Assembly (NCBI RefSeq): GCF_029581275.1
Contig: NZ_CP120742.1
Span: forward strand, 3,704,001 to 3,768,000
Direction of reading: 5' to 3'
Origin: Micromonospora sp. WMMD1155
Lineage (GTDB): Bacteria > Actinomycetota > Actinomycetes > Mycobacteriales > Micromonosporaceae
Length of the DNA: 64,000 nucleotides
The notes beneath the pieces were generated by a model. It saw nothing but the letters and a program-made list of their open reading frames with translations, was not told the origin of the DNA and did not search any database. Shown one piece after another: positions 1 through 64,000 of the stretch (position 1 is the stretch's first letter; every line of letters starts with the position of its first letter). A program made the position numbers and the translations under genes.

Positions 1-49
1 AGCGGCGCTGCCACCGGCGGCCTGACCGGGCCGTCGAGGGTGGCGGCCG

Positions 50-655
50 TCAGTCCAACTCCCGGACGGGCCGGGCGGGGTTGCCGACGGCGACCACGTC
101 GGGTGGCAGGTCCCGGGTGACCACCGCGCCGGCGCCGACCACTGTGTTCGCACCGATCGTCACGCCGGCGAGGACGATGGCGCCGCCGCCGAGCCACACA
201 TTGTCCTCGATGGTGATCGGCCTGGCGGCCTCCCACTTGTCGCGGCGCGGACCGGGCTCCACCGGGTGCGTCGGGGTCAGGAGTTGGACGTTCGGTCCGA
301 TCTGGACGTCGGCGCCGATGGTGATCGCCGCGACGTCGAGGAAGACGGCGTTGTAGTTGACGAAGCTGCGCGGTCCGATCCGGATCTGCCATCCGTAGTC
401 GCAGTAGAACGGTGGGCGGATCCAGGTGCCGTCGCCCAGGTCGCCGAGGAGGTCACGGAGCGCCGCGAGACGTGCTTGTGGATCGGTGGCGGCGCTGGTG
501 TTGAAACGTTCCATCAGCCGGGCGGCGCGGTCCAGATCGGCGATGATCTCGGGATCGTCGGCGAGGTACGGCTCACCGGCGAGCATGCGGTCCTTCATGG
601 AGGTCATCCGGTCGATGATGCCTGCCATCCTGCTCGGGGTTGGCAGGTCCGTCAT
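50..655 (-). CDS. Sugar/maltose O-acetyltransferase-like (left-handed beta-helix)
   Basis: 201 aa, the usual size of the LacA/NodL/maltose acetyltransferase family, which transfers acetyl from acetyl-CoA to a sugar hydroxyl. The N-terminal third is the helical Mac-type domain (DRMLAGEPY). The rest shows hexapeptide repeats (IGPNVQ, IGANTVVGAGAVV). The THP motif near residue 129 carries the catalytic His of the family, and the protein closes with VGNPARPVREL, typical of these enzymes. The ATG is preceded by AAAGGGG. The gene is divergent from the subtilase gene, and a 15-bp palindrome at 674-688 lies just upstream, so a repressor probably controls it. The sugar acceptor is unknown. Confidence 0.88.
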   Translation of the reverse strand: MTDLPTPSRMAGIIDRMTSMKDRMLAGEPYLADDPEIIADLDRAARLMERFNTSAATDPQARLAALRDLLGDLGDGTWIRPPFYCDYGWQIRIGPRSFVNYNAVFLDVAAITIGADVQIGPNVQLLTPTHPVEPGPRRDKWEAARPITIEDNVWLGGGAIVLAGVTIGANTVVGAGAVVTRDLPPDVVAVGNPARPVRELD

Positions 656-673
656 ATTTTCGACCCCTTTTCT

Positions 674-688
674 GCATACCGAGTATGC
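674..688. promoter_or_regulatory. Palindromic operator GCATAC-CGA-GTATGC
   Basis: A perfect 6-bp-arm palindrome lies between the divergent acetyltransferase and subtilase genes, about 20 nt upstream of the acetyltransferase ATG. A related site occurs at 6469-6481. The shape is typical of dimeric repressors such as PadR or TetR families; the protein that binds it is not identifiable here. Confidence 0.5.
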
Positions 689-750
689 AATACTGACTTC
701 GGTCTATGGAACCCCGTCATCGGTATCGACGCTCCACCGAGGAGGATCCG

Positions 751-3700
751 TTGCATCGACGCAGCAGAATGAGCACAGCCACCGCCGCGGTAGCAGCCCT
801 CGTCCTGGGCACTCCAGCGCTCGCCGTGGCCAGCCCACCCACCAGCACCGCACCCGACGCCACCCCGCGTGCCGCGGCCGGCGTCCCCACCACGAAGACC
901 GTCACCCTGCTCACCGGTGACCGGGTCACCGTCACCGCGTCCGGGTCCGCTGCGGTCCGGCCCGGGCCGGGCCGGGATCATCTGCGGTTCGTCACCACCC
1001 GTGACCGCGGTCAGCTCACCGTGCTGCCGCAGGACGCCGTGCCGCTGGTTCGCTCCGGTCGGGTCGACCGGCGACTGTTCAACGTGACCGGGCTGATCAG
1101 CGCCGGTTACGACGACGCCCGGCGGGACGATCTGCCGGTGCTCGTCGCGGGCGACGCGGCCGCTCGGCAGCGGACCGCCGCACCCGCCGGGTTGACCGTC
1201 ACCGCGCAGTTGCCCGCGATCGGCGGGGTCGCCGCGACGGCGGACAAGAAGCAGGTCGCGACGGTCTGGGCAGCGCTCACCGGCGCGAACGCCCGGGTCG
1301 GCACGGCGGGGGGCGCCGACCGGATCTGGCTCGACGGCCGCCGACACGTCACACTGGACCACAGCGTGCCGCAGATCGGCGCGCCGGCCGCGCATCAGGC
1401 GGGCTTCACCGGCCAGGGCGTACGCGTGGCGGTGCTGGACACCGGCATCGACGCCGACCACCCCGACCTGGCGGGCCGGGTCGCCGAGTCGCACAACTTC
1501 ACCGAGGCCACCGACGCCGGTGACACGGTGGGCCACGGCACCCACGTCGCCTCGATCATCGCCGGCAGTGGCGCTGCCTCGGGCGGGAGATACCGGGGCG
1601 TCGCGCCGGACGCCACGCTGCTCAACGGCAAGGTCTGCGAGGACTTCGGCTGCCCGGACTCGGCGATCCTGGCCGGCATGCAGTGGGCCGCCGTCGACCA
1701 GAACGCCGACGTGATCAACATGAGTCTGGGCGGCACCGACACGCCCGAGGTCGACCCGCTGGAGGCGGCCGTCGAGTCGTTGACCGCGCAGACCGGCGCG
1801 CTCTTCGTGATCTCCTCCGGCAACGACGGCACCGACGGCTCGGTCAGCTCGCCGAGCACGGCCGAGGCCGCGCTGTCGGTGGGCGCGGTGGACCGGGACG
1901 ACGCCCTGGCCGACTTCTCCAGCCGAGGCCCCCGGGCGGGCGACGGCGGGCTGAAGCCGGACCTGACCGCTCCCGGCGTCGACATCGTCGCCGCCCGGGG
2001 CGAGGGGACGCTGCTCGGCGATCCGGTGGGTGACTCCTACGTCACCATCTCCGGCACCTCGATGGCCGCACCGCACGTCACCGGCGCGGTGGCGCTGATC
2101 GCCCAGCAGCACAGCGACTGGGCTGCGGCCCAGCTCAAGGCGACACTGATGGCGTCGGCGAAGCCGCACCCGGAGCAGACCTCGTTCCAGCAGGGCGCCG
2201 GCCGGGTCGACGTGGCCCGGGCGATCTCCCAGCGGGTGGTCAGCGACCCGGTCAGCGTCGGCTTCGGGCAACCGGCCTGGCCGCACGACGACGACGTCCC
2301 GGTCACCCGCACTGTCGACTGGCGCAACGACGGGCCGAACCCGATCACCCTGGACCTCACCCTCGAGGTGACCGGGCCGGAGGGCCAGCCGGCACCGGCG
2401 GGCCTGTTCACCCTGGCGGCGACCCAGGTCACCGTGCCCGGGGGCGGCACCGCCGGCACCACGGTCACCGCGGACACCCGGATCGGGACCGACGGCTACT
2501 GGACCGGGCGGATCGTGGCCCGCTCCGGGGAGACCGTCGCGGTCACCCCGATCGCCGTGCACCGGGAGGTGGAGAGCTACCAGCTCACGGTGCGCCACCT
2601 GGATTCCACCGGAGCGCCCGCGACCGACCACGTCACCACGTTGATCGACCTGGAGACCTTCCGGACCTACGACGTGTACGACCCGGACGGCACCGTCGAC
2701 GTGCGGTTGCCCAAGGGCCGTTACGGGCTCGCCAGCATCCTCTTCTTCGCGGACGGTGCCACCCAGTTCGCCCAACCGGAGCTGCTCCTGGACAGCGACA
2801 CCGCGGTGACCGTCGACGACCGGAAGGCCCGGCCGGTGCGTACGGCGGTCCCGGAGCCCACGGCCGTGCCGGCGCTCGTGGACATCACGGCGCTGTTCCT
2901 GGAGGGCGACAACGGATTCGGGTTCGGCCTGCTCGCGTTCGACTTCACCGGATTGGCCACCGGGCACCTCGGCCGGGCGGCGTCCGCCGAACGGTTCGTC
3001 TCGACGATCAGCAGTCAGTGGGCGACAGCCGAGCTGGCGGACAGCCCCTACCTGTACGCGCTCGCCGAGACGATTCCCGGCCGGATGCCGACGGGCTTCG
3101 ACAAGACCTACCGGAGCAGGGACCTGGCGAGCGTCACCCACCAGTTCCGGGGTGGCTATCCGGGCCTGGTCGCCGAGCGGGTGGTCTTCCCCCACCTCGA
3201 ACCCGACTCGGGTGGCTGGGCGATCGGCCTGCCCACCACGATGCCGGGGCAGCGGGTCGAGCACTACAGCACCAACGCGGTGCGGTGGTCCCCGGAGCTG
3301 ATGTTCGGGGTCGTCACCGAGGAGGGTTGGATCGACCTGAAGGCGAATCTGGCCGCCGACCCGAGGGCGTACCAGCCCGGGCGGCACACCCGGGAGAGCT
3401 GGAACAGCGCGCCGTACGGGCCGTCCTTCCCGGCGCCGCGCTGGCCTGGTCAGAGCATCAGTCGACTCGGTGACGAGATCCAGGTGGGAGTGCCGGTGTA
3501 CGGCGACGCCGACGGGCACGCCGGATTCTCGGTCACCGACGAAGGCCGGACCGCCCTCTACCGCGACGGCAAACTGGTCGGTGAGTCGGCGGAGCCGGGA
3601 TTCGGGCAGTTCACCGTGCCGCCCGATAACGCCCGTTACCGGTTGGAGGTGTCGGCCAAGCGGAGCTTCACCGACCTGAGCACCGAGGTCAGCACCACGT

Positions 3701-4065
3701 GGACGTTCCGCTCCCGGCACGTCGGCGGGGACGACCACCGTCAACTGCCGGTGTCGGCCATCCGGTTCAGGCCACCGCTGAGCGTGGACAACTCGGCTCC
3801 CGCCGGACGGAGTCTGATCATCCCGGTGCAGGTGCAGCGTCAGCCCGGCGCTGCCGCGTCGCGGGTGACCAAGCTGACCGTGGACGTCTCCTACGACGGA
3901 GGCAAGACCTGGCAGTCCGCCCGGGTCCGGCACGGCGGGCAGGGCTGGACGGCGACTGTCCGGCATCCCGCCGGGCCCGGCTACGCGTCCCTGCGGGCAA
4001 CCGCGAAGGACGCCGCCGGCAACACGGTGACCGAAAAGATCATCCAGGCGTACCGGTTGCGCTGA
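751..4065 (+). CDS. Secreted S8 subtilisin-like serine peptidase, large
   Basis: About 1104 aa. The TTG at 751 is preferred because GGAGGA lies 4 nt upstream; ATG 769 is the alternative. The N-terminus is an arginine-rich, hydrophobic Sec-type signal ending ALAVA. After a propeptide-like region (TLLTGDRVTVT), the catalytic triad lies in LDTGIDADHPDL (Asp about 230), GHGTHVAS (His about 262) and SGTSMAAPH (Ser about 437). The following 650 residues are beta-rich, with a C-terminal Ig-like segment (VDVSYDGGKTW). It should degrade protein outside the cell. It is paralogous to the larger subtilase at 44699-48469, with the same propeptide motif and C-terminal module. A strong hairpin terminator follows it. 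Confidence 0.93.
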   Translation: MHRRSRMSTATAAVAALVLGTPALAVASPPTSTAPDATPRAAAGVPTTKTVTLLTGDRVTVTASGSAAVRPGPGRDHLRFVTTRDRGQLTVLPQDAVPLVRSGRVDRRLFNVTGLISAGYDDARRDDLPVLVAGDAAARQRTAAPAGLTVTAQLPAIGGVAATADKKQVATVWAALTGANARVGTAGGADRIWLDGRRHVTLDHSVPQIGAPAAHQAGFTGQGVRVAVLDTGIDADHPDLAGRVAESHNFTEATDAGDTVGHGTHVASIIAGSGAASGGRYRGVAPDATLLNGKVCEDFGCPDSAILAGMQWAAVDQNADVINMSLGGTDTPEVDPLEAAVESLTAQTGALFVISSGNDGTDGSVSSPSTAEAALSVGAVDRDDALADFSSRGPRAGDGGLKPDLTAPGVDIVAARGEGTLLGDPVGDSYVTISGTSMAAPHVTGAVALIAQQHSDWAAAQLKATLMASAKPHPEQTSFQQGAGRVDVARAISQRVVSDPVSVGFGQPAWPHDDDVPVTRTVDWRNDGPNPITLDLTLEVTGPEGQPAPAGLFTLAATQVTVPGGGTAGTTVTADTRIGTDGYWTGRIVARSGETVAVTPIAVHREVESYQLTVRHLDSTGAPATDHVTTLIDLETFRTYDVYDPDGTVDVRLPKGRYGLASILFFADGATQFAQPELLLDSDTAVTVDDRKARPVRTAVPEPTAVPALVDITALFLEGDNGFGFGLLAFDFTGLATGHLGRAASAERFVSTISSQWATAELADSPYLYALAETIPGRMPTGFDKTYRSRDLASVTHQFRGGYPGLVAERVVFPHLEPDSGGWAIGLPTTMPGQRVEHYSTNAVRWSPELMFGVVTEEGWIDLKANLAADPRAYQPGRHTRESWNSAPYGPSFPAPRWPGQSISRLGDEIQVGVPVYGDADGHAGFSVTDEGRTALYRDGKLVGESAEPGFGQFTVPPDNARYRLEVSAKRSFTDLSTEVSTTWTFRSRHVGGDDHRQLPVSAIRFRPPLSVDNSAPAGRSLIIPVQVQRQPGAAASRVTKLTVDVSYDGGKTWQSARVRHGGQGWTATVRHPAGPGYASLRATAKDAAGNTVTEKIIQAYRLR

Positions 4066-4078
4066 GGCGTACCCCCGA

Positions 4079-4107
4079 CGGGTCCGCGGCCGAGCGCCGC
4101 GGACCCG
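4079..4107. terminator. Bidirectional hairpin terminator
   Basis: GGGTCCGCGG and CCGCGGACCC form an 11-bp GC-rich stem (with the flanking C-G pair) and a 7-nt loop. It sits between the convergent subtilase and dapD genes. No T-tract follows, which is common in high-GC actinobacteria. Confidence 0.7.
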
Positions 4108-4116
4108 GCGGGGACG

Positions 4117-5076
4117 TCAGTCGTTGGCGTGCAGGGCGGCGTTCAGCTCGATGCCCCGGCCGGTGCGCGGCTTCGCCTCCAGCGCGCCGGTCACCGAGTT
4201 GCGCCAGAACAACAGCCCGTCGACACCGGACAGCTCGCGGGCCTTGACCACCCGGCCGTCCGGGAGGGTGACCTTCGACGCGGCGGTGATGTAGCAGCCG
4301 GCCTCGACCACGCAGTCGTCGCCGAGCGTGATGCCGACCCCGGCGTTCGCGCCGACCAGGCTCCGCTCACCGATGCTGATCTTCTCGGTGCCGCCTCCGG
4401 ATAGGGTGCCCATGATCGAGGCGCCACCGCCGATGTCGGAGCCGTCGCCGACGAGCACGCCCTGCACGATCCGCCCCTCGACCATCGAGGTGCCGACGGT
4501 GCCGGCGTTGAAGTTCACGAAGCCCTCGTGCATCACCGTGGTGCCGGCGGCCAGGTGGGCGCCGAGGCGGACCCGGTCGGCGTCGGCGATCCGCACGCCG
4601 GAGGGGACCACGTAGTCGGTCATCCGGGGGAACTTGTCCACCCCGTACACCGACAGGTGCCGGCCCGCCGCACGCTCGATCACCCGCAGCTCGTCCACTC
4701 GCTCCGGTGGGCACGGCCCGGCGGACGTCCAGGCCACGTTGGCCAGCTTGCCGAAGATGCCGTCCAGGTTGAGCTGGTTGGGCAGCACCAGGCGGTGCGA
4801 GAGCAGGTGCAGACGGAGGTACGCGTCGGACGCGTCCTTGATCGGGTCGTCCAGCGAGCCGATCACGGTGACCACCTGCACGGTACGCAGACCGGGCAGC
4901 GACCGGTCGCCGAGCGCGGCCGGCGGCAGGTCGAGCACGTCCGCCTTGTCCTCGCCGGAGACCAGCGGCAGCTCACCCAGGCCCAGCTTGCCGGTGGGGT
5001 ACCAGGTGTCGAGCACCTGCTCGTCTGCGGTGACCGTGGCCAGGCCGATGCCCCAGGCCGAATCTGCGGACGTCAC
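4117..5076 (-). CDS. dapD: Tetrahydrodipicolinate N-succinyltransferase
   Basis: 319 aa, matching the longer actinobacterial DapD. It succinylates tetrahydrodipicolinate in the succinylase branch of meso-diaminopimelate and lysine synthesis, supplying the peptidoglycan cross-link residue. Visible features are the N-terminal domain, the central hexapeptide beta-helix ([55 protein letters not shown]) and the C-terminal [17 protein letters not shown]. It is divergent from dapE, which acts two steps later, so the short shared gap at 5077-5153 probably drives both. Assignment is secure. Confidence 0.96.
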
Positions 5077-5153
5077 TGTTACACCTCTCGGTAGCGGCCG
5101 GCTGGCCTCAGCTCACTGCTCACGCTGACAGCCCTGAAGGTACCGTGCGATTC

Positions 5154-6227
5154 ATGGAGAACCCGCTGACCCCCGAGGTCCTCGCCGATCCGGTGCAGCT
5201 GACCCGCGCTCTGGTCGACATAGAGTCCGTGTCCCTCAACGAGAAGGCGATCGCCGACTGCGTCGAAGAGGTCCTGCGCGGTGTGCCGCACCTGAGCACC
5301 CACCGGCACGGCAACACCGTGATGGCGCGCACCGACCTCGGTCGGTCGCAGCGCGTCGTGCTGGCCGGGCACCTGGACACCGTGCCGCTGAACAACAACT
5401 TCCCGTCGACGATGCGCGGCGACCTGATGTACGGCTGTGGCACCTCCGACATGAAGTCCGGCACCGCGTACGCGCTGCACCTCGCGGTGACCCTGCCCGA
5501 CCCGCGGTACGACGTGACCTACTTCTTCTACGAGGCCGAGGAGATCGAGTCCCGGTACAACGGGCTGAACCTGGTCGCCCAGGCGTACCCGGAGTGGCTC
5601 GAGGCGGATTTCGCGGTGCTGCTGGAGCCGACGTACGGCATCGTCGAGGCGGGCTGCCAGGGCACCATGCGTTCGGTGGTCACCACGACCGGGGTACGCG
5701 CGCACTCGGCGCGCTCCTGGCACGGGGTGAACGCCATCCACGCCGCCGGTGAGGTGTTGCGACGCCTCCAGACGTACGAGGCGCGTCGGGTCACCATCGA
5801 CGGCTGCGACTACCGCGAGGGCATGAACGCGGTGCGGATCGGCGGTGGAGTGGCCGGCAACGTGGTCCCCGACCACTGTGAGGTCGAGGTCAACTACCGG
5901 TTCGCCCCGGATCGCAGCCCCGCCGAGGCGGAGGCGCACCTGCGGGAGGTGTTCGCCGGTTTCGAGGTGAAGGTGACCGACATCGCGCCGGGCGCAGCCC
6001 CCGGGCTGGAGGCGGCTCCGGCGAAGGAGTTCCTGGCGGCGGTGGGTGCCGCGCCGATCGGCAAGCTGGGCTGGACGGACGTGGCGCGCTTCGCGGCCAT
6101 GGGCATCCCCGCGCTGAACTTCGGCCCCGGTGACCCGAACCTCGCCCACCACCCCGACGAGCACGTCGAGATCAGCAAGATCCGCGACGGCGCGGCGACC
6201 CTGCACCGCTGGCTGGCCCCGGTCTGA
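5154..6227 (+). CDS. dapE: Succinyl-diaminopimelate desuccinylase
   Basis: 357 aa M20-family zinc hydrolase that removes succinate from N-succinyl-LL-diaminopimelate. Metal ligands are visible as GHLDTVP (His about 73), CGTSDMKSG (Asp about 99) and YEAEEIES (Glu 129-130), with a dimerisation domain in the middle (GVRAHSARSWHG) and a late His in NLAHHPDEH. ATG 5154 is chosen over GTG 5145 because a TACCGT -10 hexamer at 5141-5146 ends 7 nt before it, the geometry of leaderless actinobacterial transcripts. Its partner dapD is divergent. Confidence 0.95.
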   Translation: MENPLTPEVLADPVQLTRALVDIESVSLNEKAIADCVEEVLRGVPHLSTHRHGNTVMARTDLGRSQRVVLAGHLDTVPLNNNFPSTMRGDLMYGCGTSDMKSGTAYALHLAVTLPDPRYDVTYFFYEAEEIESRYNGLNLVAQAYPEWLEADFAVLLEPTYGIVEAGCQGTMRSVVTTTGVRAHSARSWHGVNAIHAAGEVLRRLQTYEARRVTIDGCDYREGMNAVRIGGGVAGNVVPDHCEVEVNYRFAPDRSPAEAEAHLREVFAGFEVKVTDIAPGAAPGLEAAPAKEFLAAVGAAPIGKLGWTDVARFAAMGIPALNFGPGDPNLAHHPDEHVEISKIRDGAATLHRWLAPV

Positions 6228-6252
6228 CCGGGCGCGGGGCCTTCGCCCCGGT

Positions 6253-6307
6253 GATCAAGAGGTTTGCGTCAGCCTGGCCCGTTGTCGGCGACGCAAACCT
6301 CTTGATC
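6253..6307. repeat. Long inverted repeat, family GATCAWGARGTTWGCG
   Basis: Perfect 18-bp arms, GATCAAGAGGTTTGCGTC at 6253-6270 and its complement at 6290-6307, are separated by 19 nt. The element lies at the 3' ends of dapE and the convergent 55-codon gene and encodes the last 12 residues of the latter. It shares 13 of 16 core positions with the inverted repeat at 8022-8082. It could act as a bidirectional terminator. Confidence 0.75.
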
Positions 6308-6436
6308 GGATCCGGTCGACGCGGGGGCTGCGGGGGAGAGGCTCAGGTCTCGGGTGCGGCGGCGTTCGGCCACCACGTCTCGGATCCGTCGCTGCATCTG
6401 GCGACGGATCCGGATCATCTCGCTGTTACTGATCAC
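6269..6436 (-). CDS. Small basic hypothetical protein, 55 aa
   Basis: I do not recognise a family. The GTG start at 6436 has a strong GGGGGAGGAG ribosome site at the right distance, which is the main support for the gene. The product begins VISNSEMIRIRRQMQRRIRD, a highly basic helix with Arg spaced to form one face, and could bind nucleic acid. The last 12 residues are encoded by the inverted repeat at 6253-6307. Upstream a TACTAT -10-like hexamer and the palindrome CATACC-C-GGTATG (6469-6481) suggest a repressed promoter. Confidence is moderate because of the short length. Confidence 0.5.
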   Translation of the reverse strand: MISNSEMIRIRRQMQRRIRDVVAERRRTRDLSLSPAAPASTGSDQEVCVADNGPG

Positions 6437-6468
6437 GCTGTCTCCTCCCCCGAAGGCGCGCGCCCGGG

Positions 6469-6481
6469 CATACCCGGTATG
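6469..6481. promoter_or_regulatory. Palindromic operator CATACC-C-GGTATG
   Basis: A 6-bp-arm palindrome lies upstream of the 55-aa gene and just downstream of a TACTAT -10-like hexamer on the minus strand. It matches the 674-688 operator at about 12 of 15 positions, so one regulator may bind both. Confidence 0.45.
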
Positions 6482-6590
6482 TGAATAGTAAGACGTACGG
6501 GAGAGCCGAATAGTTGCCCTTGATCGCGAACTATTTCTCGGCGTCTCCGCCCCGCGCACCCGACGGGTGCTGCTCCACTACGGTTGCTCC

Positions 6591-7457
6591 ATGAGCCAGA
6601 GCAACGGGCGGGAGGCCGGTCGCGGTCCCGGACAGGAGCGGCACCGGGGCGCGGTCACCCTGCGCAGAGGGGCGATTCCGAGCAGCACCGCCGACCAGCG
6701 GTTGCTGGATTCGCGGGGCCGCAGCGACTGGAAGACCAAGGACGCCTGGCGCGCGCTGCGCATCCTCTCCGAGTTCGTCGAGGGCTTCGACACCCTGGCC
6801 GACCTGCCGCCGGCCGTCAGCGTCTTCGGCTCCGCCCGCAGCGGGCCGGACAGCGCCGAGTGCCAGCTCGCCGAGCAGCTGGGCGGTGCGCTCGCCCGAG
6901 CCGGCTACGCGGTGATCACCGGGGGTGGGCCCGGTGTGATGGAGGCCGCCAACCGTGGTGCCAGCGAGGCGGGCGGGCTCTCCGTCGGGCTCGGCATCGA
7001 GCTGCCGTTCGAGCAGGGCATCAACGAGTGGGTCGACCTGGCCATCGACTTCCGCTACTTCTTCGCCCGCAAGACGATGTTCGTCAAGTACGCCCAGGCG
7101 TTCGTGGTGCTGCCCGGCGGGTTCGGCACCATGGACGAGCTGTTCGAGGCGCTCACCCTGGTGCAGACCGGCAAGGTCACCCGGTTCCCGGTGGTGCTGA
7201 TGGGGACCGCGTACTGGCAGGGGCTGTTGGACTGGCTGCGCGACACCATGGCCGCCGACGGCAAGATCGGCCCGGTGGACCTGGAGCTGATCTGCCTCAC
7301 CGACGACGTCAACGCGGCGGTCCGGCACATCGTCGAGGCGGAGGCGGCACTCTCCGCCGAGCAGGAGGCGATCCGCGACGAGGTCGTCGCCCGGACCGGG
7401 GCGGACCAGCAGGCCGCCGCCGAACAGGCCGCCGCCGAGCAGCCGCGGGACAACTGA
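6591..7457 (+). CDS. LOG-family (TIGR00730) protein, long form
   Basis: 288 aa. Rossmann-fold protein of the LOG/lysine-decarboxylase-like family; characterised members are nucleoside 5'-monophosphate phosphoribohydrolases (cytokinin-activating in plants and some actinobacteria). Motifs are GGGPGVMEAANRG (about residues 113-125) and the diagnostic PGGFGTMDELFE. About 75 extra N-terminal residues (SSTADQRLLDSRG, DWKTKDAWRALRIL) are typical of the long actinobacterial form. ATG 6591 lies 6 nt after a TACGGT -10 hexamer (6579-6584), suggesting leaderless transcription. The stop overlaps the next LOG gene by one base (TGATG), so the two are translationally coupled. The substrate is not determined by the sequence. 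Confidence 0.9.
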   Translation: MSQSNGREAGRGPGQERHRGAVTLRRGAIPSSTADQRLLDSRGRSDWKTKDAWRALRILSEFVEGFDTLADLPPAVSVFGSARSGPDSAECQLAEQLGGALARAGYAVITGGGPGVMEAANRGASEAGGLSVGLGIELPFEQGINEWVDLAIDFRYFFARKTMFVKYAQAFVVLPGGFGTMDELFEALTLVQTGKVTRFPVVLMGTAYWQGLLDWLRDTMAADGKIGPVDLELICLTDDVNAAVRHIVEAEAALSAEQEAIRDEVVARTGADQQAAAEQAAAEQPRDN

Positions 7458-8002
7458 TGGCGGCGATCTGCGTCTTCTGCGCCTCGTCCCGCACCCTGGA
7501 CCAGCGCTGGTTGGACCTGGCCGCCGAGACCGGCGCCGAGGTGGCCCGGCGCGGGCACACGCTGGTCAGCGGCGGTGGCTGCGTCGGCATGATGGGAACC
7601 CTGGCGGACGGCGCGCGTTCCGCCGGTGGGCGGACCCTCGGGGTGATCCCGCAGTCGCTCGTCGATCTGGAGGTCGCCGACCTGGCCTCGGACGAACTGC
7701 TGGTCACCGATTCGATGGCCAGCCGCAAGACCCTGATGATCGAGAAGTCGGACGCCTTCCTCACCCTGCCGGGCGGGCTGGGCACCCTGGACGAGCTGTT
7801 CGAGGTCTGGACCACCGCGACCCTCGCCCTGCACGCCAAGCCGATGGTGCTGATCGACACCGACGGCTTCTTCCGACCCCTGCTGGACTGGCTCGACAGC
7901 CTGACCGACCAGCACTTCCTGAAGACCCCCGGCCGCGACCTCCTCATGGTGGCCACCACCGTCCCCGAGGCCCTGGACGCCCTGGAGTCCCACCTGACCT
8001 GA
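7457..8002 (+). CDS. LOG-family (TIGR00730) protein, short form
   Basis: 181 aa, the standard LOG length. It begins MAAICVFCASS, as in the classical cytokinin riboside 5'-phosphate phosphoribohydrolases. Signature motifs are GGGCVGMMG (about 40-48) and PGGLGTLDELFE (about 106-117), and SRKTLMIEKSDAFLTLPGG includes the conserved RK pair. It starts at ATG 7457 inside the TGATG junction with the upstream paralogue, so the pair forms an operon. It is more similar to plant-type LOG than its neighbour. The biological product (cytokinin or purine salvage) cannot be told from sequence. Confidence 0.9.
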   Translation: MAAICVFCASSRTLDQRWLDLAAETGAEVARRGHTLVSGGGCVGMMGTLADGARSAGGRTLGVIPQSLVDLEVADLASDELLVTDSMASRKTLMIEKSDAFLTLPGGLGTLDELFEVWTTATLALHAKPMVLIDTDGFFRPLLDWLDSLTDQHFLKTPGRDLLMVATTVPEALDALESHLT

Positions 8003-8021
8003 TCCCGCCCCGCCCCCTCTG

Positions 8022-8082
8022 GTTGATCATGAAGTTAGCGGTGCCGCTGTCGGCGTGTCGCGCCGCTAACCTCATGATCGAC
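8022..8082. repeat. Long inverted repeat, family GATCAWGARGTTWGCG
   Basis: Arms at 8022-8041 and 8063-8082 (core GATCATGAAGTTAGCGG and CCGCTAACCTCATGATC) pair over 20 positions with two mismatches around a 21-nt loop. It lies between the second LOG gene and adnA, both on the plus strand. Its core is the same family as the repeat at 6253-6307, pointing to a dispersed palindromic element. Confidence 0.75.
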
Positions 8083-8156
8083 GGAGCTGGATGGTGGGGT
8101 GGGGCCGGGCCGGGCCGGGGCGGGTGGGTGTCGTACGGGTTTGATGGGATGAGCTG

Positions 8157-11100
8157 ATGCAGGCGTACCGGTTGGTGCGGCGGTCCGGTGGGCCGGCGCG
8201 GGAGGGCGACGGCGTGCCTGGCGGCGGCACCGTGGCCGCCGGCGACGCCGCGCACTCCGACCACGGCATCCCGGCTGCCGGTGGCAGCGGGTCGACCGAC
8301 CGGGCGGGCGGCGCGATGGGCGCACCGCCGGGCCGACGGGTCGATCCGGTGCAGGCCGAGGTGGTCGGGCACACCGACGGGCCGATGCTCGTGCTCGGCG
8401 GCCCGGGCACCGGCAAGACCAGCACCCTGGTCGAGGCGGTCGCCGCCCGGGTGGCCGAGGGCGTCGACCCCGAACGCATCCTGGTGCTGACCTTCGGCCG
8501 GCGCGGCGCCACCGCGCTGCGTCAGCGCATCGAGGCCCGCATCGCGCAGGACGGCCACCGCGTGTTGCGCGAGCCGCTGGTGCGCACCTTCCCGGCGTAC
8601 GCCTTCGGGTTGCTCCGCCGGGCCGCCGCCGAGCGGGGTGAGCCGTCGCCCCGGCTGCTCACCGGCCCCGAGCAGGATTTGATCATCCGCGAGCTGTTGG
8701 ACGTGGTGGGCGAGGAGCCCGAGGACGACCCGGTCGGTTGGCCGAGCGACCTGCGCCCCGCGCTGCGGACCCGGGCGTTCGCCGGTCAGCTACGCGACCT
8801 GCTCATGCGTGCCGCCGAGCGGGGCGTGGGCCCGGTCGACCTGGCCCGGCTGGGCGAGAAGCTCGGCCGCGACGACTGGCCGGCCGCCGCCCGCTTCCTG
8901 CGGGAGTACGTGTCGGTGCTCGCGCTGCGCGATGTCAGCAACCGGGGCTCCATCGCGTACGACCCGGCCGAGCTGGTCCGGGCGGCCACCGGGCTGCTGC
9001 GCGACGACGAGGAACTGCTGGCCGCCGAGCGCCGCCGACTCGCCCACGTGTACCTCGACGAGCTGGCCGACACCGACCCCGCCCAAATGGAGCTGCTGTC
9101 GGTGATCGCCGGGGGAGGCACCTCACTCGTCGCGTTCGCCGACCCGGACTCCTCCACGTACGCCTTCCGCGGTGCCGACCCGGCCGGGGTGACCACGTTC
9201 CCGCACCGCTTCCGCACCGCCTCCGGGGCACCCGCCGCGCAGGTGCTGCTGACCACGTCGTACCGGGCCGGGCCGGATCTGCTCGCGGCCGTCGCCCGGC
9301 TGGGCCGCCGGCTGCGCGGTCCGGCGGCGCACCGCCGGCTGCACCCGCTGCCGGACGCGCCACCCGGGGCGGTCGAGGTGCACACGTTCCGCTCGGCGAC
9401 CAGCGAGGCCGCCTGGCTGGCCCACTCGTTGCGCTCGGCGCACCTGCTCGACGGCGTGCCCTGGTCGCGGATGGCGGTGCTGGTGCGGTCCACCGCGTTG
9501 CAGCTGCCCACCCTGCGACGGGCGCTGCACGCGGCCGGCGTACCCACAGTGGTGCACGGTGAGGATCTGCCCCTGCACCTGCAACCGGCGGTCGCACCTC
9601 TGCTGCTGCTGTTGCGGTGCGCGCTCGAACCGGACCGGCTGGACGAGGAGGCGGCGGTCGCGCTGCTGCACTCGCCGCTGGGCGGCGCCGACCCGCTGGC
9701 CGAGCGGCGGCTGCGGCAGGGCCTGCGCGCGCTCGCGCTGGCCGGGGGTGACCGACGCCCGTCCGGGGAGCTGATCGTCGAGGCGCTGCGGGATCCGGCG
9801 GAGCTGGCCGACATCGACCGGCGCTGGGCCGAGCCGGCGCAGGCGGTGGCCGGGCTGCTGGCCTGCGCGCGGGACGCCGCCGCTCGACCCGGGTCGACGG
9901 CGGAGGACGTGCTCTGGGCGGTCTGGCACGCCAGCAACCTCGCCGAGCGCTGGGCGGGCGCGATCATCCAGGGGCGACCGGCGGCCGGTGAGGGTGATCT
10001 CGCCCGGCGGCGCCGGGCCGAGGCGGCCGACCGCGACCTAGACGCCGTGCTGGTGCTCTTCGACGCGGCGGCCCGGTTCACCGACCGCCTGCCCGGTGCC
10101 CGCACCGAGGTCTTCCTCGACCACGTGCTGGCCCAGGACCTGCCGGCGGACACCATCGCGCCGACCGCCGACCGGGGCGAGGCGGTGCGGCTGCTCACCG
10201 CGCACGCCGCGAAGGGCCTGGAGTGGGACCTGGTCGCGGTGGCCGGCGTGCAGGAGGGCATCTGGCCGGACCTGCGACTGCGCGGCAGCCTGCTCGGCTC
10301 CGAGCGGCTGGTCGACGTGTTGGCCGGTCGGTCCGTCGACGGAGCGACGGCGGCCAACGTGGTGGGTCAGACCTCCGCGTTGCTGGACGAGGAGCGCCGG
10401 CTCTTCCACGTCGCCATCAGCCGGGCCCGACACCGGCTGCTGGTCAGCGCCGTCGCATCGGCCGCCGTCGGCGGTGACGACCACGAGGAACAACCGAGCC
10501 GGTTCCTGCACGAGCTGGTCCCCAGCACGCCGCCCCGACCGCCGAACGGCGCTGGGCCGGCCGACCCGACCGGGCCGCCCGGTCCGCGCGGGACCGATGA
10601 CGGCGGGCCCGGCGGCGGCGACATGGACGACGGTGCAGCGGACCGTCCCGGGGCGCTGCCGGTGACCCGTCCACCTCGGGCGCTCACGCTGCCGGCGCTG
10701 GTCGCGGAGCTGCGTACCGCAATCATCGACCCGGCCGCTCCGGCGGGCCGACGGCGCGCCGCGGCGGCCGAGCTGGCCCGGCTCGCCGCCGCCGGGGTGC
10801 CCGGCGCGCACCCGGACGACTGGTGGGGGTTGCGCGCGCTCTCCGACGACCGGCCGCTCGTCGACGAGGGCGAGCCGGTGCGGGTCACCCCGTCGGCGAT
10901 GGAGAGCGCACTGCGGTGCAGCCTGCGCTGGTTGCTGGAGCGGCACGGCGGCAGCGGTCCGACCAGCACGGCGCAGGGGGTGGGCAACCTGGTCCACGCC
11001 GCCGCGATGCTCGCCGAGGACGCCAGCGCCGACCGGGGCGCTCTGCTCGACTACGTGGCCGCCCGGTTCGACGCCATCGAGCTGGCCGCCAGGTGGATGG

Positions 11101-11672
11101 CCGGGCCGGAGCGCGAGCGCGCCGAGGCGATGGTCGACAAGCTGCTGCGCTGGTTGGCCACCAACCCGCGGCGGCTGCTCGCCATCGAGCACGAGTTCGC
11201 CGTCCGCCTGGACGACCCGAACCGACCGGTGGAGCTGGCCGGTCGGGTCGACAGGTTGGAGGTCGACGAGGCCGGGCGGCTCGTGGTGATCGACCTGAAG
11301 ACCGGCAAGTCCACCGCAGTCACCGGCGCCGAGTTGGCCGAACACCCGCAGCTCGGCGCCTACCAGGCGGCCGTGGAGGCGGGGGCGTTCGCCGAGTTCG
11401 GGGACGAGTCGGGCGGCGCCGCGCTGGTCCAGCTCGGCACCTCCGCCAAGGACGCACGGGAGCAGAACCAGCCGGCGGTCGGCGAGGGACCGGCGGCCGG
11501 CTGGGCGACGGCACTGGTCCGGCGGACCGCCGATACGATGGCGGCCGCCACGTTCGCCGCGGTGGCCAACTCGAAGTGCCGGGTCTGCCCGGTGCGGACC
11601 AGCTGCCCGGTCTCCGGGCAGGGACGCCAGGTGGTCGAGCCGCCCACCGTCCGTCCCCCGGAGAATCCGTGA
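8157..11672 (+). CDS. adnA: AdnA-like helicase-nuclease subunit (UvrD fold, Fe-S nuclease)
   Basis: 1171 aa. First gene of an adnA-adnB pair; AdnAB is the actinobacterial heterodimeric motor-nuclease that resects DNA double-strand ends. Walker A GGPGTGKTS lies at about 82-90. The C-terminal PD-(D/E)XK nuclease shows VIDLKTGKS at about 1044. Four Cys (LRCSLRW about 921, then CRVCPVRTSC about 1141-1150) form an AddB-type Fe-S site around it. The motor looks degenerate: motif II reads LDELAD rather than DEYQD, and motif III reads ADPDSSTYAFRGA with the usual Gln missing, in line with AdnB being the main motor. A Gly/Pro/Asp-rich linker lies at about 795-835. ATG 8157 is used; the first 60 residues are poorly conserved in type, so a later start is possible. 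Confidence 0.9.
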   Translation: MQAYRLVRRSGGPAREGDGVPGGGTVAAGDAAHSDHGIPAAGGSGSTDRAGGAMGAPPGRRVDPVQAEVVGHTDGPMLVLGGPGTGKTSTLVEAVAARVAEGVDPERILVLTFGRRGATALRQRIEARIAQDGHRVLREPLVRTFPAYAFGLLRRAAAERGEPSPRLLTGPEQDLIIRELLDVVGEEPEDDPVGWPSDLRPALRTRAFAGQLRDLLMRAAERGVGPVDLARLGEKLGRDDWPAAARFLREYVSVLALRDVSNRGSIAYDPAELVRAATGLLRDDEELLAAERRRLAHVYLDELADTDPAQMELLSVIAGGGTSLVAFADPDSSTYAFRGADPAGVTTFPHRFRTASGAPAAQVLLTTSYRAGPDLLAAVARLGRRLRGPAAHRRLHPLPDAPPGAVEVHTFRSATSEAAWLAHSLRSAHLLDGVPWSRMAVLVRSTALQLPTLRRALHAAGVPTVVHGEDLPLHLQPAVAPLLLLLRCALEPDRLDEEAAVALLHSPLGGADPLAERRLRQGLRALALAGGDRRPSGELIVEALRDPAELADIDRRWAEPAQAVAGLLACARDAAARPGSTAEDVLWAVWHASNLAERWAGAIIQGRPAAGEGDLARRRRAEAADRDLDAVLVLFDAAARFTDRLPGARTEVFLDHVLAQDLPADTIAPTADRGEAVRLLTAHAAKGLEWDLVAVAGVQEGIWPDLRLRGSLLGSERLVDVLAGRSVDGATAANVVGQTSALLDEERRLFHVAISRARHRLLVSAVASAAVGGDDHEEQPSRFLHELVPSTPPRPPNGAGPADPTGPPGPRGTDDGGPGGGDMDDGAADRPGALPVTRPPRALTLPALVAELRTAIIDPAAPAGRRRAAAAELARLAAAGVPGAHPDDWWGLRALSDDRPLVDEGEPVRVTPSAMESALRCSLRWLLERHGGSGPTSTAQGVGNLVHAAAMLAEDASADRGALLDYVAARFDAIELAARWMAGPERERAEAMVDKLLRWLATNPRRLLAIEHEFAVRLDDPNRPVELAGRVDRLEVDEAGRLVVIDLKTGKSTAVTGAELAEHPQLGAYQAAVEAGAFAEFGDESGGAALVQLGTSAKDAREQNQPAVGEGPAAGWATALVRRTADTMAAATFAAVANSKCRVCPVRTSCPVSGQGRQVVEPPTVRPPENP

Positions 11673-11727
11673 GGGCGAGGAGTGAGCCGGTGTTGCGAGC
11701 CCCGCAGTCCCGAACTGAGATGACACA

Positions 11728-14700
11728 GTGACCCAGCCCACCCTGTTCGGTGCCGGCCCCGCGCCGACGCCCCGGCTGGCCGACTCCGGACCTCGGTACA
11801 CCCCGACCGAGCTGGCCAAGCTGCTGCGGTTGCCGGCACCCACCCGGGAGCAGGCCGCGATCATCGCCGCGCCGGTGGAGCCGCTGCTGGTGGTCGCGGG
11901 CGCCGGGTCGGGCAAGACCGAGACGATGGCCGCTCGGGTGGTCTGGTTGGTGGCCAACTCGTACGTGCGTCCGGAGCAGATCCTCGGGTTGACCTTCACC
12001 CGGAAGGCGGCCGGGGAGCTGGCCCACCGGGTCCGTACCCGGCTCGACCAGCTGATCCGCCGGGTCGGTCGGCAGGGCCGGGATCCGCTGGACGATCCGC
12101 TCGCCGGTGAACCCACGGTCTCCACCTACCACTCCTACGCCGGGCGGATCGTCACCGAGCACGGGCTCCGGGCCGGCTACGAGCCGTCCACCCGGCTGCT
12201 GACCGAGGCGTCGCGGTGGCAGTTGGTCGACCTGCTGGTGCGTAACTACGACGGCGACATGTCCGAGGTGGACCGGATGCCGAGCACCATCACCGACGCG
12301 GTGCTGGCGCTCGCCGGTGAGTTGGACGAGCACCTGGTGGCACCGGACGAACTGGCGGCGTGGACCGGTCGGTTCTTCGCCGAGGTGCAGTCCCGGCCGG
12401 GTCGGGTGTACGCCGACGTGCGCAAGGCGCTCACCCTGCAGCAGACCCGGCTGCGCCTGCTGCCGCTGGTGCGGGCGTACGCCCGGCGCAAGGAGGACTT
12501 CGAGGCGATGGACTTCGCCGACCAGCTCGCCCGGGCGGCCCGGGTGGCCCGGGACCACCCGGCGGTCGGTCAGATCGAGCGGGATCGTTTCCGGGTGGTG
12601 TTGCTCGACGAGTACCAGGACACCAGCCACGCCCAGGTGGTGCTGCTCAACGCGCTGTTCGGCGGCGGTCACCCGGTGACCGCCGTGGGCGACCCGTGCC
12701 AGTCCATCTACGGCTGGCGCGGAGCCAGCGCCGGCACCCTGGACCGGTTTCCCACCGAGTTCGCCCGCACCGACGGTCAGCCCGCCCAGGCGCTCGGTCT
12801 CACCACGAGTTGGCGTAACCGCCCGGAGATCCTCCGGGTGGCGAACGCGCTCTCCACTCCGCTGCGCGCGGCCGGGGCCCGGGTGCCGGAGCTGCGTTCC
12901 GCGCTGACCGTCCGGGACCCGATCCCGCACCGCAGCCCGAGCGGTGCGGCCGGGGGCACGGTGCACTGCGCGATGCTGTCGACGTACGCCGACGAGGCGG
13001 ACTGGATCGCCGACAGCGTGCTCGCCGCCTGGCGTGGGGCGGCCCGGATGCCGGGCGCGGCGGCCGAGCACATCCCGGTGGCGCAGCGCCCGACGACGGC
13101 CGTGCTGGTCCGGGTCCGCAGCCAGATCCCGGCGATCGAGTCGGCGCTGCGTGAGCGCGGTCTCCCGGTGGAGGTGGTCGGGCTGGGCGGTCTGCTGGAC
13201 ACTCCCGAGGTTCGCGACGTGGTGTGCACGTTGCGGGTGCTGGCCGACCCGACCGACGGTGCCGCGTTGTTGCGGTTGCTCACCGGCGCCCGGTGGCGGA
13301 TCGGCCCCCGGGACCTGGTGGCGCTGCACCGGAGGGCTCGGGCGATCGCGAACGCCCGGCGGCAGGTCGCCGCCGACGAGGCGTCGGACATCAGCCCGGA
13401 CCTGCTGGACGAGGCGACTCTGGTGGAGGCCCTGGCCGATCTGGGCCCGGCGCAGGCGTACTCGGCGGAGGGTTTCGCGCGGCTGCGCGCGTACGGGCTG
13501 GAGTTGGCCCTGCTGCGCTACCGGCTGGACCAGGCCCTGCCGGACCTGATCGCCGACATCGAGCGGACCATCGGCCTGGACGTGGAGGTGGCGGTGCGGG
13601 CCGGTCGGGACGGTGCCGGTGACGCGGGCCTGGCCCGGGGTCACCTGGACGCGCTGGGGGACGTGGCGGCGCGCTTCAGCGGGGAGACTCCTGGCGCGAC
13701 GCTCGCCGGCTTCCTGTCCTACCTGGCCGCCGCCGAGGACGAGGAGCGCGGTCTGGCGCCGGGCGAGGTCGAGGTGGTGGAGGGCGCGGTGCAGGTGGTC
13801 ACCGCGCACGCCGCCAAGGGACTGGAGTGGGATGTGGTGGCGGTGGCCGGGCTGAGCCGTGGGGTGTGGCCGGGCCCGGTCCGCAACTCCGATCACTGGC
13901 TGGGTGGGCTCGGTGTGCTGCCGTTCCCGCTGCGCGGTGACGCCGACGGGTTGCCCGAGTTGGCGCTCGACGAGGCGGCCGACCAGCGGGCGGTTGCTCG
14001 GGCGGTGACCGACTTCACCGACGCGTGGCGGGCCCACGACGAGCGGGAGGAGCGCCGGCTGACGTACGTGGCGGTGACCCGGCCGCGCCGCCTGTTGCTC
14101 TGCTCCGGCTACTGGTGGGGGGAGGGCACCAAGCGACCGCGAGGTCCGTCGGTCTTCCTCCGCGAGGTGTACGACGCCTGCCTCGACGGCGGGCCGGGGC
14201 ACCTGATCGACGTGTGGGCCCCGGAGCCGACCCCGGACGCGACGAATCCCACGGCCGAGGTGGTGCTGCGTGCGGAGTGGCCGGCCGACCCGCTGGGTGG
14301 CCGCCGGCCGGCGCTCGCGGAGGCGGCCGGGCTGGTGCGCCGGTTGATGACCGGCGGTCCGAGCGCGGTGGTCGTCGGGCCGGTGGGACCGGTGCCCGCT
14401 GGGCCGGTCGGGGCGGTGCCCGCCGGGCCGGTGGGATCGGTGCCCGCCAGGTCGGTGGCGAGGGTCGAGCCGGAGGCGGACCCGGAGGCGGACCCGGAAG
14501 TGGCGCGCTGGCAACGCGAGGCGGATCTGCTGCTTGCCGAACGGGCCGAACTGACCAGGCTCTCCGGTGCGGTCGAGGTGCCCCTGCCCGGGCAGCTGAG
14601 CGTGACCCAACTGGTGGCGTTGCGGCGTGACCCGGCAGGGCTGGCCCGTACGCTGCGCCGACCGGTGCCGACCGAGCCCAACCCGTACGCCCGTCGGGGT

Positions 14701-15192
14701 ACCGCCTTCCACGCCTGGTTGGAGCAGCGCTTCGGCGCCGACCGCCTGCTGGATCTGGACGAGCTGCCCGGTGCGGCCGACGCCGATGCCGCGCCCGACG
14801 AGGCGCTCGTCGAGCTTCAGGAGCGGTTCCTGTCCAGCGAGTGGGCCGATCGCTCACCGGTGGAGGTGGAGGTGCCGTTCGCCACGGTGATCGCCGGTGT
14901 CGTGGTGCGAGGGCGGATGGACGCGGTCTTCGCCCGGCCGGGCGGGCGGTTCGACGTGGTCGACTGGAAGACCGGCGCGCAGCCGACCGGGCCGGCGGCG
15001 GAGGTGGCCGCCGTGCAGTTGGCCGTCTACCGGTTGGCCTGGGCGGAGTTGGCCGGTGTGCCGGTCGACCGGGTGGGCGCCGCGTTCCACTACGTCCGAC
15101 ACGGCGTGACGGTCCGGCCCACCGATCTGCTGGACGTGGCGGGGCTCACGGCCATGATCACCCAGTTGCCCGAAGATTCCGCCAACCATTGA
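11728..15192 (+). CDS. adnB: AdnB-like helicase-nuclease subunit (lead motor)
   Basis: 1154 aa, starting at GTG 11728, 55 nt after adnA. This is a canonical UvrD-type motor: Walker [11 protein letters not shown] (about 57), [14 protein letters not shown] (Ia), [12 protein letters not shown] (motif II about 293), [14 protein letters not shown] (motif III), [14 protein letters not shown] (motif V) and [10 protein letters not shown] (motif VI). The C-terminal RecB-like nuclease has [12 protein letters not shown] and VVDWKTG at about 1077. A low-complexity linker of [15 protein letters not shown] repeats at about 880-910 separates motor and nuclease. With AdnA it forms the resecting complex for recombination or end joining. 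Confidence 0.93.
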
Positions 15193-15256
15193 CCGGGACG
15201 GGAAGATCCGTGGTAGGTTGGCCGGGTTGCAGTTTTGGTTACCAGAGACTCTGTGT

Positions 15257-15393
15257 GCGCCTGGCGGGATTGTGGCCCCAGGCGCTCTTTGTTGTGTCCG
15301 GAGTTCTCCGGGCGGGGCGACCAGAAGCGACAGGCGATTCGCGCATCCCCGCGCGGAGCGCTCCTCTTCGGGCACGCAACACGTGCGTGCCCG
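15257..15393 (+). promoter_or_regulatory. Structured leader of the cold-shock gene
   Basis: The 226-nt gap before csp holds two perfect hairpins: GCGCCTGG/CCAGGCGC (15257-15285) and CGGGCACGC/GCGTGCCCG (15369-15393). The second ends 10 nt before the AAGGAG ribosome site. Long structured leaders are known to regulate cold-shock mRNAs by temperature; that role here is inferred. Confidence 0.45.
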
Positions 15394-15418
15394 ACGTTCC
15401 GTCAAGGAGACGAAACAC

Positions 15419-15622
15419 ATGGCAATTGGCACCGTGAAGTGGTTCAACGCTGACAAGGGCTTCGGCTTCATCACCCCGGACGGCGGCGGCGCTGACGTCT
15501 TCGCCCACTTCTCGGCGATCCAGACCTCCGGCTACCGGAGCCTGGACGAGAACCAGCGGGTCGAGTTCGAGGTGACCCAGGGCCAGAAGGGCCCGCAGGC
15601 GGAGAACATCCGCCCGCTCTGA
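15419..15622 (+). CDS. Cold-shock domain protein
   Basis: 67 aa, the exact size of bacterial CspA-family single-stranded nucleic-acid chaperones. It carries RNP1 KGFGFI (residues 13-18) and RNP2 VFAHF (27-31), and starts [14 protein letters not shown]. The ribosome site AAGGAG precedes the ATG. A long leader with two hairpins lies upstream and a terminator downstream, so it is a single-gene unit. The next gene is a DEAD-box RNA helicase, a frequent functional partner in unwinding RNA in the cold. Confidence 0.97.
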
Positions 15623-15646
15623 TCTTCGGATCGGTCAGCATCACCT

Positions 15647-15667
15647 GTCGCACCCTCCGGGTGCGAC
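15647..15667 (+). terminator. Hairpin terminator after csp
   Basis: GTCGCACCC and GGGTGCGAC form a perfect 9-bp stem with a TCC loop, 24 nt after the csp stop. Confidence 0.65.
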
Positions 15668-15813
15668 GGCGACGGGACCGGCCCGCCTCGCCGCCGCCTG
15701 CCTGCGCGCAGACGGCGGCCCGGTGGCGGGCCGGCCCGTACTCCAATCGGTTCGTGCTTGTGAGTCCCGGCTGCCTTGTTGCGGCCGGTGACAGCGCCGA
15801 CGTCGGCGCCCTC

Positions 15814-15836
15814 CCTCGACACGTGCCGCGTCGAGG
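15814..15836 (+). promoter_or_regulatory. Hairpin overlapping the helicase ribosome site
   Basis: CCTCGAC (15814-15820) and GTCGAGG (15830-15836) pair around a 9-nt loop. The 3' arm overlaps the purine-rich GAGGAAGG (15833-15840) that serves the ATG at 15848. Folding would partly mask the ribosome site; a temperature effect is an inference. Confidence 0.35.
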
Positions 15837-15847
15837 AAGGCTTCCGC

Positions 15848-17161
15848 ATGACCACAGTTATTCCTTCTTTCGCCCATACCGGCCTGGCTCCGGCGTTGCT
15901 CACCGCGTTGACCGCGCAGGGCATCACCGAGCCGTTCCCGATCCAGTCGGCGACGCTTCCCGACTCGCTCGCGGGCCGGGACGTGCTGGGCCGGGGTCGT
16001 ACCGGCTCCGGTAAGACCCTCGCCTTCGGGCTCCCGCTGCTGTCCCGCACGGCCGGGCGGAAGGCCCGCCCGGGCCGCCCGCTGGCCCTGGTGCTGGTGC
16101 CGACCCGCGAGTTGGCCCAGCAGGTCACCACCGCGCTCGCCCCCTACGCCCGCGCTGTCGGGCTGCGCTGCGCCACCGTCGTCGGCGGGCTGTCGTTGCA
16201 GCGGCAGGCGGACACTCTGCGCGCCGGCGCCGAGGTGGTCGTCGCCACCCCCGGCCGGCTGCACGACCTGATCAACCGCGGCGACGCCCGGCTCGACCAG
16301 GTTGAGATCACCGTGCTCGACGAGGCCGACCAGATGGCCGACATGGGCTTCCTGCCGCAGGTCACCAAGCTGTTGGAGCAGGTCGCGCCGCAGGGGCAGC
16401 GGATGCTGTTCTCGGCCACCCTGGACGGTGGCGTGGACCGGCTGGTCCGTCGTTTCCTGAGCAACCCGGTCACCCACTCGGTCGACCCGGGCACCGCCAC
16501 GGTGACCGCGATGACCCACCACGTGCTGCACGTCGACGCGGTGGACAAGCCCGACGCGTTGACCCGGATCGCCGCCCGCGAGGGCCGCACCATCCTGTTC
16601 ATGGGCACCAAGCACCGCGCCGACCGCCTCGCCCGGCAGTTGCTGTCCAAGGGGGTACGCGCGGCCGCGCTGCACGGCGGTAAGTCGCAGCCGCAGCGCA
16701 CCCGGATCCTGGAGCAGTTCCGCACCGGTCAGGTGACCGCCCTGGTCGCCACCGACGTGGCGGCCCGGGGCATCCACGTCGACGGCCTCGACATGGTGGT
16801 CAACGTGGACCCGCCGACCGAGGCGAAGGACTACCTGCACCGGGGCGGCCGCACCGCCCGGGCCGGTGAGTCCGGCACCGTGGTCACCCTGGTCCTGCCC
16901 GAGCAGCGCCGGGACGTGTCCCGGTTGATGGCCACCGCGGGCATCCGGCCCGAGTCGGTCCAGGTGCGCGCCGACGGCGAGGCGTTGGCTCGGGTGACCG
17001 GTGCCCGCGAGCCGTCCGGCGTGCCGGTGACCATCACCGCCCCGCCGGCGCCGACCGCGCGGGCCCGCACCTCCGGTGGCTCGGCCGCCGACGGTGGCGC
17101 CCGCCCGGCGCACCGGGCGTCGGGCCGGTCCCGCCGCCCGCGCCGTCCCCGTACCGCCTGA
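15848..17161 (+). CDS. DEAD-box ATP-dependent RNA helicase
   Basis: 437 aa. It starts at ATG 15848, placing the Q-motif (FPIQSATLP) about 30 residues in. Motifs follow in order: GRTGSGKT (I, about 50), PTRELAQQ (Ia), TPGRL (Ib), VLDEADQM (II, about 157), FSATL (III), FMGTKHRADRLARQ (IV), TDVAARGIHVDGLDMVVNVD (V) and HRGGRTARAG (VI). The C-terminal 50 residues are a basic Arg/Ala/Pro-rich tail ending RRPRRPRTA, probably an RNA-binding extension. It follows the cold-shock gene, so a role in cold-adapted RNA metabolism or ribosome assembly is likely. The leader can mask the ribosome site. Confidence 0.95.
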   Translation: MTTVIPSFAHTGLAPALLTALTAQGITEPFPIQSATLPDSLAGRDVLGRGRTGSGKTLAFGLPLLSRTAGRKARPGRPLALVLVPTRELAQQVTTALAPYARAVGLRCATVVGGLSLQRQADTLRAGAEVVVATPGRLHDLINRGDARLDQVEITVLDEADQMADMGFLPQVTKLLEQVAPQGQRMLFSATLDGGVDRLVRRFLSNPVTHSVDPGTATVTAMTHHVLHVDAVDKPDALTRIAAREGRTILFMGTKHRADRLARQLLSKGVRAAALHGGKSQPQRTRILEQFRTGQVTALVATDVAARGIHVDGLDMVVNVDPPTEAKDYLHRGGRTARAGESGTVVTLVLPEQRRDVSRLMATAGIRPESVQVRADGEALARVTGAREPSGVPVTITAPPAPTARARTSGGSAADGGARPAHRASGRSRRPRRPRTA

Positions 17162-17411
17162 TCTACCGCGCCTCGACCGACCCGCTCCGCTTCGGCTGGG
17201 CGGGTCGGTCGCGTCGGTGGGGCGACCGATTCCGCGCGACACCGGTCCACCGCCGTGGCGAGGTGGCCGGTCGGCCGCGCTGTCCGACCGCTCGTCTGAG
17301 TCGGCAATCAGCCTCGCCTTGGTCGGCTGGCCGACTGTGCCCGGGCCGAGGGTGGTCGAGGCTGACCACCGGGGGATGTCGGGCGGGGGGCCCGGCACGG
17401 GAGGGGTGACC

Positions 17412-17612
17412 ATGGCGGGCGAAGCCGGCTCGGGTGCACTGCGGGAACTGATCCTGGTGGTCGCTGTCGCGCTCGCCGGGCTGCTGCTCGCCATGGTTGC
17501 GGCCTTCGCACCCTGGCACGCCACCCCGGCGGGTAACGCTCCCGCGGGTCTGGTGGAGCTGCGCGGTCCCGGTGACCAGGGCTCCGGCCCGGCGGTCGCA
17601 CACGTGGGTTGA
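17412..17612 (+). CDS. Small single-span membrane protein
   Basis: 66 aa with no recognised family. A strong GGGAGGGG ribosome site precedes ATG 17412. The product has one clear hydrophobic segment at about residues 14-31 (LILVVAVALAGLLLAMVA) and a short polar Gly/Pro-rich tail. It stands alone between the helicase and the Rrf2 gene. The ribosome site and membrane span support a real gene. The 250 nt before it show nothing else I can name. Confidence 0.55.
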   Translation: MAGEAGSGALRELILVVAVALAGLLLAMVAAFAPWHATPAGNAPAGLVELRGPGDQGSGPAVAHVG

Positions 17613-17718
17613 GCAGCGACCGGCCGACCGGTGCCGCGGAGGGGCAGGCCCGGTCAGGATCGGTACGCGACGTGGTCGGGTCGGCGGGGCACCGGCCCGA
17701 CCACGTCGCCATCGGGGT

Positions 17719-18150
17719 TCACGAGGTCCTGGGAGCGTGGGTGAGCAGGTCGGCCAGGCTGGTGCTGTCGACCACCGTGGCGATGGCCCCGTGCACCGCC
17801 AGCCAGACGTCGGTCAGGCCGGCGGCCACCCCGTGGTAGCCGGCGCGCTCGGCCGGGAGGCCGCGCACCGTGGTGAGCGAACCGCCGACCGCCCGTAACA
17901 CGTCCCCGACGGTGATCTCGTCGGGTGGGCGGGTCAACGCGTACCCGCCGTCGGCGCCGCGATGGCTGTGCAGCAGACCGGCCCGGCGCAGGTCCAGCAG
18001 GATGCCCTGGAGGAAGCTGAGCGGGATGTCCTGCGCCTCGGCCAGGCTGGCGGCCTTCATCACCTCGCCGTCCTCGCCGTCGCCGGCACCACCGGCGGCG
18101 ACGGCGAGCATCGCCCGGAGCGCGTAGTCGCTGCGCGCGGAGACGTACAC
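17719..18150 (-). CDS. Rrf2-family transcriptional regulator (CymR-like, no Fe-S Cys)
   Basis: 143 aa, standard Rrf2 length. The N-terminal winged helix begins MYVSARSDYALRAML; LAEAQDIPLSFLQGILLDLRRAGLLHSHRG is the recognition region (quoted in part: IPLSFLQGIL), followed by the GGYALTRPPDEITVGDVLRAV hallmark (core GGYALTRPPDEIT). It contains no cysteine, so unlike NsrR, IscR or RsrR it cannot hold an iron-sulfur cluster. This fits CymR-type sulfur regulators that sense a metabolite or partner enzyme. It is the last gene of the importer operon, 3 nt after the permease stop. Two copies of a probable operator lie upstream of the operon (20894-20912 and 20986-21004), so it probably controls the operon itself. 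Confidence 0.9.
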   Translation of the reverse strand: MYVSARSDYALRAMLAVAAGGAGDGEDGEVMKAASLAEAQDIPLSFLQGILLDLRRAGLLHSHRGADGGYALTRPPDEITVGDVLRAVGGSLTTVRGLPAERAGYHGVAAGLTDVWLAVHGAIATVVDSTSLADLLTHAPRTS

Positions 18151-18153
18151 GGG

Positions 18154-19038
18154 TCAGTTGCCCGCCTGGTCGAGCACGCCCCAGCGTCGCCGGATCGCCT
18201 TGTCGGCCGCGCCGAAGGCGGCGTCCACGCCGAGACCGAGCACCAGGATGACGATCATCGTGGAGAGCAACCAGGGCGCGTCGGACAACTCGCGGGAGTA
18301 CGTCAGTTGTGCGCCCAGCGACGTCTGCGAGATCCCGACCACGATCAGTTCACCGGCCATCAGGCTGCGCCAGGAGAACGCCCACCCCTGCTTGAGCCCG
18401 GCGACGATCGCCGGCAGGGCGGCCGGCGCGATGACGTACCGGTAGAGGTTGAGCCCTCGGGCGCCGAGGTTGCGGCCGGCGCGCAGCAGCAGCGGCGGCA
18501 CGTAGTCCACACCGGAGATCACCCCGTTGGCGATGGACGGCGCGGCACCGAGCACCACCACGAAGAAGATCGCCTTCTCGCTCAGCTCGAAGAGCAGGAT
18601 GGCCAGCGGGAACCAGGCGATCGACGGCATGGTCTGCAACGCGGTGATCATCGAGCCGATGGCGGCCCGGAGCACCTTCGACCGGGCCACCGCCAGGCCC
18701 AGCAACAGGCCGACCGCCACCGAGAAGACGTAGCCGACGGCGGCCCGCCGCAGGGTCGTGAGCAGACCATCCCAGAGCTGCGGACCCTGGGCCTGGGTGA
18801 CCAGCTCGCGGCCGACCTCCAGCGGCCCGGGCAGGGAGTACGGCGGTTTCCAGCCCGACCAGACCACCACCTGCCAGGCCGCGATGGCGATGGCCAGCGC
18901 CGCCAGCTTCGGCCAGGTGGCCGACCAGATCCGGGCGCCTCGGGAGACCTCGGTGTCCCGCCCGGCGATCTCCAGCGCGTCCAGGCCGGAGATCTGCGCG
19001 TCGGTACGCGCGGCGCTGGTCAGGGTGTCATTGGCCAT
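18154..19038 (-). CDS. ABC importer permease, SsuC/TauC-type
   Basis: 294 aa inner-membrane permease of the BPD_transp_1 family. Six or so hydrophobic spans are visible, with the ATPase-docking loop near APAALPAIVAGLKQGWAFSWR. The N-terminal start overlaps the end of the ATPase gene by 11 nt, showing coupling. With the ATP-binding and substrate-binding genes it forms a complete nitrate/sulfonate/taurine-type importer. The adjacent decayed ssuD-like monooxygenase favours alkanesulfonates (inference). Confidence 0.92.
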   Translation of the reverse strand: MANDTLTSAARTDAQISGLDALEIAGRDTEVSRGARIWSATWPKLAALAIAIAAWQVVVWSGWKPPYSLPGPLEVGRELVTQAQGPQLWDGLLTTLRRAAVGYVFSVAVGLLLGLAVARSKVLRAAIGSMITALQTMPSIAWFPLAILLFELSEKAIFFVVVLGAAPSIANGVISGVDYVPPLLLRAGRNLGARGLNLYRYVIAPAALPAIVAGLKQGWAFSWRSLMAGELIVVGISQTSLGAQLTYSRELSDAPWLLSTMIVILVLGLGVDAAFGAADKAIRRRWGVLDQAGN

Positions 19039-19807
19039 GACGGCCCACCTCCGTACGGAGCCGCTCGGTGACCTCGGCGGCGATGGCGGCGACCTCGGGG
19101 GAGTCGATCCGTCGGGGGCGCGGGATGTCCACCTCGGTGGAGTAGATGATCCGGCCGGGACGGCTGGAGAGCAGGATGATCCGGTCGGCCAGCCGGGCGG
19201 CCTCGCGGACGTTGTGCGTCACGAAGAGCACCGACAGTCTGCGCTCGGACCAGATGCGTTCCAGCTCGTCGTGCAGGATGTCCCGGGTCATCGCGTCCAG
19301 CGCGCCGAACGGCTCGTCCATGAGCAGCACCGGGGTGTCCAGGGCCAGCGTGCGGGCCAGTGCGACCCGCTGCCGCATACCGCCGGACAGCTCATGGGGG
19401 CGCTTGCGCCCGAAGTCGGCCAGGTGCACCGTACGCAGCAGGTCGGCGACCCGTTCGCGTCGCTCGGCCCGGGGCAGCCGGCGCAGCTTCAGTGGCACCT
19501 CCACGTTGCCGTCGACGGTCAGCCAGGGAAACAGCGCCGGCTCCTGGAACATCAGCCCGGGGTTGGTGTCGCCGTCCAGGGTGATCTGCCCGCCGCTGGG
19601 CCGGTCCAGCCCGGCGACCAGGTTCAGCAGCGTGCTCTTGCCGCAGCCGGAGGCGCCGACGAGGCAGACGAACTCGCCGGGTGCGACGTCCAACGACACA
19701 CCGTCGAGGGCCAGGACGGCGTTCGCTCCGCGCCCGTACACCTTGGTCACACCGGAGAGCGCGACCGCGGTGGTCGCGCTCTGCGGCGTCGTCGTGGTCG
19801 ACGTCAT
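19028..19807 (-). CDS. ABC importer ATP-binding subunit, SsuB/TauB-type
   Basis: 259 aa, with Walker A GASGCGKST, Q-loop FQEPALFPW, signature LSGGMRQRVALARTLA, Walker B VLLMDEPFGALDA and the switch His in FVTHNVREA. The LFPWLTV segment and the NVEVPLKLR stretch are typical of the SsuB/TauB/NrtD clade. The ATG at 19807 overlaps the stop of the binding-protein gene (ATGA) and its 3' end overlaps the permease start, so the three genes are one tightly coupled operon. Confidence 0.93.
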   Translation of the reverse strand: MTSTTTTPQSATTAVALSGVTKVYGRGANAVLALDGVSLDVAPGEFVCLVGASGCGKSTLLNLVAGLDRPSGGQITLDGDTNPGLMFQEPALFPWLTVDGNVEVPLKLRRLPRAERRERVADLLRTVHLADFGRKRPHELSGGMRQRVALARTLALDTPVLLMDEPFGALDAMTRDILHDELERIWSERRLSVLFVTHNVREAARLADRIILLSSRPGRIIYSTEVDIPRPRRIDSPEVAAIAAEVTERLRTEVGRHGQ

Positions 19808-20871
19808 GGCTGGACGACCTCGGGCTCGCCGGCGGCCTTGAGCGCGTTGTTGAGGTACGTCAGGTCGTACAGGCCGTCGAGGTCGACCGGCTCGGTCAGC
19901 TTGACGTCGACGGCGTGGTCGAGGCCGGCCTTGAGCGATGTCGCGATCGGGTCGTTGGTGAACTCCAACGTCGGCCACGCCTGCTTGATGAGCTTCAGGT
20001 CCAGCGGCTTTCCGGTGATCTTGCCGATCGCGTCGGAGATGGCCTGCTGAGCCTCCTCGGGCTTGCTGTTGACGAACTCGTTCGCGGCCACCTGGCCGTC
20101 GACCAGCTTCTGCACGACGTCCGGGTGCGCCTTGAGGAACTTCGTGCTGACCAGCAGGTTGGTGATGACGAACTTCTTGTCCGGCCACAGGTCCCGCTCG
20201 TCGACGAGCACCTTGCCGCCGGCGTTGACCAGGCGGGACACGAACGGCTCGGGCACCCAGGCGCCGTCGATCGCTCCGCTGTTGAACGTCTCGACCGTCT
20301 GGGCGTTCTCCTGCGGCACGATCTTGACGTCGCCGCCACCCTCCTTGGTGGTGGTCAGTCCCTGCTGCTTGAGCCAGTAGCGGATCGCCACGTCCTGGGT
20401 GTTGCCCAGCTGCGGGGTGGCGATCTTCTTGCCCTTCAGGTCCTGCACGCCGCTGATGGCGGGCTTGACGACCAGCGCCACGCCGCCGGAGGCCGCGCCG
20501 GAGACGACCCGGACGGCCTCGCCCTTGGACTTGGAGAAGGCGTTCACCGTCGGGTTCGGACCGATGTAGGTGGCGTCCAGCGCGCCGGAGAAGACGGCCT
20601 CGATGGCGGCCGGGCCGGCGTTGAAGGTCTTCGGATCCAGCTTGACGTTCGCGCCGAGCTTCTCGGCGAAGATGCCCTTCTCCACGCCGACGACCGCCGG
20701 CGCGTGGGTGATGTTGGGGAAGTAGCCGAGGCGCAGCGTCACCGGGCCGGAACTCCCGCTCGCGCCCGTGCTGTCGTCGTCGCCGCACGCGGCGGTGCTG
20801 CCCAGGGTCGCCGCGCCGAGGACGGCGAGGGTGGCCAGAGTGACCACCCGGCGCAGGGGGGACCGTCTCAT
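19804..20871 (-). CDS. Sulfonate/taurine-type ABC substrate-binding lipoprotein
   Basis: 355 aa. A basic, hydrophobic signal ends in the lipobox STAAC, so the mature protein should be a lipid-anchored extracellular receptor. The body is the NMT1/SsuA fold: LRLGYFPNITHAPAVVGVEKGIF at the start (core LGYFPNITHAP), then a GNTQDVAIRYWLKQQG stretch and DGAWVPEPF, all family landmarks. It is the first gene of the importer operon. The region upstream (20872-21004) carries two copies of a 19-bp operator. The exact ligand is unproven; aliphatic sulfonates are most likely given the ssuD remnant next door. Confidence 0.92.
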   Translation of the reverse strand: MRRSPLRRVVTLATLAVLGAATLGSTAACGDDDSTGASGSSGPVTLRLGYFPNITHAPAVVGVEKGIFAEKLGANVKLDPKTFNAGPAAIEAVFSGALDATYIGPNPTVNAFSKSKGEAVRVVSGAASGGVALVVKPAISGVQDLKGKKIATPQLGNTQDVAIRYWLKQQGLTTTKEGGGDVKIVPQENAQTVETFNSGAIDGAWVPEPFVSRLVNAGGKVLVDERDLWPDKKFVITNLLVSTKFLKAHPDVVQKLVDGQVAANEFVNSKPEEAQQAISDAIGKITGKPLDLKLIKQAWPTLEFTNDPIATSLKAGLDHAVDVKLTEPVDLDGLYDLTYLNNALKAAGEPEVVQP

Positions 20872-20893
20872 CGTCCATCCAATCCGCAGTATT

Positions 20894-20912
20894 CCTACTT
20901 AGTTGGTAGGAA
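20894..20912. promoter_or_regulatory. Probable Rrf2/CymR operator, copy A
   Basis: CCTACTTAGTTGGTAGGAA includes perfect TTCCTAC/GTAGGAA arms (20892-20898 and 20906-20912) with a 7-nt centre. It lies 23 nt upstream of the binding-protein ATG. A second copy in the opposite orientation lies at 20986-21004. Confidence 0.6.
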
Positions 20913-20985
20913 GACTGGGCCAGCCTGCGGCCAGCGTCAAGACCCATCCATATGCCGGGATTTCGGGTCTCAGTTATGTCGGTAT

Positions 20986-21004
20986 TTCCTACCAGTTTGC
21001 TAGG
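20986..21004 (-). promoter_or_regulatory. Probable Rrf2/CymR operator, copy B
   Basis: Read on the minus strand this is CCTAGCAAACTGGTAGGAA, identical to copy A at 14 of 19 positions. It lies just before the ssuD remnant, where it would once have controlled that gene. Confidence 0.55.
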
Positions 21005-21020
21005 TGTCCGGCATCACGCC

Positions 21021-21243
21021 CTGAGCACCGGCCGGCGGCTGCACGTCATCGCCCGACCCACCGGCGCCCAGGCGTGGGCCGAGGCCGACCGGCTGTCGGC
21101 CGGGGTGAGCCCGGAACGGATCGCCGCCGCCCAGGCCCGGCCGCCGGATGGGCTCGGTGGGCCAGGCCCGCATGGCCGCTCTCAACGCCCGCCGCACCGC
21201 GAGGAGGCCGAGCGGGTGGGCGTCGAGGCCCTGCCTCTGGTCA
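21021..21243 (+). pseudogene. Remnant of an SsuD-like FMNH2-dependent alkanesulfonate monooxygenase
   Basis: Three fragments match the family in the right order. RRLHVIARPTGAQAWAEADR then SPERIAAAQA, in one frame, resemble the SsuD segment normally read as LHVIxRdTxxEAWxxAdr. GSVGQARMAALNA continues it in the +1 frame from 21148. PHREEAERVGVEALPLV, back in the first frame, resembles the C-terminal SGYPHLEEAYR...PLL. The N-terminal half and about 100 residues between the last two fragments are missing. So this is a frameshifted, internally deleted relic next to the sulfonate-type importer. Recognition rests on remembered family sequence. Confidence 0.7.
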
Positions 21244-21312
21244 CCGCCCCGGTCGCGGCGGCTCCGGGTAGGTCGCAGGTGGTGGGGGTGCCGACGCGCT
21301 AGGGTCGATCTC

Positions 21313-22620
21313 GTGGCGCGGAGATCCAGAATTCCAGCGACGAAGTATCCGGTCGAGCGGTTCACCCTCGACAACGGCCTGCGGGTGGTGCTGACCCCCG
21401 ACCGCAGTGCCCCGGTGATCGGGGTGGCGGTGGTCTACGACGTCGGCATCCGCTCCGAGCCGGAGGGACGCACCGGCTTCGCCCACCTCTTCGAGCACCT
21501 GATGTTCCAGGGCTCGGAGAACCTGGAGAAGCTGGCCCACTTTCGGCACGTGCAGGGCGCGGGCGGCACCTTCAACGGCTCCACCCACCTGGACTACACC
21601 GACTACTTCGAGACGTTGCCGAGCAACGCGCTGGAACGCGCGCTGTTCCTGGAGGCGGACCGGATGCGTGGCCCCCGGCTGACCGAGGAGAACCTGCGCA
21701 ACCAGGTCGACGTGGTCAAGGAGGAGATCCGGGTCAACGTCCTCAACCGGCCGTACGGCGGCTTCCCCTGGCTGACCCTCCCGCCGGTCATGTTCGACAC
21801 GTTCCCGAACGCGCACGACGGCTACGGCTCCTTCGACGACCTGGAGTCGGCGACCGTCGCCGACGCCGCGGACTTCTTCCGCCGCTACTACGCCAGCGGC
21901 AACGCGGTCCTGGCCGTCAGCGGCGACATCGACGTGACCGAGGCGACCCAGCTGGTCACCAGGCACTTCGGGGACGTGCCGGCCCGGCTGGCGCCGCAGC
22001 GACCCGACTTCACCGAGCCCGACCTGACCGAGGAGCGGCGCACCTCGTACACCGATGCCCTGGCTCCGCTGCCGGCGGTGGCCGGCGCCTGGCGGGTGCC
22101 CGACCCGATCAGCGACTTCGCCGGCTACCTGCCGTACGTGGTGCTGGCCGAGGTGCTCACCGACGGCGACGCCTCGCGGCTGGTCGAACGGCTGGTGCAG
22201 CGCGACCGCATGGTGACCAGCCTCGGCGGATACCTCGGCTTCATGGGCGACCCGTTCGACGTCCGTGACCCCACCGCGCTGCTGTTGCAGGCGCACCTAC
22301 CGCCCGGGGGCGACGTGGACAAGGTGCTGCGCACCATCGACGAGGAGTTGGACCGGTTGGCCACCGACGGGCTGGCCGACGGCGAGCTGGACCGCACCCA
22401 GGCCCGCATGGCGACCCACCTGCTGCGCGACACCGACGCGGTGCTCGGCAGGGCTCTGCGGATGGCCGTGTTGGAGCAGCAACGCGGCGAACCGGGTCTG
22501 CTCAACGAGCTGCCCCGGCTGGTCGGTGAGGTCACCGAGGAGCAGGTCCGGGCCGCCGCGGCCACCCTGCGGCCGGAGCGCCGGGCCGCGATCGAGGTCA
22601 TCGCCGGAGGTGCCCGATGA
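21313..22620 (+). CDS. M16 zinc metallopeptidase, catalytic subunit
   Basis: 435 aa. The inverted zinc motif HLFEH (His58, Glu61, His62) is followed 75 residues later by the third ligand Glu137 in VVKEEIRVN, the exact M16 pattern. RFTLDNGLRVVLTPD opens the peptidase domain and the inactive M16_C domain follows. GTG 21313 is chosen: TAGGGT (21300-21305) ends 7 nt before it, a leaderless arrangement. The stop overlaps the start of the partner gene (ATGA). Bacterial M16 heterodimers pair one active and one inactive half, as here. It is likely cytoplasmic, since no signal peptide is visible. Confidence 0.93.
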   Translation: MARRSRIPATKYPVERFTLDNGLRVVLTPDRSAPVIGVAVVYDVGIRSEPEGRTGFAHLFEHLMFQGSENLEKLAHFRHVQGAGGTFNGSTHLDYTDYFETLPSNALERALFLEADRMRGPRLTEENLRNQVDVVKEEIRVNVLNRPYGGFPWLTLPPVMFDTFPNAHDGYGSFDDLESATVADAADFFRRYYASGNAVLAVSGDIDVTEATQLVTRHFGDVPARLAPQRPDFTEPDLTEERRTSYTDALAPLPAVAGAWRVPDPISDFAGYLPYVVLAEVLTDGDASRLVERLVQRDRMVTSLGGYLGFMGDPFDVRDPTALLLQAHLPPGGDVDKVLRTIDEELDRLATDGLADGELDRTQARMATHLLRDTDAVLGRALRMAVLEQQRGEPGLLNELPRLVGEVTEEQVRAAAATLRPERRAAIEVIAGGAR

Positions 22621-23957
22621 CCGGGGCCATCGCCGCCGCGCCGCGCACGTTGCCCCCGCTGGGGCCGACCCGCAAGCTCAAGGTGCCCAAGCAGGCCGAG
22701 CGCACGCTGCGCAACGGCCTCACCGTGATCGCCGTACGCCGGCCCGCGGTGCCCCTGGTCGAGCTGCGACTCTGGGTGCCGTTCGGCCGGGTCCACCTGG
22801 CCCGGGGCGCGATGCTCTCGCAGACGATGCTCTCCGGCACCGAGTCCATGACCAGCGTGCAGCTCGCCGCCGAGTTGCAGAAGGTGGGCGGTGGGCTCTC
22901 CGCGGGGGTCGACCCGGACCGGCTGATGCTCTCCGGCGCCGGGCTGGTCACCGGCCTGGACCGGATGCTGGAGCTGCTGGCCGAGGTGCTGACCAGCGCC
23001 ACCTACCCGAGCGACGAGGTCGCCACCGAACGGGACCGACTCGTCGACCGGATCCAGGTGGCGCAGAGTCAGCCGGCGCACCTCGCCCGGGAGGCGCTGC
23101 TGAAGCGGATCTACGGCCGCCACCCGTACGCGACGCAGACCCCGGAGCCGGGCCAGATCCGGGCCGTCCGCCCGGCGGCGCTGCGCACCCTGCACGCGGA
23201 GCGGGTCCATCCGGCCGGCGCGCAGTTGGTGCTGGTCGGCGACGTGCAGCCGGAGAGGGCACTGGACGCGGCCGAGCGGGCGCTCGGCGGTTGGGCCGGC
23301 GCCGGGCGGGTCGCCGAGCTGGCGGCCACCCCACCGCTGGAGCCGGGGCCGCTGCTGCTCGTCGACCGGCCCGGCTCGGTGCAGTCCTCGCTGCGGATCG
23401 CGCTCCCGGCGGTGTCCCGCACCGACCCGGACCACGCGCCGCTGCAACTGGCCAACCTGATCTTCGGCGGCTACTTCTCCTCCCGCTGGGTGGAGAACAT
23501 CCGCGAGGACAAGGGCTACACGTACGGCCCGCACTCCGGCATCGAGCACTCCGTCGCCGGGTCGGTGCTGGTCGCCTCCGCCGAGGTGGCCACCGAGGTC
23601 ACCGGTCCGGCCCTGCTGGAGACGACGTACGAGTTGGGTCGGCTGGCGTCCCTGCCACCGAAGCCCGAGGAGTTGGAGCAGGCCCGGCAGTACGCCCTGG
23701 GTACCCTCCAGCTCGGAATGTCCACCCAGGCCGGGTTGGCGGCGTTGACCAGCGCGTACGCGGGCAACGGGCTACGCCTGGACTTCCTCGCCGAGTACGC
23801 GGCGAGGTTGGCGAAGGCGAGCGTCGACGACGTGGCGCGGGTGGGTGCCCGTTACCTGGCACCGGCTCGGGCGGCGGTCGTGGTGCTCGGTGACGCGGAG
23901 CGGGTGACACCGGGTCTGGCCGCGCTGACCACGGTCCACACCGAGCCGCTGGCGTGA
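22617..23957 (+). CDS. M16-family subunit lacking the zinc motif
   Basis: 446 aa. The fold is that of M16 peptidases (RTLRNGLTVIAVRRPAVPLVELRLWVPFG, core RNGLTVIAVRRPAVPLVE), but where HxxEH should stand it reads HLARGAML, so zinc binding is lost. The C-terminal half is well kept, with FGGYFSSRWVENIREDKGYTYG (core SSRWVENIREDKGYTYG), including the substrate-binding Arg and Tyr. It starts at ATG 22617, overlapping the catalytic subunit by 4 nt. This is the non-catalytic partner that completes the peptide-binding chamber of a heterodimer. Confidence 0.92.
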   Translation: MTGAIAAAPRTLPPLGPTRKLKVPKQAERTLRNGLTVIAVRRPAVPLVELRLWVPFGRVHLARGAMLSQTMLSGTESMTSVQLAAELQKVGGGLSAGVDPDRLMLSGAGLVTGLDRMLELLAEVLTSATYPSDEVATERDRLVDRIQVAQSQPAHLAREALLKRIYGRHPYATQTPEPGQIRAVRPAALRTLHAERVHPAGAQLVLVGDVQPERALDAAERALGGWAGAGRVAELAATPPLEPGPLLLVDRPGSVQSSLRIALPAVSRTDPDHAPLQLANLIFGGYFSSRWVENIREDKGYTYGPHSGIEHSVAGSVLVASAEVATEVTGPALLETTYELGRLASLPPKPEELEQARQYALGTLQLGMSTQAGLAALTSAYAGNGLRLDFLAEYAARLAKASVDDVARVGARYLAPARAAVVVLGDAERVTPGLAALTTVHTEPLA

Positions 23958-24040
23958 GCGAGCGGAGCGAGCGAGCCATGGGGCTCAGCAGCGGGCCGTC
24001 TCGCGGCGGCGCGGAGCGAAGCGGAGCGCTGGCGTGAGCG
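23948..24040. repeat. Short insertion-like segment flanked by 13-bp direct repeats
   Basis: GCTGGCGTGAGCG occurs at 23948-23960 and again at 24028-24040. The 67 nt between are rich in GAGCGAGCGGAGCGAGCG-type sequence. Copy 1 holds the M16 stop codon and copy 2 the nudC GTG start. It looks like a small interspersed repeat that duplicated its target; I recall similar GAGCGAGCG intergenic tracts in related genomes. Confidence 0.5.
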
Positions 24041-24993
24041 GGGAGACGGCACCGCCGTTGGCGCGGTCCACGTTGGATCGGGCGGCACACCGGCGGGGTG
24101 ACGCGCAGTGGCTGACCGAGGCGTGGCTGCGTGCCCGGGTGCTGCTGCTCGACTCGACCGACGACGGTCGGACGTTGGCCCGCACCGACACGTCGCCTCC
24201 GACGCTGGTGCTGTTCGGTGCGTCCGACGCGCCGGCCGGGTCCGAGTCGACGGCGATGTTCCTCGGTGTCGAGCCGGACGGGGTGCCGGTCTTCGCCGTC
24301 GACGCGCCGCTGCCGGCGGTGCCGGGCACCCGGGCGGTCAATCTGCGCGAGGTGGGTCACCTGCTGGCCGACCGGGATGCGGGCATCTTCACCACCGCGT
24401 TGGCGCTGCTCAACTGGCACATCCGGCACGGCTACTCGACGAGCACCGGGGCGCCGACCGCGATGGACGAGGCCGGTTGGTCCCGGGTGGACCGCAACGG
24501 TGGACGGATCTGGCCGCGTACCGATCCGGCGATGATCGTCCTGGTGCACGACGGCGTGGACGGTCCGGACGGGCGTTGTCTGCTCGGCAACAACGCCGGT
24601 TGGCCGGGCACCCCGGGCGGGCGGCGCTACTCCTGCCTGGCCGGCTACGTCGAGCCGGGCGAGTCGGCGGAGGCCGCCGTGCTGCGCGAGGTCCGCGAGG
24701 AGGTGGGCCTCGGGATCGAGCGCATCGGGTACGTGGGCAGCCAGGCGTGGCCGTTCCCCGGTTCGCTGATGCTGGGTTTCCTGGCCACCGCCGACCCGGA
24801 CGACCCGGTGCGGGTCGACCCGTCCGAGATCGCGTACGCCCGGTGGTTCTCGCGCCGGGAGATCGGGGCGGCGCTGGCCGGAGAGACGGTGGACGTGGGT
24901 GACGGCGCGCAGTTGATCCTGCCGCCGCCGTCGTCGATCGCGTTGTTCCTCATCCACCGGTGGTTGGACGGTTGGGTGGACGGCGAGCGCTGA
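24034..24993 (+). CDS. nudC: NAD(+)/NADH diphosphatase, Nudix family
   Basis: 319 aa. It hydrolyses NAD(H) to NMN(H) and AMP, and in characterised cases removes NAD caps from RNA. The Nudix box begins at about residue 204 (GYVEPGESAEAAVLREVREE), followed by the NudC-specific SQAWPFPGSLMLGF, the SQPWPFPxS signature. The zinc ribbon normally before PRTDPAxI is present in outline but its cysteines are gone: YSTSTGAPT and the GWSRVDRNGGRIWPRTDPAMI stretch carry Ser, Thr and Arg there. GTG 24034 is the start. Nearness to mycoredoxin, uvrD2 and adnAB parallels mycobacteria. Confidence 0.92.
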   Translation: MSGETAPPLARSTLDRAAHRRGDAQWLTEAWLRARVLLLDSTDDGRTLARTDTSPPTLVLFGASDAPAGSESTAMFLGVEPDGVPVFAVDAPLPAVPGTRAVNLREVGHLLADRDAGIFTTALALLNWHIRHGYSTSTGAPTAMDEAGWSRVDRNGGRIWPRTDPAMIVLVHDGVDGPDGRCLLGNNAGWPGTPGGRRYSCLAGYVEPGESAEAAVLREVREEVGLGIERIGYVGSQAWPFPGSLMLGFLATADPDDPVRVDPSEIAYARWFSRREIGAALAGETVDVGDGAQLILPPPSSIALFLIHRWLDGWVDGER

Positions 24994-25006
24994 GGCACGG
25001 TCCCGA

Positions 25007-25038
25007 CCCGTGGCCGCCGTTGCCGCGGCGGTCACGGG
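25007..25038 (+). terminator. Hairpin terminator after nudC
   Basis: CCCGTGGCCGCCG (25007-25019) and CGGCGGTCACGGG (25026-25038) pair over 13 positions with one G-T wobble around a 6-nt loop. Confidence 0.65.
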
Positions 25039-25118
25039 CCGGGAACACGGGCCGTCGTGGTCGGCGGATGTGAGAAACGGCGGGGGAGCCGGCCCACCAC
25101 GACGGACGTCTTGTCGAA

Positions 25119-25394
25119 TCAGGTGTCGGTGGACCCCGGTCTGCGTCGGAATGCCGCTCGGGGTTCGCCGAGCGGCAGAACCTTGACCCGTTGCTTTCCG
25201 GCGCGGACCGCGCCGACCGTGGCGAGGGCGCGGGCCAGCAGGAGCGCGGCGTCCCGGTCCTCGGCGTGCACGATCTGCCGTCGCGGCTCGGGCGTGGTCG
25301 TCTCGTCGCGAAGGCGGTGGCCATCTGCCCAGGCAGCGGCGATGTCCCCGTCGGCGACGGCGCGGATGTCGGTGCGAACGATCAGGAACCGCAT
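25119..25394 (-). CDS. Hypothetical protein, 91 aa
   Basis: I do not recognise a domain. ATG 25394 follows GGAG at good spacing. The product MRFLIVRTDIRAVADGDIAA starts with a beta strand, then an acidic/basic mixed helix (EDRDAALLLARALATVGAVR) and a basic tail (KQRVKVLPLGEP, AAFRRRPGS). The strand-helix-strand layout suggests a compact alpha/beta fold. It stands alone between nudC and the DUF397 gene, convergent with nudC. Codon use looks normal for the region. Confidence 0.6.
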   Translation of the reverse strand: MRFLIVRTDIRAVADGDIAAAWADGHRLRDETTTPEPRRQIVHAEDRDAALLLARALATVGAVRAGKQRVKVLPLGEPRAAFRRRPGSTDT

Positions 25395-25561
25395 GAGGGT
25401 CTCCGGATGAACCGCGACGAATGAGCTTCGGTGGAAGTTCCACGTACCCGAGGGCCATGTTACGCCCCGTGTTCGTCCCAGCAACTGAAACGCGCCTATC
25501 GGTTCCGAGGGTCGTCCTTTCGGCGGACACCACTCGGCGGGGTCGGTGGGCCGGTACGACG

Positions 25562-25594
25562 ACGGGGCCGCCGGCAACCCGCCGACGGCCCCGT
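25562..25594 (-). terminator. Hairpin terminator after the DUF397 gene
   Basis: ACGGGGCCG (25562-25570) and CGGCCCCGT (25586-25594) form a 9-bp stem, with a further GC-rich inner pairing. It lies 14 nt past the stop of the minus-strand DUF397 gene. Confidence 0.65.
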
Positions 25595-25607
25595 ACCGGT
25601 CACCGGA

Positions 25608-25847
25608 TCAGTTCAGGTCGAACTGTCCCTTCTTCGCACCGCTGATGAAACCGAGCCATCCCGCGCGGTTGAACAGCAGGACCGGACCGCCTCGGTCCTT
25701 GCTGTCCCGCAGGGCCACGGCCGACGGGCCGGTGCCGAGCGGGGCGACCTCCACGCAGTTGGAGGTCTGGCTGCGCGTGCTGGTACGCCACGGGGCATCC
25801 GCCAACGAGTGGGCGGAGACGGACGGCGTGTTGTGGATGTCGTTCAT
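25608..25847 (-). CDS. DUF397 domain protein
   Basis: 79 aa. The diagnostic DUF397 core is clear: WRTSTRSQTSNCVEVAP, VALRDSKDRGGPVLLF and the WLGFISGAKKGQFDL end. ATG 25847 follows AGGAG. These small actinobacterial proteins are encoded next to XRE regulators with a DUF5753 domain, as here, and some are linked to development and antibiotic production (BldB/WhiJ-type systems). It probably binds or modulates the upstream regulator. Confidence 0.92.
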   Translation of the reverse strand: MNDIHNTPSVSAHSLADAPWRTSTRSQTSNCVEVAPLGTGPSAVALRDSKDRGGPVLLFNRAGWLGFISGAKKGQFDLN

Positions 25848-25921
25848 GGTTCTGCTCCTGATGTGCAGCGATCCGATGGGACGAGTGGTGCCGCACGTCC
25901 CGACGGAGGGTCCCCCGTGGA

Positions 25922-26902
25922 TCACCGGTCCGTCAGCCGCCCCGACTCCCGGCGGCGTTGGGTCGGCGCCGTTGCCGGCCCGAACGCCACTGTGGAAGGA
26001 GGCGCCGCCTCGGTCAGCCGTCCCGTCGCCTCGATCAGCCAGGAGAGGGTGTCCGAGGCGTTTAGTGCCGCCGTGCATAGCCACTCGAACACCACTTTAT
26101 AGCGATTTAGCGTGATTGCCTCGGTCGACATGACATCGGTGAAGCCACCTTCGATGGCGAGCGTCTCCGGATCGAGGGGATCGGCGAACCGGTAGACGGA
26201 GAACGCGGTCGGCGGGAGGTACCAGTTGCCGATCTGGGTGTCCCGCAGCAACACGTGCAGCGTGACGTTGGGAAGCAGGGCCAGCTCGCAGAGTTGGACC
26301 AACTGCTCGTGCAGCACCTCGGGTGGGCCGGCGCGGCGGCCGAGGGCGGCCTCCTCCAGCACGGCCGTGTAACGGGGCGCGTACGGCTCACGGGTCAGCA
26401 GCGACTGGCGAGCCAGCCTCGCCTGCACCTCGGTCTCCGGCTCGTCGTCGGGCTGCGGTTCGCCCGCGTCCTCGTCGACCTGTCGGGCCGAGACGATCCG
26501 GACCTGGGCGTAACCCGGGGTCTGCAACAGGCCGGGTACCAGCGTCGGGTTGTACTCGGAGATCTCCGCGCAGCCCGCCTCCAACTCGGCCCAGCTGCGC
26601 TGCTGCTGCGTCATCACCGGGAAGTTCTTCAACCAACCGCGCATGTCGCCGGCCTCGCTGGTGATGCCCAGCAACTCGTCGTGCAATGCCTGGTCGGCGC
26701 CGTAGAGATTCAGCAGGTCCCCGACGTCCTGCGGGTCCGGTCGGCTGCGGCCGTTCTCCAGTCGTGACAGTTTGGACGCGGACGCCCAACCGATACGCTC
26801 GATGACCTGGTCACCGGTGAGGCCCGCGGCTTCCCGCAGGCGGCGCAACTCGACGCCCAACCGGCGACGACGCAGGATTGGGCTGGGTGCGGCAGGAGGC
26901 AC
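25922..26902 (-). CDS. XRE-family regulator with DUF5753 (WhiJ-like)
   Basis: 326 aa from GTG 26902, chosen because AAAGAGG lies just upstream and the HTH then begins about ten residues in. A GTG/ATG at 26965 would add 21 residues. The helix-turn-helix spans LGVELRRLREAAGLTGDQV to KLSRLENGRSRPDPQDV. The C-terminal DUF5753 domain includes MRGWLKNFPVM, YNPTLVPGLLQTPGYA and EEAALGRR. Such proteins work with a neighbouring DUF397 protein, whose gene lies 74 nt downstream. The signal sensed is unknown. Confidence 0.9.
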   Translation of the reverse strand: MPPAAPSPILRRRRLGVELRRLREAAGLTGDQVIERIGWASASKLSRLENGRSRPDPQDVGDLLNLYGADQALHDELLGITSEAGDMRGWLKNFPVMTQQQRSWAELEAGCAEISEYNPTLVPGLLQTPGYAQVRIVSARQVDEDAGEPQPDDEPETEVQARLARQSLLTREPYAPRYTAVLEEAALGRRAGPPEVLHEQLVQLCELALLPNVTLHVLLRDTQIGNWYLPPTAFSVYRFADPLDPETLAIEGGFTDVMSTEAITLNRYKVVFEWLCTAALNASDTLSWLIEATGRLTEAAPPSTVAFGPATAPTQRRRESGRLTDR

Positions 26903-27118
26903 AGTGTCCTCTTTCCCGTCGACCGCCGCAGACGCGACGGTAACTGTATGAAATTCGCCCCCCACGGTCAGTATGGACGGCGCGGCCGACGTCGGAGGTT
27001 CCGGCGGGGGCGTGTCTTACGAAAATCGGACCACGGGAATGCCAGATGACGACGGACCCGCGGTCGCGGCCTGTCGACCCCTCGCCCAACCGGGCACGCC
27101 ATCCCGCCGGAGGGACCC

Positions 27119-28405
27119 ATGCGCACCGTCCTGCGCCGACCCGACTTCCGTCTCCTCTTCGGCGGTCTGCTGGCCAGCATGACCGCCGAGTCGATCCTGC
27201 TGCTCGCGCTGGCCATCTGGGTCAAGGATCTGACCGGCTCGAACGGGCTGGCCGGTGCCACCATCTTCGCCGTCATCGCGCCGATGATGCTGGCACCGCT
27301 GGTCGGCTGGTTCGTCGACAGGTATCCACGTCGGCCGTTCTTCGTGGCCGCGAACGTGGTCACCGCAGCCCTGCTCACCCCGCTGTTCACCGTCCGCGAC
27401 GCGGGCGACGTCTGGATCGTCTACCTGGTGGCCGCGCTGTACGGACTGTCGTCCATCACCCTCGGCGCGGCGCTCAGCGGGCTCATCCGCGAGTTGGTGC
27501 CGATCGAGCTGCTGGCCGAGGCGAACGGCCTGTTGCAGACCGTACGCCAGGGGATGCGGTTGATCGGCCCGCTGGCCGGCGCGGCGCTCTACGCGGCGCT
27601 CGGCGGATGGGCGTTGGCCGGGATCGGGATCGTCGGATTTCTGACCGCGGCGGCGGTGGTCACCGCCCTGCCCGCTCCACAGCAGGCGCCACCGACGGTG
27701 CGGCTGCGGTGGCCGGCCGAGTTGGGCGCCGGTCTGCGGCACCTGGCCGACGAGCCGGCCCTGCGCCGGGCCCTGCTCGGCTACGGGCTCGGATCGCTGG
27801 TGATGGGCTTCAGCGAGTCGCTCATCTTCGCGTACGTCGACGACGGGCTGAACCGGGACGCCGCGTTCGTGGGAGTGCTGGTCACCGTGCAGGGCGTGGG
27901 CGGGCTGCTCGGCGGGCTCTGCTCACCGGCGCTGATCCGCCGCCTCGGGGAGGTCGGGACACTCGCGGCCGGGGTGGCCTTCTTCTCCCCGGCCGCGCTG
28001 GCGCTCGCGTACCCCGATATCCGCCTCGGGTTCGCGGCGGTGCTGCTGGCCGGCGTCTCGCTACCGCTGACGATGGTCGGGCTGCACACGCTGATCCAGC
28101 GCAGGACCCCACCCACGCTCGTCGGCCGGGTCGCCGCGGCCACCCAGGCGGTGGTCAGCGGGCCGCAGGCGTTCTCCATCGGCGCCGGTGCCCTGTTGGT
28201 CGGGTTCCTGGACTACCGGTTGCTGTTCGCGCTGGTCGGGGTGGCCACCCTGGTCGCCGGCAGCTACCTCTGGCGGGGCCGGCACCTCAGCACCCCGACC
28301 GGCACCCGCCGCCCGCCGCCGACCCGCCCGATCCTCCCGTCGCCCCGGCAACCGACCGAGGACGCGGCCGGCCGATCCGGTGCCCACCGGCCCTCAGCGC
28401 GCTGA
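27119..28405 (+). CDS. MFS transporter, multidrug-efflux type
   Basis: 428 aa with about 12 hydrophobic spans. The motif-A loop GWFVDRYPRRPFFV between spans 2 and 3, and RELVPIELLAEANGLLQTVRQ (core NGLLQTVRQ), are typical of the DHA3/MFS_3 drug-efflux clade. The last 60 residues form a Pro/Arg-rich hydrophilic cytoplasmic tail. It is divergent from the XRE gene; the 216-nt gap between them probably holds both promoters, though I see no clear boxes. The substrate is unknown. The proximity to whiB7, which activates efflux genes in other actinobacteria, may be coincidence. Confidence 0.88.
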   Translation: MRTVLRRPDFRLLFGGLLASMTAESILLLALAIWVKDLTGSNGLAGATIFAVIAPMMLAPLVGWFVDRYPRRPFFVAANVVTAALLTPLFTVRDAGDVWIVYLVAALYGLSSITLGAALSGLIRELVPIELLAEANGLLQTVRQGMRLIGPLAGAALYAALGGWALAGIGIVGFLTAAAVVTALPAPQQAPPTVRLRWPAELGAGLRHLADEPALRRALLGYGLGSLVMGFSESLIFAYVDDGLNRDAAFVGVLVTVQGVGGLLGGLCSPALIRRLGEVGTLAAGVAFFSPAALALAYPDIRLGFAAVLLAGVSLPLTMVGLHTLIQRRTPPTLVGRVAAATQAVVSGPQAFSIGAGALLVGFLDYRLLFALVGVATLVAGSYLWRGRHLSTPTGTRRPPPTRPILPSPRQPTEDAAGRSGAHRPSAR

Positions 28406-28454
28406 CCCGGTTGAAGACGTGGCCGGCCGGTCCCGCCGACTCGTCCGGACGCAC

Positions 28455-28490
28455 GACGAGCGGCCGCCCCGGTTGGGGCGGCCGCTCGTC
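28455..28490. terminator. Bidirectional 16-bp hairpin terminator
   Basis: GACGAGCGGCCGCCCC (28455-28470) pairs perfectly with 28475-28490 around a GGTT loop. It separates the convergent MFS and mycoredoxin genes. Confidence 0.85.
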
Positions 28491-28507
28491 GACGGTGACC
28501 TGGCCGG

Positions 28508-28750
28508 TCAGGCGGTGAGGGTCGCGAGGTGCTGCTTGACCTGGTTGATCGAGGGGTTCGTCAGGGCGCTGCCGTCGTCGAAGCGCAGGGTCGGCACCGT
28601 CTGGTTGCCGCCGTTGACGCTCATCACGAACTCCGCGGCCTTCGGGTCCTGCTCGATGTCGACCACCTCGTAACCGATGCCCTCCCGGTCGAGCTGCGAC
28701 TTCAGCCGGTGGCAGTAGCCGCACCAGGGGGTGGAATACATCGTCAACAT
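28508..28750 (-). CDS. mrx1: Mycoredoxin (glutaredoxin-fold, WCGYC)
   Basis: 80 aa from ATG 28750, which follows GGAGG at 8 nt; an upstream start at 28792 would add 14 residues. The active site TPWCGYC (Cys10, Cys13) plus the cis-proline segment QTVPTLRF define the mycoredoxin family, which reduces mycothiol mixed disulfides in actinobacteria. It is divergent from uvrD2 with a gap of only 92 nt, the same pairing as in mycobacteria. It should act in the cytoplasm in redox repair. Confidence 0.93.
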   Translation of the reverse strand: MLTMYSTPWCGYCHRLKSQLDREGIGYEVVDIEQDPKAAEFVMSVNGGNQTVPTLRFDDGSALTNPSINQVKQHLATLTA

Positions 28751-28842
28751 CGTCGGATCCTCCAACTCCTCCGGCCGCAGCTTGCCGATCAAGCCGAGGC
28801 TGTTCGCTGCAACGCCGCGGGTAGCTGAGATGATTCCTGGTT

Positions 28843-31008
28843 GTGGTGGTTCACTCAGCGTCGGAACAGGTGCTCGCCGGGCTGGACCCGGAGCAGCGGT
28901 CCGCGGTGACCGCCCCGGCCGGCCCGGTCTGCATCCTGGCCGGCGCGGGCACCGGCAAGACCCGGGCGATCACCTCCCGGATCGCCCACCGGGCACTCAG
29001 CGGTGAGATATCCCCCCGGCACGTCCTCGCGGTCACGTTCACCGCCCGCGCCGCCGCCGAGATGCGAAGCCGGCTCACCGTCCTCGGGGTGGGCGGCGTG
29101 CAGGCCCGGACCTTCCACGCCGCCGCGTTGCGTCAGGTGCGGTACTTCGCGCCCCGGTTGTTGGCCGGCCGCGCCATGCCCGAACTGCTGGACAGCAAGG
29201 TGCGGCTCGTCACCCTCGCCGCGGCGCGGGTGGGCCTGCGCGCCGACCGTGCCGCCGCCCGCGACCTGGCCGGCGAGATCGAGTGGGCCAAGTCGTCGTT
29301 GGTCGAGCCGGCCGACTACGTGGTGTCCGCCGCCCGGGCGCTGCGGGACACCCCGCACGAGCCGGCGAAGGTGGCCGACGTGTTCACCGCGTACGAGCAG
29401 CTCAAACGCTCGAACGGCGTGATCGACTTCGAGGACATGTTGCGTGCCGCGGTGTGGGGCATCGAGGAGCACCCGGACGTCGGCGAGCAGGTGCGTGGCC
29501 AGTACCGGCACTTCGTGGTCGACGAGTACCAGGACGTCAACCCCCTCCAGCAGCGGCTGCTGGACGCCTGGCTGGGCGGCCGCGACGACCTGACCGTGGT
29601 CGGGGACGCCAGCCAGACGATCTACTCGTTCACCGGGGCGACCTCCGCGTACCTGGTCGACTTCCCCCGCCGGCACCGCAACGCCACAGTCGTGCGGCTG
29701 GTCCGCGACTACCGCTCCACCCCGCAGGTGGTCGGGTTGGCCAATGCGGTGATCTCCCAGGCCCGAGGCACCGAGGCGCGGTTGCGCCTGGAGTTGAGCG
29801 GACAGCGCCCACCCGGCCCCGAGCCGGACCTGCGGATCTTCACCGACGAGCCGGCCGAGGCGAATGCCGTGGCCGCCCGCTGCCGGGCGCTGATCGACGC
29901 GGGCACCCCGGCGAAGGAGATCGCCGTCCTGTTCCGGGTCAACGCGCAGTCCGAGGCGTACGAGAAGGCCCTCACCGAGGCGTCGGTGCCCTACGTCGTG
30001 CAGGGCGCGGAGCGGTTCTTCGAGCGGGCCGAGGTGCGCCAGGCGATGGTCGCGCTGCGCGCCGCCACCCGCTCCATCCCCGGGGAGACACCACTCCCGG
30101 CCGCCGTCGTCGAGGCGCTCACCGCGGTCGGTTGGGCCCCCGACGCACCCCCGGCCGGTGGGGCCGCCCGCGAGCGCTGGGAGGCGCTGTCCGCGCTGGT
30201 CCAGCTCTCCGAGGAGTACGCGGCCAGCCCCGCTGTGGTGCCGATCGGCGAGGCCGCGTCGGTGGAACGCCCCGTCACCCTCTTCGACTTCACCGAGGAG
30301 TTGGCGCGCCGCGCCGCCCAGCAGCACGTACCGACGGTGGACGGGGTGACCCTCGCCTCGCTGCACTCGGCCAAGGGGCTGGAGTGGGACGCCGTCTTCC
30401 TGGTCGGCCTCGCCGAGGGCACCATGCCGACCACGTACGCCAAGACCGTCGAACAGGTCGAGGAGGAACGTCGGCTGCTCTACGTCGGGATCACCCGGGC
30501 GCGGGAGTGGCTCTGGCTGTCGTACGCCGCAGCACGCTCGCCGGGCGGTCGGGCCCGGCGGCCGTCGCGGTTCCTGCCCCAGCTGGACCGCTCCGGCGGC
30601 ACCGAGCGGGCGACCGGCGGCACCGGCCCGGCCCGCCGCGCGGAGCGGCGTCGGACCCAGATCGTCTCCTGCCGGATCTGCGGTGCCACCCTGCTCGCCG
30701 GCCCGGACCGTAAGCTGGGCCGCTGCCCCACCTGCCCCTCCGACATCGACGACGAGCTGCACGAACGGCTGCGGGAGTGGCGGCAGCGGGTGTCCGCGGC
30801 GCAGAAGGTCCCCGCGTACGTGGTCTTCACCGACGCGACGCTGATCGCGCTGGCCGAGCGGCGGCCCGGACGGTCCGAGGAGTTGATCGCCATCGCCGGT
30901 ATCGGCCCCCGCAAACTGGGCCTCTACGGGGAGTCGGTGCTGGCGCTGGTGGGCGGCGCGGGGGTGGACGACGTCTGCCCGGAGAAAACTTTCGAAATCT
31001 CGTCGTAA
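28843..31008 (+). CDS. uvrD2: ATP-dependent DNA helicase UvrD2
   Basis: 721 aa SF1A helicase. Motifs: AGAGTGKTR (I, about 33), TFTARAAAEMRSRL (Ia), VVDEYQDVNPLQQ (II, about 226), VGDASQTIYSFTGA (III), VRDYRSTPQVV (IV), SLHSAKGLEWDAVFLVGL (V) and YVGITRARE (VI). The C-terminal half shows the UvrD2 hallmarks: a tetracysteine zinc module (CRICGATL and CPTCP, about 610-630) and an HRDC domain (YVVFTDATLIALAERRP, about 645-712). It starts at GTG 28843. The TAA stop lies within the AT-rich stretch that belongs to the whiB7 promoter. Confidence 0.95.
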   Translation: MVVHSASEQVLAGLDPEQRSAVTAPAGPVCILAGAGTGKTRAITSRIAHRALSGEISPRHVLAVTFTARAAAEMRSRLTVLGVGGVQARTFHAAALRQVRYFAPRLLAGRAMPELLDSKVRLVTLAAARVGLRADRAAARDLAGEIEWAKSSLVEPADYVVSAARALRDTPHEPAKVADVFTAYEQLKRSNGVIDFEDMLRAAVWGIEEHPDVGEQVRGQYRHFVVDEYQDVNPLQQRLLDAWLGGRDDLTVVGDASQTIYSFTGATSAYLVDFPRRHRNATVVRLVRDYRSTPQVVGLANAVISQARGTEARLRLELSGQRPPGPEPDLRIFTDEPAEANAVAARCRALIDAGTPAKEIAVLFRVNAQSEAYEKALTEASVPYVVQGAERFFERAEVRQAMVALRAATRSIPGETPLPAAVVEALTAVGWAPDAPPAGGAARERWEALSALVQLSEEYAASPAVVPIGEAASVERPVTLFDFTEELARRAAQQHVPTVDGVTLASLHSAKGLEWDAVFLVGLAEGTMPTTYAKTVEQVEEERRLLYVGITRAREWLWLSYAAARSPGGRARRPSRFLPQLDRSGGTERATGGTGPARRAERRRTQIVSCRICGATLLAGPDRKLGRCPTCPSDIDDELHERLREWRQRVSAAQKVPAYVVFTDATLIALAERRPGRSEELIAIAGIGPRKLGLYGESVLALVGGAGVDDVCPEKTFEISS

Positions 31009-31014
31009 ATTCGT

Positions 31015-31044
31015 TTGCCCTCGCCCCCGGGCGAGGAATAGCCT
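31015..31044 (+). promoter_or_regulatory. Probable whiB7 promoter
   Basis: TTGCCC (31015-31020) and TAGCCT (31039-31044) are separated by 18 nt. Immediately upstream is an AT-rich stretch (CGTAAATTCG). WhiB7-dependent promoters in other actinobacteria need an AT-rich element next to the -35 for AT-hook contact, so autoregulation is likely. The element overlaps the uvrD2 stop codon. Confidence 0.5.
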
Positions 31045-31130
31045 CAGGACACACCACGCGAGCGGCGCCATTCCGGCTGCTCACGGGGGTTGGTTCAGTC
31101 GAGTCGAGGAACGTGAGGGAGGTGGCACCC

Positions 31131-31382
31131 GTGAAGATCTTCACCTATGAGCGTCTGACGGCGATGCCGTCTGTCCACGCTCCGCTGTCGGCTGTCCGGG
31201 TGGCCCTCACGGTCACCGCACGACCGTCGGTTCCGCAGGTGCACCAGGTTCAGGCCGAGCTGATCCTGGCCGTCGCGCCCACCGGAGTCGAGGGGACCAG
31301 TGGCTTCACGGGCAATGGCATCCAGGTCGCCAAGAAGCGCATGGATGTCCGCGGCGTTCCACCTCGAGGTAGACCGGTCTGA
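31131..31382 (+). CDS. Leader ORF (uORF) of whiB7
   Basis: 83 codons from GTG 31131, with GGGAGGTGG well placed upstream. The product (VKIFTYERLTAMPSVHAPLS onward) matches no family I know. Its importance is positional: it lies between the whiB7 promoter and an intrinsic terminator, and its TGA (31380-31382) falls in the apical stem of a hairpin that competes with that terminator. Leader ORFs with this role are established for whiB7/wblC in mycobacteria and Streptomyces, though usually shorter. It may act only through translation and not through its protein product. Confidence 0.65.
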   Translation: MKIFTYERLTAMPSVHAPLSAVRVALTVTARPSVPQVHQVQAELILAVAPTGVEGTSGFTGNGIQVAKKRMDVRGVPPRGRPV

Positions 31383-31408
31383 CGATCAGACACCGGCTCA
31401 CCTCGAGG
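31362..31408 (+). promoter_or_regulatory. Anti-terminator hairpin in the whiB7 leader
   Basis: CCTCGAGGT (31362-31370) pairs with ACCTCGAGG (31400-31408), CCGG (31374-31377) with CCGG (31393-31396), and TCTGA (31378-31382) with TCAGA (31386-31390) around a CGA loop. The 3' arm uses bases 31405-31408, which are also the foot of the terminator stem. The uORF stop codon lies inside the apical stem, so a ribosome reaching it would open this hairpin. Confidence 0.7.
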
Positions 31409-31448
31409 CCGCGGAACCCGTAACCGGGATCCGCGGCCTCAATTTTTT
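31405..31448 (+). terminator. Intrinsic terminator (attenuator) before whiB7
   Basis: GAGGCCGCGGA (31405-31415) pairs with TCCGCGGCCTC (31430-31440). Inside, CCCG (31417-31420) pairs with CGGG (31425-31428), for 15 bp with one A-A mismatch and a TAAC loop. AATTTTTT follows directly (31441-31448), a rare true T-tract in this GC-rich window. whiB7 starts 63 nt further on. Confidence 0.88.
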
Positions 31449-31511
31449 GCCCGCCGTAAGTACGTCGGAATGCGATCCACGAGATCGAAGTGAGAGAGAG
31501 GTGACCGGGAG

Positions 31512-31877
31512 ATGAGTCTGGCGTTGGCCCCCCTCGACATGAGCGTCGAGCTGGAGGCGAACCTGCCCTGCCGGAAGTTCGACCCCGACCTGTGGTTCTC
31601 CGACTCGCCCACCGAGCTCGAGCTGGCCAAGTCGCTCTGCGGGGACTGCCCGCTGCGCGTCGAGTGCCTGGCCGGAGCCGTTGAGCGAGCGGAGCCGTGG
31701 GGCGTCTGGGGCGGCGAGATCTTCGAGCGTGGCGCGGTCGTCCCGCGCAAGCGGCCCCGTGGCCGTCCGCGTAAGGAGGACGTCGCCCGCGACGCCGAGC
31801 TTCGGGTCGAGGCCGAGGCGCGTCTGGCAGCCAGTGGGCTGTCCGAGGTGCGTGGCGCGGTCCGGCTGGCAGCCTGA
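31512..31877 (+). CDS. whiB7: WhiB7 redox-sensitive antibiotic-resistance activator
   Basis: 121 aa Wbl protein. The [4Fe-4S] ligands are Cys20, Cys43, Cys46 and Cys52 (LCGDCPLRVEC). The GVWGG turn (64-68) binds the sigma factor region 4. The C-terminal AT-hook RGRPRK (83-88) is the feature that separates WhiB7/WblC from other Wbl proteins. In other actinobacteria it turns on efflux, ribosome-protection and methylation genes in response to ribosome-targeting antibiotics. It lies downstream of uvrD2 as in mycobacteria and is preceded by a leader ORF and attenuator (31131-31448). The ribosome site is a loose GAGAGAGG about 11 nt upstream. Confidence 0.95.
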   Translation: MSLALAPLDMSVELEANLPCRKFDPDLWFSDSPTELELAKSLCGDCPLRVECLAGAVERAEPWGVWGGEIFERGAVVPRKRPRGRPRKEDVARDAELRVEAEARLAASGLSEVRGAVRLAA

Positions 31878-31935
31878 CATGTTCCCGATCCGTACCAACG
31901 ACGCCGGTGTCGCACCGGCAGTGAGAGAGAAGACG

Positions 31936-32115
31936 ATGTTCAACGCCCCGAGTGGAGCCTTCGAGATGCAACTACTCAACGAAGCGTTGTCCCGGGCTCG
32001 AATGCGCCGGCCTCAGGCCGGTCGTACCACCACGAGCACTGAGGCAACCCGATCCGCCCGTACCGTCGCCATGAACAGCCGCAACCAGGCGGCGCGTGAC
32101 CTGGGCGTTCTCTAG
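31936..32115 (+). CDS. Small Ser/Thr/Arg-rich hypothetical protein, 59 aa
   Basis: Begins MFNAPSGAFEMQLLNEALSR, a predicted amphipathic helix, then a Thr/Ser/Arg-rich tail (RTTTSTEATRSARTVAMNS) ending RDLGVL. ATG 31936 follows GAGAGAAG; ATG 31879 in the same frame would add 19 residues and overlap no gene. It lies 58 nt after whiB7 and before a shared terminator, so it is probably co-transcribed with whiB7. I know no family function. Confidence 0.55.
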   Translation: MFNAPSGAFEMQLLNEALSRARMRRPQAGRTTTSTEATRSARTVAMNSRNQAARDLGVL

Positions 32116-32129
32116 TACCACCCCACGCA

Positions 32130-32161
32130 GAAGGGCGGGTGCCGACCGGCACCCGCCCTTC
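32130..32161. terminator. Bidirectional 14-bp hairpin terminator
   Basis: GAAGGGCGGGTGCC (32130-32143) pairs perfectly with GGCACCCGCCCTTC (32148-32161) around GACC. It closes the whiB7 unit and the convergent UbiB-like gene. Confidence 0.85.
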
Positions 32162-32170
32162 GTCACGTCG

Positions 32171-33517
32171 TCAGGCGACCGGCGCGAAGCCGGGCAGCCA
32201 GCGCTCCAGGATGCTGCGGTACGGGGCCTTCGCCTCCAGTTGGCACAGCACCCCGATCGAGCCGAGCGTCACCCGGTGGATCAGCAGGTACGACGGCGGC
32301 AGGTTGAGCTGCCGGCTCAGCTGGTACGTGGGGGAGCGGGGGCTGGCCAGCCGGCCCGCCTCGGCCCGCAGCCAGGCCCGGGTGAAGCGGAACCCGTCCG
32401 CCGCGATGGGCTCCAGCATCGGACGGATGAAGTCGAGCACACCCTCGGCGTCGACCTCCTCGGCGGAGCCGATGAAGCCCTCCGAACGAAGCCCCTGCAC
32501 CACCTCGTCGGCGTCGCCGCGCAGGGCTGTCGCGGCGATGCGGCCGATCGGCTCCGGCGTGCCCTCCGGCATCCGGGCCACCGCGCCGAAGTCGATGACA
32601 CCGAGTCGCCCGTCGGGCAGCAGCCGGAAGTTGCCCGGGTGCGGATCGGCGTGCAGCAGCCCGGCCCGCTGCGGCGCGGAGAGGTGCAGGGTGGCCATCA
32701 ACCGACCGGCCTCGTCGCGCTGCTCCTCGGTGCCCTCGCGGATGATGTCGGCCAACGGGGTGCCCGTCACCCACTCGGTGACCAGCACCCGGGGCGCCGC
32801 GTTGACGACCTTCGGGATGTAGATCTCCGGGTCGTCGGCGTACGCGGCCGCGAAGGCCCGCTGCGACTCGGCCTCCAGCTCGTAGTCCAACTCCTCGGTG
32901 ATCCGCTCGCGCAACTCGACAAGGAGCGGCTTGACGTCCAGGCCGGGTTGGATGGCCCGGAACATGCCCCCCAGGCGGGAGAGCTGCTTGAGGTCGGCGA
33001 GCAGTGCCTCGCCGGCACCCGGATATTGGATCTTGACCGCGACGTCGCGGCCGTTCGGTGCGCCCGACTCGTCGAACCCCGGCTCCCGCCACCGGGCCCG
33101 GTGCACCTGGCCGATGCTGGCCGCCGCGGCCGGAGTGTCGTTGAACTCGACGAACAAGTCCCGCCAGTCGGGGCCGAGTTGTTCGGCCAGCACCTTGTGC
33201 ACGCTGGCCGCCGGCAGCGGTGGCGCCGCCTCCTGGAGCTTCGTGAGCGCCTGGCGGTAGGGCGCGGCGATCTCCTCCGGCAGCGCCGCCTCGAAGACCG
33301 ACAGCGCCTGACCGAACTTCATCGCCCCGCCCTTGAGCTGGCCCAACACGCTGAACAGCTGCTCGGCGGTGCGCTGCTGGATCTCCGCGGAGATCACGTC
33401 GGAGGCGAGCCCGGTGACGCGCTTTCCCATGCCGAGAACCGTCCGGCCGGCGAAGCCGAGCGGTAGGGCGGCGAGCTTGGCGGTGCGGGACACGGCGCGG
33501 CGCGGGATGTCGGTCAC
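32171..33517 (-). CDS. ABC1/UbiB (AarF) atypical kinase-like protein
   Basis: 448 aa. The family-specific KxGQ motif (MKFGQALS), the Ala-rich nucleotide loop AAAASIGQVHRA, VAVKIQYPG (Lys), HADPHPGNF (catalytic loop) and VIDFGAVA (metal Asp) are all present in order. ABC1/UbiB proteins are unusual ATPases or kinases that assist lipid or quinone metabolism. GTG 33517 is chosen because it overlaps the upstream gene stop (GTGA), showing coupling. Mycobacteria carry an ABC1 gene at the same place beside whiB7. The substrate is unknown. Confidence 0.9.
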   Translation of the reverse strand: MTDIPRRAVSRTAKLAALPLGFAGRTVLGMGKRVTGLASDVISAEIQQRTAEQLFSVLGQLKGGAMKFGQALSVFEAALPEEIAAPYRQALTKLQEAAPPLPAASVHKVLAEQLGPDWRDLFVEFNDTPAAAASIGQVHRARWREPGFDESGAPNGRDVAVKIQYPGAGEALLADLKQLSRLGGMFRAIQPGLDVKPLLVELRERITEELDYELEAESQRAFAAAYADDPEIYIPKVVNAAPRVLVTEWVTGTPLADIIREGTEEQRDEAGRLMATLHLSAPQRAGLLHADPHPGNFRLLPDGRLGVIDFGAVARMPEGTPEPIGRIAATALRGDADEVVQGLRSEGFIGSAEEVDAEGVLDFIRPMLEPIAADGFRFTRAWLRAEAGRLASPRSPTYQLSRQLNLPPSYLLIHRVTLGSIGVLCQLEAKAPYRSILERWLPGFAPVA

Positions 33518-34635
33518 CCGGTCATTGTTACCGACCGGAGGGCTCCGCTGCTGGTCTGCGGCCGGGCTGGTGCGGACACCCGCCCCCGGGAGCACCCACA
33601 CGCCGGGTGTGGAGGCCATCCTCGACGACGGAAACGACCGGCACCGGTGATCTCCATCGCCCCGCCCAGCGTCTCGGGCTGACCGCCGTCGAGCTGCGTC
33701 AGCGCCTCGGCCAGCGCGTACCCGATGGCGGTGAGCAGCGTGCTGGTCGCTCCGGCGGCGACCGGATCGGTGGCGGCGAGTTGCGCGGCGAGGCGCGGCC
33801 AGTCCGGGTCGCGGTCGGCCCGGTGCAGCTCGACGCAGTGCAGGCAGGGCCCGGCGGGTGGGCGGACCAGCGGCCCGACGACCGGTACGCCCTCGCGAAG
33901 GGTGACCAGCAGGTGTGGCTGCCGCCGCTGGGCGAGGCCGGCGGCGAGCAGCGCCGGTGGCCGATCCGTGCCGAGCTGGATGACCAGGTCCACCCGACCG
34001 CCCCGACCGCCCCGACCCGACCGGGTGCCGGTGCCCGGAGCGACGCGGTTGACGGCAGCGCGCACCGCCGGTGCCAGCGGGTGGCCCAGCTCGGCGGCGG
34101 GGATGCCGGTACCGACCAGGTCGACGGGGCGTACCGGGCCGGTGAGCTGGGGGATCACCTGCCCGACGCCGGCCTGGGCCAACGCCACGGTCAACGAACC
34201 ACCGAACGCCCCGGTGCCGATGAGCGCCACCCGGGCGGCCCGCCGTCGGCGGAGGACCTGCGCGGGGGTGCCGGGCAGTCGGGCCGCGGCCAGGGCCAGA
34301 GCGCCGGCCTCGGCCGCCAGTCGGGCGCGGACCGGGCCGACGAGGTCACGGGGGAGCAGGCTGTGCGCAGGGACCAACAGCCCGGCCGTACGCAGGGCGT
34401 CGAGCAGCGTACGGGCCTCGTCGGCGGTGACCCGGACGCTGGCCGCGTGCGCCAGCACGGTGCGCTCGCTGCGGGTGCCGTCGATCAGGTCGAGTAGGTG
34501 GGCGGCCCGAGGGTTGGCCAACTCCAGCAGCACGGCGGGCCCCGGCCCGACGCCGAGCTGCAGGGTGTGCCGGTCCCGCCAGAGCCGGTTGAGACCGGGC
34601 AGCAGTGTGGGGCGGGGCAGTGCGGTACGTCTCAT
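33514..34635 (-). CDS. ThiF/E1-like protein resembling TOMM leader-binding cyclodehydratase
   Basis: 373 aa. A winged-helix-like N-terminal part (TLLDALRTAGLLVP) is followed by a Rossmann nucleotide loop VALIGTGAFGGS (about 137-147). Cysteine pairs in GPCLHCVELHR (about 270) and HPACGC (near 346-348) resemble the structural zinc site of the E1-like TOMM/azoline synthesis proteins. No YcaO partner or precursor peptide gene is adjacent, so an azoline natural product is not supported. It is coupled by 4 nt to the UbiB-like gene downstream. ATG 34635 is taken. Confidence 0.7.
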   Translation of the reverse strand: MRRTALPRPTLLPGLNRLWRDRHTLQLGVGPGPAVLLELANPRAAHLLDLIDGTRSERTVLAHAASVRVTADEARTLLDALRTAGLLVPAHSLLPRDLVGPVRARLAAEAGALALAAARLPGTPAQVLRRRRAARVALIGTGAFGGSLTVALAQAGVGQVIPQLTGPVRPVDLVGTGIPAAELGHPLAPAVRAAVNRVAPGTGTRSGRGGRGGRVDLVIQLGTDRPPALLAAGLAQRRQPHLLVTLREGVPVVGPLVRPPAGPCLHCVELHRADRDPDWPRLAAQLAATDPVAAGATSTLLTAIGYALAEALTQLDGGQPETLGGAMEITGAGRFRRRGWPPHPACGCSRGRVSAPARPQTSSGALRSVTMTG

Positions 34636-34675
34636 GGTCGCTGATCGTGATCGCGTCTTCGCGTTCGGTCGATCG

Positions 34676-34737
34676 TTGTCCACAGGCGCCCGAGCCCGTG
34701 TCCAGGGTTGTCCACAGGGTTCGCCGGGTTTTCCACA
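34676..34737. promoter_or_regulatory. Cluster of three DnaA-box-like nonamers
   Basis: TTGTCCACA occurs at 34676-34684 and 34708-34716, and TTTTCCACA at 34729-34737, all in the same orientation. TTGTCCACA is the actinobacterial DnaA-box consensus. No dnaA, dnaN or gyr genes are present, so this is not oriC; a DnaA-titrating or regulatory site upstream of the ThiF-like gene is possible. Confidence 0.45.
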
Positions 34738-34796
34738 GCCTTCCGAGGCGGCTGTCGGTCACCCGACACACTCCGTGGACGGCCCGGGACGCAAAC

Positions 34797-34827
34797 GGGG
34801 CGGGGTGGCCACCGGCCACCCCGCCCC
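34797..34827. terminator. 14-bp hairpin terminator
   Basis: GGGGCGGGGTGGCC (34797-34810) pairs perfectly with GGCCACCCCGCCCC (34814-34827), loop ACC. It lies just past the stop of the DUF5679 gene. Confidence 0.8.
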
Positions 34828-34842
34828 CGTCAGCCGTACGGG

Positions 34843-35013
34843 TCAGACCTTGGCCTTGCCCAGAATGCGGTTCACTGTTGTACCGCATACCGGACACTTG
34901 CCCTTGGCCATGTTCATTCCGGTCTTCGAGACCTCGACGTGCCCCTCGAAGTCCCGCTTCTCCTTGCACTTCACGCAGTAACCGTTGTAGGTCGTCTGGG
35001 CCTGGTCGGCCAC
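34843..35013 (-). CDS. DUF5679 small zinc-ribbon protein
   Basis: 56 aa from GTG 35013, with GAGGAGG in front. Two CxxC knuckles (GYCVKCKEKRDFEG and KCPVCGTTVNRILG) form a zinc ribbon, and the whole length matches the DUF5679 family. The function is unknown; such ribbons often contact RNA or polymerase. It is a single-gene unit with its own terminator. Confidence 0.88.
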   Translation of the reverse strand: MADQAQTTYNGYCVKCKEKRDFEGHVEVSKTGMNMAKGKCPVCGTTVNRILGKAKV

Positions 35014-35527
35014 GGTGCCCTCCTCGTCTCGTCCGCCGGTCGATGCCGTCCCGGCGGGGGTGCCCGGCGGCGGGCCACACGGGGCGCCGGCGCTGGGTCT
35101 CACTCCGCGGCCACCCTCGTGACCGCTGGTCCGCGGACCCTACCCAGGTCTGGGCAGTTCCATGTCAGCTGTGCATCGACACTGTGAGCAAGTCGACGTC
35201 GAGAGTGTGCATGGCGAAATAGGCCGGATAAGTCAGTTTGGCGGGGACACGCCGACCAAACCCTCACAGCCACCCGTGCGGGTGCCCCTGCGGCGGCATC
35301 CCAGACGGTGATCACCTACGGTGAGAGGACGTCGCGTCATGCCGCCATCGGCGTTCACGAAGGGTGACGAGATGGTTCGACGGCGTCGCTGTCAAGAAAT
35401 TTTCCGGACTCCTGGCGACCAATCACCACTTTCTGGGCGCGTGTCGCGCGGTTGACTCTTGCGGACCCCTGGTCAGTGGGCATTAGCTTTCCTTCGTGAC
35501 ACGTAGCCGAGGCTGCGCGGGCCAGTG
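35014..35527. other. 514-nt gap between divergent DUF5679 and YgjP-like genes
   Basis: It must hold both promoters; I cannot place them with confidence, though a TTGACT at 35452-35457 is -35-like. A hairpin GTTTGG-CGG/CCG-A-CCAAAC lies at 35236-35261. One short reading frame, ATG 35339 to TGA 35455 (38 codons, basic, with GAGAGGA upstream), could be a small gene but nothing else supports it. An AT-rich stretch (AAGAAATTTTCC) occurs near 35395. Confidence 0.4.
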
Positions 35528-36049
35528 ATGGCGGGGACGCGCAAGCCGGTCGTCGAGGTACGGCGCAGCCAGCGCCGACGACGCACGGTGTCCGCGTACC
35601 GTGACGGTGAGCGCGTCGTCGTCCTCATCCCGGACCAGTTCTCCCGTGCCGAGGAGAGCGAGTGGGTCGACCGGATGCTCGCCCGGCTCGCCGCCCGGGA
35701 GGGGCGCCTGGCCCGCTCCGACGCCGAGCTGCTGGCCCGGGCCGGCCGGCTCATCGACCTCCACCTCGCCGAGTACGCGTCGAAGGCGGTTCCGGCCAGC
35801 GTCCGCTGGGTCACCAACCAGAACGGCCGGTGGGGCTCCTGCACGCCCGCCGACCGCAGCATCCGGATCTCGCACCGCGTCCAGGAGATGCCCGACTGGG
35901 TGATCGACTACGTGCTGCTGCACGAGTTGGCGCACCTCATCGTGCCCAGCCACAACGCCCGGTTCTGGGCGCTGGTCGGCCGCTATCCCCGGGCGGAACG
36001 CGCCCGCGGTTACCTCGAGGGCGTGGCGGCCGCCTCCTGCGCCCCCTGA
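35528..36049 (+). CDS. YgjP/SprT-like zinc metallopeptidase (M48-type annotation)
   Basis: 173 aa. HELAH (His132, Glu133, His136) with a third His in SHNARFW (His142) is the YgjP/DUF45 metal site. NQNGRWGSCTPADRSIRIS (core RWGSCTPADRSIRIS) and WVIDYVLLHELAHL are also family marks. ATG 35528 is the second codon after a GTG at 35525. Members are often annotated as M48 peptidases or metal-dependent hydrolases; the substrate is uncertain. It is intracellular, with no signal peptide. Confidence 0.88.
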   Translation: MAGTRKPVVEVRRSQRRRRTVSAYRDGERVVVLIPDQFSRAEESEWVDRMLARLAAREGRLARSDAELLARAGRLIDLHLAEYASKAVPASVRWVTNQNGRWGSCTPADRSIRISHRVQEMPDWVIDYVLLHELAHLIVPSHNARFWALVGRYPRAERARGYLEGVAAASCAP

Positions 36050-36109
36050 CCCGTCCCGTAGGCCCCGCCCCGTGCGGCGGCCCGCTGGAGTCAGACCCTC
36101 CTTGATCGA

Positions 36110-36170
36110 CTCCAGATCGCCGACCTGGGGGTATCCGGCGTCGCGGACACCCCATGTCGCGGATCTGGAG
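36110..36170. repeat. Imperfect long inverted repeat
   Basis: Arms CTCCAGATCGCCGACCTGGGG (36110-36130, 21 nt given as two parts CTCCAGATCG and CCGACCTGGGG) and 36150-36170 pair at 18 of 21 positions around a 19-nt loop rich in CGG. It lies in the short gap before the CofC-like gene and resembles dispersed intergenic palindromes of related genomes (recalled, not searched). Confidence 0.6.
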
Positions 36171-36197
36171 CGGAGGGGCGGGCGCTAGGGTCGGGAG

Positions 36198-36806
36198 GTG
36201 GCACGACGGGTGGTAGTGGCGTTGCTCGGGCCGGTCCGATGGTCGCCGCCGGGCGTCGACCCGGCGGAATGGCGGGCGGCTCTCGCGGAGGACGTCATCG
36301 ACCTGCTCGCCACGCTCAACGAGGTGGAGGTGGCGGTCGCGGTCACCCCGGCCGACCGGGCTCTGGCCGACTCGGTGGTCTGGCCCGGGACGACCGTGTA
36401 CGAGGTCGCCGAGCCGACGCCGAACGCGGTGTTCGCCGCGCTGGAGGGCTACGACCAGGCGGCGGTGCTGGTCGGCGACGTGCCGGACCTCCCCGCGCTG
36501 ACCGTCGGCAAGCTGCTGCGACCGCTCACCACCCGACCCGTCGCGGTCGCTCCGGTCGATGGCGGCGGCGCGGGACTGCTCGGAATGGCGGTACGACTGC
36601 CGGTGCCGGGCTGGGTGCCTCCGCTGGACCTGGACACGGCCACGCCGGCGGACGTGCGGTCCGGTGCCCCTCGACCCGGGGACGTCGCGGTCACCGCAGG
36701 TTGGCGACGGCTGCGTGGCCCGGCCGACCTGGCCACCCTGGACCCGGCCTTCGAAGGGTGGGAGGCGACCCGCGCCCTGCTCTCCGGCTCGGGCCGCCCC
36801 GCCTGA
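36198..36806 (+). CDS. CofC/DUF2064-like nucleotidyltransferase-fold protein
   Basis: 202 aa. The pattern VLVGDVPDLPALTVGKLLRPL followed by RPVAVAPVDGGGAGLLGMAV resembles the GD(C/V)P..P and D-G-G-(T/G) loops of CofC/MobA-like transferases (2-phospholactate guanylyltransferase group). However, the N-terminal nucleotide-binding loop is not recognisable, so catalytic activity is uncertain. GTG 36198 lies 6 nt after TAGGGT (36186-36191), consistent with a leaderless mRNA. Hypothetical status should be kept; the fold call is an inference. Confidence 0.6.
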   Translation: MARRVVVALLGPVRWSPPGVDPAEWRAALAEDVIDLLATLNEVEVAVAVTPADRALADSVVWPGTTVYEVAEPTPNAVFAALEGYDQAAVLVGDVPDLPALTVGKLLRPLTTRPVAVAPVDGGGAGLLGMAVRLPVPGWVPPLDLDTATPADVRSGAPRPGDVAVTAGWRRLRGPADLATLDPAFEGWEATRALLSGSGRPA

Positions 36807-36887
36807 CACTCGCCGACCAGCCAGCTCTCGGCAAGCCGGGCCCTCACCCAGGACGAGGGCTGGCCCACCATGTCGATGTGCTGGTGA

Positions 36888-36931
36888 GCGATATACCTCA
36901 GAGGCATGAATATGACTCTGAGGTATATCGC
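36888..36931. promoter_or_regulatory. Orphan 16-bp inverted repeat, operator-like
   Basis: GCGATATACCTCAGAG (36888-36903) and CTCTGAGGTATATCGC (36916-36931) are perfect complements with a 12-nt AT-rich spacer. Each arm itself contains part of an ATACCTC-n-GAGG(T/C)AT palindrome, as in PadR-type operators. It lies in a 272-nt gap between convergent genes, with no gene obviously controlled by it. Confidence 0.5.
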
Positions 36932-37078
36932 CCATGACCCCGTCCGCCCCCCGACGGAGGTGACCGAGGGGCACCGCCGGCCCTGGCTGCGTTCAGACTT
37001 CGACGGCGACGTGCGCGCCGGGCGCCCGCCACAACGCGCGGACGCCCGGGGTCGACGCTCAGGCGTCAGGGCCCAGGC

Positions 37079-38371
37079 TCACGCCTTGGTGTCGTCGTCC
37101 CGGCCGTCGGTCTCGTCGGGCTTGCCGGGGGGCTTCTCCTCGGCCCCACCGGGTGCGGTGAAGTCGAAGTCGTCCAGCTCGCTCAGGTCCATGTCGTTCA
37201 TGGCGAACGCCACCGGGTCGGCGAAGTCGTCGTCCGACGGCAGCAGGTCCGGGTGGCCCCAGACGGCGTCGCGGCCCTCGATGCCCCGGTGCTGGGTGAG
37301 CGCGGCCCAGAGTGCCGCCGCCTCGCGGAGTCGGCGCGGGCGTAGCTCCAGGCCGACCAGTGCCGCGAAGGTCTGCTCGGCGGGCCCGCCGGCGGCCCGG
37401 CGACGGCGGAACGCCTCGCCCAGTCGGACGACGTTGGGCAGTCGGTCGCCGGCGGCGCTGTCCACGACGTGGCACACCCAGCCCTCGACCAGGGCGAGCG
37501 CGGTCTCCAGTCGGGCCAGCGACGCCTTCTGGGCGGGGCTGTCCTCCGGGGTGAAGATCCCCTCCAGCGCGATCGCCTGCATCGACTCCGGGTCGGTCGG
37601 GTCGACCCGGCCCATCGCCTCCTCGATCGCCTCCCGGTTGACCCGGATGCCCGAGGCGTACATCTCGACTGCGCTGAGCACGTGCCCGCGCAGCCACGGG
37701 ACGTGCTGGAACAACCGCTGGTGGGCGGCCTCACGCAGGGCCACGTAGAGGCGGACCTCGTCCTCGGGAAGCTCCAGGCCCTCGCCGTACGCCCGGATGT
37801 TGGCCGGGATCAGCGCGGCCGTGCCGGCCGGGCCGAGCGGCAGCCCGATGTCGCCGGCGGAGAGCACCTCCGCGGCGAGCGAACCGAGGGCCTGGCCCAG
37901 TTGGCCGCCGAAGAGGGCGCCACCGAGGGTGGCGACCATCGACTGCATCGGACCGAGTTGGGCGCGGGCCTCCGGCGGCACCAGGTCGCCCATCGCGCCG
38001 ACCATCCGGCTGGCGACCGGGTCGCAGAGCTTGCGCCACACGTCCAACGTCTTGAAGATCCACTCATTGCGGTTCCAGGCGACCGGGGACTGGATGCCCG
38101 ACGGCCACGCCGAAGCCGGCTCCAACCACAGGTCGGCCAGGCGCAGCGCCTCCTCGACCGCGTTGCGCTCATACGGTGACACCGCCGGGTCGCCGGCGGC
38201 CGCGAGCTGGCTGGCTGCTACCTGCCGGGCCAGGTCCCAGTTGACCGGCCCGCTGCCCGGCGCGGAGAGCAGGTGCTGCAACTGCGACATGAACTGCTGC
38301 ATCTGCGCGGGATCGTTGGGGTCTGGTGGTTGCCCACCCGGGAGCGCGAAACCGAACGGAATATCAGGCAC
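37079..38371 (-). CDS. DUF2342-type zinc-dependent metalloprotease-like protein
   Basis: 430 aa, beginning at GTG 38371 with PDIPFGFALPGG. The family region is NIRAYGEGLELPEDEVRLYVALREAAHQRLFQHVPWLR (key part REAAHQRLFQHVPWL) with EGWVCHVVDSAAGDRLPN later; these hold the presumed metal-binding residues. The middle contains Gly-rich helices (LGGALFGGQLGQALGSLA). The C-terminus is acidic and disordered. In mycobacteria the orthologue sits beside the PDZ-Lon gene, as here (divergent, 115 nt). Also annotated as F420-associated; the true function is unproven. Confidence 0.85.
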   Translation of the reverse strand: MPDIPFGFALPGGQPPDPNDPAQMQQFMSQLQHLLSAPGSGPVNWDLARQVAASQLAAAGDPAVSPYERNAVEEALRLADLWLEPASAWPSGIQSPVAWNRNEWIFKTLDVWRKLCDPVASRMVGAMGDLVPPEARAQLGPMQSMVATLGGALFGGQLGQALGSLAAEVLSAGDIGLPLGPAGTAALIPANIRAYGEGLELPEDEVRLYVALREAAHQRLFQHVPWLRGHVLSAVEMYASGIRVNREAIEEAMGRVDPTDPESMQAIALEGIFTPEDSPAQKASLARLETALALVEGWVCHVVDSAAGDRLPNVVRLGEAFRRRRAAGGPAEQTFAALVGLELRPRRLREAAALWAALTQHRGIEGRDAVWGHPDLLPSDDDFADPVAFAMNDMDLSELDDFDFTAPGGAEEKPPGKPDETDGRDDDTKA

Positions 38372-38486
38372 GACGTCTACGGTACGCGGGCCGCGCCCCA
38401 GGTAGCCGCCGCTGGCGTTGCGCTGAGGGCGAAGTCGCGTGGCGCATCCGGCGGGCGGCACCCGACCGGTCGGTACGCTCTGCGGC

Positions 38487-39500
38487 ATGAGACGTCGTGG
38501 CCTGACGGTCCTGCTCGGTGCCCTGTTCACCGCCCTGCTGAGCATCGGGGTGCTCCGGGTTCCGATCCCGTACGTGGTGCTCGGGCCGGGCCCGACGGTC
38601 AACACCCTCGGCACAGCCGACGGCAAGGAGGTCATCCAGGTCACCGGGCGGGAGACCTCGACCTCCGCCGGGCAACTGCGGCTGACCACGGTGGGTGTGC
38701 AGCCCACGGTCCGGCTGCGGGGCGCGATCGCGGGTTGGTTCTCCGACGACGAGGCGGTGGTGCCACGGGAGCTGGTCTACCCGCCCGGGGAGTCGACGGA
38801 GCAGGTCGAGCAGCGTAACGCCGAGGATTTCAAGGCGTCGCAGACCAGCGCGGAGACCGCCGCGCTGCGGGAGCTGGGCTTCCCGGTGCAGGTGGTCGTC
38901 AAGACGGTGTCCGGGGACGGCCCCGCCGCCGGCGCGCTCAAGGCCGGCGACGTGATCACTTCGGTCGACGGTCAGCCGGTGCCGGTGGCCACGAAGGTCA
39001 CCGAGCTGGTCCGGGCCAAGCCCGTCGGCACGGCGTTGACGATCGGTTACACCCGCGACGGCGTGCCGGCCACCGTGTCGGTGACGAGTCGGGAGCAGGA
39101 CGGCCGTCCCCGGATCGGCGTCGAGATCGACCAGCAGCAGCCGCACCCGTTCACGCTCGGCATCGACCTGGAGGACATCGGTGGGCCGAGCGCCGGCCTG
39201 ATGTTCGCGCTGGGGATCGTGGACAAGCTGACCCCGGCGGATCTCACCGGGGGTCAGGTCATCGCCGGCACCGGCACCATCGACGACGAGGGCGCGGTCG
39301 GCCCGATCGGCGGGATCGCCCAGAAACTCGTCGGCGCGAAGCGTGCCGGGGCGAAGGTGTTCCTGGTTCCGGCGGACAACTGCGCCGAGGCGGTCCGCAA
39401 TCCGCAGCCGGATCTGCCCCTGTTGCGGGTGGGTTCGTTGGACGAGGCATTGACCGCCCTGGAGACGTTGCGCGGGGGCGGTCAGCCGACCCGATGCTGA
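38487..39500 (+). CDS. PDZ-domain Lon-like serine protease, membrane anchored
   Basis: 337 aa. It has one N-terminal signal anchor (LTVLLGALFTALLSIGVL), a PDZ domain (VVVKTVSGDGPAAGALKAGD to LTIGYTRDG, about 135-195) and a Lon-type catalytic domain. Ser235 in GGPSAGLMFAL and Lys280 in GGIAQKLVGAKRAG form the Ser-Lys dyad. GAGTIDDEGAVGPIGG-type sequence (TGTIDDEGAVGPIGG) is conserved in Lon. The family is YlbL/Rv3194c. The active site faces outside. ATG 38487 lies 7 nt after TACGCT (38474-38479), indicating a leaderless transcript. Confidence 0.93.
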   Translation: MRRRGLTVLLGALFTALLSIGVLRVPIPYVVLGPGPTVNTLGTADGKEVIQVTGRETSTSAGQLRLTTVGVQPTVRLRGAIAGWFSDDEAVVPRELVYPPGESTEQVEQRNAEDFKASQTSAETAALRELGFPVQVVVKTVSGDGPAAGALKAGDVITSVDGQPVPVATKVTELVRAKPVGTALTIGYTRDGVPATVSVTSREQDGRPRIGVEIDQQQPHPFTLGIDLEDIGGPSAGLMFALGIVDKLTPADLTGGQVIAGTGTIDDEGAVGPIGGIAQKLVGAKRAGAKVFLVPADNCAEAVRNPQPDLPLLRVGSLDEALTALETLRGGGQPTRC

Positions 39501-39590
39501 CCGATGTGACCGCGCCCCGACACGTTCAGGATCACCCCGTACTCTGGGTGCCTGGTCGGAGCCGATCACATCGAGCGTGCGGAGCCAACA

Positions 39591-42500
39591 GTGGTCATGC
39601 GTAGCAGCAGCCCCCTCCCGAGGATGAGCCGGCGCGGGCGCGTCACCATCGCTGTCCTGGTCGGGGTTTTCGTGCTCTTCACCCTGCTCGGGTGGGGTGT
39701 CCAGGCGTGGACCGACTGGCTCTGGTTCGACGAGGTCCGTTACACCGAGGTCTTCACCGGGGTCCTGCTGACCCGGCTGGTGCTGTTCCTCGCCGTCGGC
39801 CTCGGCATGGCGGTGATCGTCGGCGGCAACCTGTGGCTGGCCCACCGGTTGCGTCCGCGGCTGCGTCCGCACTCGGTGGAGCAGGCCACCCTGGAGCGCT
39901 ACCGGATGGTGCTCACCCCGCGACTCGGCACCTGGATCGCGCTGACCGCCGCGGTGGTCGGGCTCTTCGCCGGACTGTCCGCGCAGAACCGGTGGACCCA
40001 GTGGATGCTTTTCCGCAACGGCGGTGACTTCGGGATCAAGGACCCGGAGTTCGGGGTGGACATCGGCTTCTACGTCTTCCAGTTGCCGTTCTGGCGTTAC
40101 CTGCTCGGGGTCGCCTTCACCGCTGTGGTGCTGGCGGTGATCGGCGCGCTGGCGGTGCACTACCTCTTCGGCGGAGTCCGCCTGCAGGGCGTCGGGGACC
40201 GGATGAGCAACGCGGCCCGCGCGCACCTGAGCAGTCTGGTCGCGATCTTCGTGCTGTTGAAGGCCGTCGCGTACGTGCTGGACCGGCGGGCGATGCTGCT
40301 GGAGTACAACGAGGGCGTCAAGCTGTACGGCGCCGGTTACGCCGACGTCAACGCGCTGCTGCCGGCGAAGGAGATCCTGGCCTACATCTCGATCGTGGTG
40401 GCGATCGCGATCATCGTCTTCTCCAACGCCTGGATGCGGAACCTGGTCTGGCCGGGCATCTCGCTGGCGCTGCTCGGCGTCTCCGCGGTGGCCATCGGCG
40501 GCATCTATCCCTGGGCGGTGCAGACCTTCGAGGTCAAGCCGAGCGCGAAGGACAAGGAAGCGCCGTACATCCAGCGCAGCATCGACGCGACGCGGGCGGC
40601 GTTCGGGCTGGGGGTCACCGAGACGACCCCGTACGCGGCGAACAACCTCACCCCACCGGCGAGCCTGGCCACCGACACCTCGGTGGTGCCGAACGTGCGG
40701 CTGCTCGACCCGCAGTTGGTCAGCGAGACGTACACCCAGCTCCAGCAGGTGCGTGGCTTCTACGACTTCGGCCCGAAGCTGGACATCGACAGGTACGGGG
40801 TGAACGGCAAGGTCTCCGACTACGTGGTCGGCGTCCGGGAGATCAACTACGGCGAGCTGACCGACCAGCAGAACACCTGGATCAACAGGCACACCGTCTA
40901 CACCCACGGGTACGGGCTGGTGGCCGCCCCGGCCAACCAGGTGGTCTGTGGCGGGCAGCCGTTCTTCGTCTCCGGCTTCCTCGGCGAGAAGACGCAGGAG
41001 GCGTGCTCCTCGCAGACCGAGCAGATCCCGGCCAAGCAGCCGCGGATCTACTACGGCGAGCGGATGGCGGCGGACGACTACGCGATCGTCGGGCAGGCCG
41101 ACCCGAACAAGAAGGCCGAGTTCGACAGGCCGGTCGGTGAGGGTGGCGGCGAGTCCTACACCTACACCGGCGAGGGCGGCGTGGAGATCGGCTCCTTCGC
41201 CCGGCGCCTGCTGTACGCCATCAAGGAGCAGGAGTCGAACTTCCTCCTCTCCGAGGCGGTCAACGACGACTCCAAGCTGCTCTACGTGCGTAACCCGCGG
41301 GACCGGGTGGAGAAGGTCGCGCCGTTCCTCACCCTGGACGGCGACCCGTACCCGGCGGTGGTGGACGGTCGGGTGCAGTGGATCGTCGACGGTTACACCA
41401 CGGCGGCCAGCTACCCGTACGCCGAGCGGGTCAACCTGCAGACCGAGACGACCGACGAGCTGACCAACCGGGGCACGTTCCAGCTGGCCCGGGAGAACGT
41501 GAACTACATGCGTAACTCGGTGAAGGCGACCGTCGACGCGTACGACGGCACGGTGACCCTCTACGAGTACGACGACGCCGACCCGGTGCTCAAGGCGTGG
41601 AACAAGGCGTTCGGTGGTGACCTGGTCAAGCCGAAGGCGGACATCCCGGTGGAGCTGAACGAGCACTTCCGCTACCCGGCGGACATGTTCAAGGTGCAGC
41701 GCAACCTGCTCACCAAGTTCCACGTGACCAACCCGGGCGACTTCTACTCGGCGCAGGACTTCTGGCAGGTGCCCAACGTGCCGGACGCCCCGGACAGCGG
41801 TCAGAAGCAGCCCCCGTACTACCTGTTCACCCAGTTCCCGGGGCAGGAGAGCCCTCGGTTCCAGCTCACCTCGGCGGTCACCCCGAACGGCCGGCAGAAC
41901 CTCGCCGCGCTGATCTCCGGGTCGTACGTCGACGGGAAGCCTCGGTTGGAGGTGCTGGAGTTGCCGGACCAGACCCGGATCTCCGGCCCGGTGCAGGTGC
42001 ACCAGCAGATGACCAACAACGCGAACATCCGTCAGCAGCTCAACCTGCTCTCCAGCAACCAGGCGCAGGTGCAGTACGGCAACCTGCTCTCGCTGCCCTT
42101 CGCCGACGGCATGCTCTACGTCGAGCCGGTCTACGTGAAGAGCAACCAGCAGGACGCGTACCCGCTGTTGCAGAAGGTGCTGCTCTCCTACGGTGACGGT
42201 GGCTCCTTCGTGGCGCTCGCCGACAACATCAACGACGGCATCAAGCAGTTGGTCGAGCAGGGCAAGAAGGCCGGGCAGGGCGCGCCGCCGCCACCGCCCC
42301 CGGGCGGCAACCCGACGAGCCCGACGCCGACGCCCACGCCCACCGGGACCGCCACGCCGACGCCGACGCCCACACCGAGCGCCGGCACCCCGCCGCCGAC
42401 CGGTGACCTGGCCGCCGCCGCGGACCGGGTGCAGACCGCGATCACCGAGGTGCGGGCCGCGCAGGCGTCCGGCGACTTCGAGCGGTACGGGCGCGCGCTC

Positions 42501-42602
42501 AAGACGTTGGACGAGGCGCTGACGGCGTTCCAGCAGGCGCAGCAGGCCGCCGGCACCGGTGGCGCCCCGCCACCGAGTACCAGCCCGAGCGCCGGAGGCT
42601 GA
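39591..42602 (+). CDS. UPF0182 family large membrane protein
   Basis: 1003 aa, typical for the family. Seven or so hydrophobic spans fill the first 330 residues, starting after a short cytoplasmic Arg-rich leader. WTDWLWFDEVRYTEVF is a family hallmark. The remaining 600 residues are a large extracytoplasmic domain with PYIQRSIDATRAAFGL and PQFPGQESPRFQL-like (FTQFPGQESPRFQL) segments. A Pro/Thr-rich linker (PTPTPTPTG repeats) leads to a short helical C-terminus. GTG 39591 has GGAG at 6 nt; ATG 39597 is an alternative. It lies downstream of PDZ-Lon, as in mycobacteria. Function unknown. Confidence 0.93.
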   Translation: MVMRSSSPLPRMSRRGRVTIAVLVGVFVLFTLLGWGVQAWTDWLWFDEVRYTEVFTGVLLTRLVLFLAVGLGMAVIVGGNLWLAHRLRPRLRPHSVEQATLERYRMVLTPRLGTWIALTAAVVGLFAGLSAQNRWTQWMLFRNGGDFGIKDPEFGVDIGFYVFQLPFWRYLLGVAFTAVVLAVIGALAVHYLFGGVRLQGVGDRMSNAARAHLSSLVAIFVLLKAVAYVLDRRAMLLEYNEGVKLYGAGYADVNALLPAKEILAYISIVVAIAIIVFSNAWMRNLVWPGISLALLGVSAVAIGGIYPWAVQTFEVKPSAKDKEAPYIQRSIDATRAAFGLGVTETTPYAANNLTPPASLATDTSVVPNVRLLDPQLVSETYTQLQQVRGFYDFGPKLDIDRYGVNGKVSDYVVGVREINYGELTDQQNTWINRHTVYTHGYGLVAAPANQVVCGGQPFFVSGFLGEKTQEACSSQTEQIPAKQPRIYYGERMAADDYAIVGQADPNKKAEFDRPVGEGGGESYTYTGEGGVEIGSFARRLLYAIKEQESNFLLSEAVNDDSKLLYVRNPRDRVEKVAPFLTLDGDPYPAVVDGRVQWIVDGYTTAASYPYAERVNLQTETTDELTNRGTFQLARENVNYMRNSVKATVDAYDGTVTLYEYDDADPVLKAWNKAFGGDLVKPKADIPVELNEHFRYPADMFKVQRNLLTKFHVTNPGDFYSAQDFWQVPNVPDAPDSGQKQPPYYLFTQFPGQESPRFQLTSAVTPNGRQNLAALISGSYVDGKPRLEVLELPDQTRISGPVQVHQQMTNNANIRQQLNLLSSNQAQVQYGNLLSLPFADGMLYVEPVYVKSNQQDAYPLLQKVLLSYGDGGSFVALADNINDGIKQLVEQGKKAGQGAPPPPPPGGNPTSPTPTPTPTGTATPTPTPTPSAGTPPPTGDLAAAADRVQTAITEVRAAQASGDFERYGRALKTLDEALTAFQQAQQAAGTGGAPPPSTSPSAGG

Positions 42603-42626
42603 CCCACCCGCCGGGAGGCGGATCGG

Positions 42627-42668
42627 AGCCCCCGTCGTCGGACCGCATCGGTCCGGACGGCGGGGGCT
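42627..42668 (+). terminator. Hairpin terminator after the UPF0182 gene
   Basis: AGCCCCCG (42627-42634) and CGGGGGCT (42661-42668) form the base of a long imperfect stem (inner CGTC/GACG and GGACC/GGTCC pairings). Confidence 0.7.
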
Positions 42669-42787
42669 TCGCCGTGTCCGGAGATGCACCCGTTTGTCGC
42701 CTCGCCGACAGGTGGCCGCAGCCCGCAACCTGGGACACCGGTCCGCCGTCCTCATTTGCAACGGGGTGGGGACGAGGGGGAGCAGCC

Positions 42788-43297
42788 GTGAGGGATGCGC
42801 AGAGTTTCGACGACTTCTACCGCGGCACCGCGCGGCGGATGATGCGGTACGGCTACGCGGTCGCCGGTGACCACAACGAGGCGCAGGATCTGGTGCAGGA
42901 GGCGTACACCCGGGCCTGGCGGCAGTGGGGGCGGCTGTCCGAGCATCCGGCGCCGGAGGCGTGGCTGCGACTGGTGGTGGCCCGGTTGGCGACCGACCGC
43001 TGGCGGCGGCTGCGTACCCTGCGCGGCGCGCTGCGGATGGCCGGACCCCCGCAGGCGGTCCCCCCGCCCACCGAGGACAGCGTGCTGCTGGTCCAGGCCC
43101 TGCGTCAGGTTCCGGCGACCCACCGGCAGGCGTTGGCTCTGCACTACCTGTTCGACATGCCGGTCGACGAGATCGCCCGCGAGGTGGGCGTACCCGTCGG
43201 CACGGTGAAGTCCTGGCTCTCCCGGGGCCGTTCCCGGCTCGCCGCGTTGTTGCCCGATCTCGCCGTCGTGGAACTGGAGGCCAGCGATGTCGCGTGA
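42788..43297 (+). CDS. ECF sigma factor, SigE-family (SigM-like)
   Basis: 169 aa from GTG 42788, with GGGGGAG upstream. Region 2 is FDDFYRGTARRMMRYGYAVAG to DLVQEAYTRAWRQW, and region 4 is VPATHRQALALHYLFDMPVDEIAREVGVPVGTVKSWLSRGRSRL (core PVGTVKSWLSRGRSRL). The overall form matches the Streptomyces/Micromonospora SigE-family of small ECF factors. Its 3' end overlaps the next gene by 11 nt, which encodes a membrane protein that is probably its anti-sigma factor. The target regulon is unknown. Confidence 0.92.
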   Translation: MRDAQSFDDFYRGTARRMMRYGYAVAGDHNEAQDLVQEAYTRAWRQWGRLSEHPAPEAWLRLVVARLATDRWRRLRTLRGALRMAGPPQAVPPPTEDSVLLVQALRQVPATHRQALALHYLFDMPVDEIAREVGVPVGTVKSWLSRGRSRLAALLPDLAVVELEASDVA

Positions 43298-44231
43298 ACT
43301 GTCTGAGATGTATCGGTCCCTCGCCACCGACGCGGACACCCGTGAGCTGGTCGTCCCCGACGTGCTCCGGCACCAGGCCGACCGTCGGGCCCGTCTCCGT
43401 GCGGCCGGTGGCGCGGTGGCCGTGGCGTTGGTGGTGGGGGGCGTGATGATCGGTGGTCAGGTGGTCGCCGTTCCGTCGCCGAAGCCCGTGCCCCCGCCGG
43501 CCGGCACGCCGACGTTCCCGTCGCCGCCGGTGTCACCGACGCCGGATGCGACAGCCGTGTCGCCGTCGCCGCCGACCCCGCCCACGACGGCGGGCCGCTC
43601 CCCGGGCACGACACCGGCGTCGCCGCGGGTCACCAGCGCGGCGCCACCGCGTTCGCCGACCAGCATCCCGGATCGGGCGTTCTTCGCGCTCGCGCCGGCC
43701 AACCGGACCGGCATCGCGCCGGAGTTCCGGGACCTGGACGCGCTGCCGGGCCTGTGCGGCGCGCGCATCCCCAGCGAGACGGTGGTGCAGCGCCGGACCC
43801 GGCTGCTGATCTACAAGCTGCCGCAGAACCCGGGTGAGGGGTACGTCCCGGACGGCACCTACGCGCACTCCATCACGATCTACCGGTCCGGGCGCGCCGA
43901 CGACGTGCTCAAGGAGTTGCGGCAGGCGGTGCGCGACTGCCCGGTGCAGAAGCGGCCGGGCGGCGATCCGCCGTCGCGGAGCACGCAGCGGCTGCTCGCC
44001 GACAGCGGGTACGGCGACGAGTCGGTGCTTTTCGAGGTGCGCAGCCCGGGTCAGGACGTGAACGGCGATCCGACCGGCGTGGAGGACGTGCGGCTGGTCC
44101 GGGCGATCCGGATCGGCGACGTGGTGACGATTCTCTGGGAGCAGGGTTGGGAGAACACCTCCAGCCAGCGGGCCCAGGTCGACGCGGACAGTCGCCGCGC
44201 GGTCGCCGCCATCCGGGCCTGGCTCGGCTGA
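43287..44231 (+). CDS. Single-span membrane protein, probable anti-sigma partner
   Basis: 314 aa. About 40 cytoplasmic residues (ELSEMYRSLATDADTRELVV) precede one membrane span (AVAVALVVGGVMIGG, about 40-58), a long Pro/Ser/Thr-rich linker (about 60-130), and an outer domain of about 180 residues with two Cys (LCGARI and RDCPVQ). No zinc-binding anti-sigma motif is visible, so the role rests on gene coupling (11-nt overlap) and topology. The outer domain may sense envelope signals. Confidence 0.7.
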   Translation: MSRELSEMYRSLATDADTRELVVPDVLRHQADRRARLRAAGGAVAVALVVGGVMIGGQVVAVPSPKPVPPPAGTPTFPSPPVSPTPDATAVSPSPPTPPTTAGRSPGTTPASPRVTSAAPPRSPTSIPDRAFFALAPANRTGIAPEFRDLDALPGLCGARIPSETVVQRRTRLLIYKLPQNPGEGYVPDGTYAHSITIYRSGRADDVLKELRQAVRDCPVQKRPGGDPPSRSTQRLLADSGYGDESVLFEVRSPGQDVNGDPTGVEDVRLVRAIRIGDVVTILWEQGWENTSSQRAQVDADSRRAVAAIRAWLG

Positions 44232-44276
44232 CGTCGGTGCGGTCGGGAGGCTGCCTCGCCGGATTCGAACGTCGTT

Positions 44277-44306
44277 TTGCGGGGCCCGGGGGTGGTGCGC
44301 TACGGT
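44277..44306 (+). promoter_or_regulatory. Promoter of the first tRNA-fMet
   Basis: TTGCGG (44277-44282) and TACGGT (44301-44306) with 18-nt spacing; transcription would start a few bases before the tRNA at 44318. The second tRNA has TAGGCT at 44498-44503 in the same relative position. Confidence 0.6.
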
Positions 44307-44317
44307 TATCGAGCCGA

Positions 44318-44391
44318 CGCGGGGTGGAGCAGCTCGGTAGCTCGCTGGGCTCATAACCCAGAGGTCGCAGGTTCAAATCCTGTCCCCGCTA
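44318..44391 (+). tRNA. Initiator tRNA-fMet (CAT), copy 1
   Basis: 74 nt without encoded CCA. The anticodon CAT (44352-44354) sits on a stem with three consecutive G-C pairs (GGG...CCC), the initiator hallmark. The first base pair is mismatched (C1-U72), the other initiator feature. The T loop GGTTCAAATCC is standard. It is identical to copy 2, 197 nt downstream. Confidence 0.97.
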
Positions 44392-44396
44392 CGAAC

Positions 44397-44432
44397 GAAA
44401 GCCCGTCTCCGGTTCGCCGGGGGCGGGCTTTC
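44397..44432 (+). terminator. Terminator of tRNA-fMet copy 1
   Basis: GAAAGCCCG and CGGGCTTTC (9 bp) with an inner CCGG/CCGG pairing and TTCG loop. A near-identical outer stem follows copy 2. Confidence 0.75.
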
Positions 44433-44514
44433 ACCGTTCCGGGCGGTGCGTCGGCAACGGTCGGTGACCCCGCTGATCATCGCCGACGCGGATGGGTTAG
44501 GCTTTACGGGCCGA

Positions 44515-44588
44515 CGCGGGGTGGAGCAGCTCGGTAGCTCGCTGGGCTCATAACCCAGAGGTCGCAGGTTCAAATCCTGTCCCCGCTA
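44515..44588 (+). tRNA. Initiator tRNA-fMet (CAT), copy 2
   Basis: Identical 74-nt sequence to copy 1, including the C1-U72 mismatch and GGG/CCC anticodon stem. Its own -10 (TAGGCT, 44498-44503) and its own terminator show it is an independent unit rather than part of a tandem transcript. Confidence 0.97.
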
Positions 44589-44596
44589 CAACTGAC

Positions 44597-44633
44597 GAAA
44601 GCCCGATCCCCACTCGTGGGGGGTCGGGCTTTC
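44597..44633 (+). terminator. Terminator of tRNA-fMet copy 2
   Basis: GAAAGCCCGA (44597-44606) and TCGGGCTTTC (44624-44633) form a 10-bp stem; CCCCAC/GTGGGG pairs inside. Confidence 0.75.
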
Positions 44634-44698
44634 TGGTGTCGGCGTGCCACGCAGACCCGCGACGGGGCCGGTGCCGCTCGGCACCGGCCCCGCGCGTC

Positions 44699-47600
44699 CT
44701 ACCGAAGGCCGAAGGCCCGCGTGACGGTCTGGGTGACGCCGCCACCGTTGCGCTGTTCGGCGGTCACCCGGATCGACACGAACTCGGCCCGGTGCGGCGC
44801 GTGCACCGACACCCGCCAGGTGCCGTCCTTCTCCTTCGGGGTCTGCCGCTGCCAGGTCTTCCCGTCGTCGTAGGAGACGTCCAGCCGCAGCGAGGACACC
44901 CCGTCGCGGGCCGCGGTGCTGCCCACCACCACCGGCGTGATCGAGAACTCGCTGCCGCGCTTCGCCCGGCCCGCGAGGTCCACGTCCGTCCCGTAGTCCA
45001 GTTGCACCAGCGGGATGGCCTGCACCTCCGTGCCGCCGCCGGAGAGGAAACGCCACTCGGTGTGCGTGGCGGTCGAGTACGGGCTGAACTCCGGCTTGCC
45101 GGTGGTCTCGACGACCAGCCGGTACGGCAGTTTCTCCGGCGACAGATCACCCGCTCCGATCTCCGGCCAGCCGTCGAATCGGGTCAGTTGCTTATCACCC
45201 TGATAGAACGTGGCGATCTGCGACATGCTGGCCCCGCCGCTGTGCGCGGCCCCCGCATCGCCGAACCCCTGGAGGTAGGCGCTCATGGCGGTCTCGCCCC
45301 GGAACGGGATCTCGGTGCTGAGCATGCGGGGCCGGGTGATGGGGCCGAACCAGCGGTCCTTCTGCACACTGCCCGGCCGGTAGGCGATCGCCTCCGTGTT
45401 GGACCGTGCCCAGTCGGCGACGTCGGCGTACTGCATCCACTTCACACCGTCACCGGCGGACACCCAGTCGGTACGCGGCCCCGGGACCACCGGCTGGAAC
45501 GGGAACGATCGTGCCGCCCCGTACTCGTACGGCGGGAAGTCCACCCGGCTCTCGCTGGACTGCTTCCCCGGGGGAGGGGAGAAGGTGAGATCGATCCGGG
45601 CGAGGTCGCGGGGAGCGGTCTTGGCGGAGGGGTCCGCGGGTACGCCGCCACGGTGGTAGTCGACCAGGTCGTACAGGTACCTCGCCGACGGGTGGGCCAC
45701 GACGGCCAGCCGTACCGGTCTGCGGTCGGCGGTGATCTTCTGGATCAACGCCTCGCCCTGGTCCGTGGTCACCGAGGCGACCGGGATCTGCCCGATCGTC
45801 ACGCCGTCCGGGTTGCCGTACCAGTCGCTCCGGCGACCGGCCCGGTCGTTGACGACGAGGAGCATCGCCGCACCGGCGGCGTGCGCCGCCGCTGCCTGGT
45901 CGGTGGGGGTCACCGAGTCGGTGGCGCGTACGACGACGGCCCTGCCCCGGGCGGGCACACCGGCGTAGTCGGCAGTAGCGCCGACGCCCGCGAAGACGGC
46001 GTCCAGGCGTGATGTGCCGTCGGGCAGTGCGGACGAGCCGGGCTGCACGAGGGGGGCGCCGATGCCGCGGCCCTCGTAGCTGATCGCCAGCGGCGTCTGT
46101 GCGGCGCGGATCCGGGTGGTCAGGACGAAGCTGCCCTTCTTGACCTTGCCCTTGGTCGGGAGCGCCCACAGGCTGTCGTAGGTGGCACCGGGCCAGAAGG
46201 TCTCCTTCAGGGCGCTCCAGTCCGTCGGCGTCGGCTCGGCGGAGGTGAAGGAGCGGTAGACGTCGATCCTGGTGTCGACGACGGCGGTCGGCTGCGGTGT
46301 CGCCACCTTCACCTGACGGGCCCGGGCGGCGTCGAGTTCCACGACCCGGTCGGTCGTCAGGTCGACCTCGGGGGCGGTCAGCATCGCGAGGCCCAGGGAA
46401 CTGGGCCCGTTCACGCCCTCCACGTCCGGCGTGGCGACGACGGTGTAGGAGCCGGGGGCCAGGCGACTGGTGAGCTTTCCGTCCGGAACCCACATGAACG
46501 TGCGGCCCGTCTCGGCGTTGACGACCTCGACCTCACCGCTCACGGGTCGACCGGCGCGGTCCTTCAGGTGGATGGTGAGGTCGTACTTCTTGGACTCGAC
46601 GGCGACCCCGACGGCCGTGTGCACCTCCCCGGTCGGGGAGCGGGCCGTGACCTGGGCGGAGTACCGGCCCGGCGCAAGACCCTCCGGGTCCACCACGACG
46701 TCGACGGTGGAGGTGCCGTGAGCCGGCACCGTGACGCTGTCGGCCGCCGCCGTGAACGTCGAGGCGGAGGAGGCCCCGTGCTCCACGGCGAGAGCCAGGG
46801 TGACCGGGGCGGCCGTGGTGTTGGTGTAGGTGATCTTCCGGGTGATCGGCTGCGGTGAACTGCCGGGAGCCCACCGGACGAGCCCGGCGTCCACCGAGCC
46901 GGTCGCGACGACCTGGTCCTGGTGGTAGGCGGCGGCCACGTTCAGTCGACCACTCCCGGCCTGGTAGGCGGTGTAGTCGGGCGTACGGACGCTGGTGCTC
47001 ATCAGCGCGTCCTTGATCTGCCGCGCGCTCCAGGTCGGGTGCTTCTGCACCAGCAGGGCCGCCGCCCCGGCGACGTGCGGCGCGGCCATCGAGGTGCCAC
47101 TGTCCAGCCGGTAGTAGCCCTCACCCCACGGGATGTGCTGCGAGCGCGCCGCCAGCACGTCCACACCGGGGGCGGTCATGTCGGGCTTGAGTGCCTCGTC
47201 GTTGGCGCGCGGCCCGACGCTGGAGAAGTCGGCCAGGTGGTCCGAGGTGTCCACCGCGCCGATGGTGAGCGCGGCGTCCGCGGTCCCCGGCGCACCGAGG
47301 GTGTACGGGTCGGGGCCGCTGTTGCCGGCGGAGACGACGAAGAGCGCGCCCGTCTCGGCGGTCAGCTGGTTCACGGCCTGGCTCAGCGGGTCGTCCTGCG
47401 TGTGCCAGGCGCTGACGCCCAGGCTCATGTTGATCACCTTGGCGCGTTCGGTCCGCGCCGCCCACTCCATGCCCGCGATGATCCCCGAGATCGAGCCGCT
47501 TCCGTTCTCGTCGAGGACCTTGCCCACCACCAGGTCGGCATCGGGGGCGACGCCGCGTTCCCTGCCGTCCGAGGCGGCGCCGGTTCCGGCGACGGTGGAG

Positions 47601-48469
47601 GCGGTGTGGGTGCCGTGCCCGTTGCGGTCGATCACGTCCTGGCCGGGGATGAAGCTGCGGGACGCCACCACCTGGTCCACGAGGTCCGGGTGGGTGGTGT
47701 CCACGCCGGTGTCCAGGACGGCGACCCGTACCCCGCTGCCGGTGCCGCCGGCCGCCCAGGCGGCCGGTGCGCCGACCTGCGCGGTGGTGTCGGCGAGGGC
47801 GGCCTTCGCCTTGCCGTCGAGCCACACCCTCGCGATGCCCGCCGTGAAGGAGGGGGCCCAGGTGGCGGCGCGGCGGTCGGCCGTCGACTGTCCACCGTCG
47901 GTGAGGGCCGACCAGAAGTCGGTCGCCTGCGCCCGGCGGGTGCGGATCGCCTCGCCGCGGACCGAGGGAAGCTCCAGCGTGGTCTGCGCGCCCGGCAGCG
48001 TGGCGCTGGTCCGGCGGGTGGTCGAGCCCGCGGCGCGGGTGACGATCAGGGGCAGTTCGGCGGCCCGCGCGTCGTCGAAGCCCTGGGCGATCAGTTGGGT
48101 GACGTCGAAGAGTTGCTTGTCGAGTCGGCCGGTCGCGAGGTAGGGCATCGCCTCGTCGGGATACACGTAGGTGTCCCCGCCCTCGGTGGCGACCCGCACG
48201 GCGCCGGTGGCACCGGGCGGGCGTGTGACGTCCACCGAGGGGGTCGCGCCGTTGACGCCCGGGGTCACCGTCACCCGGTCGCCGGTGATCAGCGTGACCG
48301 TGACAGGTGCGCGGTGCGCGGTGCCGGTGGCGGCGGGTGTCGCCGGTGGCGGTGGGGCGCCGTGCGCCGCCGTCGGGGTGAGGAGAGCGGCGACGAGGGT
48401 GACGCCTACCGCTGCCGCCGCAGATCTTCGGGTGCGAGAGATCCGCGCACTGTTCACAGAGTTGACCAT
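44699..48469 (-). CDS. Secreted S8 subtilisin-like serine peptidase, giant
   Basis: 1256 aa from ATG 48469, which places a basic, hydrophobic signal (RRSAAAAVGVTLVAALL, ending AHG) at the N-terminus. After the propeptide (VTLITGDRVTVTPG) the triad lies in LDTGVDTTHPDL (Asp about 253), GHGTHTAS (His about 285) and SGTSMAAPH (Ser about 460). A PA-like segment (AHAAGAAMLLVVNDRAG) lies in the C-terminal half, and the protein ends with the same Ig-like module as the first subtilase (LDVSYDDGKTWQ). It should be an extracellular degradative enzyme and is a longer paralogue of the gene at 751-4065. Confidence 0.94.
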   Translation of the reverse strand: MVNSVNSARISRTRRSAAAAVGVTLVAALLTPTAAHGAPPPPATPAATGTAHRAPVTVTLITGDRVTVTPGVNGATPSVDVTRPPGATGAVRVATEGGDTYVYPDEAMPYLATGRLDKQLFDVTQLIAQGFDDARAAELPLIVTRAAGSTTRRTSATLPGAQTTLELPSVRGEAIRTRRAQATDFWSALTDGGQSTADRRAATWAPSFTAGIARVWLDGKAKAALADTTAQVGAPAAWAAGGTGSGVRVAVLDTGVDTTHPDLVDQVVASRSFIPGQDVIDRNGHGTHTASTVAGTGAASDGRERGVAPDADLVVGKVLDENGSGSISGIIAGMEWAARTERAKVINMSLGVSAWHTQDDPLSQAVNQLTAETGALFVVSAGNSGPDPYTLGAPGTADAALTIGAVDTSDHLADFSSVGPRANDEALKPDMTAPGVDVLAARSQHIPWGEGYYRLDSGTSMAAPHVAGAAALLVQKHPTWSARQIKDALMSTSVRTPDYTAYQAGSGRLNVAAAYHQDQVVATGSVDAGLVRWAPGSSPQPITRKITYTNTTAAPVTLALAVEHGASSASTFTAAADSVTVPAHGTSTVDVVVDPEGLAPGRYSAQVTARSPTGEVHTAVGVAVESKKYDLTIHLKDRAGRPVSGEVEVVNAETGRTFMWVPDGKLTSRLAPGSYTVVATPDVEGVNGPSSLGLAMLTAPEVDLTTDRVVELDAARARQVKVATPQPTAVVDTRIDVYRSFTSAEPTPTDWSALKETFWPGATYDSLWALPTKGKVKKGSFVLTTRIRAAQTPLAISYEGRGIGAPLVQPGSSALPDGTSRLDAVFAGVGATADYAGVPARGRAVVVRATDSVTPTDQAAAAHAAGAAMLLVVNDRAGRRSDWYGNPDGVTIGQIPVASVTTDQGEALIQKITADRRPVRLAVVAHPSARYLYDLVDYHRGGVPADPSAKTAPRDLARIDLTFSPPPGKQSSESRVDFPPYEYGAARSFPFQPVVPGPRTDWVSAGDGVKWMQYADVADWARSNTEAIAYRPGSVQKDRWFGPITRPRMLSTEIPFRGETAMSAYLQGFGDAGAAHSGGASMSQIATFYQGDKQLTRFDGWPEIGAGDLSPEKLPYRLVVETTGKPEFSPYSTATHTEWRFLSGGGTEVQAIPLVQLDYGTDVDLAGRAKRGSEFSITPVVVGSTAARDGVSSLRLDVSYDDGKTWQRQTPKEKDGTWRVSVHAPHRAEFVSIRVTAEQRNGGGVTQTVTRAFGLR

Positions 48470-48613
48470 GGATGAGATCCGATCACCTCTGGAGATTCGT
48501 GTAAAGATCATCATCGTTGCCGCGGCGTTGCGGAGACGTTGCCCGCGATCTCGGTCCCGTGATTCGGCGTGGACCGACGTGCCGAGGTTGCGCCCTTCGG
48601 CGAGGATGGGCAC

Positions 48614-48862
48614 ATGTCTTCATTCGGTAGGTGGTGGGGCCGGCTCAGCGCGGTCCTCGGTGGGGCCGTGCTGGCGGTCTTCGTGCCCGTCGCGGCTTGG
48701 GCGTCCACGGGCACCGGCGAACTGGTGGTGGAGGCCGCCCGTCGGCGCGGCCGCAGCGGCTTCGGGATCCTCCCGCTGCTCTGCTGCCTGGTGGTGATCG
48801 CGATCGTCGTGTTCCTGGTGCTGCGTCTCATGCGCAACCGCCGGGGCGGTCCGCCCCGCTGA
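48614..48862 (+). CDS. Small two-span membrane protein
   Basis: 82 aa, no known family. It has an N-terminal hydrophobic segment (AVLGGAVLAVFVPVAAWAS, about 12-30), a short polar loop with basic residues, and a second span (ILPLLCCLVVIAIVVFLVLR, about 52-70) followed by RNRRGG. The first segment may be cleaved as a signal peptide. ATG 48614 follows GAGGAT at 6 nt, usable as a leaderless -10. It is divergent from the giant subtilase, 144 nt away. Confidence 0.6.
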   Translation: MSSFGRWWGRLSAVLGGAVLAVFVPVAAWASTGTGELVVEAARRRGRSGFGILPLLCCLVVIAIVVFLVLRLMRNRRGGPPR

Positions 48863-48905
48863 CCGGCGCCTCAGGCGACGCCGGGCTCAGCCCGGCGGGC
48901 GGGCG

Positions 48906-50237
48906 TCATACCGCGAGGGCCGCGATGGCCCCGGACAGGAAACGCGCGGTCGCCTCCCGGGTGCCGTCTCGTCTGACGCGGATGCGCTCGGCGGCGGTGA
49001 CCAGCAGGGTACGCACCTTGGCATGCCCCTGCGGTGGTGGCGCCGGCGCGGGCCCGAGCAGGTCGGCGATGCTGGCACCGAACTCGGCGGCCCGTCGCTG
49101 GGCCGGGTCGGTGATGCTGCCCTCGGCGTAACTGCGTACGGCGAGGCTGGCGTTCAGCCCACGCTCGTGGCCCAGCACGGTGCCGGCCTCGCCGTTGGTG
49201 GTCAGGAAATTGATCACGTCGACGACGGCGTCCGGGTGGCGGGTGCCGCGGAAGGCGGCCCAGTACATCGACGCCCGCGCCCACTGCGCGCCGGGTGCCC
49301 CCGGCAGGCCGGTCAGCCCCAGCTCGGCGTCGGTGAGTCGCTGCAGCTCGGGCAGCTGGTGGGACCAGGCGAAGGACGCGGCGGTCAACCCGGTGACCAC
49401 CGGCTGCCGGCCCGGCTCTCCGCTGTCCGCCTGCTCGACGAGCGCCCCGCCCGGGGTGGCCCGTTTGGTGCGAGCCCGCTGCCACAGCTCGAACCACGAG
49501 ATCAGCTCGTCCGCGCCGAAACCGATCTGGTTGCCCCGGTAGAACTCACCGCCCTGCGACCGCAGCCAGAGCCACAGCGCCCGGTAGTCGCCGGACGCGT
49601 CCATGGTGCCGGCCACCTGGCCGTCACTGGCGTCGGTGACCTGCCCCGCCCAGGAGAAGTACTCGGGCCAGGTCATCCCGCCGCGTGGCTCCGGCACCCG
49701 CAACTCCCGCAGCAGGTCCCGGTTGAAGACCACGCCCATGTGGGTCTGCCCGCCGGCCACCGCCATCGTCCGGCCCTCGACCGTGCCGTAGCGGATCAGC
49801 CCCTCCGGCAGACCCCGCAGGTCCAGGTGGTTGTCGGCGACCCGGTCGGTGAGGTCGAGGATGATCTGGCGTCGGGCGTACTCGGTCAGCATCGCGTCGT
49901 CGATCTGGATCAGGTCCGGAACGTTCCCACCCGCCGCCTGGGTGGCCAGACGGTCGTAGTAGCCGTCGACCCCCTGCCAGGTCACCCGGAAGGTGACCCG
50001 GGGGTTGCGCTCCGAGTAGAGCCGCAGCGCCTTCTCGGTGATCTCGGCCCGCTTGGCGTTGCCCCACCAGAAGACCGACAGCTCGACCGGCCCGTCCTCG
50101 GCCGAGGTGGTGGTGCCGTCGCTGCACCCGGCCAGCCCACCGGAGGCGAGCAGGGGAGCGCGGAGCAGCGCGGTGAGCAGTCGGCGTCGGCCCGGGTCGG
50201 CGCCGAGGCGGTCGATCGGGGGGCGAACAACGGGCAC
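48906..50237 (-). CDS. Sugar ABC transporter substrate-binding lipoprotein
   Basis: 443 aa from GTG 50237, chosen for the AGGAGA at 5 nt. A twin-Arg-like RRRLLTALLRAPLLASGG signal ends in the lipobox LAGC. The body is a family-1 extracellular solute-binding fold: VELSVFWWGNAKRAEITEKAL (core LSVFWWGNAKRAE), GVDGYYDRLATQAAGGNVPDL and WPEYFSWA. No permease or ATPase genes are adjacent, so it must serve a transporter encoded elsewhere. The ligand is probably a mono- or oligosaccharide. Confidence 0.88.
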   Translation of the reverse strand: MPVVRPPIDRLGADPGRRRLLTALLRAPLLASGGLAGCSDGTTTSAEDGPVELSVFWWGNAKRAEITEKALRLYSERNPRVTFRVTWQGVDGYYDRLATQAAGGNVPDLIQIDDAMLTEYARRQIILDLTDRVADNHLDLRGLPEGLIRYGTVEGRTMAVAGGQTHMGVVFNRDLLRELRVPEPRGGMTWPEYFSWAGQVTDASDGQVAGTMDASGDYRALWLWLRSQGGEFYRGNQIGFGADELISWFELWQRARTKRATPGGALVEQADSGEPGRQPVVTGLTAASFAWSHQLPELQRLTDAELGLTGLPGAPGAQWARASMYWAAFRGTRHPDAVVDVINFLTTNGEAGTVLGHERGLNASLAVRSYAEGSITDPAQRRAAEFGASIADLLGPAPAPPPQGHAKVRTLLVTAAERIRVRRDGTREATARFLSGAIAALAV

Positions 50238-50376
50238 GGGGGTCTCCTGGACCTGCGAGGGCAGCGGTCGGACCATTCACGCAGGCAGCGCACGAAGGTG
50301 TCAACGTCCGTCCGGTCACCCCGTGGCGCGGGTGGTGGAATCGGGCTGACCGACGCCGCGTGGTGTACTAGGGCGC

Positions 50377-51210
50377 GTGGAACTTCTGCACTCGGGCAAG
50401 GTCCGGGACGTCTACGCCGACGGTGACGACCTGATCCTGGTGGCCTCGGACCGCATCTCGATCTACGACGTGCCGCTGCCGACGCCGATCCCGGACAAGG
50501 GTCGCCTGCTCACCGCGCTGTCGCTCTGGTGGTTCGAGCAGCTCGCCGACCTGGTGCCGAACCACGTCATCTCGACCACTGACGTGCCCGCCGAGTTCGC
50601 CGGACGGGCGATCCGCTGTCGACGGTTGGACATGGTCCCGGTCGAGTGCGTCGCTCGCGGCTACCTCACCGGCGGCGGTCTGCGGGAGTACGAGCGGACC
50701 GGCGCGGTCTCCGGCGTACGTCTGCCGCGCGGGCTCGCCGAGGCGTCCATCCTGCCCGAGCCGATCTTCACGCCGTCGAGCAAGGCACCGGCGGGTGAGC
50801 ACGACGAGCCGATCACGTACGACGACGTGGTGGCCAAGGTGGGCGAGGCCACCGCCGAGCGACTGCGGCAGATCACCCTCGACATCTACCGGCGCGGTGC
50901 CGAGTTGGCCGCCGACCGGGGCATCCTGATCGCCGACACCAAGATCGAGCTGGGCTGGGCGCCGGACGGAACCCTGGTCCTCGCCGACGAGCTGCTCACC
51001 TCCGACTCGTCGCGGTTCTGGCCGGCCGAGTCGTACCAGCCGGGCCGGGTGCAGTTCTCCTACGATAAGCAGTACGTGCGGGACTGGGCCACCGGCAGCG
51101 GCTGGGACAAGCAGCCCCCGGCCCCGGACGTGCCGGACGAGGTCATCGAGGCGACCCGAGCCCGCTACGTCGACGTCTACGAGAGGCTCACCGGCAACCG
51201 CTGGGAGTGA
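50377..51210 (+). CDS. purC: SAICAR synthetase
   Basis: 277 aa. Phosphoribosylaminoimidazole-succinocarboxamide synthase joins CAIR and aspartate in purine synthesis. LHSGKVRDVYADGDDLILVASDRIS-type start (core SGKVRDVYADGDDLILV), VECVARGYLTGGGLREY, PSSKAPAGEHDEPI and DTKIELGWAPDG are the family signatures. A TACTAG hexamer (50366-50371) ends 5 nt before GTG 50377 and no ribosome site is seen, so the mRNA is probably leaderless. It is convergent with glpK, 14 nt apart. Confidence 0.97.
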   Translation: MELLHSGKVRDVYADGDDLILVASDRISIYDVPLPTPIPDKGRLLTALSLWWFEQLADLVPNHVISTTDVPAEFAGRAIRCRRLDMVPVECVARGYLTGGGLREYERTGAVSGVRLPRGLAEASILPEPIFTPSSKAPAGEHDEPITYDDVVAKVGEATAERLRQITLDIYRRGAELAADRGILIADTKIELGWAPDGTLVLADELLTSDSSRFWPAESYQPGRVQFSYDKQYVRDWATGSGWDKQPPAPDVPDEVIEATRARYVDVYERLTGNRWE

Positions 51211-51224
51211 ACCCCGGGCCGGGA

Positions 51225-52709
51225 TCACTCCACCCAGTCGAGGGTGCGCTGCACGGCCTTGCGCCACTGGCGCAGCTCCTGCTCGCGCAGCTTCGGCGTC
51301 ATCGTCGACTCCCACTGCGCGTCGGAGCGCCACTGCGCCCGCAGCGTGGCCAGGTCGGGCCAGAAGCCGACCGCCAGACCGGCCGCGTACGCGGCACCCA
51401 GGCAGGTGGTCTCGGTGATCCGGGACCGGACCACCGGCACGTCGAGGACGTCGGCGAGGAACTGCATGAGCAACTCGTTGGCGGTCATCCCGCCGTCCAC
51501 CCGGAGCCGACGCAGAGCCACGTCGGAGTCGGCGTTCATCGCGTCGACCACCTCGCGGGTCTGCCACGCCGACGCCTCCAACACGGCCCGTGCCAGGTGC
51601 CCCTTGGTGATGTAGCCGGTCAGACCGGCGATCACGCCACGGGCGTCGCTGCGCCAGTGCGGGGCGAACAGCCCGGAGAACGCCGGCACCACGTAGCAAC
51701 CGCCGTTGTCGTCCACGGTGCGGGCCAGGTCCTCCACCTCGGCGGCGGTGGAGATCAGCCCGAGGTTGTCGCGGAGCCACTGCACCAGCGAGCCGGTGAC
51801 CGCGATGGCGCCCTCCAGGGCGTACGCCGGTGGTTGGTCCTTGATCCGGTAGGCGACCGTGGTGAGCAGGCCGTGCGTCGATGGGACCGGGCTGGCCCCC
51901 GTGTTGAGCAGCAGGAAGCTGCCGGTGCCGTAGGTGCACTTCGCCTCGCCCGGCTGGAAGCAGGTCTGCCCGAACAGCGCGGCCTGCTGGTCGCCGAGCG
52001 CGCTGGCCACCGGCACACCGGCGAGCACGCCGGTGGCGTGGCCGTACACCTCGGCGGAGCAGCGGATCTCGGGCAGCATCGCCGCCGGGACGCCCATCGC
52101 GTCCAGGAGGTCCGGCGCCCAGTCGAGGGTGGCGAGGTCCATCAGCATCGTCCGGCTGGCGTTCGTCACGTCGGTGACGTGTTCGCCGGTCAGCTTCCAG
52201 ATCAGCCAGCTGTCCATGGTGCCGAAGAGGACCTCGCCGCGTTCGGCGCGCTCGCGCAGACCGTCGACCTCGTCCAGCAGCCAGCGCAGCTTCGGCCCGG
52301 CGAAGTAGGTGGCCGGCGGCAGGCCGGTGCGGGTCCGGAAACGCTCCTCGTCGTACGCCGAGGCCAGCTCGCGCAGCAGCGGCCCGGTGCGGGTGTCCTG
52401 CCAGACGATGGCGTTGGCCACCGGTCGGCCGGTGGAGCGGTCCCAGACGACGGTGGTCTCCCGCTGGTTGGTGATGCCGACGGCAGCCAGGCCGGTCGCG
52501 TCGGTGCCGGCGGCACGCAGTGCCTCGGAGACGACCTGCTGGACGTTGTCCCAGATCTCCTCGGCGTCGTGCTCCACCCAGCCGGGCCGGGGGAAGATCT
52601 GCCGGTGTTCGCGCTGGGCCACGGCGACGATCTCCCCGGCCTGGTCGAAGACGATGCACCGGGAGGAGGTGGTGCCCTGGTCGATGGCGGCGACGTACTG
52701 GGGGGTCAC
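51225..52709 (-). CDS. glpK: Glycerol kinase
   Basis: 494 aa. It phosphorylates glycerol to glycerol 3-phosphate. Signatures include [45 protein letters not shown] (core [12 protein letters not shown]), [10 protein letters not shown] and [14 protein letters not shown]. The GTG at 52709 gives the standard N-terminus. No glycerol facilitator gene is adjacent. The gene stands alone here, divergent from the prs-like gene. Confidence 0.96.
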
Positions 52710-52811
52710 CGCAGCACCGTACCCGGACCGACGGCATGGTGCGAGCTGCGTCACGTCCGGTCTCGGCCCGCTGCGGTCCGCCGCGCTCCGCGTCGCCTAC
52801 GATGTGCGAAC

Positions 52812-53750
52812 GTGCGCGACATCGCCGTTTTCAGTGGAACCGCCCATCCCGACCTGGCTGCCGAGATCTGCGCCCACCTGGGGGTGCCGCTGCATCCGGT
52901 GCGGGTCTCCCGGTTCGCGAACGACTGCCTGGAAGTGCAGTTGCAGGCCAACTGCCGCGAGCGGGACGTCTTCCTGATCCAGCCGCTGGTGCCGCCGGTG
53001 CAGGAGAACCTGGTCGAGTTGCTGCTGATGATCGACGCGGCGCGGGGTGCCTCCGCCGGCCGGATCACCGTGGTCCTGCCGCACTACGCGTACGCCCGGT
53101 CGGACAAGAAGGACGCGCCGCGGATCTCGATCGGCGCCCGGCTGGTCGCCGATCTGCTCACGTCGGCCGGGGCGGACCGGGTGCTCGCGATGACCCTGCA
53201 CTCGCCGCAGGTGCACGGTTTCTTCAGCGTGCCCGTTGATCACCTGCACGCGCTGCGCGAGTTGGCCACCCACTTCCAGCGCTACGACCTGAGCAACACC
53301 GTGGTGGTCTCACCGGACCTGGGCAACGCCAAAGAGGCGGCGGCCTTCGCCCGGCTGCTCGGCACGCCGGTCGCGGCCGGGGCGAAGCAGCGGTTCAGCG
53401 ACGACCTGGTCAAGATCAGTGCGGTGATCGGCGAGGTGGCCGACCGGGACGTGATCGTGCTGGACGACGAGATCGCCAAGGGCAGCACGGTGATCGAGTT
53501 GATGGAGCATCTGCGGGGCCTGAAGGTCCGGTCGATCCGGCTCGCGTGCACGCACGGCCTCTTCTCCGACGACGCCCTGCGTCGGCTCAGCGAGCAGGAC
53601 GGCGTCCTGGAGATCGTCTGCACCAACACGGTGCCCATTCCGGCCGCCAAGCGGGTGCCGGAGTTGCAGGTCCTGTCGGTGGCGCCCGCCCTGGCCGAGG
53701 CCATGCGTCGGATCCACAACGGGGAGTCCGTCTCCGCGCTCTTCGGCTGA
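52812..53750 (+). CDS. prs: Ribose-phosphate pyrophosphokinase, divergent
   Basis: 312 aa. It makes PRPP from ribose 5-phosphate and ATP. ARGASAGRITVVLPHYAYARSDKKDAPRISI (core PHYAYARSDKKDAPRISI) and LVADLLTSAGADRVLAMTLHSPQVHGFF (core LHSPQVHGFF) are recognisable. The PRPP loop reads VIVLDDEIAKGSTV instead of the common VDDMxDTxGT, and the metal site SDKK replaces RQDRK. It is therefore a divergent paralogue, and another prs is probably encoded elsewhere. GTG 52812 lies 8 nt after TACGAT (52798-52803). Confidence 0.88.
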   Translation: MRDIAVFSGTAHPDLAAEICAHLGVPLHPVRVSRFANDCLEVQLQANCRERDVFLIQPLVPPVQENLVELLLMIDAARGASAGRITVVLPHYAYARSDKKDAPRISIGARLVADLLTSAGADRVLAMTLHSPQVHGFFSVPVDHLHALRELATHFQRYDLSNTVVVSPDLGNAKEAAAFARLLGTPVAAGAKQRFSDDLVKISAVIGEVADRDVIVLDDEIAKGSTVIELMEHLRGLKVRSIRLACTHGLFSDDALRRLSEQDGVLEIVCTNTVPIPAAKRVPELQVLSVAPALAEAMRRIHNGESVSALFG

Positions 53751-53770
53751 GCCGCGCGGCGGCGCGGGGG

Positions 53771-54226
53771 TCAGTACGTGGTGCGGTCGGGGCTGACCAG
53801 ACCCGTGGTGACCCGGACGGTGGTGCCGGCGGTGCCGGTGACCACCTCCATGGCGTCGGTCAGCTCGCGGGCCAGCCACAGACCCCAGCCACCGGCGGTG
53901 TCCGGGGCCGGCCGACTACGGTCGCCCAGCCGCTGCGGGCTGATCCCGTGCCCGTGGTCGGCCACCTCGCAGACCAGCGCGTCCGCCTCGTGCCAGAGTC
54001 GCAACCAGCCGCGCCCGCCACCGTGCCGGACCGCGTTGGTGATCAACTCGTTGATCGCGAGCACGAAGTCGTCCAGCCGTTGACCGGTCAGCCCGCAGGC
54101 ATGCGCGCAGGAGGTGACCGAGTGTCGAATGTCGGTCACCTGGGCCTGGTCAAAGGCGTCAGCGATCAGGAGGGCAGGTTCGATGGGCACAACCGTACGC
54201 GGTGCGTGCGGATCTGCGTTGGTCAT
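53771..54226 (-). CDS. RsbW-like anti-sigma ATPase (HATPase_c_2)
   Basis: 151 aa from ATG 54226. The serine-kinase/ATPase fold shows the N-box INELITNAVRHGGG, the G1 box VADHGHGIS, and GGWGLWLARELTDAMEV for the ATP lid. These small proteins phosphorylate or bind anti-anti-sigma or sigma factors in partner-switching circuits. No STAS gene is immediately adjacent, but a STAS-ATPase fusion lies 3 kb away (56846-57622). It is convergent with the prs-like gene. Confidence 0.9.
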   Translation of the reverse strand: MTNADPHAPRTVVPIEPALLIADAFDQAQVTDIRHSVTSCAHACGLTGQRLDDFVLAINELITNAVRHGGGRGWLRLWHEADALVCEVADHGHGISPQRLGDRSRPAPDTAGGWGLWLARELTDAMEVVTGTAGTTVRVTTGLVSPDRTTY

Positions 54227-54346
54227 GGGCCCGTCCCGGCGGCGGATCTCGGAGTACTTCGCGGCATTTCCACCGTACGTCAGGGTTTCCCGAACCGCAC
54301 TCGCTGCTCGCCGGGCGGCTGGTCCGGTTGTGGCATCCTGACCGCC

Positions 54347-55483
54347 ATGCCGTCGCCGCCGGGTGGATTCGAGGTGCCCCTGTGGCGTGCGCTCACCGTG
54401 TTCCGGATGGCGTCCCTGGCGTACGTCTGCCTGCTCGCGGTGCGCGACGTCGACCGGTACGCCCACCCGTACGCCGTCGGTGCCCTGATCCTGCTGATGG
54501 CGGCGTGGACCGGGGTGACCGCGGTCGGGTACGCCCGGCCCGCCTGGCGGCGCTGGCCACTGCTGCTGGCCGACCTCGGCGTGGTACTGGCCGTCGTGTC
54601 GGCCACCCCGTGGGTGGTCGGTCGGGCGGCGCTCGGCGGCGGCGTACCCACCATGGGTGTCGCCTGGATGGCCGGCCCGGTGCTGGCCTGGGCCGTCTCC
54701 GGCGGGCGTCGGCGGGGCACGATCGCCGCGTTGCTGGTGGCCGGTGCGGACCTGGCCACCCGGGAGCGGGTCAGCCAGTCCTCGTTCACCGGGGTGATCC
54801 TGATGCTGCTCGCCGGGGTGGTGGTGGGGCACGTGGCACGGCTCGCGGCGGACGCCGAGGAACGGATGCAACGCGCTGTCGAGTTGGAGGCCGCCACCCG
54901 GGAGCGGGAGAGGCTGGCCCGGGACATCCACGACTCGGTACTCCAGGTGCTGGCGCTGGTCCAGCGGCGGGGCGCGGACCTGCCGGGCGAGGCCGGCGAA
55001 CTGGCCCGGCTGGCGGGGGAGCAGGAGGCCGCGTTGCGGGCGCTGATCGTCGGCGCCGACCCGGCCGCCGCGCTCGCCGACGGCGTCGAGGTCGCGGCGG
55101 TGGACCTGCGGAGCCTGCTCAGCCGGTACGCCTCGACGGCGGTGGCGCTCTCCGCGCCGGCCACCCCGGTGCCGCTGCCTCGGCGGGTGGCCGGTGAGCT
55201 GGCCGCCGCGACCGGCGCGGCCCTGGACAACGTGGGGCGGCACGCCGGTGGGCGGGCCTGGGTGTTGATCGAGGACGAGGGGGCGACGGTGACCGTGTCG
55301 ATCCGGGACGAGGGCCCGGGTATCCCGGCCGGCCGGCTGGCCGAGGCCGCCGCGCAGGGCCGCCTCGGGGTGACCCAGTCGATCCAGGGGCGGGTTGCCG
55401 ACGTGGGCGGGACGGTACGGATCGTGTCCGGCCCCGACGCCGGTACCGAGATCGAGTTGACGGTGCCGAGGGCACAGCGGTGA
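54347..55483 (+). CDS. Two-component sensor histidine kinase (NarL-type)
   Basis: 378 aa. Four or five hydrophobic spans fill residues 1-150, with PspC-like short loops and no large outer sensor domain. The HisKA_3 dimerisation helix has RERERLARDIHDSVLQVLAL with the phospho-His at about 195. The ATPase domain shows AALDNVGRHAGG (N-box) and IRDEGPGIP (G1). It overlaps the response-regulator gene by 4 nt (GTGA), so they form one unit. The signal is probably sensed within or at the membrane. Confidence 0.94.
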   Translation: MPSPPGGFEVPLWRALTVFRMASLAYVCLLAVRDVDRYAHPYAVGALILLMAAWTGVTAVGYARPAWRRWPLLLADLGVVLAVVSATPWVVGRAALGGGVPTMGVAWMAGPVLAWAVSGGRRRGTIAALLVAGADLATRERVSQSSFTGVILMLLAGVVVGHVARLAADAEERMQRAVELEAATRERERLARDIHDSVLQVLALVQRRGADLPGEAGELARLAGEQEAALRALIVGADPAAALADGVEVAAVDLRSLLSRYASTAVALSAPATPVPLPRRVAGELAAATGAALDNVGRHAGGRAWVLIEDEGATVTVSIRDEGPGIPAGRLAEAAAQGRLGVTQSIQGRVADVGGTVRIVSGPDAGTEIELTVPRAQR

Positions 55484-56151
55484 CGCCGACCCGGGTGATG
55501 GTGGTCGACGACCATCCGATGTGGCGCGAGGGCGTCGCCCGCGACCTCACCGAGGCGGGCTTCCTGGTGGTGGCGACCAGCGGCGAGGGACGACAGGCCG
55601 TCCGGGTGGCCGCCGCCGCCCGGCCCGACGTGGTCGTCCTCGACCTGCAGCTACCGGACATCTCTGGCGTGGAGGTGATCCTGGGTCTGCGGGCGGCCCT
55701 GCCCGACGTACGGGTGCTGATGCTCAGTGCCAGCGGCGAACAGCAGAGCGTGCTGGACGCCGTCAAGGCGGGGGCCACCGGCTACCTGGTGAAGTCGACG
55801 GCGCCCGCCGAATTCCTCGACGCGGTCCGCCGCACCGCCGCCGGCGACACGGTCTTCACCCCCGGCCTCGCCGGACTGGTCCTCGGCGAGTACCGCCGGC
55901 TGGCCGCCGGCCCGGGGCAGGCGGCCGACCCGAGCGGCGGCGCGCAGCCGGCCGCGCCCCGGCTCACCGACCGGGAGACGGAGGTGCTGCGGCTGGTGGC
56001 GAAGGGGTTGTCGTACAAGCAGATCGCGCAGCGGCTCGGGCTGTCGCACCGCACGGTGCAGAACCACGTGCAGAACACCCTGGGCAAGCTGCAACTGCAC
56101 AACCGGGTCGAGTTGACCCGCTACGCCATCGAACGGGGCCTGGACGACTGA
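55480..56151 (+). CDS. NarL/LuxR-family response regulator
   Basis: 223 aa. The receiver domain has the acidic pair DD at 10-11, the phospho-acceptor Asp55 in VVVLDLQLPD, and Lys in YLVKST. The C-terminal LuxR-type HTH is LTDRETEVLRLVAKGLSYKQ to HRTVQNHVQNTLGKLQ. A Gly/Ala/Pro linker joins the two. It is the partner of the preceding kinase by 4-nt overlap. Targets unknown. Confidence 0.95.
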   Translation: MTPTRVMVVDDHPMWREGVARDLTEAGFLVVATSGEGRQAVRVAAAARPDVVVLDLQLPDISGVEVILGLRAALPDVRVLMLSASGEQQSVLDAVKAGATGYLVKSTAPAEFLDAVRRTAAGDTVFTPGLAGLVLGEYRRLAAGPGQAADPSGGAQPAAPRLTDRETEVLRLVAKGLSYKQIAQRLGLSHRTVQNHVQNTLGKLQLHNRVELTRYAIERGLDD

Positions 56152-56183
56152 CCGGGACGAGCGTCCGTGCTCGACGGGTGGCG

Positions 56184-56756
56184 TCAGACCGAGCGCGGCG
56201 GCTCCGTCTCGTGGATGGCCAACTCCTCGGCGGTCGCCCCGCCACCGGCCGAGCCCGCGTCGTACGCCACCGAGTCGGTCTCCTGGTCGGTGTGCGACCC
56301 CTCGTCCGGCTCCACCAGCCGGCCGACCGTGGCGTCGGCCACCGTGCCGAGCTGGCCGTGGTCGTAGAGGGAGACCGGCGAGTTCGGGTCCGAGGTCGGC
56401 CCCGGGTCGATCACGTCGGCGTCCAGCTGTGCCTCCGCCGCGGCCTCCAGGTTGTCCGCCTCGAAGGCGATCTTCGGGTCGATCGTCCCCGCGAGCGGGT
56501 CGTCCGCCGGGCGCTCGTAGACCTCCCGTCCGAGCTTGTAGTCCAACGACTCACCGTCGAGCTGCTCCTCGGCGGTCGTCCCGAACCGGTCCACCGCGAC
56601 CGGCGTACGGTCGCCGGGCAACTGGGCCGGGTCCGGACCGTCCGCCTCGCGCCCGGTGAGCACGTCGTCGTTGGCGGTCGAGTCGTCGTCGGCGGTGTCG
56701 GGCAGGCCTTGCGCCTCGGTGTCGGACACGGGGGTCGGGTACTCGTCGTCGCGCAT
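56184..56756 (-). CDS. DUF5709 domain protein, acidic
   Basis: 190 aa, very rich in Asp and Glu. DYKLGREVYERPADDPLAG-type (core LGREVYERPADD) and GRLVEPDEGSHTDQETDSVA (core GRLVEPDEGSHTD) are the DUF5709 features. It lacks membrane spans and is likely mostly disordered. Function unknown. It is convergent with the response regulator. Confidence 0.85.
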   Translation of the reverse strand: MRDDEYPTPVSDTEAQGLPDTADDDSTANDDVLTGREADGPDPAQLPGDRTPVAVDRFGTTAEEQLDGESLDYKLGREVYERPADDPLAGTIDPKIAFEADNLEAAAEAQLDADVIDPGPTSDPNSPVSLYDHGQLGTVADATVGRLVEPDEGSHTDQETDSVAYDAGSAGGGATAEELAIHETEPPRSV

Positions 56757-56845
56757 GTCTGATCACTACCCGCTGCCCTCCCGCCATAACCGGAGCACCG
56801 CAGGCCGTGCGGTGGCGAAACCGGCACCCGGGCACGGAACACCCG

Positions 56846-57622
56846 TCAGTCAAGGTGGGCCGCCTCGTCGTCGGGGTGCAGAACACACCAGACGACCTTG
56901 CCGTCCCCCACCGCGCTGCTGCCCCAGCGACGGGCCACCGTGTCGATCAGCAACAGACCCCGGCCGCCGGCCCGGTCCGGCGGGGACAGGCCGGCGAACG
57001 TCGGCAGCAGCGGCGAGTGGTCGCGAACCGCCAGGTGCAGGGTGCTGTCCGCAGGAGCGAGCCGCACGGTCATCGGGGTCCGGGCGTGCGCCACCACGTT
57101 GTTGACCATCTCAGTGATCGCGATGCACGCCGGGTCGATCAACGTCGGCGTGCCCCAGCGTCGGCAACCGGTGGTGACCAGCTCGCGGGCCGGCCGGGCG
57201 GCCCCCACGGTGGGAGCGAGGTCGACGGTGAGCACCGCCGCCAGGGGCGTCGCCGCGGCCGCGGCCAGCGCGCCGTCCACCGTCGGCCAGGCCGGCACAC
57301 CGGCCACCGTCGTGGGCTCGGGCCGGGCGACCGCCGGGTCGCACAACAGCAGATCCGCTGCCGGCCAGTCGGCGACCTCCCGGCGAACCTCGGCGAAGAC
57401 GCTGCGCCCGGTCGGGTCGACCACCCGAAGCCCCGTCACGTCGGCCACCACCGGACCGGGCCGGTCGGCCAGTCTGGTGAGCAGGGCGAGGCGTACCGCC
57501 TCCGCTCCGGCGGCGTCGAGCACACCTGTCAACCGCACCACCGCCGACGACTCGTCGGCCTCCAGGACACAGTTCGCCGCGCCGGTCACCGCCCGCGCGT
57601 TCGGACGCTCGGTGGCCGTCAT
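56846..57622 (-). CDS. STAS plus HATPase fusion, partner-switch regulator
   Basis: 258 aa. The N-terminal half is a STAS fold (VVRLTGVLDAAGAEAVRLAL; GPVVADVTGLRVVDPTG), though the phospho-acceptor Ser of classical anti-anti-sigma factors reads VVDPTGRS, so Thr or Ser may serve. The C-terminal half is an RsbW-type ATPase with ITEMVNNVVAHA (N-box) and GGRGLLLIDTVARRWG. One polypeptide thus combines antagonist and kinase modules. ATG 57622 overlaps the SDR stop by one base (TGATG), so it is translated after the SDR. Confidence 0.88.
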   Translation of the reverse strand: MTATERPNARAVTGAANCVLEADESSAVVRLTGVLDAAGAEAVRLALLTRLADRPGPVVADVTGLRVVDPTGRSVFAEVRREVADWPAADLLLCDPAVARPEPTTVAGVPAWPTVDGALAAAAATPLAAVLTVDLAPTVGAARPARELVTTGCRRWGTPTLIDPACIAITEMVNNVVAHARTPMTVRLAPADSTLHLAVRDHSPLLPTFAGLSPPDRAGGRGLLLIDTVARRWGSSAVGDGKVVWCVLHPDDEAAHLD

Positions 57623-58620
57623 CACCGCGCCGATCGCGATCGGCGGTTGATCGCCGCCATCGTGCCGACAGCCGTTCCGGCGGCGGCCAGGCCGAAGGCC
57701 GCGGTCATCCGCACCAGCTGACGCCGTCGGCCCTGCCAGCCGCCGTCCCCGCGGGCACCGGCGTCGGCGTGGAACACGTTGCCGGTGCTGTCCACCCGAG
57801 CTCCCGGACCGAACTGGGTGCGATGGGCGTACCAGCCGAGGGTGCGTTCCACCAGCGCGGGCGCCAGCCGCCACTGGAGGCCGATCAGCCGTGCCGCACC
57901 ACCGGCGTACGCCTCCCGGCGCGGCCGACGGAGCAGCCGGACGATGGTCTCGGCGACCACCTCCGGCGGGTAGATCGGGGGCGGTGGAACCAGCTCGCGG
58001 CCGGTGTGATTGGCCGCGTGCCGGAAGAACGGGGTGTCGATCGTGGCCGGCAGCACGGTGCAGACCGAGATCTGACCGCGACCGGTGACCCGCAGCTCCT
58101 GCCGGACCGTGTCGGCCAGGCCCCGGATGCCGTGCTTGGTGGCGTTGTACGCCGACTGGTAGGGCATCGCCACCTCGGCCAGCACCGAAGCGTTGTTGAC
58201 CAGCACACCGCCGCCAGCCGCCTCGAGGTGGGGCAGCGCGGCCTTGATGCCGTGCACCGTCCCGAGCAGGTTGACCTCCAGCACGCGGCGGAACTCGGCC
58301 ACCGGGATCTCGTCGAACAGCCCGACCGCGCTCACCGCGGCGTTGTTCACCCAGGCGTCGATACGGCCGAACTCGGCCGCCGCCCGATCGGCCAACCGTC
58401 GCACCGACTCCAGATCGGTCACGTCGGTCGGTACCACCAGCGCCCGGCCGCCCAACTCCCAGCAACGGTGCGCGACCTGTCGCAGGGCCGGCTCGCTGCG
58501 GGCGGCCAGCACGACGGCGGCACCCCGGCGGGCCAACGCGTACGCGGTCGCCGTGCCGATCCCGCTGGACGCGCCGGTGATCACAACTGTCGAATCGTCG
58601 AGGGTGTGGGTCAGCGGCAT
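57622..58620 (-). CDS. Short-chain dehydrogenase/reductase with C-terminal extension
   Basis: 332 aa from ATG 58620 (an ATG at 58653 would add 11 residues). The NAD(P) loop is TGASSGIG (15-22), NNAAVS follows, and the catalytic Ser, Tyr and Lys are in NNASVLAEVAMPYQSAYNATK. Residues beyond about 240 form an extension with a hydrophobic segment (MTAAFGLAAAGTAVGTMAA) and a basic tail, probably a membrane anchor. The substrate is unknown. It is coupled to the STAS-ATPase gene, an unusual pairing. Confidence 0.9.
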   Translation of the reverse strand: MPLTHTLDDSTVVITGASSGIGTATAYALARRGAAVVLAARSEPALRQVAHRCWELGGRALVVPTDVTDLESVRRLADRAAAEFGRIDAWVNNAAVSAVGLFDEIPVAEFRRVLEVNLLGTVHGIKAALPHLEAAGGGVLVNNASVLAEVAMPYQSAYNATKHGIRGLADTVRQELRVTGRGQISVCTVLPATIDTPFFRHAANHTGRELVPPPPIYPPEVVAETIVRLLRRPRREAYAGGAARLIGLQWRLAPALVERTLGWYAHRTQFGPGARVDSTGNVFHADAGARGDGGWQGRRRQLVRMTAAFGLAAAGTAVGTMAAINRRSRSAR

Positions 58621-58844
58621 TCCTGGGCGGTACCCCCAGCCGGGCCTGGTCATACCACCAGGCAGTCGTCGATCATCGTCGAACTGTCACCTGCTGTGCC
58701 CTTTGTGCTTGCTGTGGCGCAAGTGTCGGCGGCACTCGCGGGGACTCTTCCTGATCTGCCAGGTTTCGGCTCCGGGTCGGGGGGTTAATGGGACGCTCTG
58801 ACCGGGAGGACCACTGCCGAGGAAAGATCGCAGGGAGGTGACCC

Positions 58845-60044
58845 ATGCGCGTCGGCCTCGTCTGCGCGCACGCCAGTTCGTACCGCCACGCCGACGGCCC
58901 GCCGGTCGGCACCCGTCAGCACATCGCGCGGGTCGCCACCGAGTTGACCGAACGGGGCCACGACGTCCGGCTCTACGACCGCAGGGACGATCCAGGACTC
59001 CCGGCGACGATCGACGTCGACGGCTACCAGGTACACCGGGTGCCCGCAGGCCCGCCCACCCCACTGTCCACCGCCGAGCTGATCCCCTTCGTGACGGAGT
59101 TCGGCCGCTGGTTGACCGACGAGTGGTCCGGCGCCTGGCGACCCGAGGTGGTGCACGGGCACTACTGGGTCGGTGGCCTGGCCGCCGCGCACGCAGTTCG
59201 GGAGACCGACATCCCGGTGGTCCAGACCTTCCACTCGCTCGGCGTCGAGCAACTGCGGCACCTGGGCGGCCGTTACGACGGGCCGGGGGAGCGGATCACC
59301 CTGGAGCGGGCGCTGACCCGGGCGGTCGACATCGCCGTCGCCCAGTCGAACGACGAGGTCGACGAGCTGACCCGGATGGGCCTGCAACGCAGCTCCGTCG
59401 CGCTGGTGCCGGCCGGTGTCGACATCGAGCAGTTCCACCCCGACGGTGAGGCGGCGCCCCGCGAACAGCGGGCCCGCATCCTCTCGGTGGGGTCGCTGTC
59501 GGCGGGGCACGGTCAGGAGGACCTGATCCGGGCCATGCGGCTGGTCGGCGACGCCGAACTGGTCATCGCCGGCGGGCCACCGACCGACCAACTCGCCAAC
59601 CACGCCGAGGCACGACGGCTGCGGGAGTTCGCCGAGCAGGTCGGGGTCGCCGACCAGGTACGGCTCGTCGGCGCGGTGCCGCACGACCAGATGGCCACCT
59701 GGTACCGGTCGGCGGACGTGGTCGCCTGCACGCCGCACTACTCCTCGGCCGGGCGGGTCTCACTGGAGGCGATGGCCTGCGGCGTACCGGTGATCGGCTA
59801 CGCCATGGGCGGCCTGGCGGACGCCGTCGTCGACGAGGTCACCGGTCGGCTGGTGCCTCCCGGCGACGTACGGGCACTGGGCATCTCGCTGCGTCGGCTG
59901 CTCGCCGACAACGCCGGTCGGTTCGCCTACGGGCACGCCGCGGTGGACCGGGTCCGCAGCAGCTACACGTGGGAGCGGACCGCCGGGGCGCTGGAACGCC
60001 TCTACGAACGGGTGGTGAGCCGCCGCAAGCCGGTCGAAGCCTAG
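58845..60044 (+). CDS. GT4-family glycosyltransferase
   Basis: 399 aa with a GT-B fold. The N-terminal domain begins MRVGLVCAHASSYRHADGPP and has the acceptor loop VVHGHYWVGG and VQTFHSLG. The C-terminal donor domain has LVPAGVDIEQFHPDG, ILSVGSLSAGHGQEDLIRAM and SSAGRVSLEAMACGVPVIG, with the conserved Glu of the EX7E motif. ATG 58845 follows GGGAGGTG. It resembles the MshA/sucrose-synthase-like clade of actinobacterial enzymes. The sugar donor and acceptor are unknown. Confidence 0.92.
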   Translation: MRVGLVCAHASSYRHADGPPVGTRQHIARVATELTERGHDVRLYDRRDDPGLPATIDVDGYQVHRVPAGPPTPLSTAELIPFVTEFGRWLTDEWSGAWRPEVVHGHYWVGGLAAAHAVRETDIPVVQTFHSLGVEQLRHLGGRYDGPGERITLERALTRAVDIAVAQSNDEVDELTRMGLQRSSVALVPAGVDIEQFHPDGEAAPREQRARILSVGSLSAGHGQEDLIRAMRLVGDAELVIAGGPPTDQLANHAEARRLREFAEQVGVADQVRLVGAVPHDQMATWYRSADVVACTPHYSSAGRVSLEAMACGVPVIGYAMGGLADAVVDEVTGRLVPPGDVRALGISLRRLLADNAGRFAYGHAAVDRVRSSYTWERTAGALERLYERVVSRRKPVEA

Positions 60045-60060
60045 AACGCCGAGGCCGGAC

Positions 60061-60152
60061 GCCGCCTGCGTCGGGCCGTGCCGCCCGCGTCGGGCCGTGC
60101 CGCCTGCGTCGGGCCGTGCCGCCTGCGTCGGGCCGTGCCGCCCGCGTCGGGG
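60061..60152. repeat. 19-bp tandem repeat, about 4.8 copies
   Basis: Units GCCGCCTGCGTCGGGCCGT begin at 60061, 60080, 60099, 60118 and 60137 (last one partial); they differ only by CTG versus CCC/CCG in the middle. It lies just after the glycosyltransferase stop. Confidence 0.85.
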
Positions 60153-60161
60153 GCTCGTCGT

Positions 60162-60241
60162 CAAGATCCGCGCAACATCGGGGATGTTGCTGTCTCCCGC
60201 GTGTCTGAGGCAGCAACATCCCCGATGTTGTGAGGATCTTG
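60162..60241. repeat. Long nested inverted repeat
   Basis: Outer CAAGATCC (60162-60169) pairs with GGATCTTG (60234-60241), and inner CAACATCGGGGATGTTGCTG (60173-60192) with 60211-60230, around an 18-nt loop. Each inner arm is itself a palindrome (CAACATC-GGG-GATGTTG), so two small hairpins or one large cruciform can form. Confidence 0.85.
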
Positions 60242-60243
60242 GC

Positions 60244-60334
60244 GCGGGGCGCGGGGCGCGGGGCGCGGGGCGCGGGGCGCGGGGCGCGGGGCGCGGGGCG
60301 CGGGGCGCGGGGCGCGGGGCGCGGGGCGCGGGGC
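60244..60334. repeat. 13 perfect tandem copies of GCGGGGC
   Basis: Ninety-one bases are exactly 13 heptamers without a mismatch. The plus strand has GGGG runs every 7 nt, ideal for G-quadruplex formation. The array lies between the convergent glycosyltransferase and EamA genes, next to the nested inverted repeat. Confidence 0.95.
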
Positions 60335-60363
60335 GTACACCAGCGGACGCCCGCTGAGCCGGG

Positions 60364-61251
60364 TCAGCCGGAGCGGGTGGCGGCGACCATGGCCCGGTCC
60401 CGGCTGCGTGGCACCGAGCGCTGCTGCTGCGGCTCCGCGTACCGGGTCAGGCCGATCACCGCGGTCAGGGTGACCAGGAAGCCCGCCGCCGCCAGCCACT
60501 CCCGACCCGGCCAGATCTTGTCGTTGAGCAGCAGCAGGCCGACGATCGCGGCCGGCACCGCGCCGGCGGCGTCCATCGCGGCGACCGCCGCGGTCGTCGA
60601 ACCGCGTTGCATGGCCAGGCCGAGCAGCAGTTGACCGACCACCGAGTGGGCGATCAGCAGGTAGAACAACGGGTCGGTGAGGAACGCCTCGGCCGACGAC
60701 GCGGACGCCAACGGCCGGGCGGCGACCGCGGCCGAGCTGAATGCCAACCCGGCCAGCGAGCCCAGGGCCACCGAACCCGGCGCCCCCTGCAGCCGGACGG
60801 CGAAGACCCCGAGCACCGCGATGACGCCGAGCGCCACCAGCAGGGCGATCGAGCCGGCCGTGCCGAGCTGCCGCGACGGCGCGGGGCGGGCGGACAGCAC
60901 CAACGCGGTGATCCCGGCGAAGAGCAACGCCAGCAGCACCACCTCGGCCGTCGGTAGCCGCCACTTCAGCACCAGCACGCCGAGGATCGCGGTCACCCCG
61001 AGCCCGGCCGCCACGCTGGCCTGCACGAGGAACAGCGGAAGATCCCGCCGGGCCAGGAAGGCCAACACGAAGCCGGCGATCTGACAGCCCAGGCCGACCA
61101 GGTAGGTCCGGTGCCCGGCGAGGCGCAGCAGCAGGCCCGGGTCGAAGGTGTGGTGGACCGTTGTGCGGGCCGCGGCCACCGACTGGAGGAGGTTGGCGAA
61201 GCCGTACGCGACGATCATCGTCGCGAGAAAGCACCAGCCGGAGGAGACCAC
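60364..61251 (-). CDS. EamA/DMT-family transporter
   Basis: 295 aa with about 10 hydrophobic spans in two halves, as in drug/metabolite exporters. The second half has the usual SSAAVAARPLA and GLLLLNDKIWPGREWLAAAGFLV. GTG 61251 is 27 nt after hisN-like; ATG 61218 is an alternative and would lose part of span 1. It is probably co-transcribed with the phosphatase upstream. Substrate unknown. Its 3' end faces the GCGGGGC array. Confidence 0.85.
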   Translation of the reverse strand: MVSSGWCFLATMIVAYGFANLLQSVAAARTTVHHTFDPGLLLRLAGHRTYLVGLGCQIAGFVLAFLARRDLPLFLVQASVAAGLGVTAILGVLVLKWRLPTAEVVLLALLFAGITALVLSARPAPSRQLGTAGSIALLVALGVIAVLGVFAVRLQGAPGSVALGSLAGLAFSSAAVAARPLASASSAEAFLTDPLFYLLIAHSVVGQLLLGLAMQRGSTTAAVAAMDAAGAVPAAIVGLLLLNDKIWPGREWLAAAGFLVTLTAVIGLTRYAEPQQQRSVPRSRDRAMVAATRSG

Positions 61252-61277
61252 CTGGCGAGGATAGAGGTTGCCGGGGG

Positions 61278-62096
61278 TCAGCGCTCGGCTGGCCGATCGA
61301 GCCGGGTGAGGATGTCGGCGTGCAGTACACCGTTGGTGGCCACCACACTGCTGTCGGTGCCGGGGACGCCGGCCGGTGCCGGTCGACCGTCCAGATCCGT
61401 GACCGTGCCACCCGCCTCGGTGATGATCGGCACCAGCGCCGCCACGTCCCACAGTGACAACTCCGGCTCGACCATCACGTCCAGTGCTCCCTCGGCCAAC
61501 AGCATGTAACCGTAGAAGTCGCCGTACGCACGGCTCCGCCAGGCCGCCCGCATCAGGTCGAGCATCGCGTCGAGCCGACCGGCGCGCTCCCAGCCGTCCA
61601 GCGACGAGTAGCAGACGCTGGTGTCTGCCACCTCGCGCACCGACGACACTCCGATCCGTTCGCCGTCGGCCGAGCCCGACCCGGCGTACGCGCCCGCGCC
61701 CGCGCTCGCCCACCAGCGCCGCCCCAGCGCCGGCGCGGACACCACGCCGACCGCCGGCAGGTCGCCGTCGTAGAGCGCGATCAGGGTGGCCCAGACCGGC
61801 ACGCCGCGGACGAAGTTCTTGGTGCCGTCGATCGGGTCGATGATCCACCGGCGGCCGTCCGGGTCGGTGGACGGCTCGGCACCGTACTCCTCACCCAGCA
61901 ACCCGTCCGCCGGCCGGTGCTCGGCCAGCAGGGCGCGGATCTCGCGCTCCACAGCGGTGTCCGCGTCGGAGACGGGAGTCAGGTCGGGCTTCGCCTCGAC
62001 GTGCAGGTCGAGCGCGCGGAACCGGGCCGTGGAGATGGCGTCGGCCCGGTCGGCGAGCAGGTGGGCGAGGGCGAGGTCGTCGGCGTACCCGGTCAT
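61278..62096 (-). CDS. hisN: Inositol-monophosphatase family, histidinol-phosphatase-like
   Basis: 272 aa Mg-dependent phosphatase. The motifs are GEEYG, IIDPIDGTKNFVRGVPVWATLIAL (core DPIDGTKNFVRG) and LWDVAALVPIITEAGG. The RG-P-W segment after the DGT loop is typical of actinobacterial histidinol-phosphatases (HisN). It follows rsgA on the minus strand. The alternative is a generic inositol or fructose-bisphosphatase. Confidence 0.85.
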   Translation of the reverse strand: MTGYADDLALAHLLADRADAISTARFRALDLHVEAKPDLTPVSDADTAVEREIRALLAEHRPADGLLGEEYGAEPSTDPDGRRWIIDPIDGTKNFVRGVPVWATLIALYDGDLPAVGVVSAPALGRRWWASAGAGAYAGSGSADGERIGVSSVREVADTSVCYSSLDGWERAGRLDAMLDLMRAAWRSRAYGDFYGYMLLAEGALDVMVEPELSLWDVAALVPIITEAGGTVTDLDGRPAPAGVPGTDSSVVATNGVLHADILTRLDRPAER

Positions 62097-62124
62097 CCCG
62101 GCAACCTAGCCGACGCCCGCCGGC

Positions 62125-63237
62125 TCACTCGTCGGGCCCGCGCCGGTCACCCTCGCCCGGCCCGCGCTGGTCGCTGTCACCGCGCGCGTCGCCCTCGCCG
62201 GCCCGGGAGGCGAGAAGCCTGCGGTACGACGCCAGCCGGCGCGGGTCGGCCTTGCCGGCGGCCACCCAGGCGTCGAGCGCGCAATCGGTCTCGTCCGCCG
62301 TGTGCTGGCAGTTGGGCGGGCACTCGACGGTGCCCTCGACCAGGTCCGGGAAGCCGTGCAGCAGGCTGTCGGCGGACACGTGCGCCAACCCGAAGCTGCG
62401 GATGCCCGGGGTGTCGATGATCCAGCCCGGGTCGGTGTCCACCCCGGGCACCGGGGGCAGTCGCAGTGCCACCGCGCTGGTGGAGGTGTGCCGACCACGG
62501 CCGATCGCACTCACCACGCCCACCGCCCGGGCGGCGTCCGGGACGAGCCGGTTGACGAGCGTCGACTTACCCACCCCGGAGTGCCCGACCAGCACCGACA
62601 CCCGGCCGCTGAGCAGGGCGCGCAGCGCGCCCAGGTCGGAGTCCGGGCGGTTCAGCACGTACGGCAGCTCCAGCTCGGTGTAGTAGCCGAGCACCTCCTC
62701 CGGCCCGGCCAGGTCGGCCTTGGTGAGGCAGAGCAGCGGCTCGACGTCCGCGTCGTACGCGGCCACCAGGCAGCGGTCGATGAACCCGGTACGTGGCGGT
62801 GGGTCGGCCAACGCGCTGACGATCACCAGTTGGTCGGCGTTGGCCACCACCACCCGTTCCAACCGGCCCTCGGCGGTGGTCTCGTCGTCGTCGGCGGTGC
62901 GGCGCAGCACCGAGCGGCGGTCGGCGATACGGACGATGCGGGCCAGGGCGCCCTCCGCGCCGGACGTGTCTCCGACCAGGCTGACCCGGTCGCCCACGAC
63001 CACCGACTTGCGGCCCAGCTCACGGGCACGCATCGCGGTCACCGTGGGCAGCTCGGCCCCGACCGTGCCGCGCTCGGCGCCGGACAGCACACAGGTGTAG
63101 CGCCCCCGGTCGACGGCGATGACGAAGCCGTCCACGGCGTCGGCGTGCCGGGGTCGAGTGCGCGTACGCGGCCGTGACGACTTTCCGGGCCGAACCCGTA
63201 CGTCGTCCTCGTCGTACTCCCGCCGTCTGGTCGCCAG
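62125..63237 (-). CDS. rsgA: Ribosome small-subunit GTPase RsgA
   Basis: Circularly permuted GTPase that checks late 30S assembly. G4 LTKADL comes first, then G1 GHSGVGKSTLVN, G3 DTPGIRSFGL and the zinc site CPPNCQHTADETDC. An OB-fold N-terminal domain precedes them. The first ATG/GTG (63135) gives 336 aa and begins DGFVIAVDRGR. But the frame is open upstream and encodes REYDEDDVRVRPGKSSRPRT, which is conserved in actinobacterial RsgA, so I place the start at CTG 63237, with AGAGGACAGG in front (370 aa). It follows aroA by 45 nt, as in other actinobacteria. Confidence 0.88.
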   Translation of the reverse strand: MATRRREYDEDDVRVRPGKSSRPRTRTRPRHADAVDGFVIAVDRGRYTCVLSGAERGTVGAELPTVTAMRARELGRKSVVVGDRVSLVGDTSGAEGALARIVRIADRRSVLRRTADDDETTAEGRLERVVVANADQLVIVSALADPPPRTGFIDRCLVAAYDADVEPLLCLTKADLAGPEEVLGYYTELELPYVLNRPDSDLGALRALLSGRVSVLVGHSGVGKSTLVNRLVPDAARAVGVVSAIGRGRHTSTSAVALRLPPVPGVDTDPGWIIDTPGIRSFGLAHVSADSLLHGFPDLVEGTVECPPNCQHTADETDCALDAWVAAGKADPRRLASYRRLLASRAGEGDARGDSDQRGPGEGDRRGPDE

Positions 63238-63282
63238 GACCTGTCCTCTTCTCGCGTCAGCTCTCAGTGGGCGTCCGGACGC

Positions 63283-64000
63283 TCACTTTCCGGTCACCAT
63301 CGCTGACCATAGTGCCGGGAACTCGGGCATCGTCTTGGAGGTACACCCCACGTCGTCCAGCTCGATGCCGGGAACGGCGAGGCCGGTCACCGCGGCGGCG
63401 TGCGCCATCCGGTGGTCGTGGTAGGTGCGGAAGGTCCCGCCGCGCAGGGGGCGGGGGCGGATCTCCAACCCGTCCGGTGTCTCGGTGATGTCCGCCCCGA
63501 GCCCGCTGAACTCCCGCGCCAGCGCGGCGAGCCGGTCGGTCTCGTGGCCGCGGATGTGGCCGACGCCGGTGAAGACCGACGGCGAGTCGGCCAGCATGGC
63601 CAGCGCGGTCAGCACGAGGGTCAGCTCGCCGACGTCGGACAGGTCGGCGGTCAGGCCGTGCACGACACCGGTGCCCCGGACGGTCAGCCCGTCGGTGGAG
63701 AGGCTGACCTCGCCGCCCATCCGTTGCAGCAGCGAGCGGAGCTGCTCGACCGGTTGCGCGCTGCTGTGCGGCCAGCCCTGGAGGGTCACCTCACCACCGG
63801 TGACCAGGGCGGCGGCGAAGAACGGCACCGCGCCGGAGAGGTCCGGCTCGATGTCCCAGCCGCGCCCGCTGAGCGGGCCGGGCTCGACGGTCCAGACGTC
63901 GGGGGTGGTGTCGTCGACGGCCGCGCCGGCGGCACGCAGCATCTGCACGGTCATCCGGAGATGCGGCGCGGAGGGCACCGGTGGCCCGACGTGGCGCACC
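63283..64000 (-). CDS. aroA: 3-phosphoshikimate 1-carboxyvinyltransferase, 3' part
   Basis: 238 residues of EPSP synthase; the 5' part is cut off by the window edge. This enzyme of aromatic amino-acid synthesis joins PEP to shikimate 3-phosphate. DIEPDLSGAVPFFAAA, HIRGHETDRLAAL and YHDHRMAHAAAVTGL, with the final DVGCTSKTMPEFP, are the C-terminal signatures. It leads the aroA-rsgA-hisN-EamA cluster. Confidence 0.96.
   Translation of the reverse strand, partial: VRHVGPPVPSAPHLRMTVQMLRAAGAAVDDTTPDVWTVEPGPLSGRGWDIEPDLSGAVPFFAAALVTGGEVTLQGWPHSSAQPVEQLRSLLQRMGGEVSLSTDGLTVRGTGVVHGLTADLSDVGELTLVLTALAMLADSPSVFTGVGHIRGHETDRLAALAREFSGLGADITETPDGLEIRPRPLRGGTFRTYHDHRMAHAAAVTGLAVPGIELDDVGCTSKTMPEFPALWSAMVTGK

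Follow-up and report, generated by a model that had tools for sequence, protein, structure and literature searches.

What decides whether whiB7 is transcribed in Micromonospora sp. WMMD1155, where a leader holding both an open reading frame (ORF) and an intrinsic terminator stands before the gene? Micromonospora are known as producers of aminoglycosides and other ribosome inhibitors. The DNA analyzed here, referred to as the window, is the whole stretch of 64,000 nucleotides at positions 3704001-3768000 of the 7.34-Mb single-contig genome, and coordinates below are positions within it. A first-pass annotation of this DNA had proposed a ribosome-controlled switch in front of whiB7. Comparison with related leaders supports the proposal through a conserved frame, covarying and mutually exclusive stems and a stop codon placed in the apical stem, and we regard a ribosome-controlled transcription attenuator of whiB7 as very likely. 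The features used in the argument are as follows.

31006-31011, + strand: AT-rich box TAAATT, a candidate WhiB7/WblC box, 3 nt before the -35 element and overlapping the stop codon of the uvrD2-like gene
31015-31044, + strand: putative promoter, TTGCCC (31015-31020), 18-nt spacer, TAGCCT (31039-31044), from motif conservation
31117-31124, + strand: Shine-Dalgarno (SD) sequence GGGAGGTG of the leader ORF, from the sequence and the conservation of the SD in the family
31131-31382, + strand: leader ORF (uORF), 83 codons, GTG start, TGA stop, from ORF reading and family comparison
31293-31303, + strand: conserved nucleotide block GGGACCAGTGG inside the uORF, from leader comparison
31353-31370, + strand: predicted 5’ arm of the antiterminator, doubling as codons for GVPPRG, from covariation with 31400-31419
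31374-31396, + strand: predicted apical stem-loop containing the stop codon (31380-31382), from pairing and from a stop base that changes with its partner among TGA and TAG leaders
31400-31419, + strand: predicted 3’ arm of the antiterminator, overlapping the terminator 5’ arm, from covariation and folding
31405-31448, + strand: predicted intrinsic terminator with a 15-bp stem holding one A.A mismatch, followed by T6, from folding and covariation
31512-31877, + strand: whiB7, WhiB-family regulator of 121 aa, the controlled gene (Pfam Whib, E 1.6e-13)

The whiB7 protein shared 97% identity with those of two Micromonospora strains, the closest named ones among the matches listed, and an NCBIfam search assigned the protein itself to no family. 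Its 5’ neighbor encodes a UvrD-type helicase with an HRDC domain (28843-31008, uvrD2-like), and its 3’ neighbor is a convergent ABC1-domain gene (32171-33619) whose best NCBIfam model, MABP-1, scored 513 bits, below the cut-off of 800. The Whib domain, the best match within the genome and the uvrD2-like and ABC1/MABP-1-like neighbors identify the controlled gene as the whiB7/wblC orthologue. The gene order agrees with uvrD2-whiB7-Rv3197, the order in M. tuberculosis. A search of the whole window against Rfam with cmscan returned two tRNAs alone and no Rfam family for a whiB7 leader at the gathering score; the tRNA genes (44318-44391 and 44515-44588, + strand) lie about 200 bases apart and scored 61.7 bits each.

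For comparison, whiB7 was found in 61/61 genomes of the genus (own genome included), 117/121 of the family, 59/61 of the order and 68/79 of the class, these sets overlapping. Leaders were taken from 40/60 genus relatives and from 60/109 other family, 40/53 other order and 20/63 other class genomes with a match. In 158 of 161 leaders, the window included, whiB7 was preceded by a terminator of this sequence type (missing in L098, L127 and L142), as judged by a pattern that, like the block patterns used below, was devised after the sequences had been viewed.

The putative promoter motif was present in 40/41 genus leaders and 31/56 other family leaders with a uORF, against 2/1940 shuffles, and its spacer was identical in 71/71 matching leaders. 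Judging from the promoter position, transcription would start at about 31051. Passages of PMC7157823 give the WhiB7/WblC box as GAAAWY, which TAAATT matches at 5/6 positions, the first base differing, and describe a WblC box at the spacing that the AT-rich box has here, 3 nt upstream of -35. AT-rich 6-mers stand at the box position in the leaders of relatives too. A plain, unregulated terminator of uvrD2-derived transcription, with an ORF arisen by chance and a later promoter of its own for whiB7, is an explanation that we consider extremely improbable. The position between two genes would suit it, as would the absence of a sigma-70 promoter from a simple consensus scan of 30950-31560, a scan that listed no terminator either; the conservation of the upstream promoter motif at constant spacing speaks against it.

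Translation of the leader ORF

The 83-codon ORF that the first-pass annotation had placed at 31131-31382 was verified, with its GTG start and with GGGAGGTG as SD upstream; Val, Ala and Pro are frequent in the peptide it encodes. An ORF ending in VRGVPPRG[R/K]PV was present in the window and in all 40 genus leaders, among them L045, whose uORF start is unclear and which was excluded from the genus nucleotide alignment (40 rows). Within the family, 97/101 leaders carried a PPR-ended ORF (L096, L098, L103 and L105 did not), 96 of these being 82-162 codons long, and the SD matched at least 5 bases in 92/97. The start chosen by script is doubtful, with an SD of at most 4 bases, in L075, L078, L084, L087 and L102, of which L078 is cut by the contig end. 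L075, from a draft genome, has just 21 codons in frame with the PPR motif and, in another frame, an ORF that follows an SD and carries the N-terminus ERPSALP customary in the family, a sign of either a broken leader frame or an error in the draft sequence.

Within the 97 uORFs, whose own frame is open by construction, the other two frames were open in 3 and 15 cases. Distinct indels among genus leaders were triplets in 11/11 cases inside the uORF, compared with 4/20 in the 5’ UTR and 7/26 after the stop. Translation of the leader ORF is well supported in these sequences by the conserved frame, the triplet indels, the closed alternative frames and the SD. The same conservation of frame, indel length, start and SD runs counter to an ORF arisen by chance before a plain terminator. 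The SD region 31119-31125 (GAGGTGG) is complementary to 31359-31365 (CCACCTC) in the antiterminator arm, and a genus consensus fold predicts that the two pair. A second ORF, running from a GTG at 31300 to the whiB7 start, ended at the offset seen in the window in at most 10 of the 40 block-bearing genus leaders (41 in total) and was attributed to chance.

Competing stems and the proposed switch

The 15-bp, T-tailed intrinsic terminator proposed at 31405-31448 was missed by the simple scan and borne out by folding: its stem has 11 + 4 pairs flanking one A.A mismatch, T6 follows at 31443-31448, and 31405-31440 folds at -31.6 kcal/mol. The hairpin that had been drawn at 31362-31408 does fold as described (-28.2 kcal/mol) but is too small, the 3’ arm of the antiterminator extending to 31419; extended antiterminators are more stable, at -36.0 kcal/mol for 31353-31419 and -41.2 kcal/mol for 31348-31421. 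Likewise the overlap of hairpin and terminator, given as bases 31405-31408, exists but was understated: because the 3’ arm reaches 31419, the antiterminator would compete with nearly the whole terminator 5’ arm.

The 498-base leader folded better than 100/100 shuffles (z -3.33), and the module 31345-31450 gave an alifold z of -5.08 on 40 genus sequences, with 0/100 column shuffles as good. Without selection of leaders, the upstream sequence of 158 leaders was compared with shuffled upstream sequence for pairing with the terminator 5’ arm; real sequence paired better at z < -2 in 144 (genus 41/41, other family 56/59, order 33/38, class 14/20).

Pairs were then counted on two alignments, A1 (96/158 leaders, 68/100 of the family and 28/58 of order and class, picked partly for a visible arm) and A2 (45 of 86 rows kept from A1), both of whose pair counts lean towards structure. 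On A1, the antiterminator with its extension (31353-31360/31413-31419) was paired in 87.6% of cells, 7/16 antiterminator pairs were changed on both sides and the covariation score was matched by 0/500 shuffles, while slid versions of the antiterminator paired in 31-62%. Its weak spots on A1 are the three middle extension pairs, unpaired in 28-37 of the 96 rows, and 31370/31400, unpaired in 46. The terminator was paired in 97.4% of cells on A1, with 6/15 pairs changed on both sides. For the apical stem, 81.4% of cells were paired on A1 and 32 cells were changed on both sides vs 12.5 in shuffles; the number of its both-side-changed pairs (4) equaled the shuffled mean, and for further pair types and both-side-changed pairs shuffles were as good in 114/500 and 349/500. 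On A2, two of five covariation measures did not rise above shuffles (further pair types 475/500; both-side-changed pairs 173/500). Covariation among relatives, which the first-pass annotation had named as the check on its two stems, was thus found for both, and they are conserved in Micromonosporaceae and beyond. That the competing stem is conserved together with the terminator is a further point against a plain, unregulated terminator.

The stop codon was compared with the base opposite its middle base in 84/97 family uORFs, those with TCT before the pairing base. This base was T in 7/11 TAG leaders and in 0/58 TGA leaders, C in 53/58 TGA leaders, and in TAA leaders C in 12/15 and A in 3, which gives no pairing. 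Judged by this tracking, the stop codon takes part in the apical stem in TGA and TAG leaders and not in TAA leaders.

The effect of a ribosome was modeled by folding scans that sampled every sixth codon and then codons 66-83, with the ribosome assumed to cover -15 to +17 relative to the P-site base. With the RNA end at 31421, the antiterminator formed at all sampled P-site codons up to 72, at a probability of 0.39 at codon 73, and was absent at codons 74-83; in the scan without a ribosome it formed at 0.998. Equilibrium folding of the full leader gave the terminator a probability of 0.99-1.00 with or without a ribosome. Since the terminator wins at equilibrium in every case, the switch would have to be kinetic, set by the order of folding during transcription, and an antiterminator formed first would, in this modeling, have to last until polymerase has passed.

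The attenuator would then work as follows. RNA would begin near 31051 and a ribosome would load at 31131. A freely moving ribosome would reach the last ~10 codons and cover 31353-31370 while polymerase is making 31400-31440; with the 5’ arm of the antiterminator covered, the terminator would form and whiB7 would go unread. If a ribosome were slowed anywhere in roughly the first 72 codons, were stalled there because of an inhibitor or the lack of a charged tRNA, or had failed to load, the antiterminator 31353-31419 would fold first and take the 5’ arm of the terminator, and polymerase would continue into whiB7, whose product would then boost its own promoter. The direction of this switch, from stalled ribosome to read-through, its co-transcriptional timing and the inducing drugs are points that we infer.

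Conservation of the leader peptide and the uORF body

Is the peptide itself the sensor? An arrest peptide, in which the conserved C-terminus GVPPRGRPV or a preceding basic +X+ motif stalls the ribosome together with a drug, would account for a C-terminus that hardly varies within the genus and recurs often across the family, for KKR preceding the C-terminal motif in 26/41 genus leaders, and for +X+ motifs at about twice their frequency in shuffled peptides in three peptide windows (22/117, 20/117 and 24/114; shuffled means 10.8-11.0). The C-terminal motif, on the other hand, coincides with the antiterminator arm: its codons CCT and CGA were fixed in 41/41 genus leaders, and a change of GGT to AGT (Gly to Ser; e.g. 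L063, L085, L099, L104) was accompanied by replacement of C by T at the partner position of the 3’ arm, the pair at this Gly/Ser codon being A-U in 11/96 rows of A1. The conserved C-terminus is thus for the most part one paired strand of the antiterminator in translation, and its peptide sequence would be conserved because these codons form the arm.

The uORF body gives a second reason to think an arrest peptide very unlikely. No sign that the peptide is under selection emerged there from the codon positions in 32 genus genomes: mean column identity was flat at 0.858/0.833/0.823 over codon positions 1/2/3, unlike the tail of uvrD2 in the same genomes at 0.891/0.941/0.698 (a control covering 32/40 genomes, those where a motif located the gene end), and the untranslated 5’ UTR stood at 0.826. 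A macrolide-type +X+ motif directly before the switch was tried as a candidate and set aside; it was enriched there (22/117 nonredundant uORFs, with 1/300 shuffles as high) and equally in the next two windows along the peptide, and so has no special place.

With the C-terminus read as an RNA arm, the conservation of the uORF body is left to be explained. Four-fold sites were more conserved in the body (0.895, 21 sites) than in the uvrD2 tail (0.673, 57 sites), and no conserved fold was detected among 40 genus sequences in the body (alifold z -0.77) or in the 5’ UTR; in these alignments the body is conserved at the nucleotide level with no detectable secondary structure. The strict form GGSACSRGTSTG of the block occurred in 9/58 order and class leaders vs 1/2900 shuffles, for a pattern drawn up after the data had been viewed. 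Related to GGGACCAGTGG, GGSACSRGTSTG recurs in several other families and reads GTG[L/V] or GTS; its third codon mostly ends in T whichever of G, S or T it encodes. Base pairing between the block and the switch module was considered and rejected, being strong in the genus alone (mean z -2.29; outside it -0.73, -0.10 and -0.31).

These observations bear on whether the leader has a second task. A trans-acting small-RNA role for the terminated leader, or a polymerase pause signal within it, either of which would explain the nucleotide conservation of the body, is in our judgment quite unlikely: the four-fold sites and the occurrence of GGSACSRGTSTG in leaders of several families fit it, while the body has no conserved fold and the pairing between block and module is absent outside the genus. 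A wider version, which we also think unlikely, would have the whole leader under nucleotide-level selection, with translation of the uORF needed and its peptide irrelevant, and would give the ~400-nt terminated RNA or the GGSACSRGTSTG signal a further job, for example pausing polymerase so that it stays coordinated with the ribosome, or acting in trans as a small RNA.

Geometry, spread and known systems

Leader geometry was surveyed at 80 named loci, with stops sought within 120 nt of the terminator core. The terminator was present in 73 loci and a uORF with an SD of at least 6 bases in 62; the rest comprised 7 loci with no terminator by the pattern, 1 with no uORF and 10 with an SD of fewer than six bases. 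The 62 uORFs ranged from 37 to 123 codons (median 84), and their stop codons began 18-34 nt upstream of the terminator core GGCC; 97 family leaders had a gap of 16-32 nt behind the stop. In these leaders, then, the geometry from stop to terminator is fixed and leader length is free. The first-pass annotation had singled out the long leader peptide and the placing of its stop codon as the notable features of this locus, and both turn out to be usual (62/80 named loci). Fixed geometry and free length over many families fit a general sensor of ribosome transit and not of one amino acid or drug.

Searched with a model of the element (R1), the genome that holds the window gave one full match (E 2.1e-24), and the second-best separate location reached E 0.44. 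The model matched 59/61 family genomes, including 57/57 of good quality, with G084 giving a partial match (E 0.015), and the best matches compared by eye (G026, G012, G069, G079, G090) sit directly upstream of whiB7. About 20 weaker R1 matches lay away from whiB7, and 7 of them were inspected as candidate further copies of the element and rejected: 6 were GC-rich hairpins and L176 was not terminator-like, and by eye none of these 7 places had the PPR leader motif, although a script listed short ORFs upstream of four. A plasmid search in distant mode with one 498-base query did not find the element.

The first-pass annotation described leader control of whiB7/wblC as known in mycobacteria and Streptomyces, and the literature agrees: uORF-mediated attenuation in both genera is stated or suggested in passages of PMC11550727, PMC13236596, PMC13393426, PMC9618640, PMC12421871, PMC4128351 and PMC7157823, the inducers named being ribosome-targeting drugs and amino-acid starvation. 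The attenuator of Mycobacterium (M. tuberculosis, M. bovis, M. marinum, M. smegmatis), as excerpted in PMC4128351, PMC13236596, PMC13393426 and PMC9618640, has as here a uORF with an SD and a terminator directly after it, and its stalled uORF translation leads to read-through. For Streptomyces wblC, parts of PMC11550727 describe a riboregulator of the kind proposed here, in which uORF translation favors a Rho-independent terminator and inhibition or starvation favors an antiterminator.

The mechanism of attenuation itself is therefore already published for Mycobacterium and Streptomyces, and what is new is the Micromonospora instance; a literature search by title, with partial journal coverage, returned no paper on a Micromonospora whiB7 leader, and three papers contain the names of both the genus and the gene. 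The present analysis extends a known antibiotic-sensing switch to Micromonospora, offers a testable pairing model with covariation, and accounts for the otherwise puzzling conservation of a leader peptide whose codons form an RNA arm. Lee, Lee and Roe, in their 2022 work on the wblC uORF riboregulator, reportedly found antiterminators conserved in sub-clades of actinomycetes. In family f33, which we take for Streptomyces, uORFs were 105-109 codons long and followed by a terminator of the same type (3 genomes); by eye the arm reads CCCTGGAG/CTTCAGGG, in contrast to CCTCGAGG/CCTCGAGG in Micromonospora, and the uORF peptide differs.

The leader also resembles amino-acid attenuators with leader peptides, such as ilvB1 of M. 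tuberculosis, in having a leader ORF and an antiterminator set against a terminator. In ilvB1, four regulatory codons sense one pathway, according to an excerpt of PMC13236596, whereas in Micromonospora about 72 of the 83 codons would lie in the sensing zone given by the folding scan. The target here, unlike that of single-pathway amino-acid attenuators, is a general resistance regulator.

Thirteen uORFs from Mycobacterium/Mycolicibacterium (L204, L206-L208, L211, L232, L234, L237, L241, L247, L249, L250 and L257) were 42-86 codons long and mostly Ala-rich by eye, whereas the Micromonospora uORF, of 83 codons, encodes a peptide with much Val, Ala and Pro and has the CCTCGAGG/CCTCGAGG arm. The many Ala codons are in line with a link to alanine starvation named in the title of one paper.
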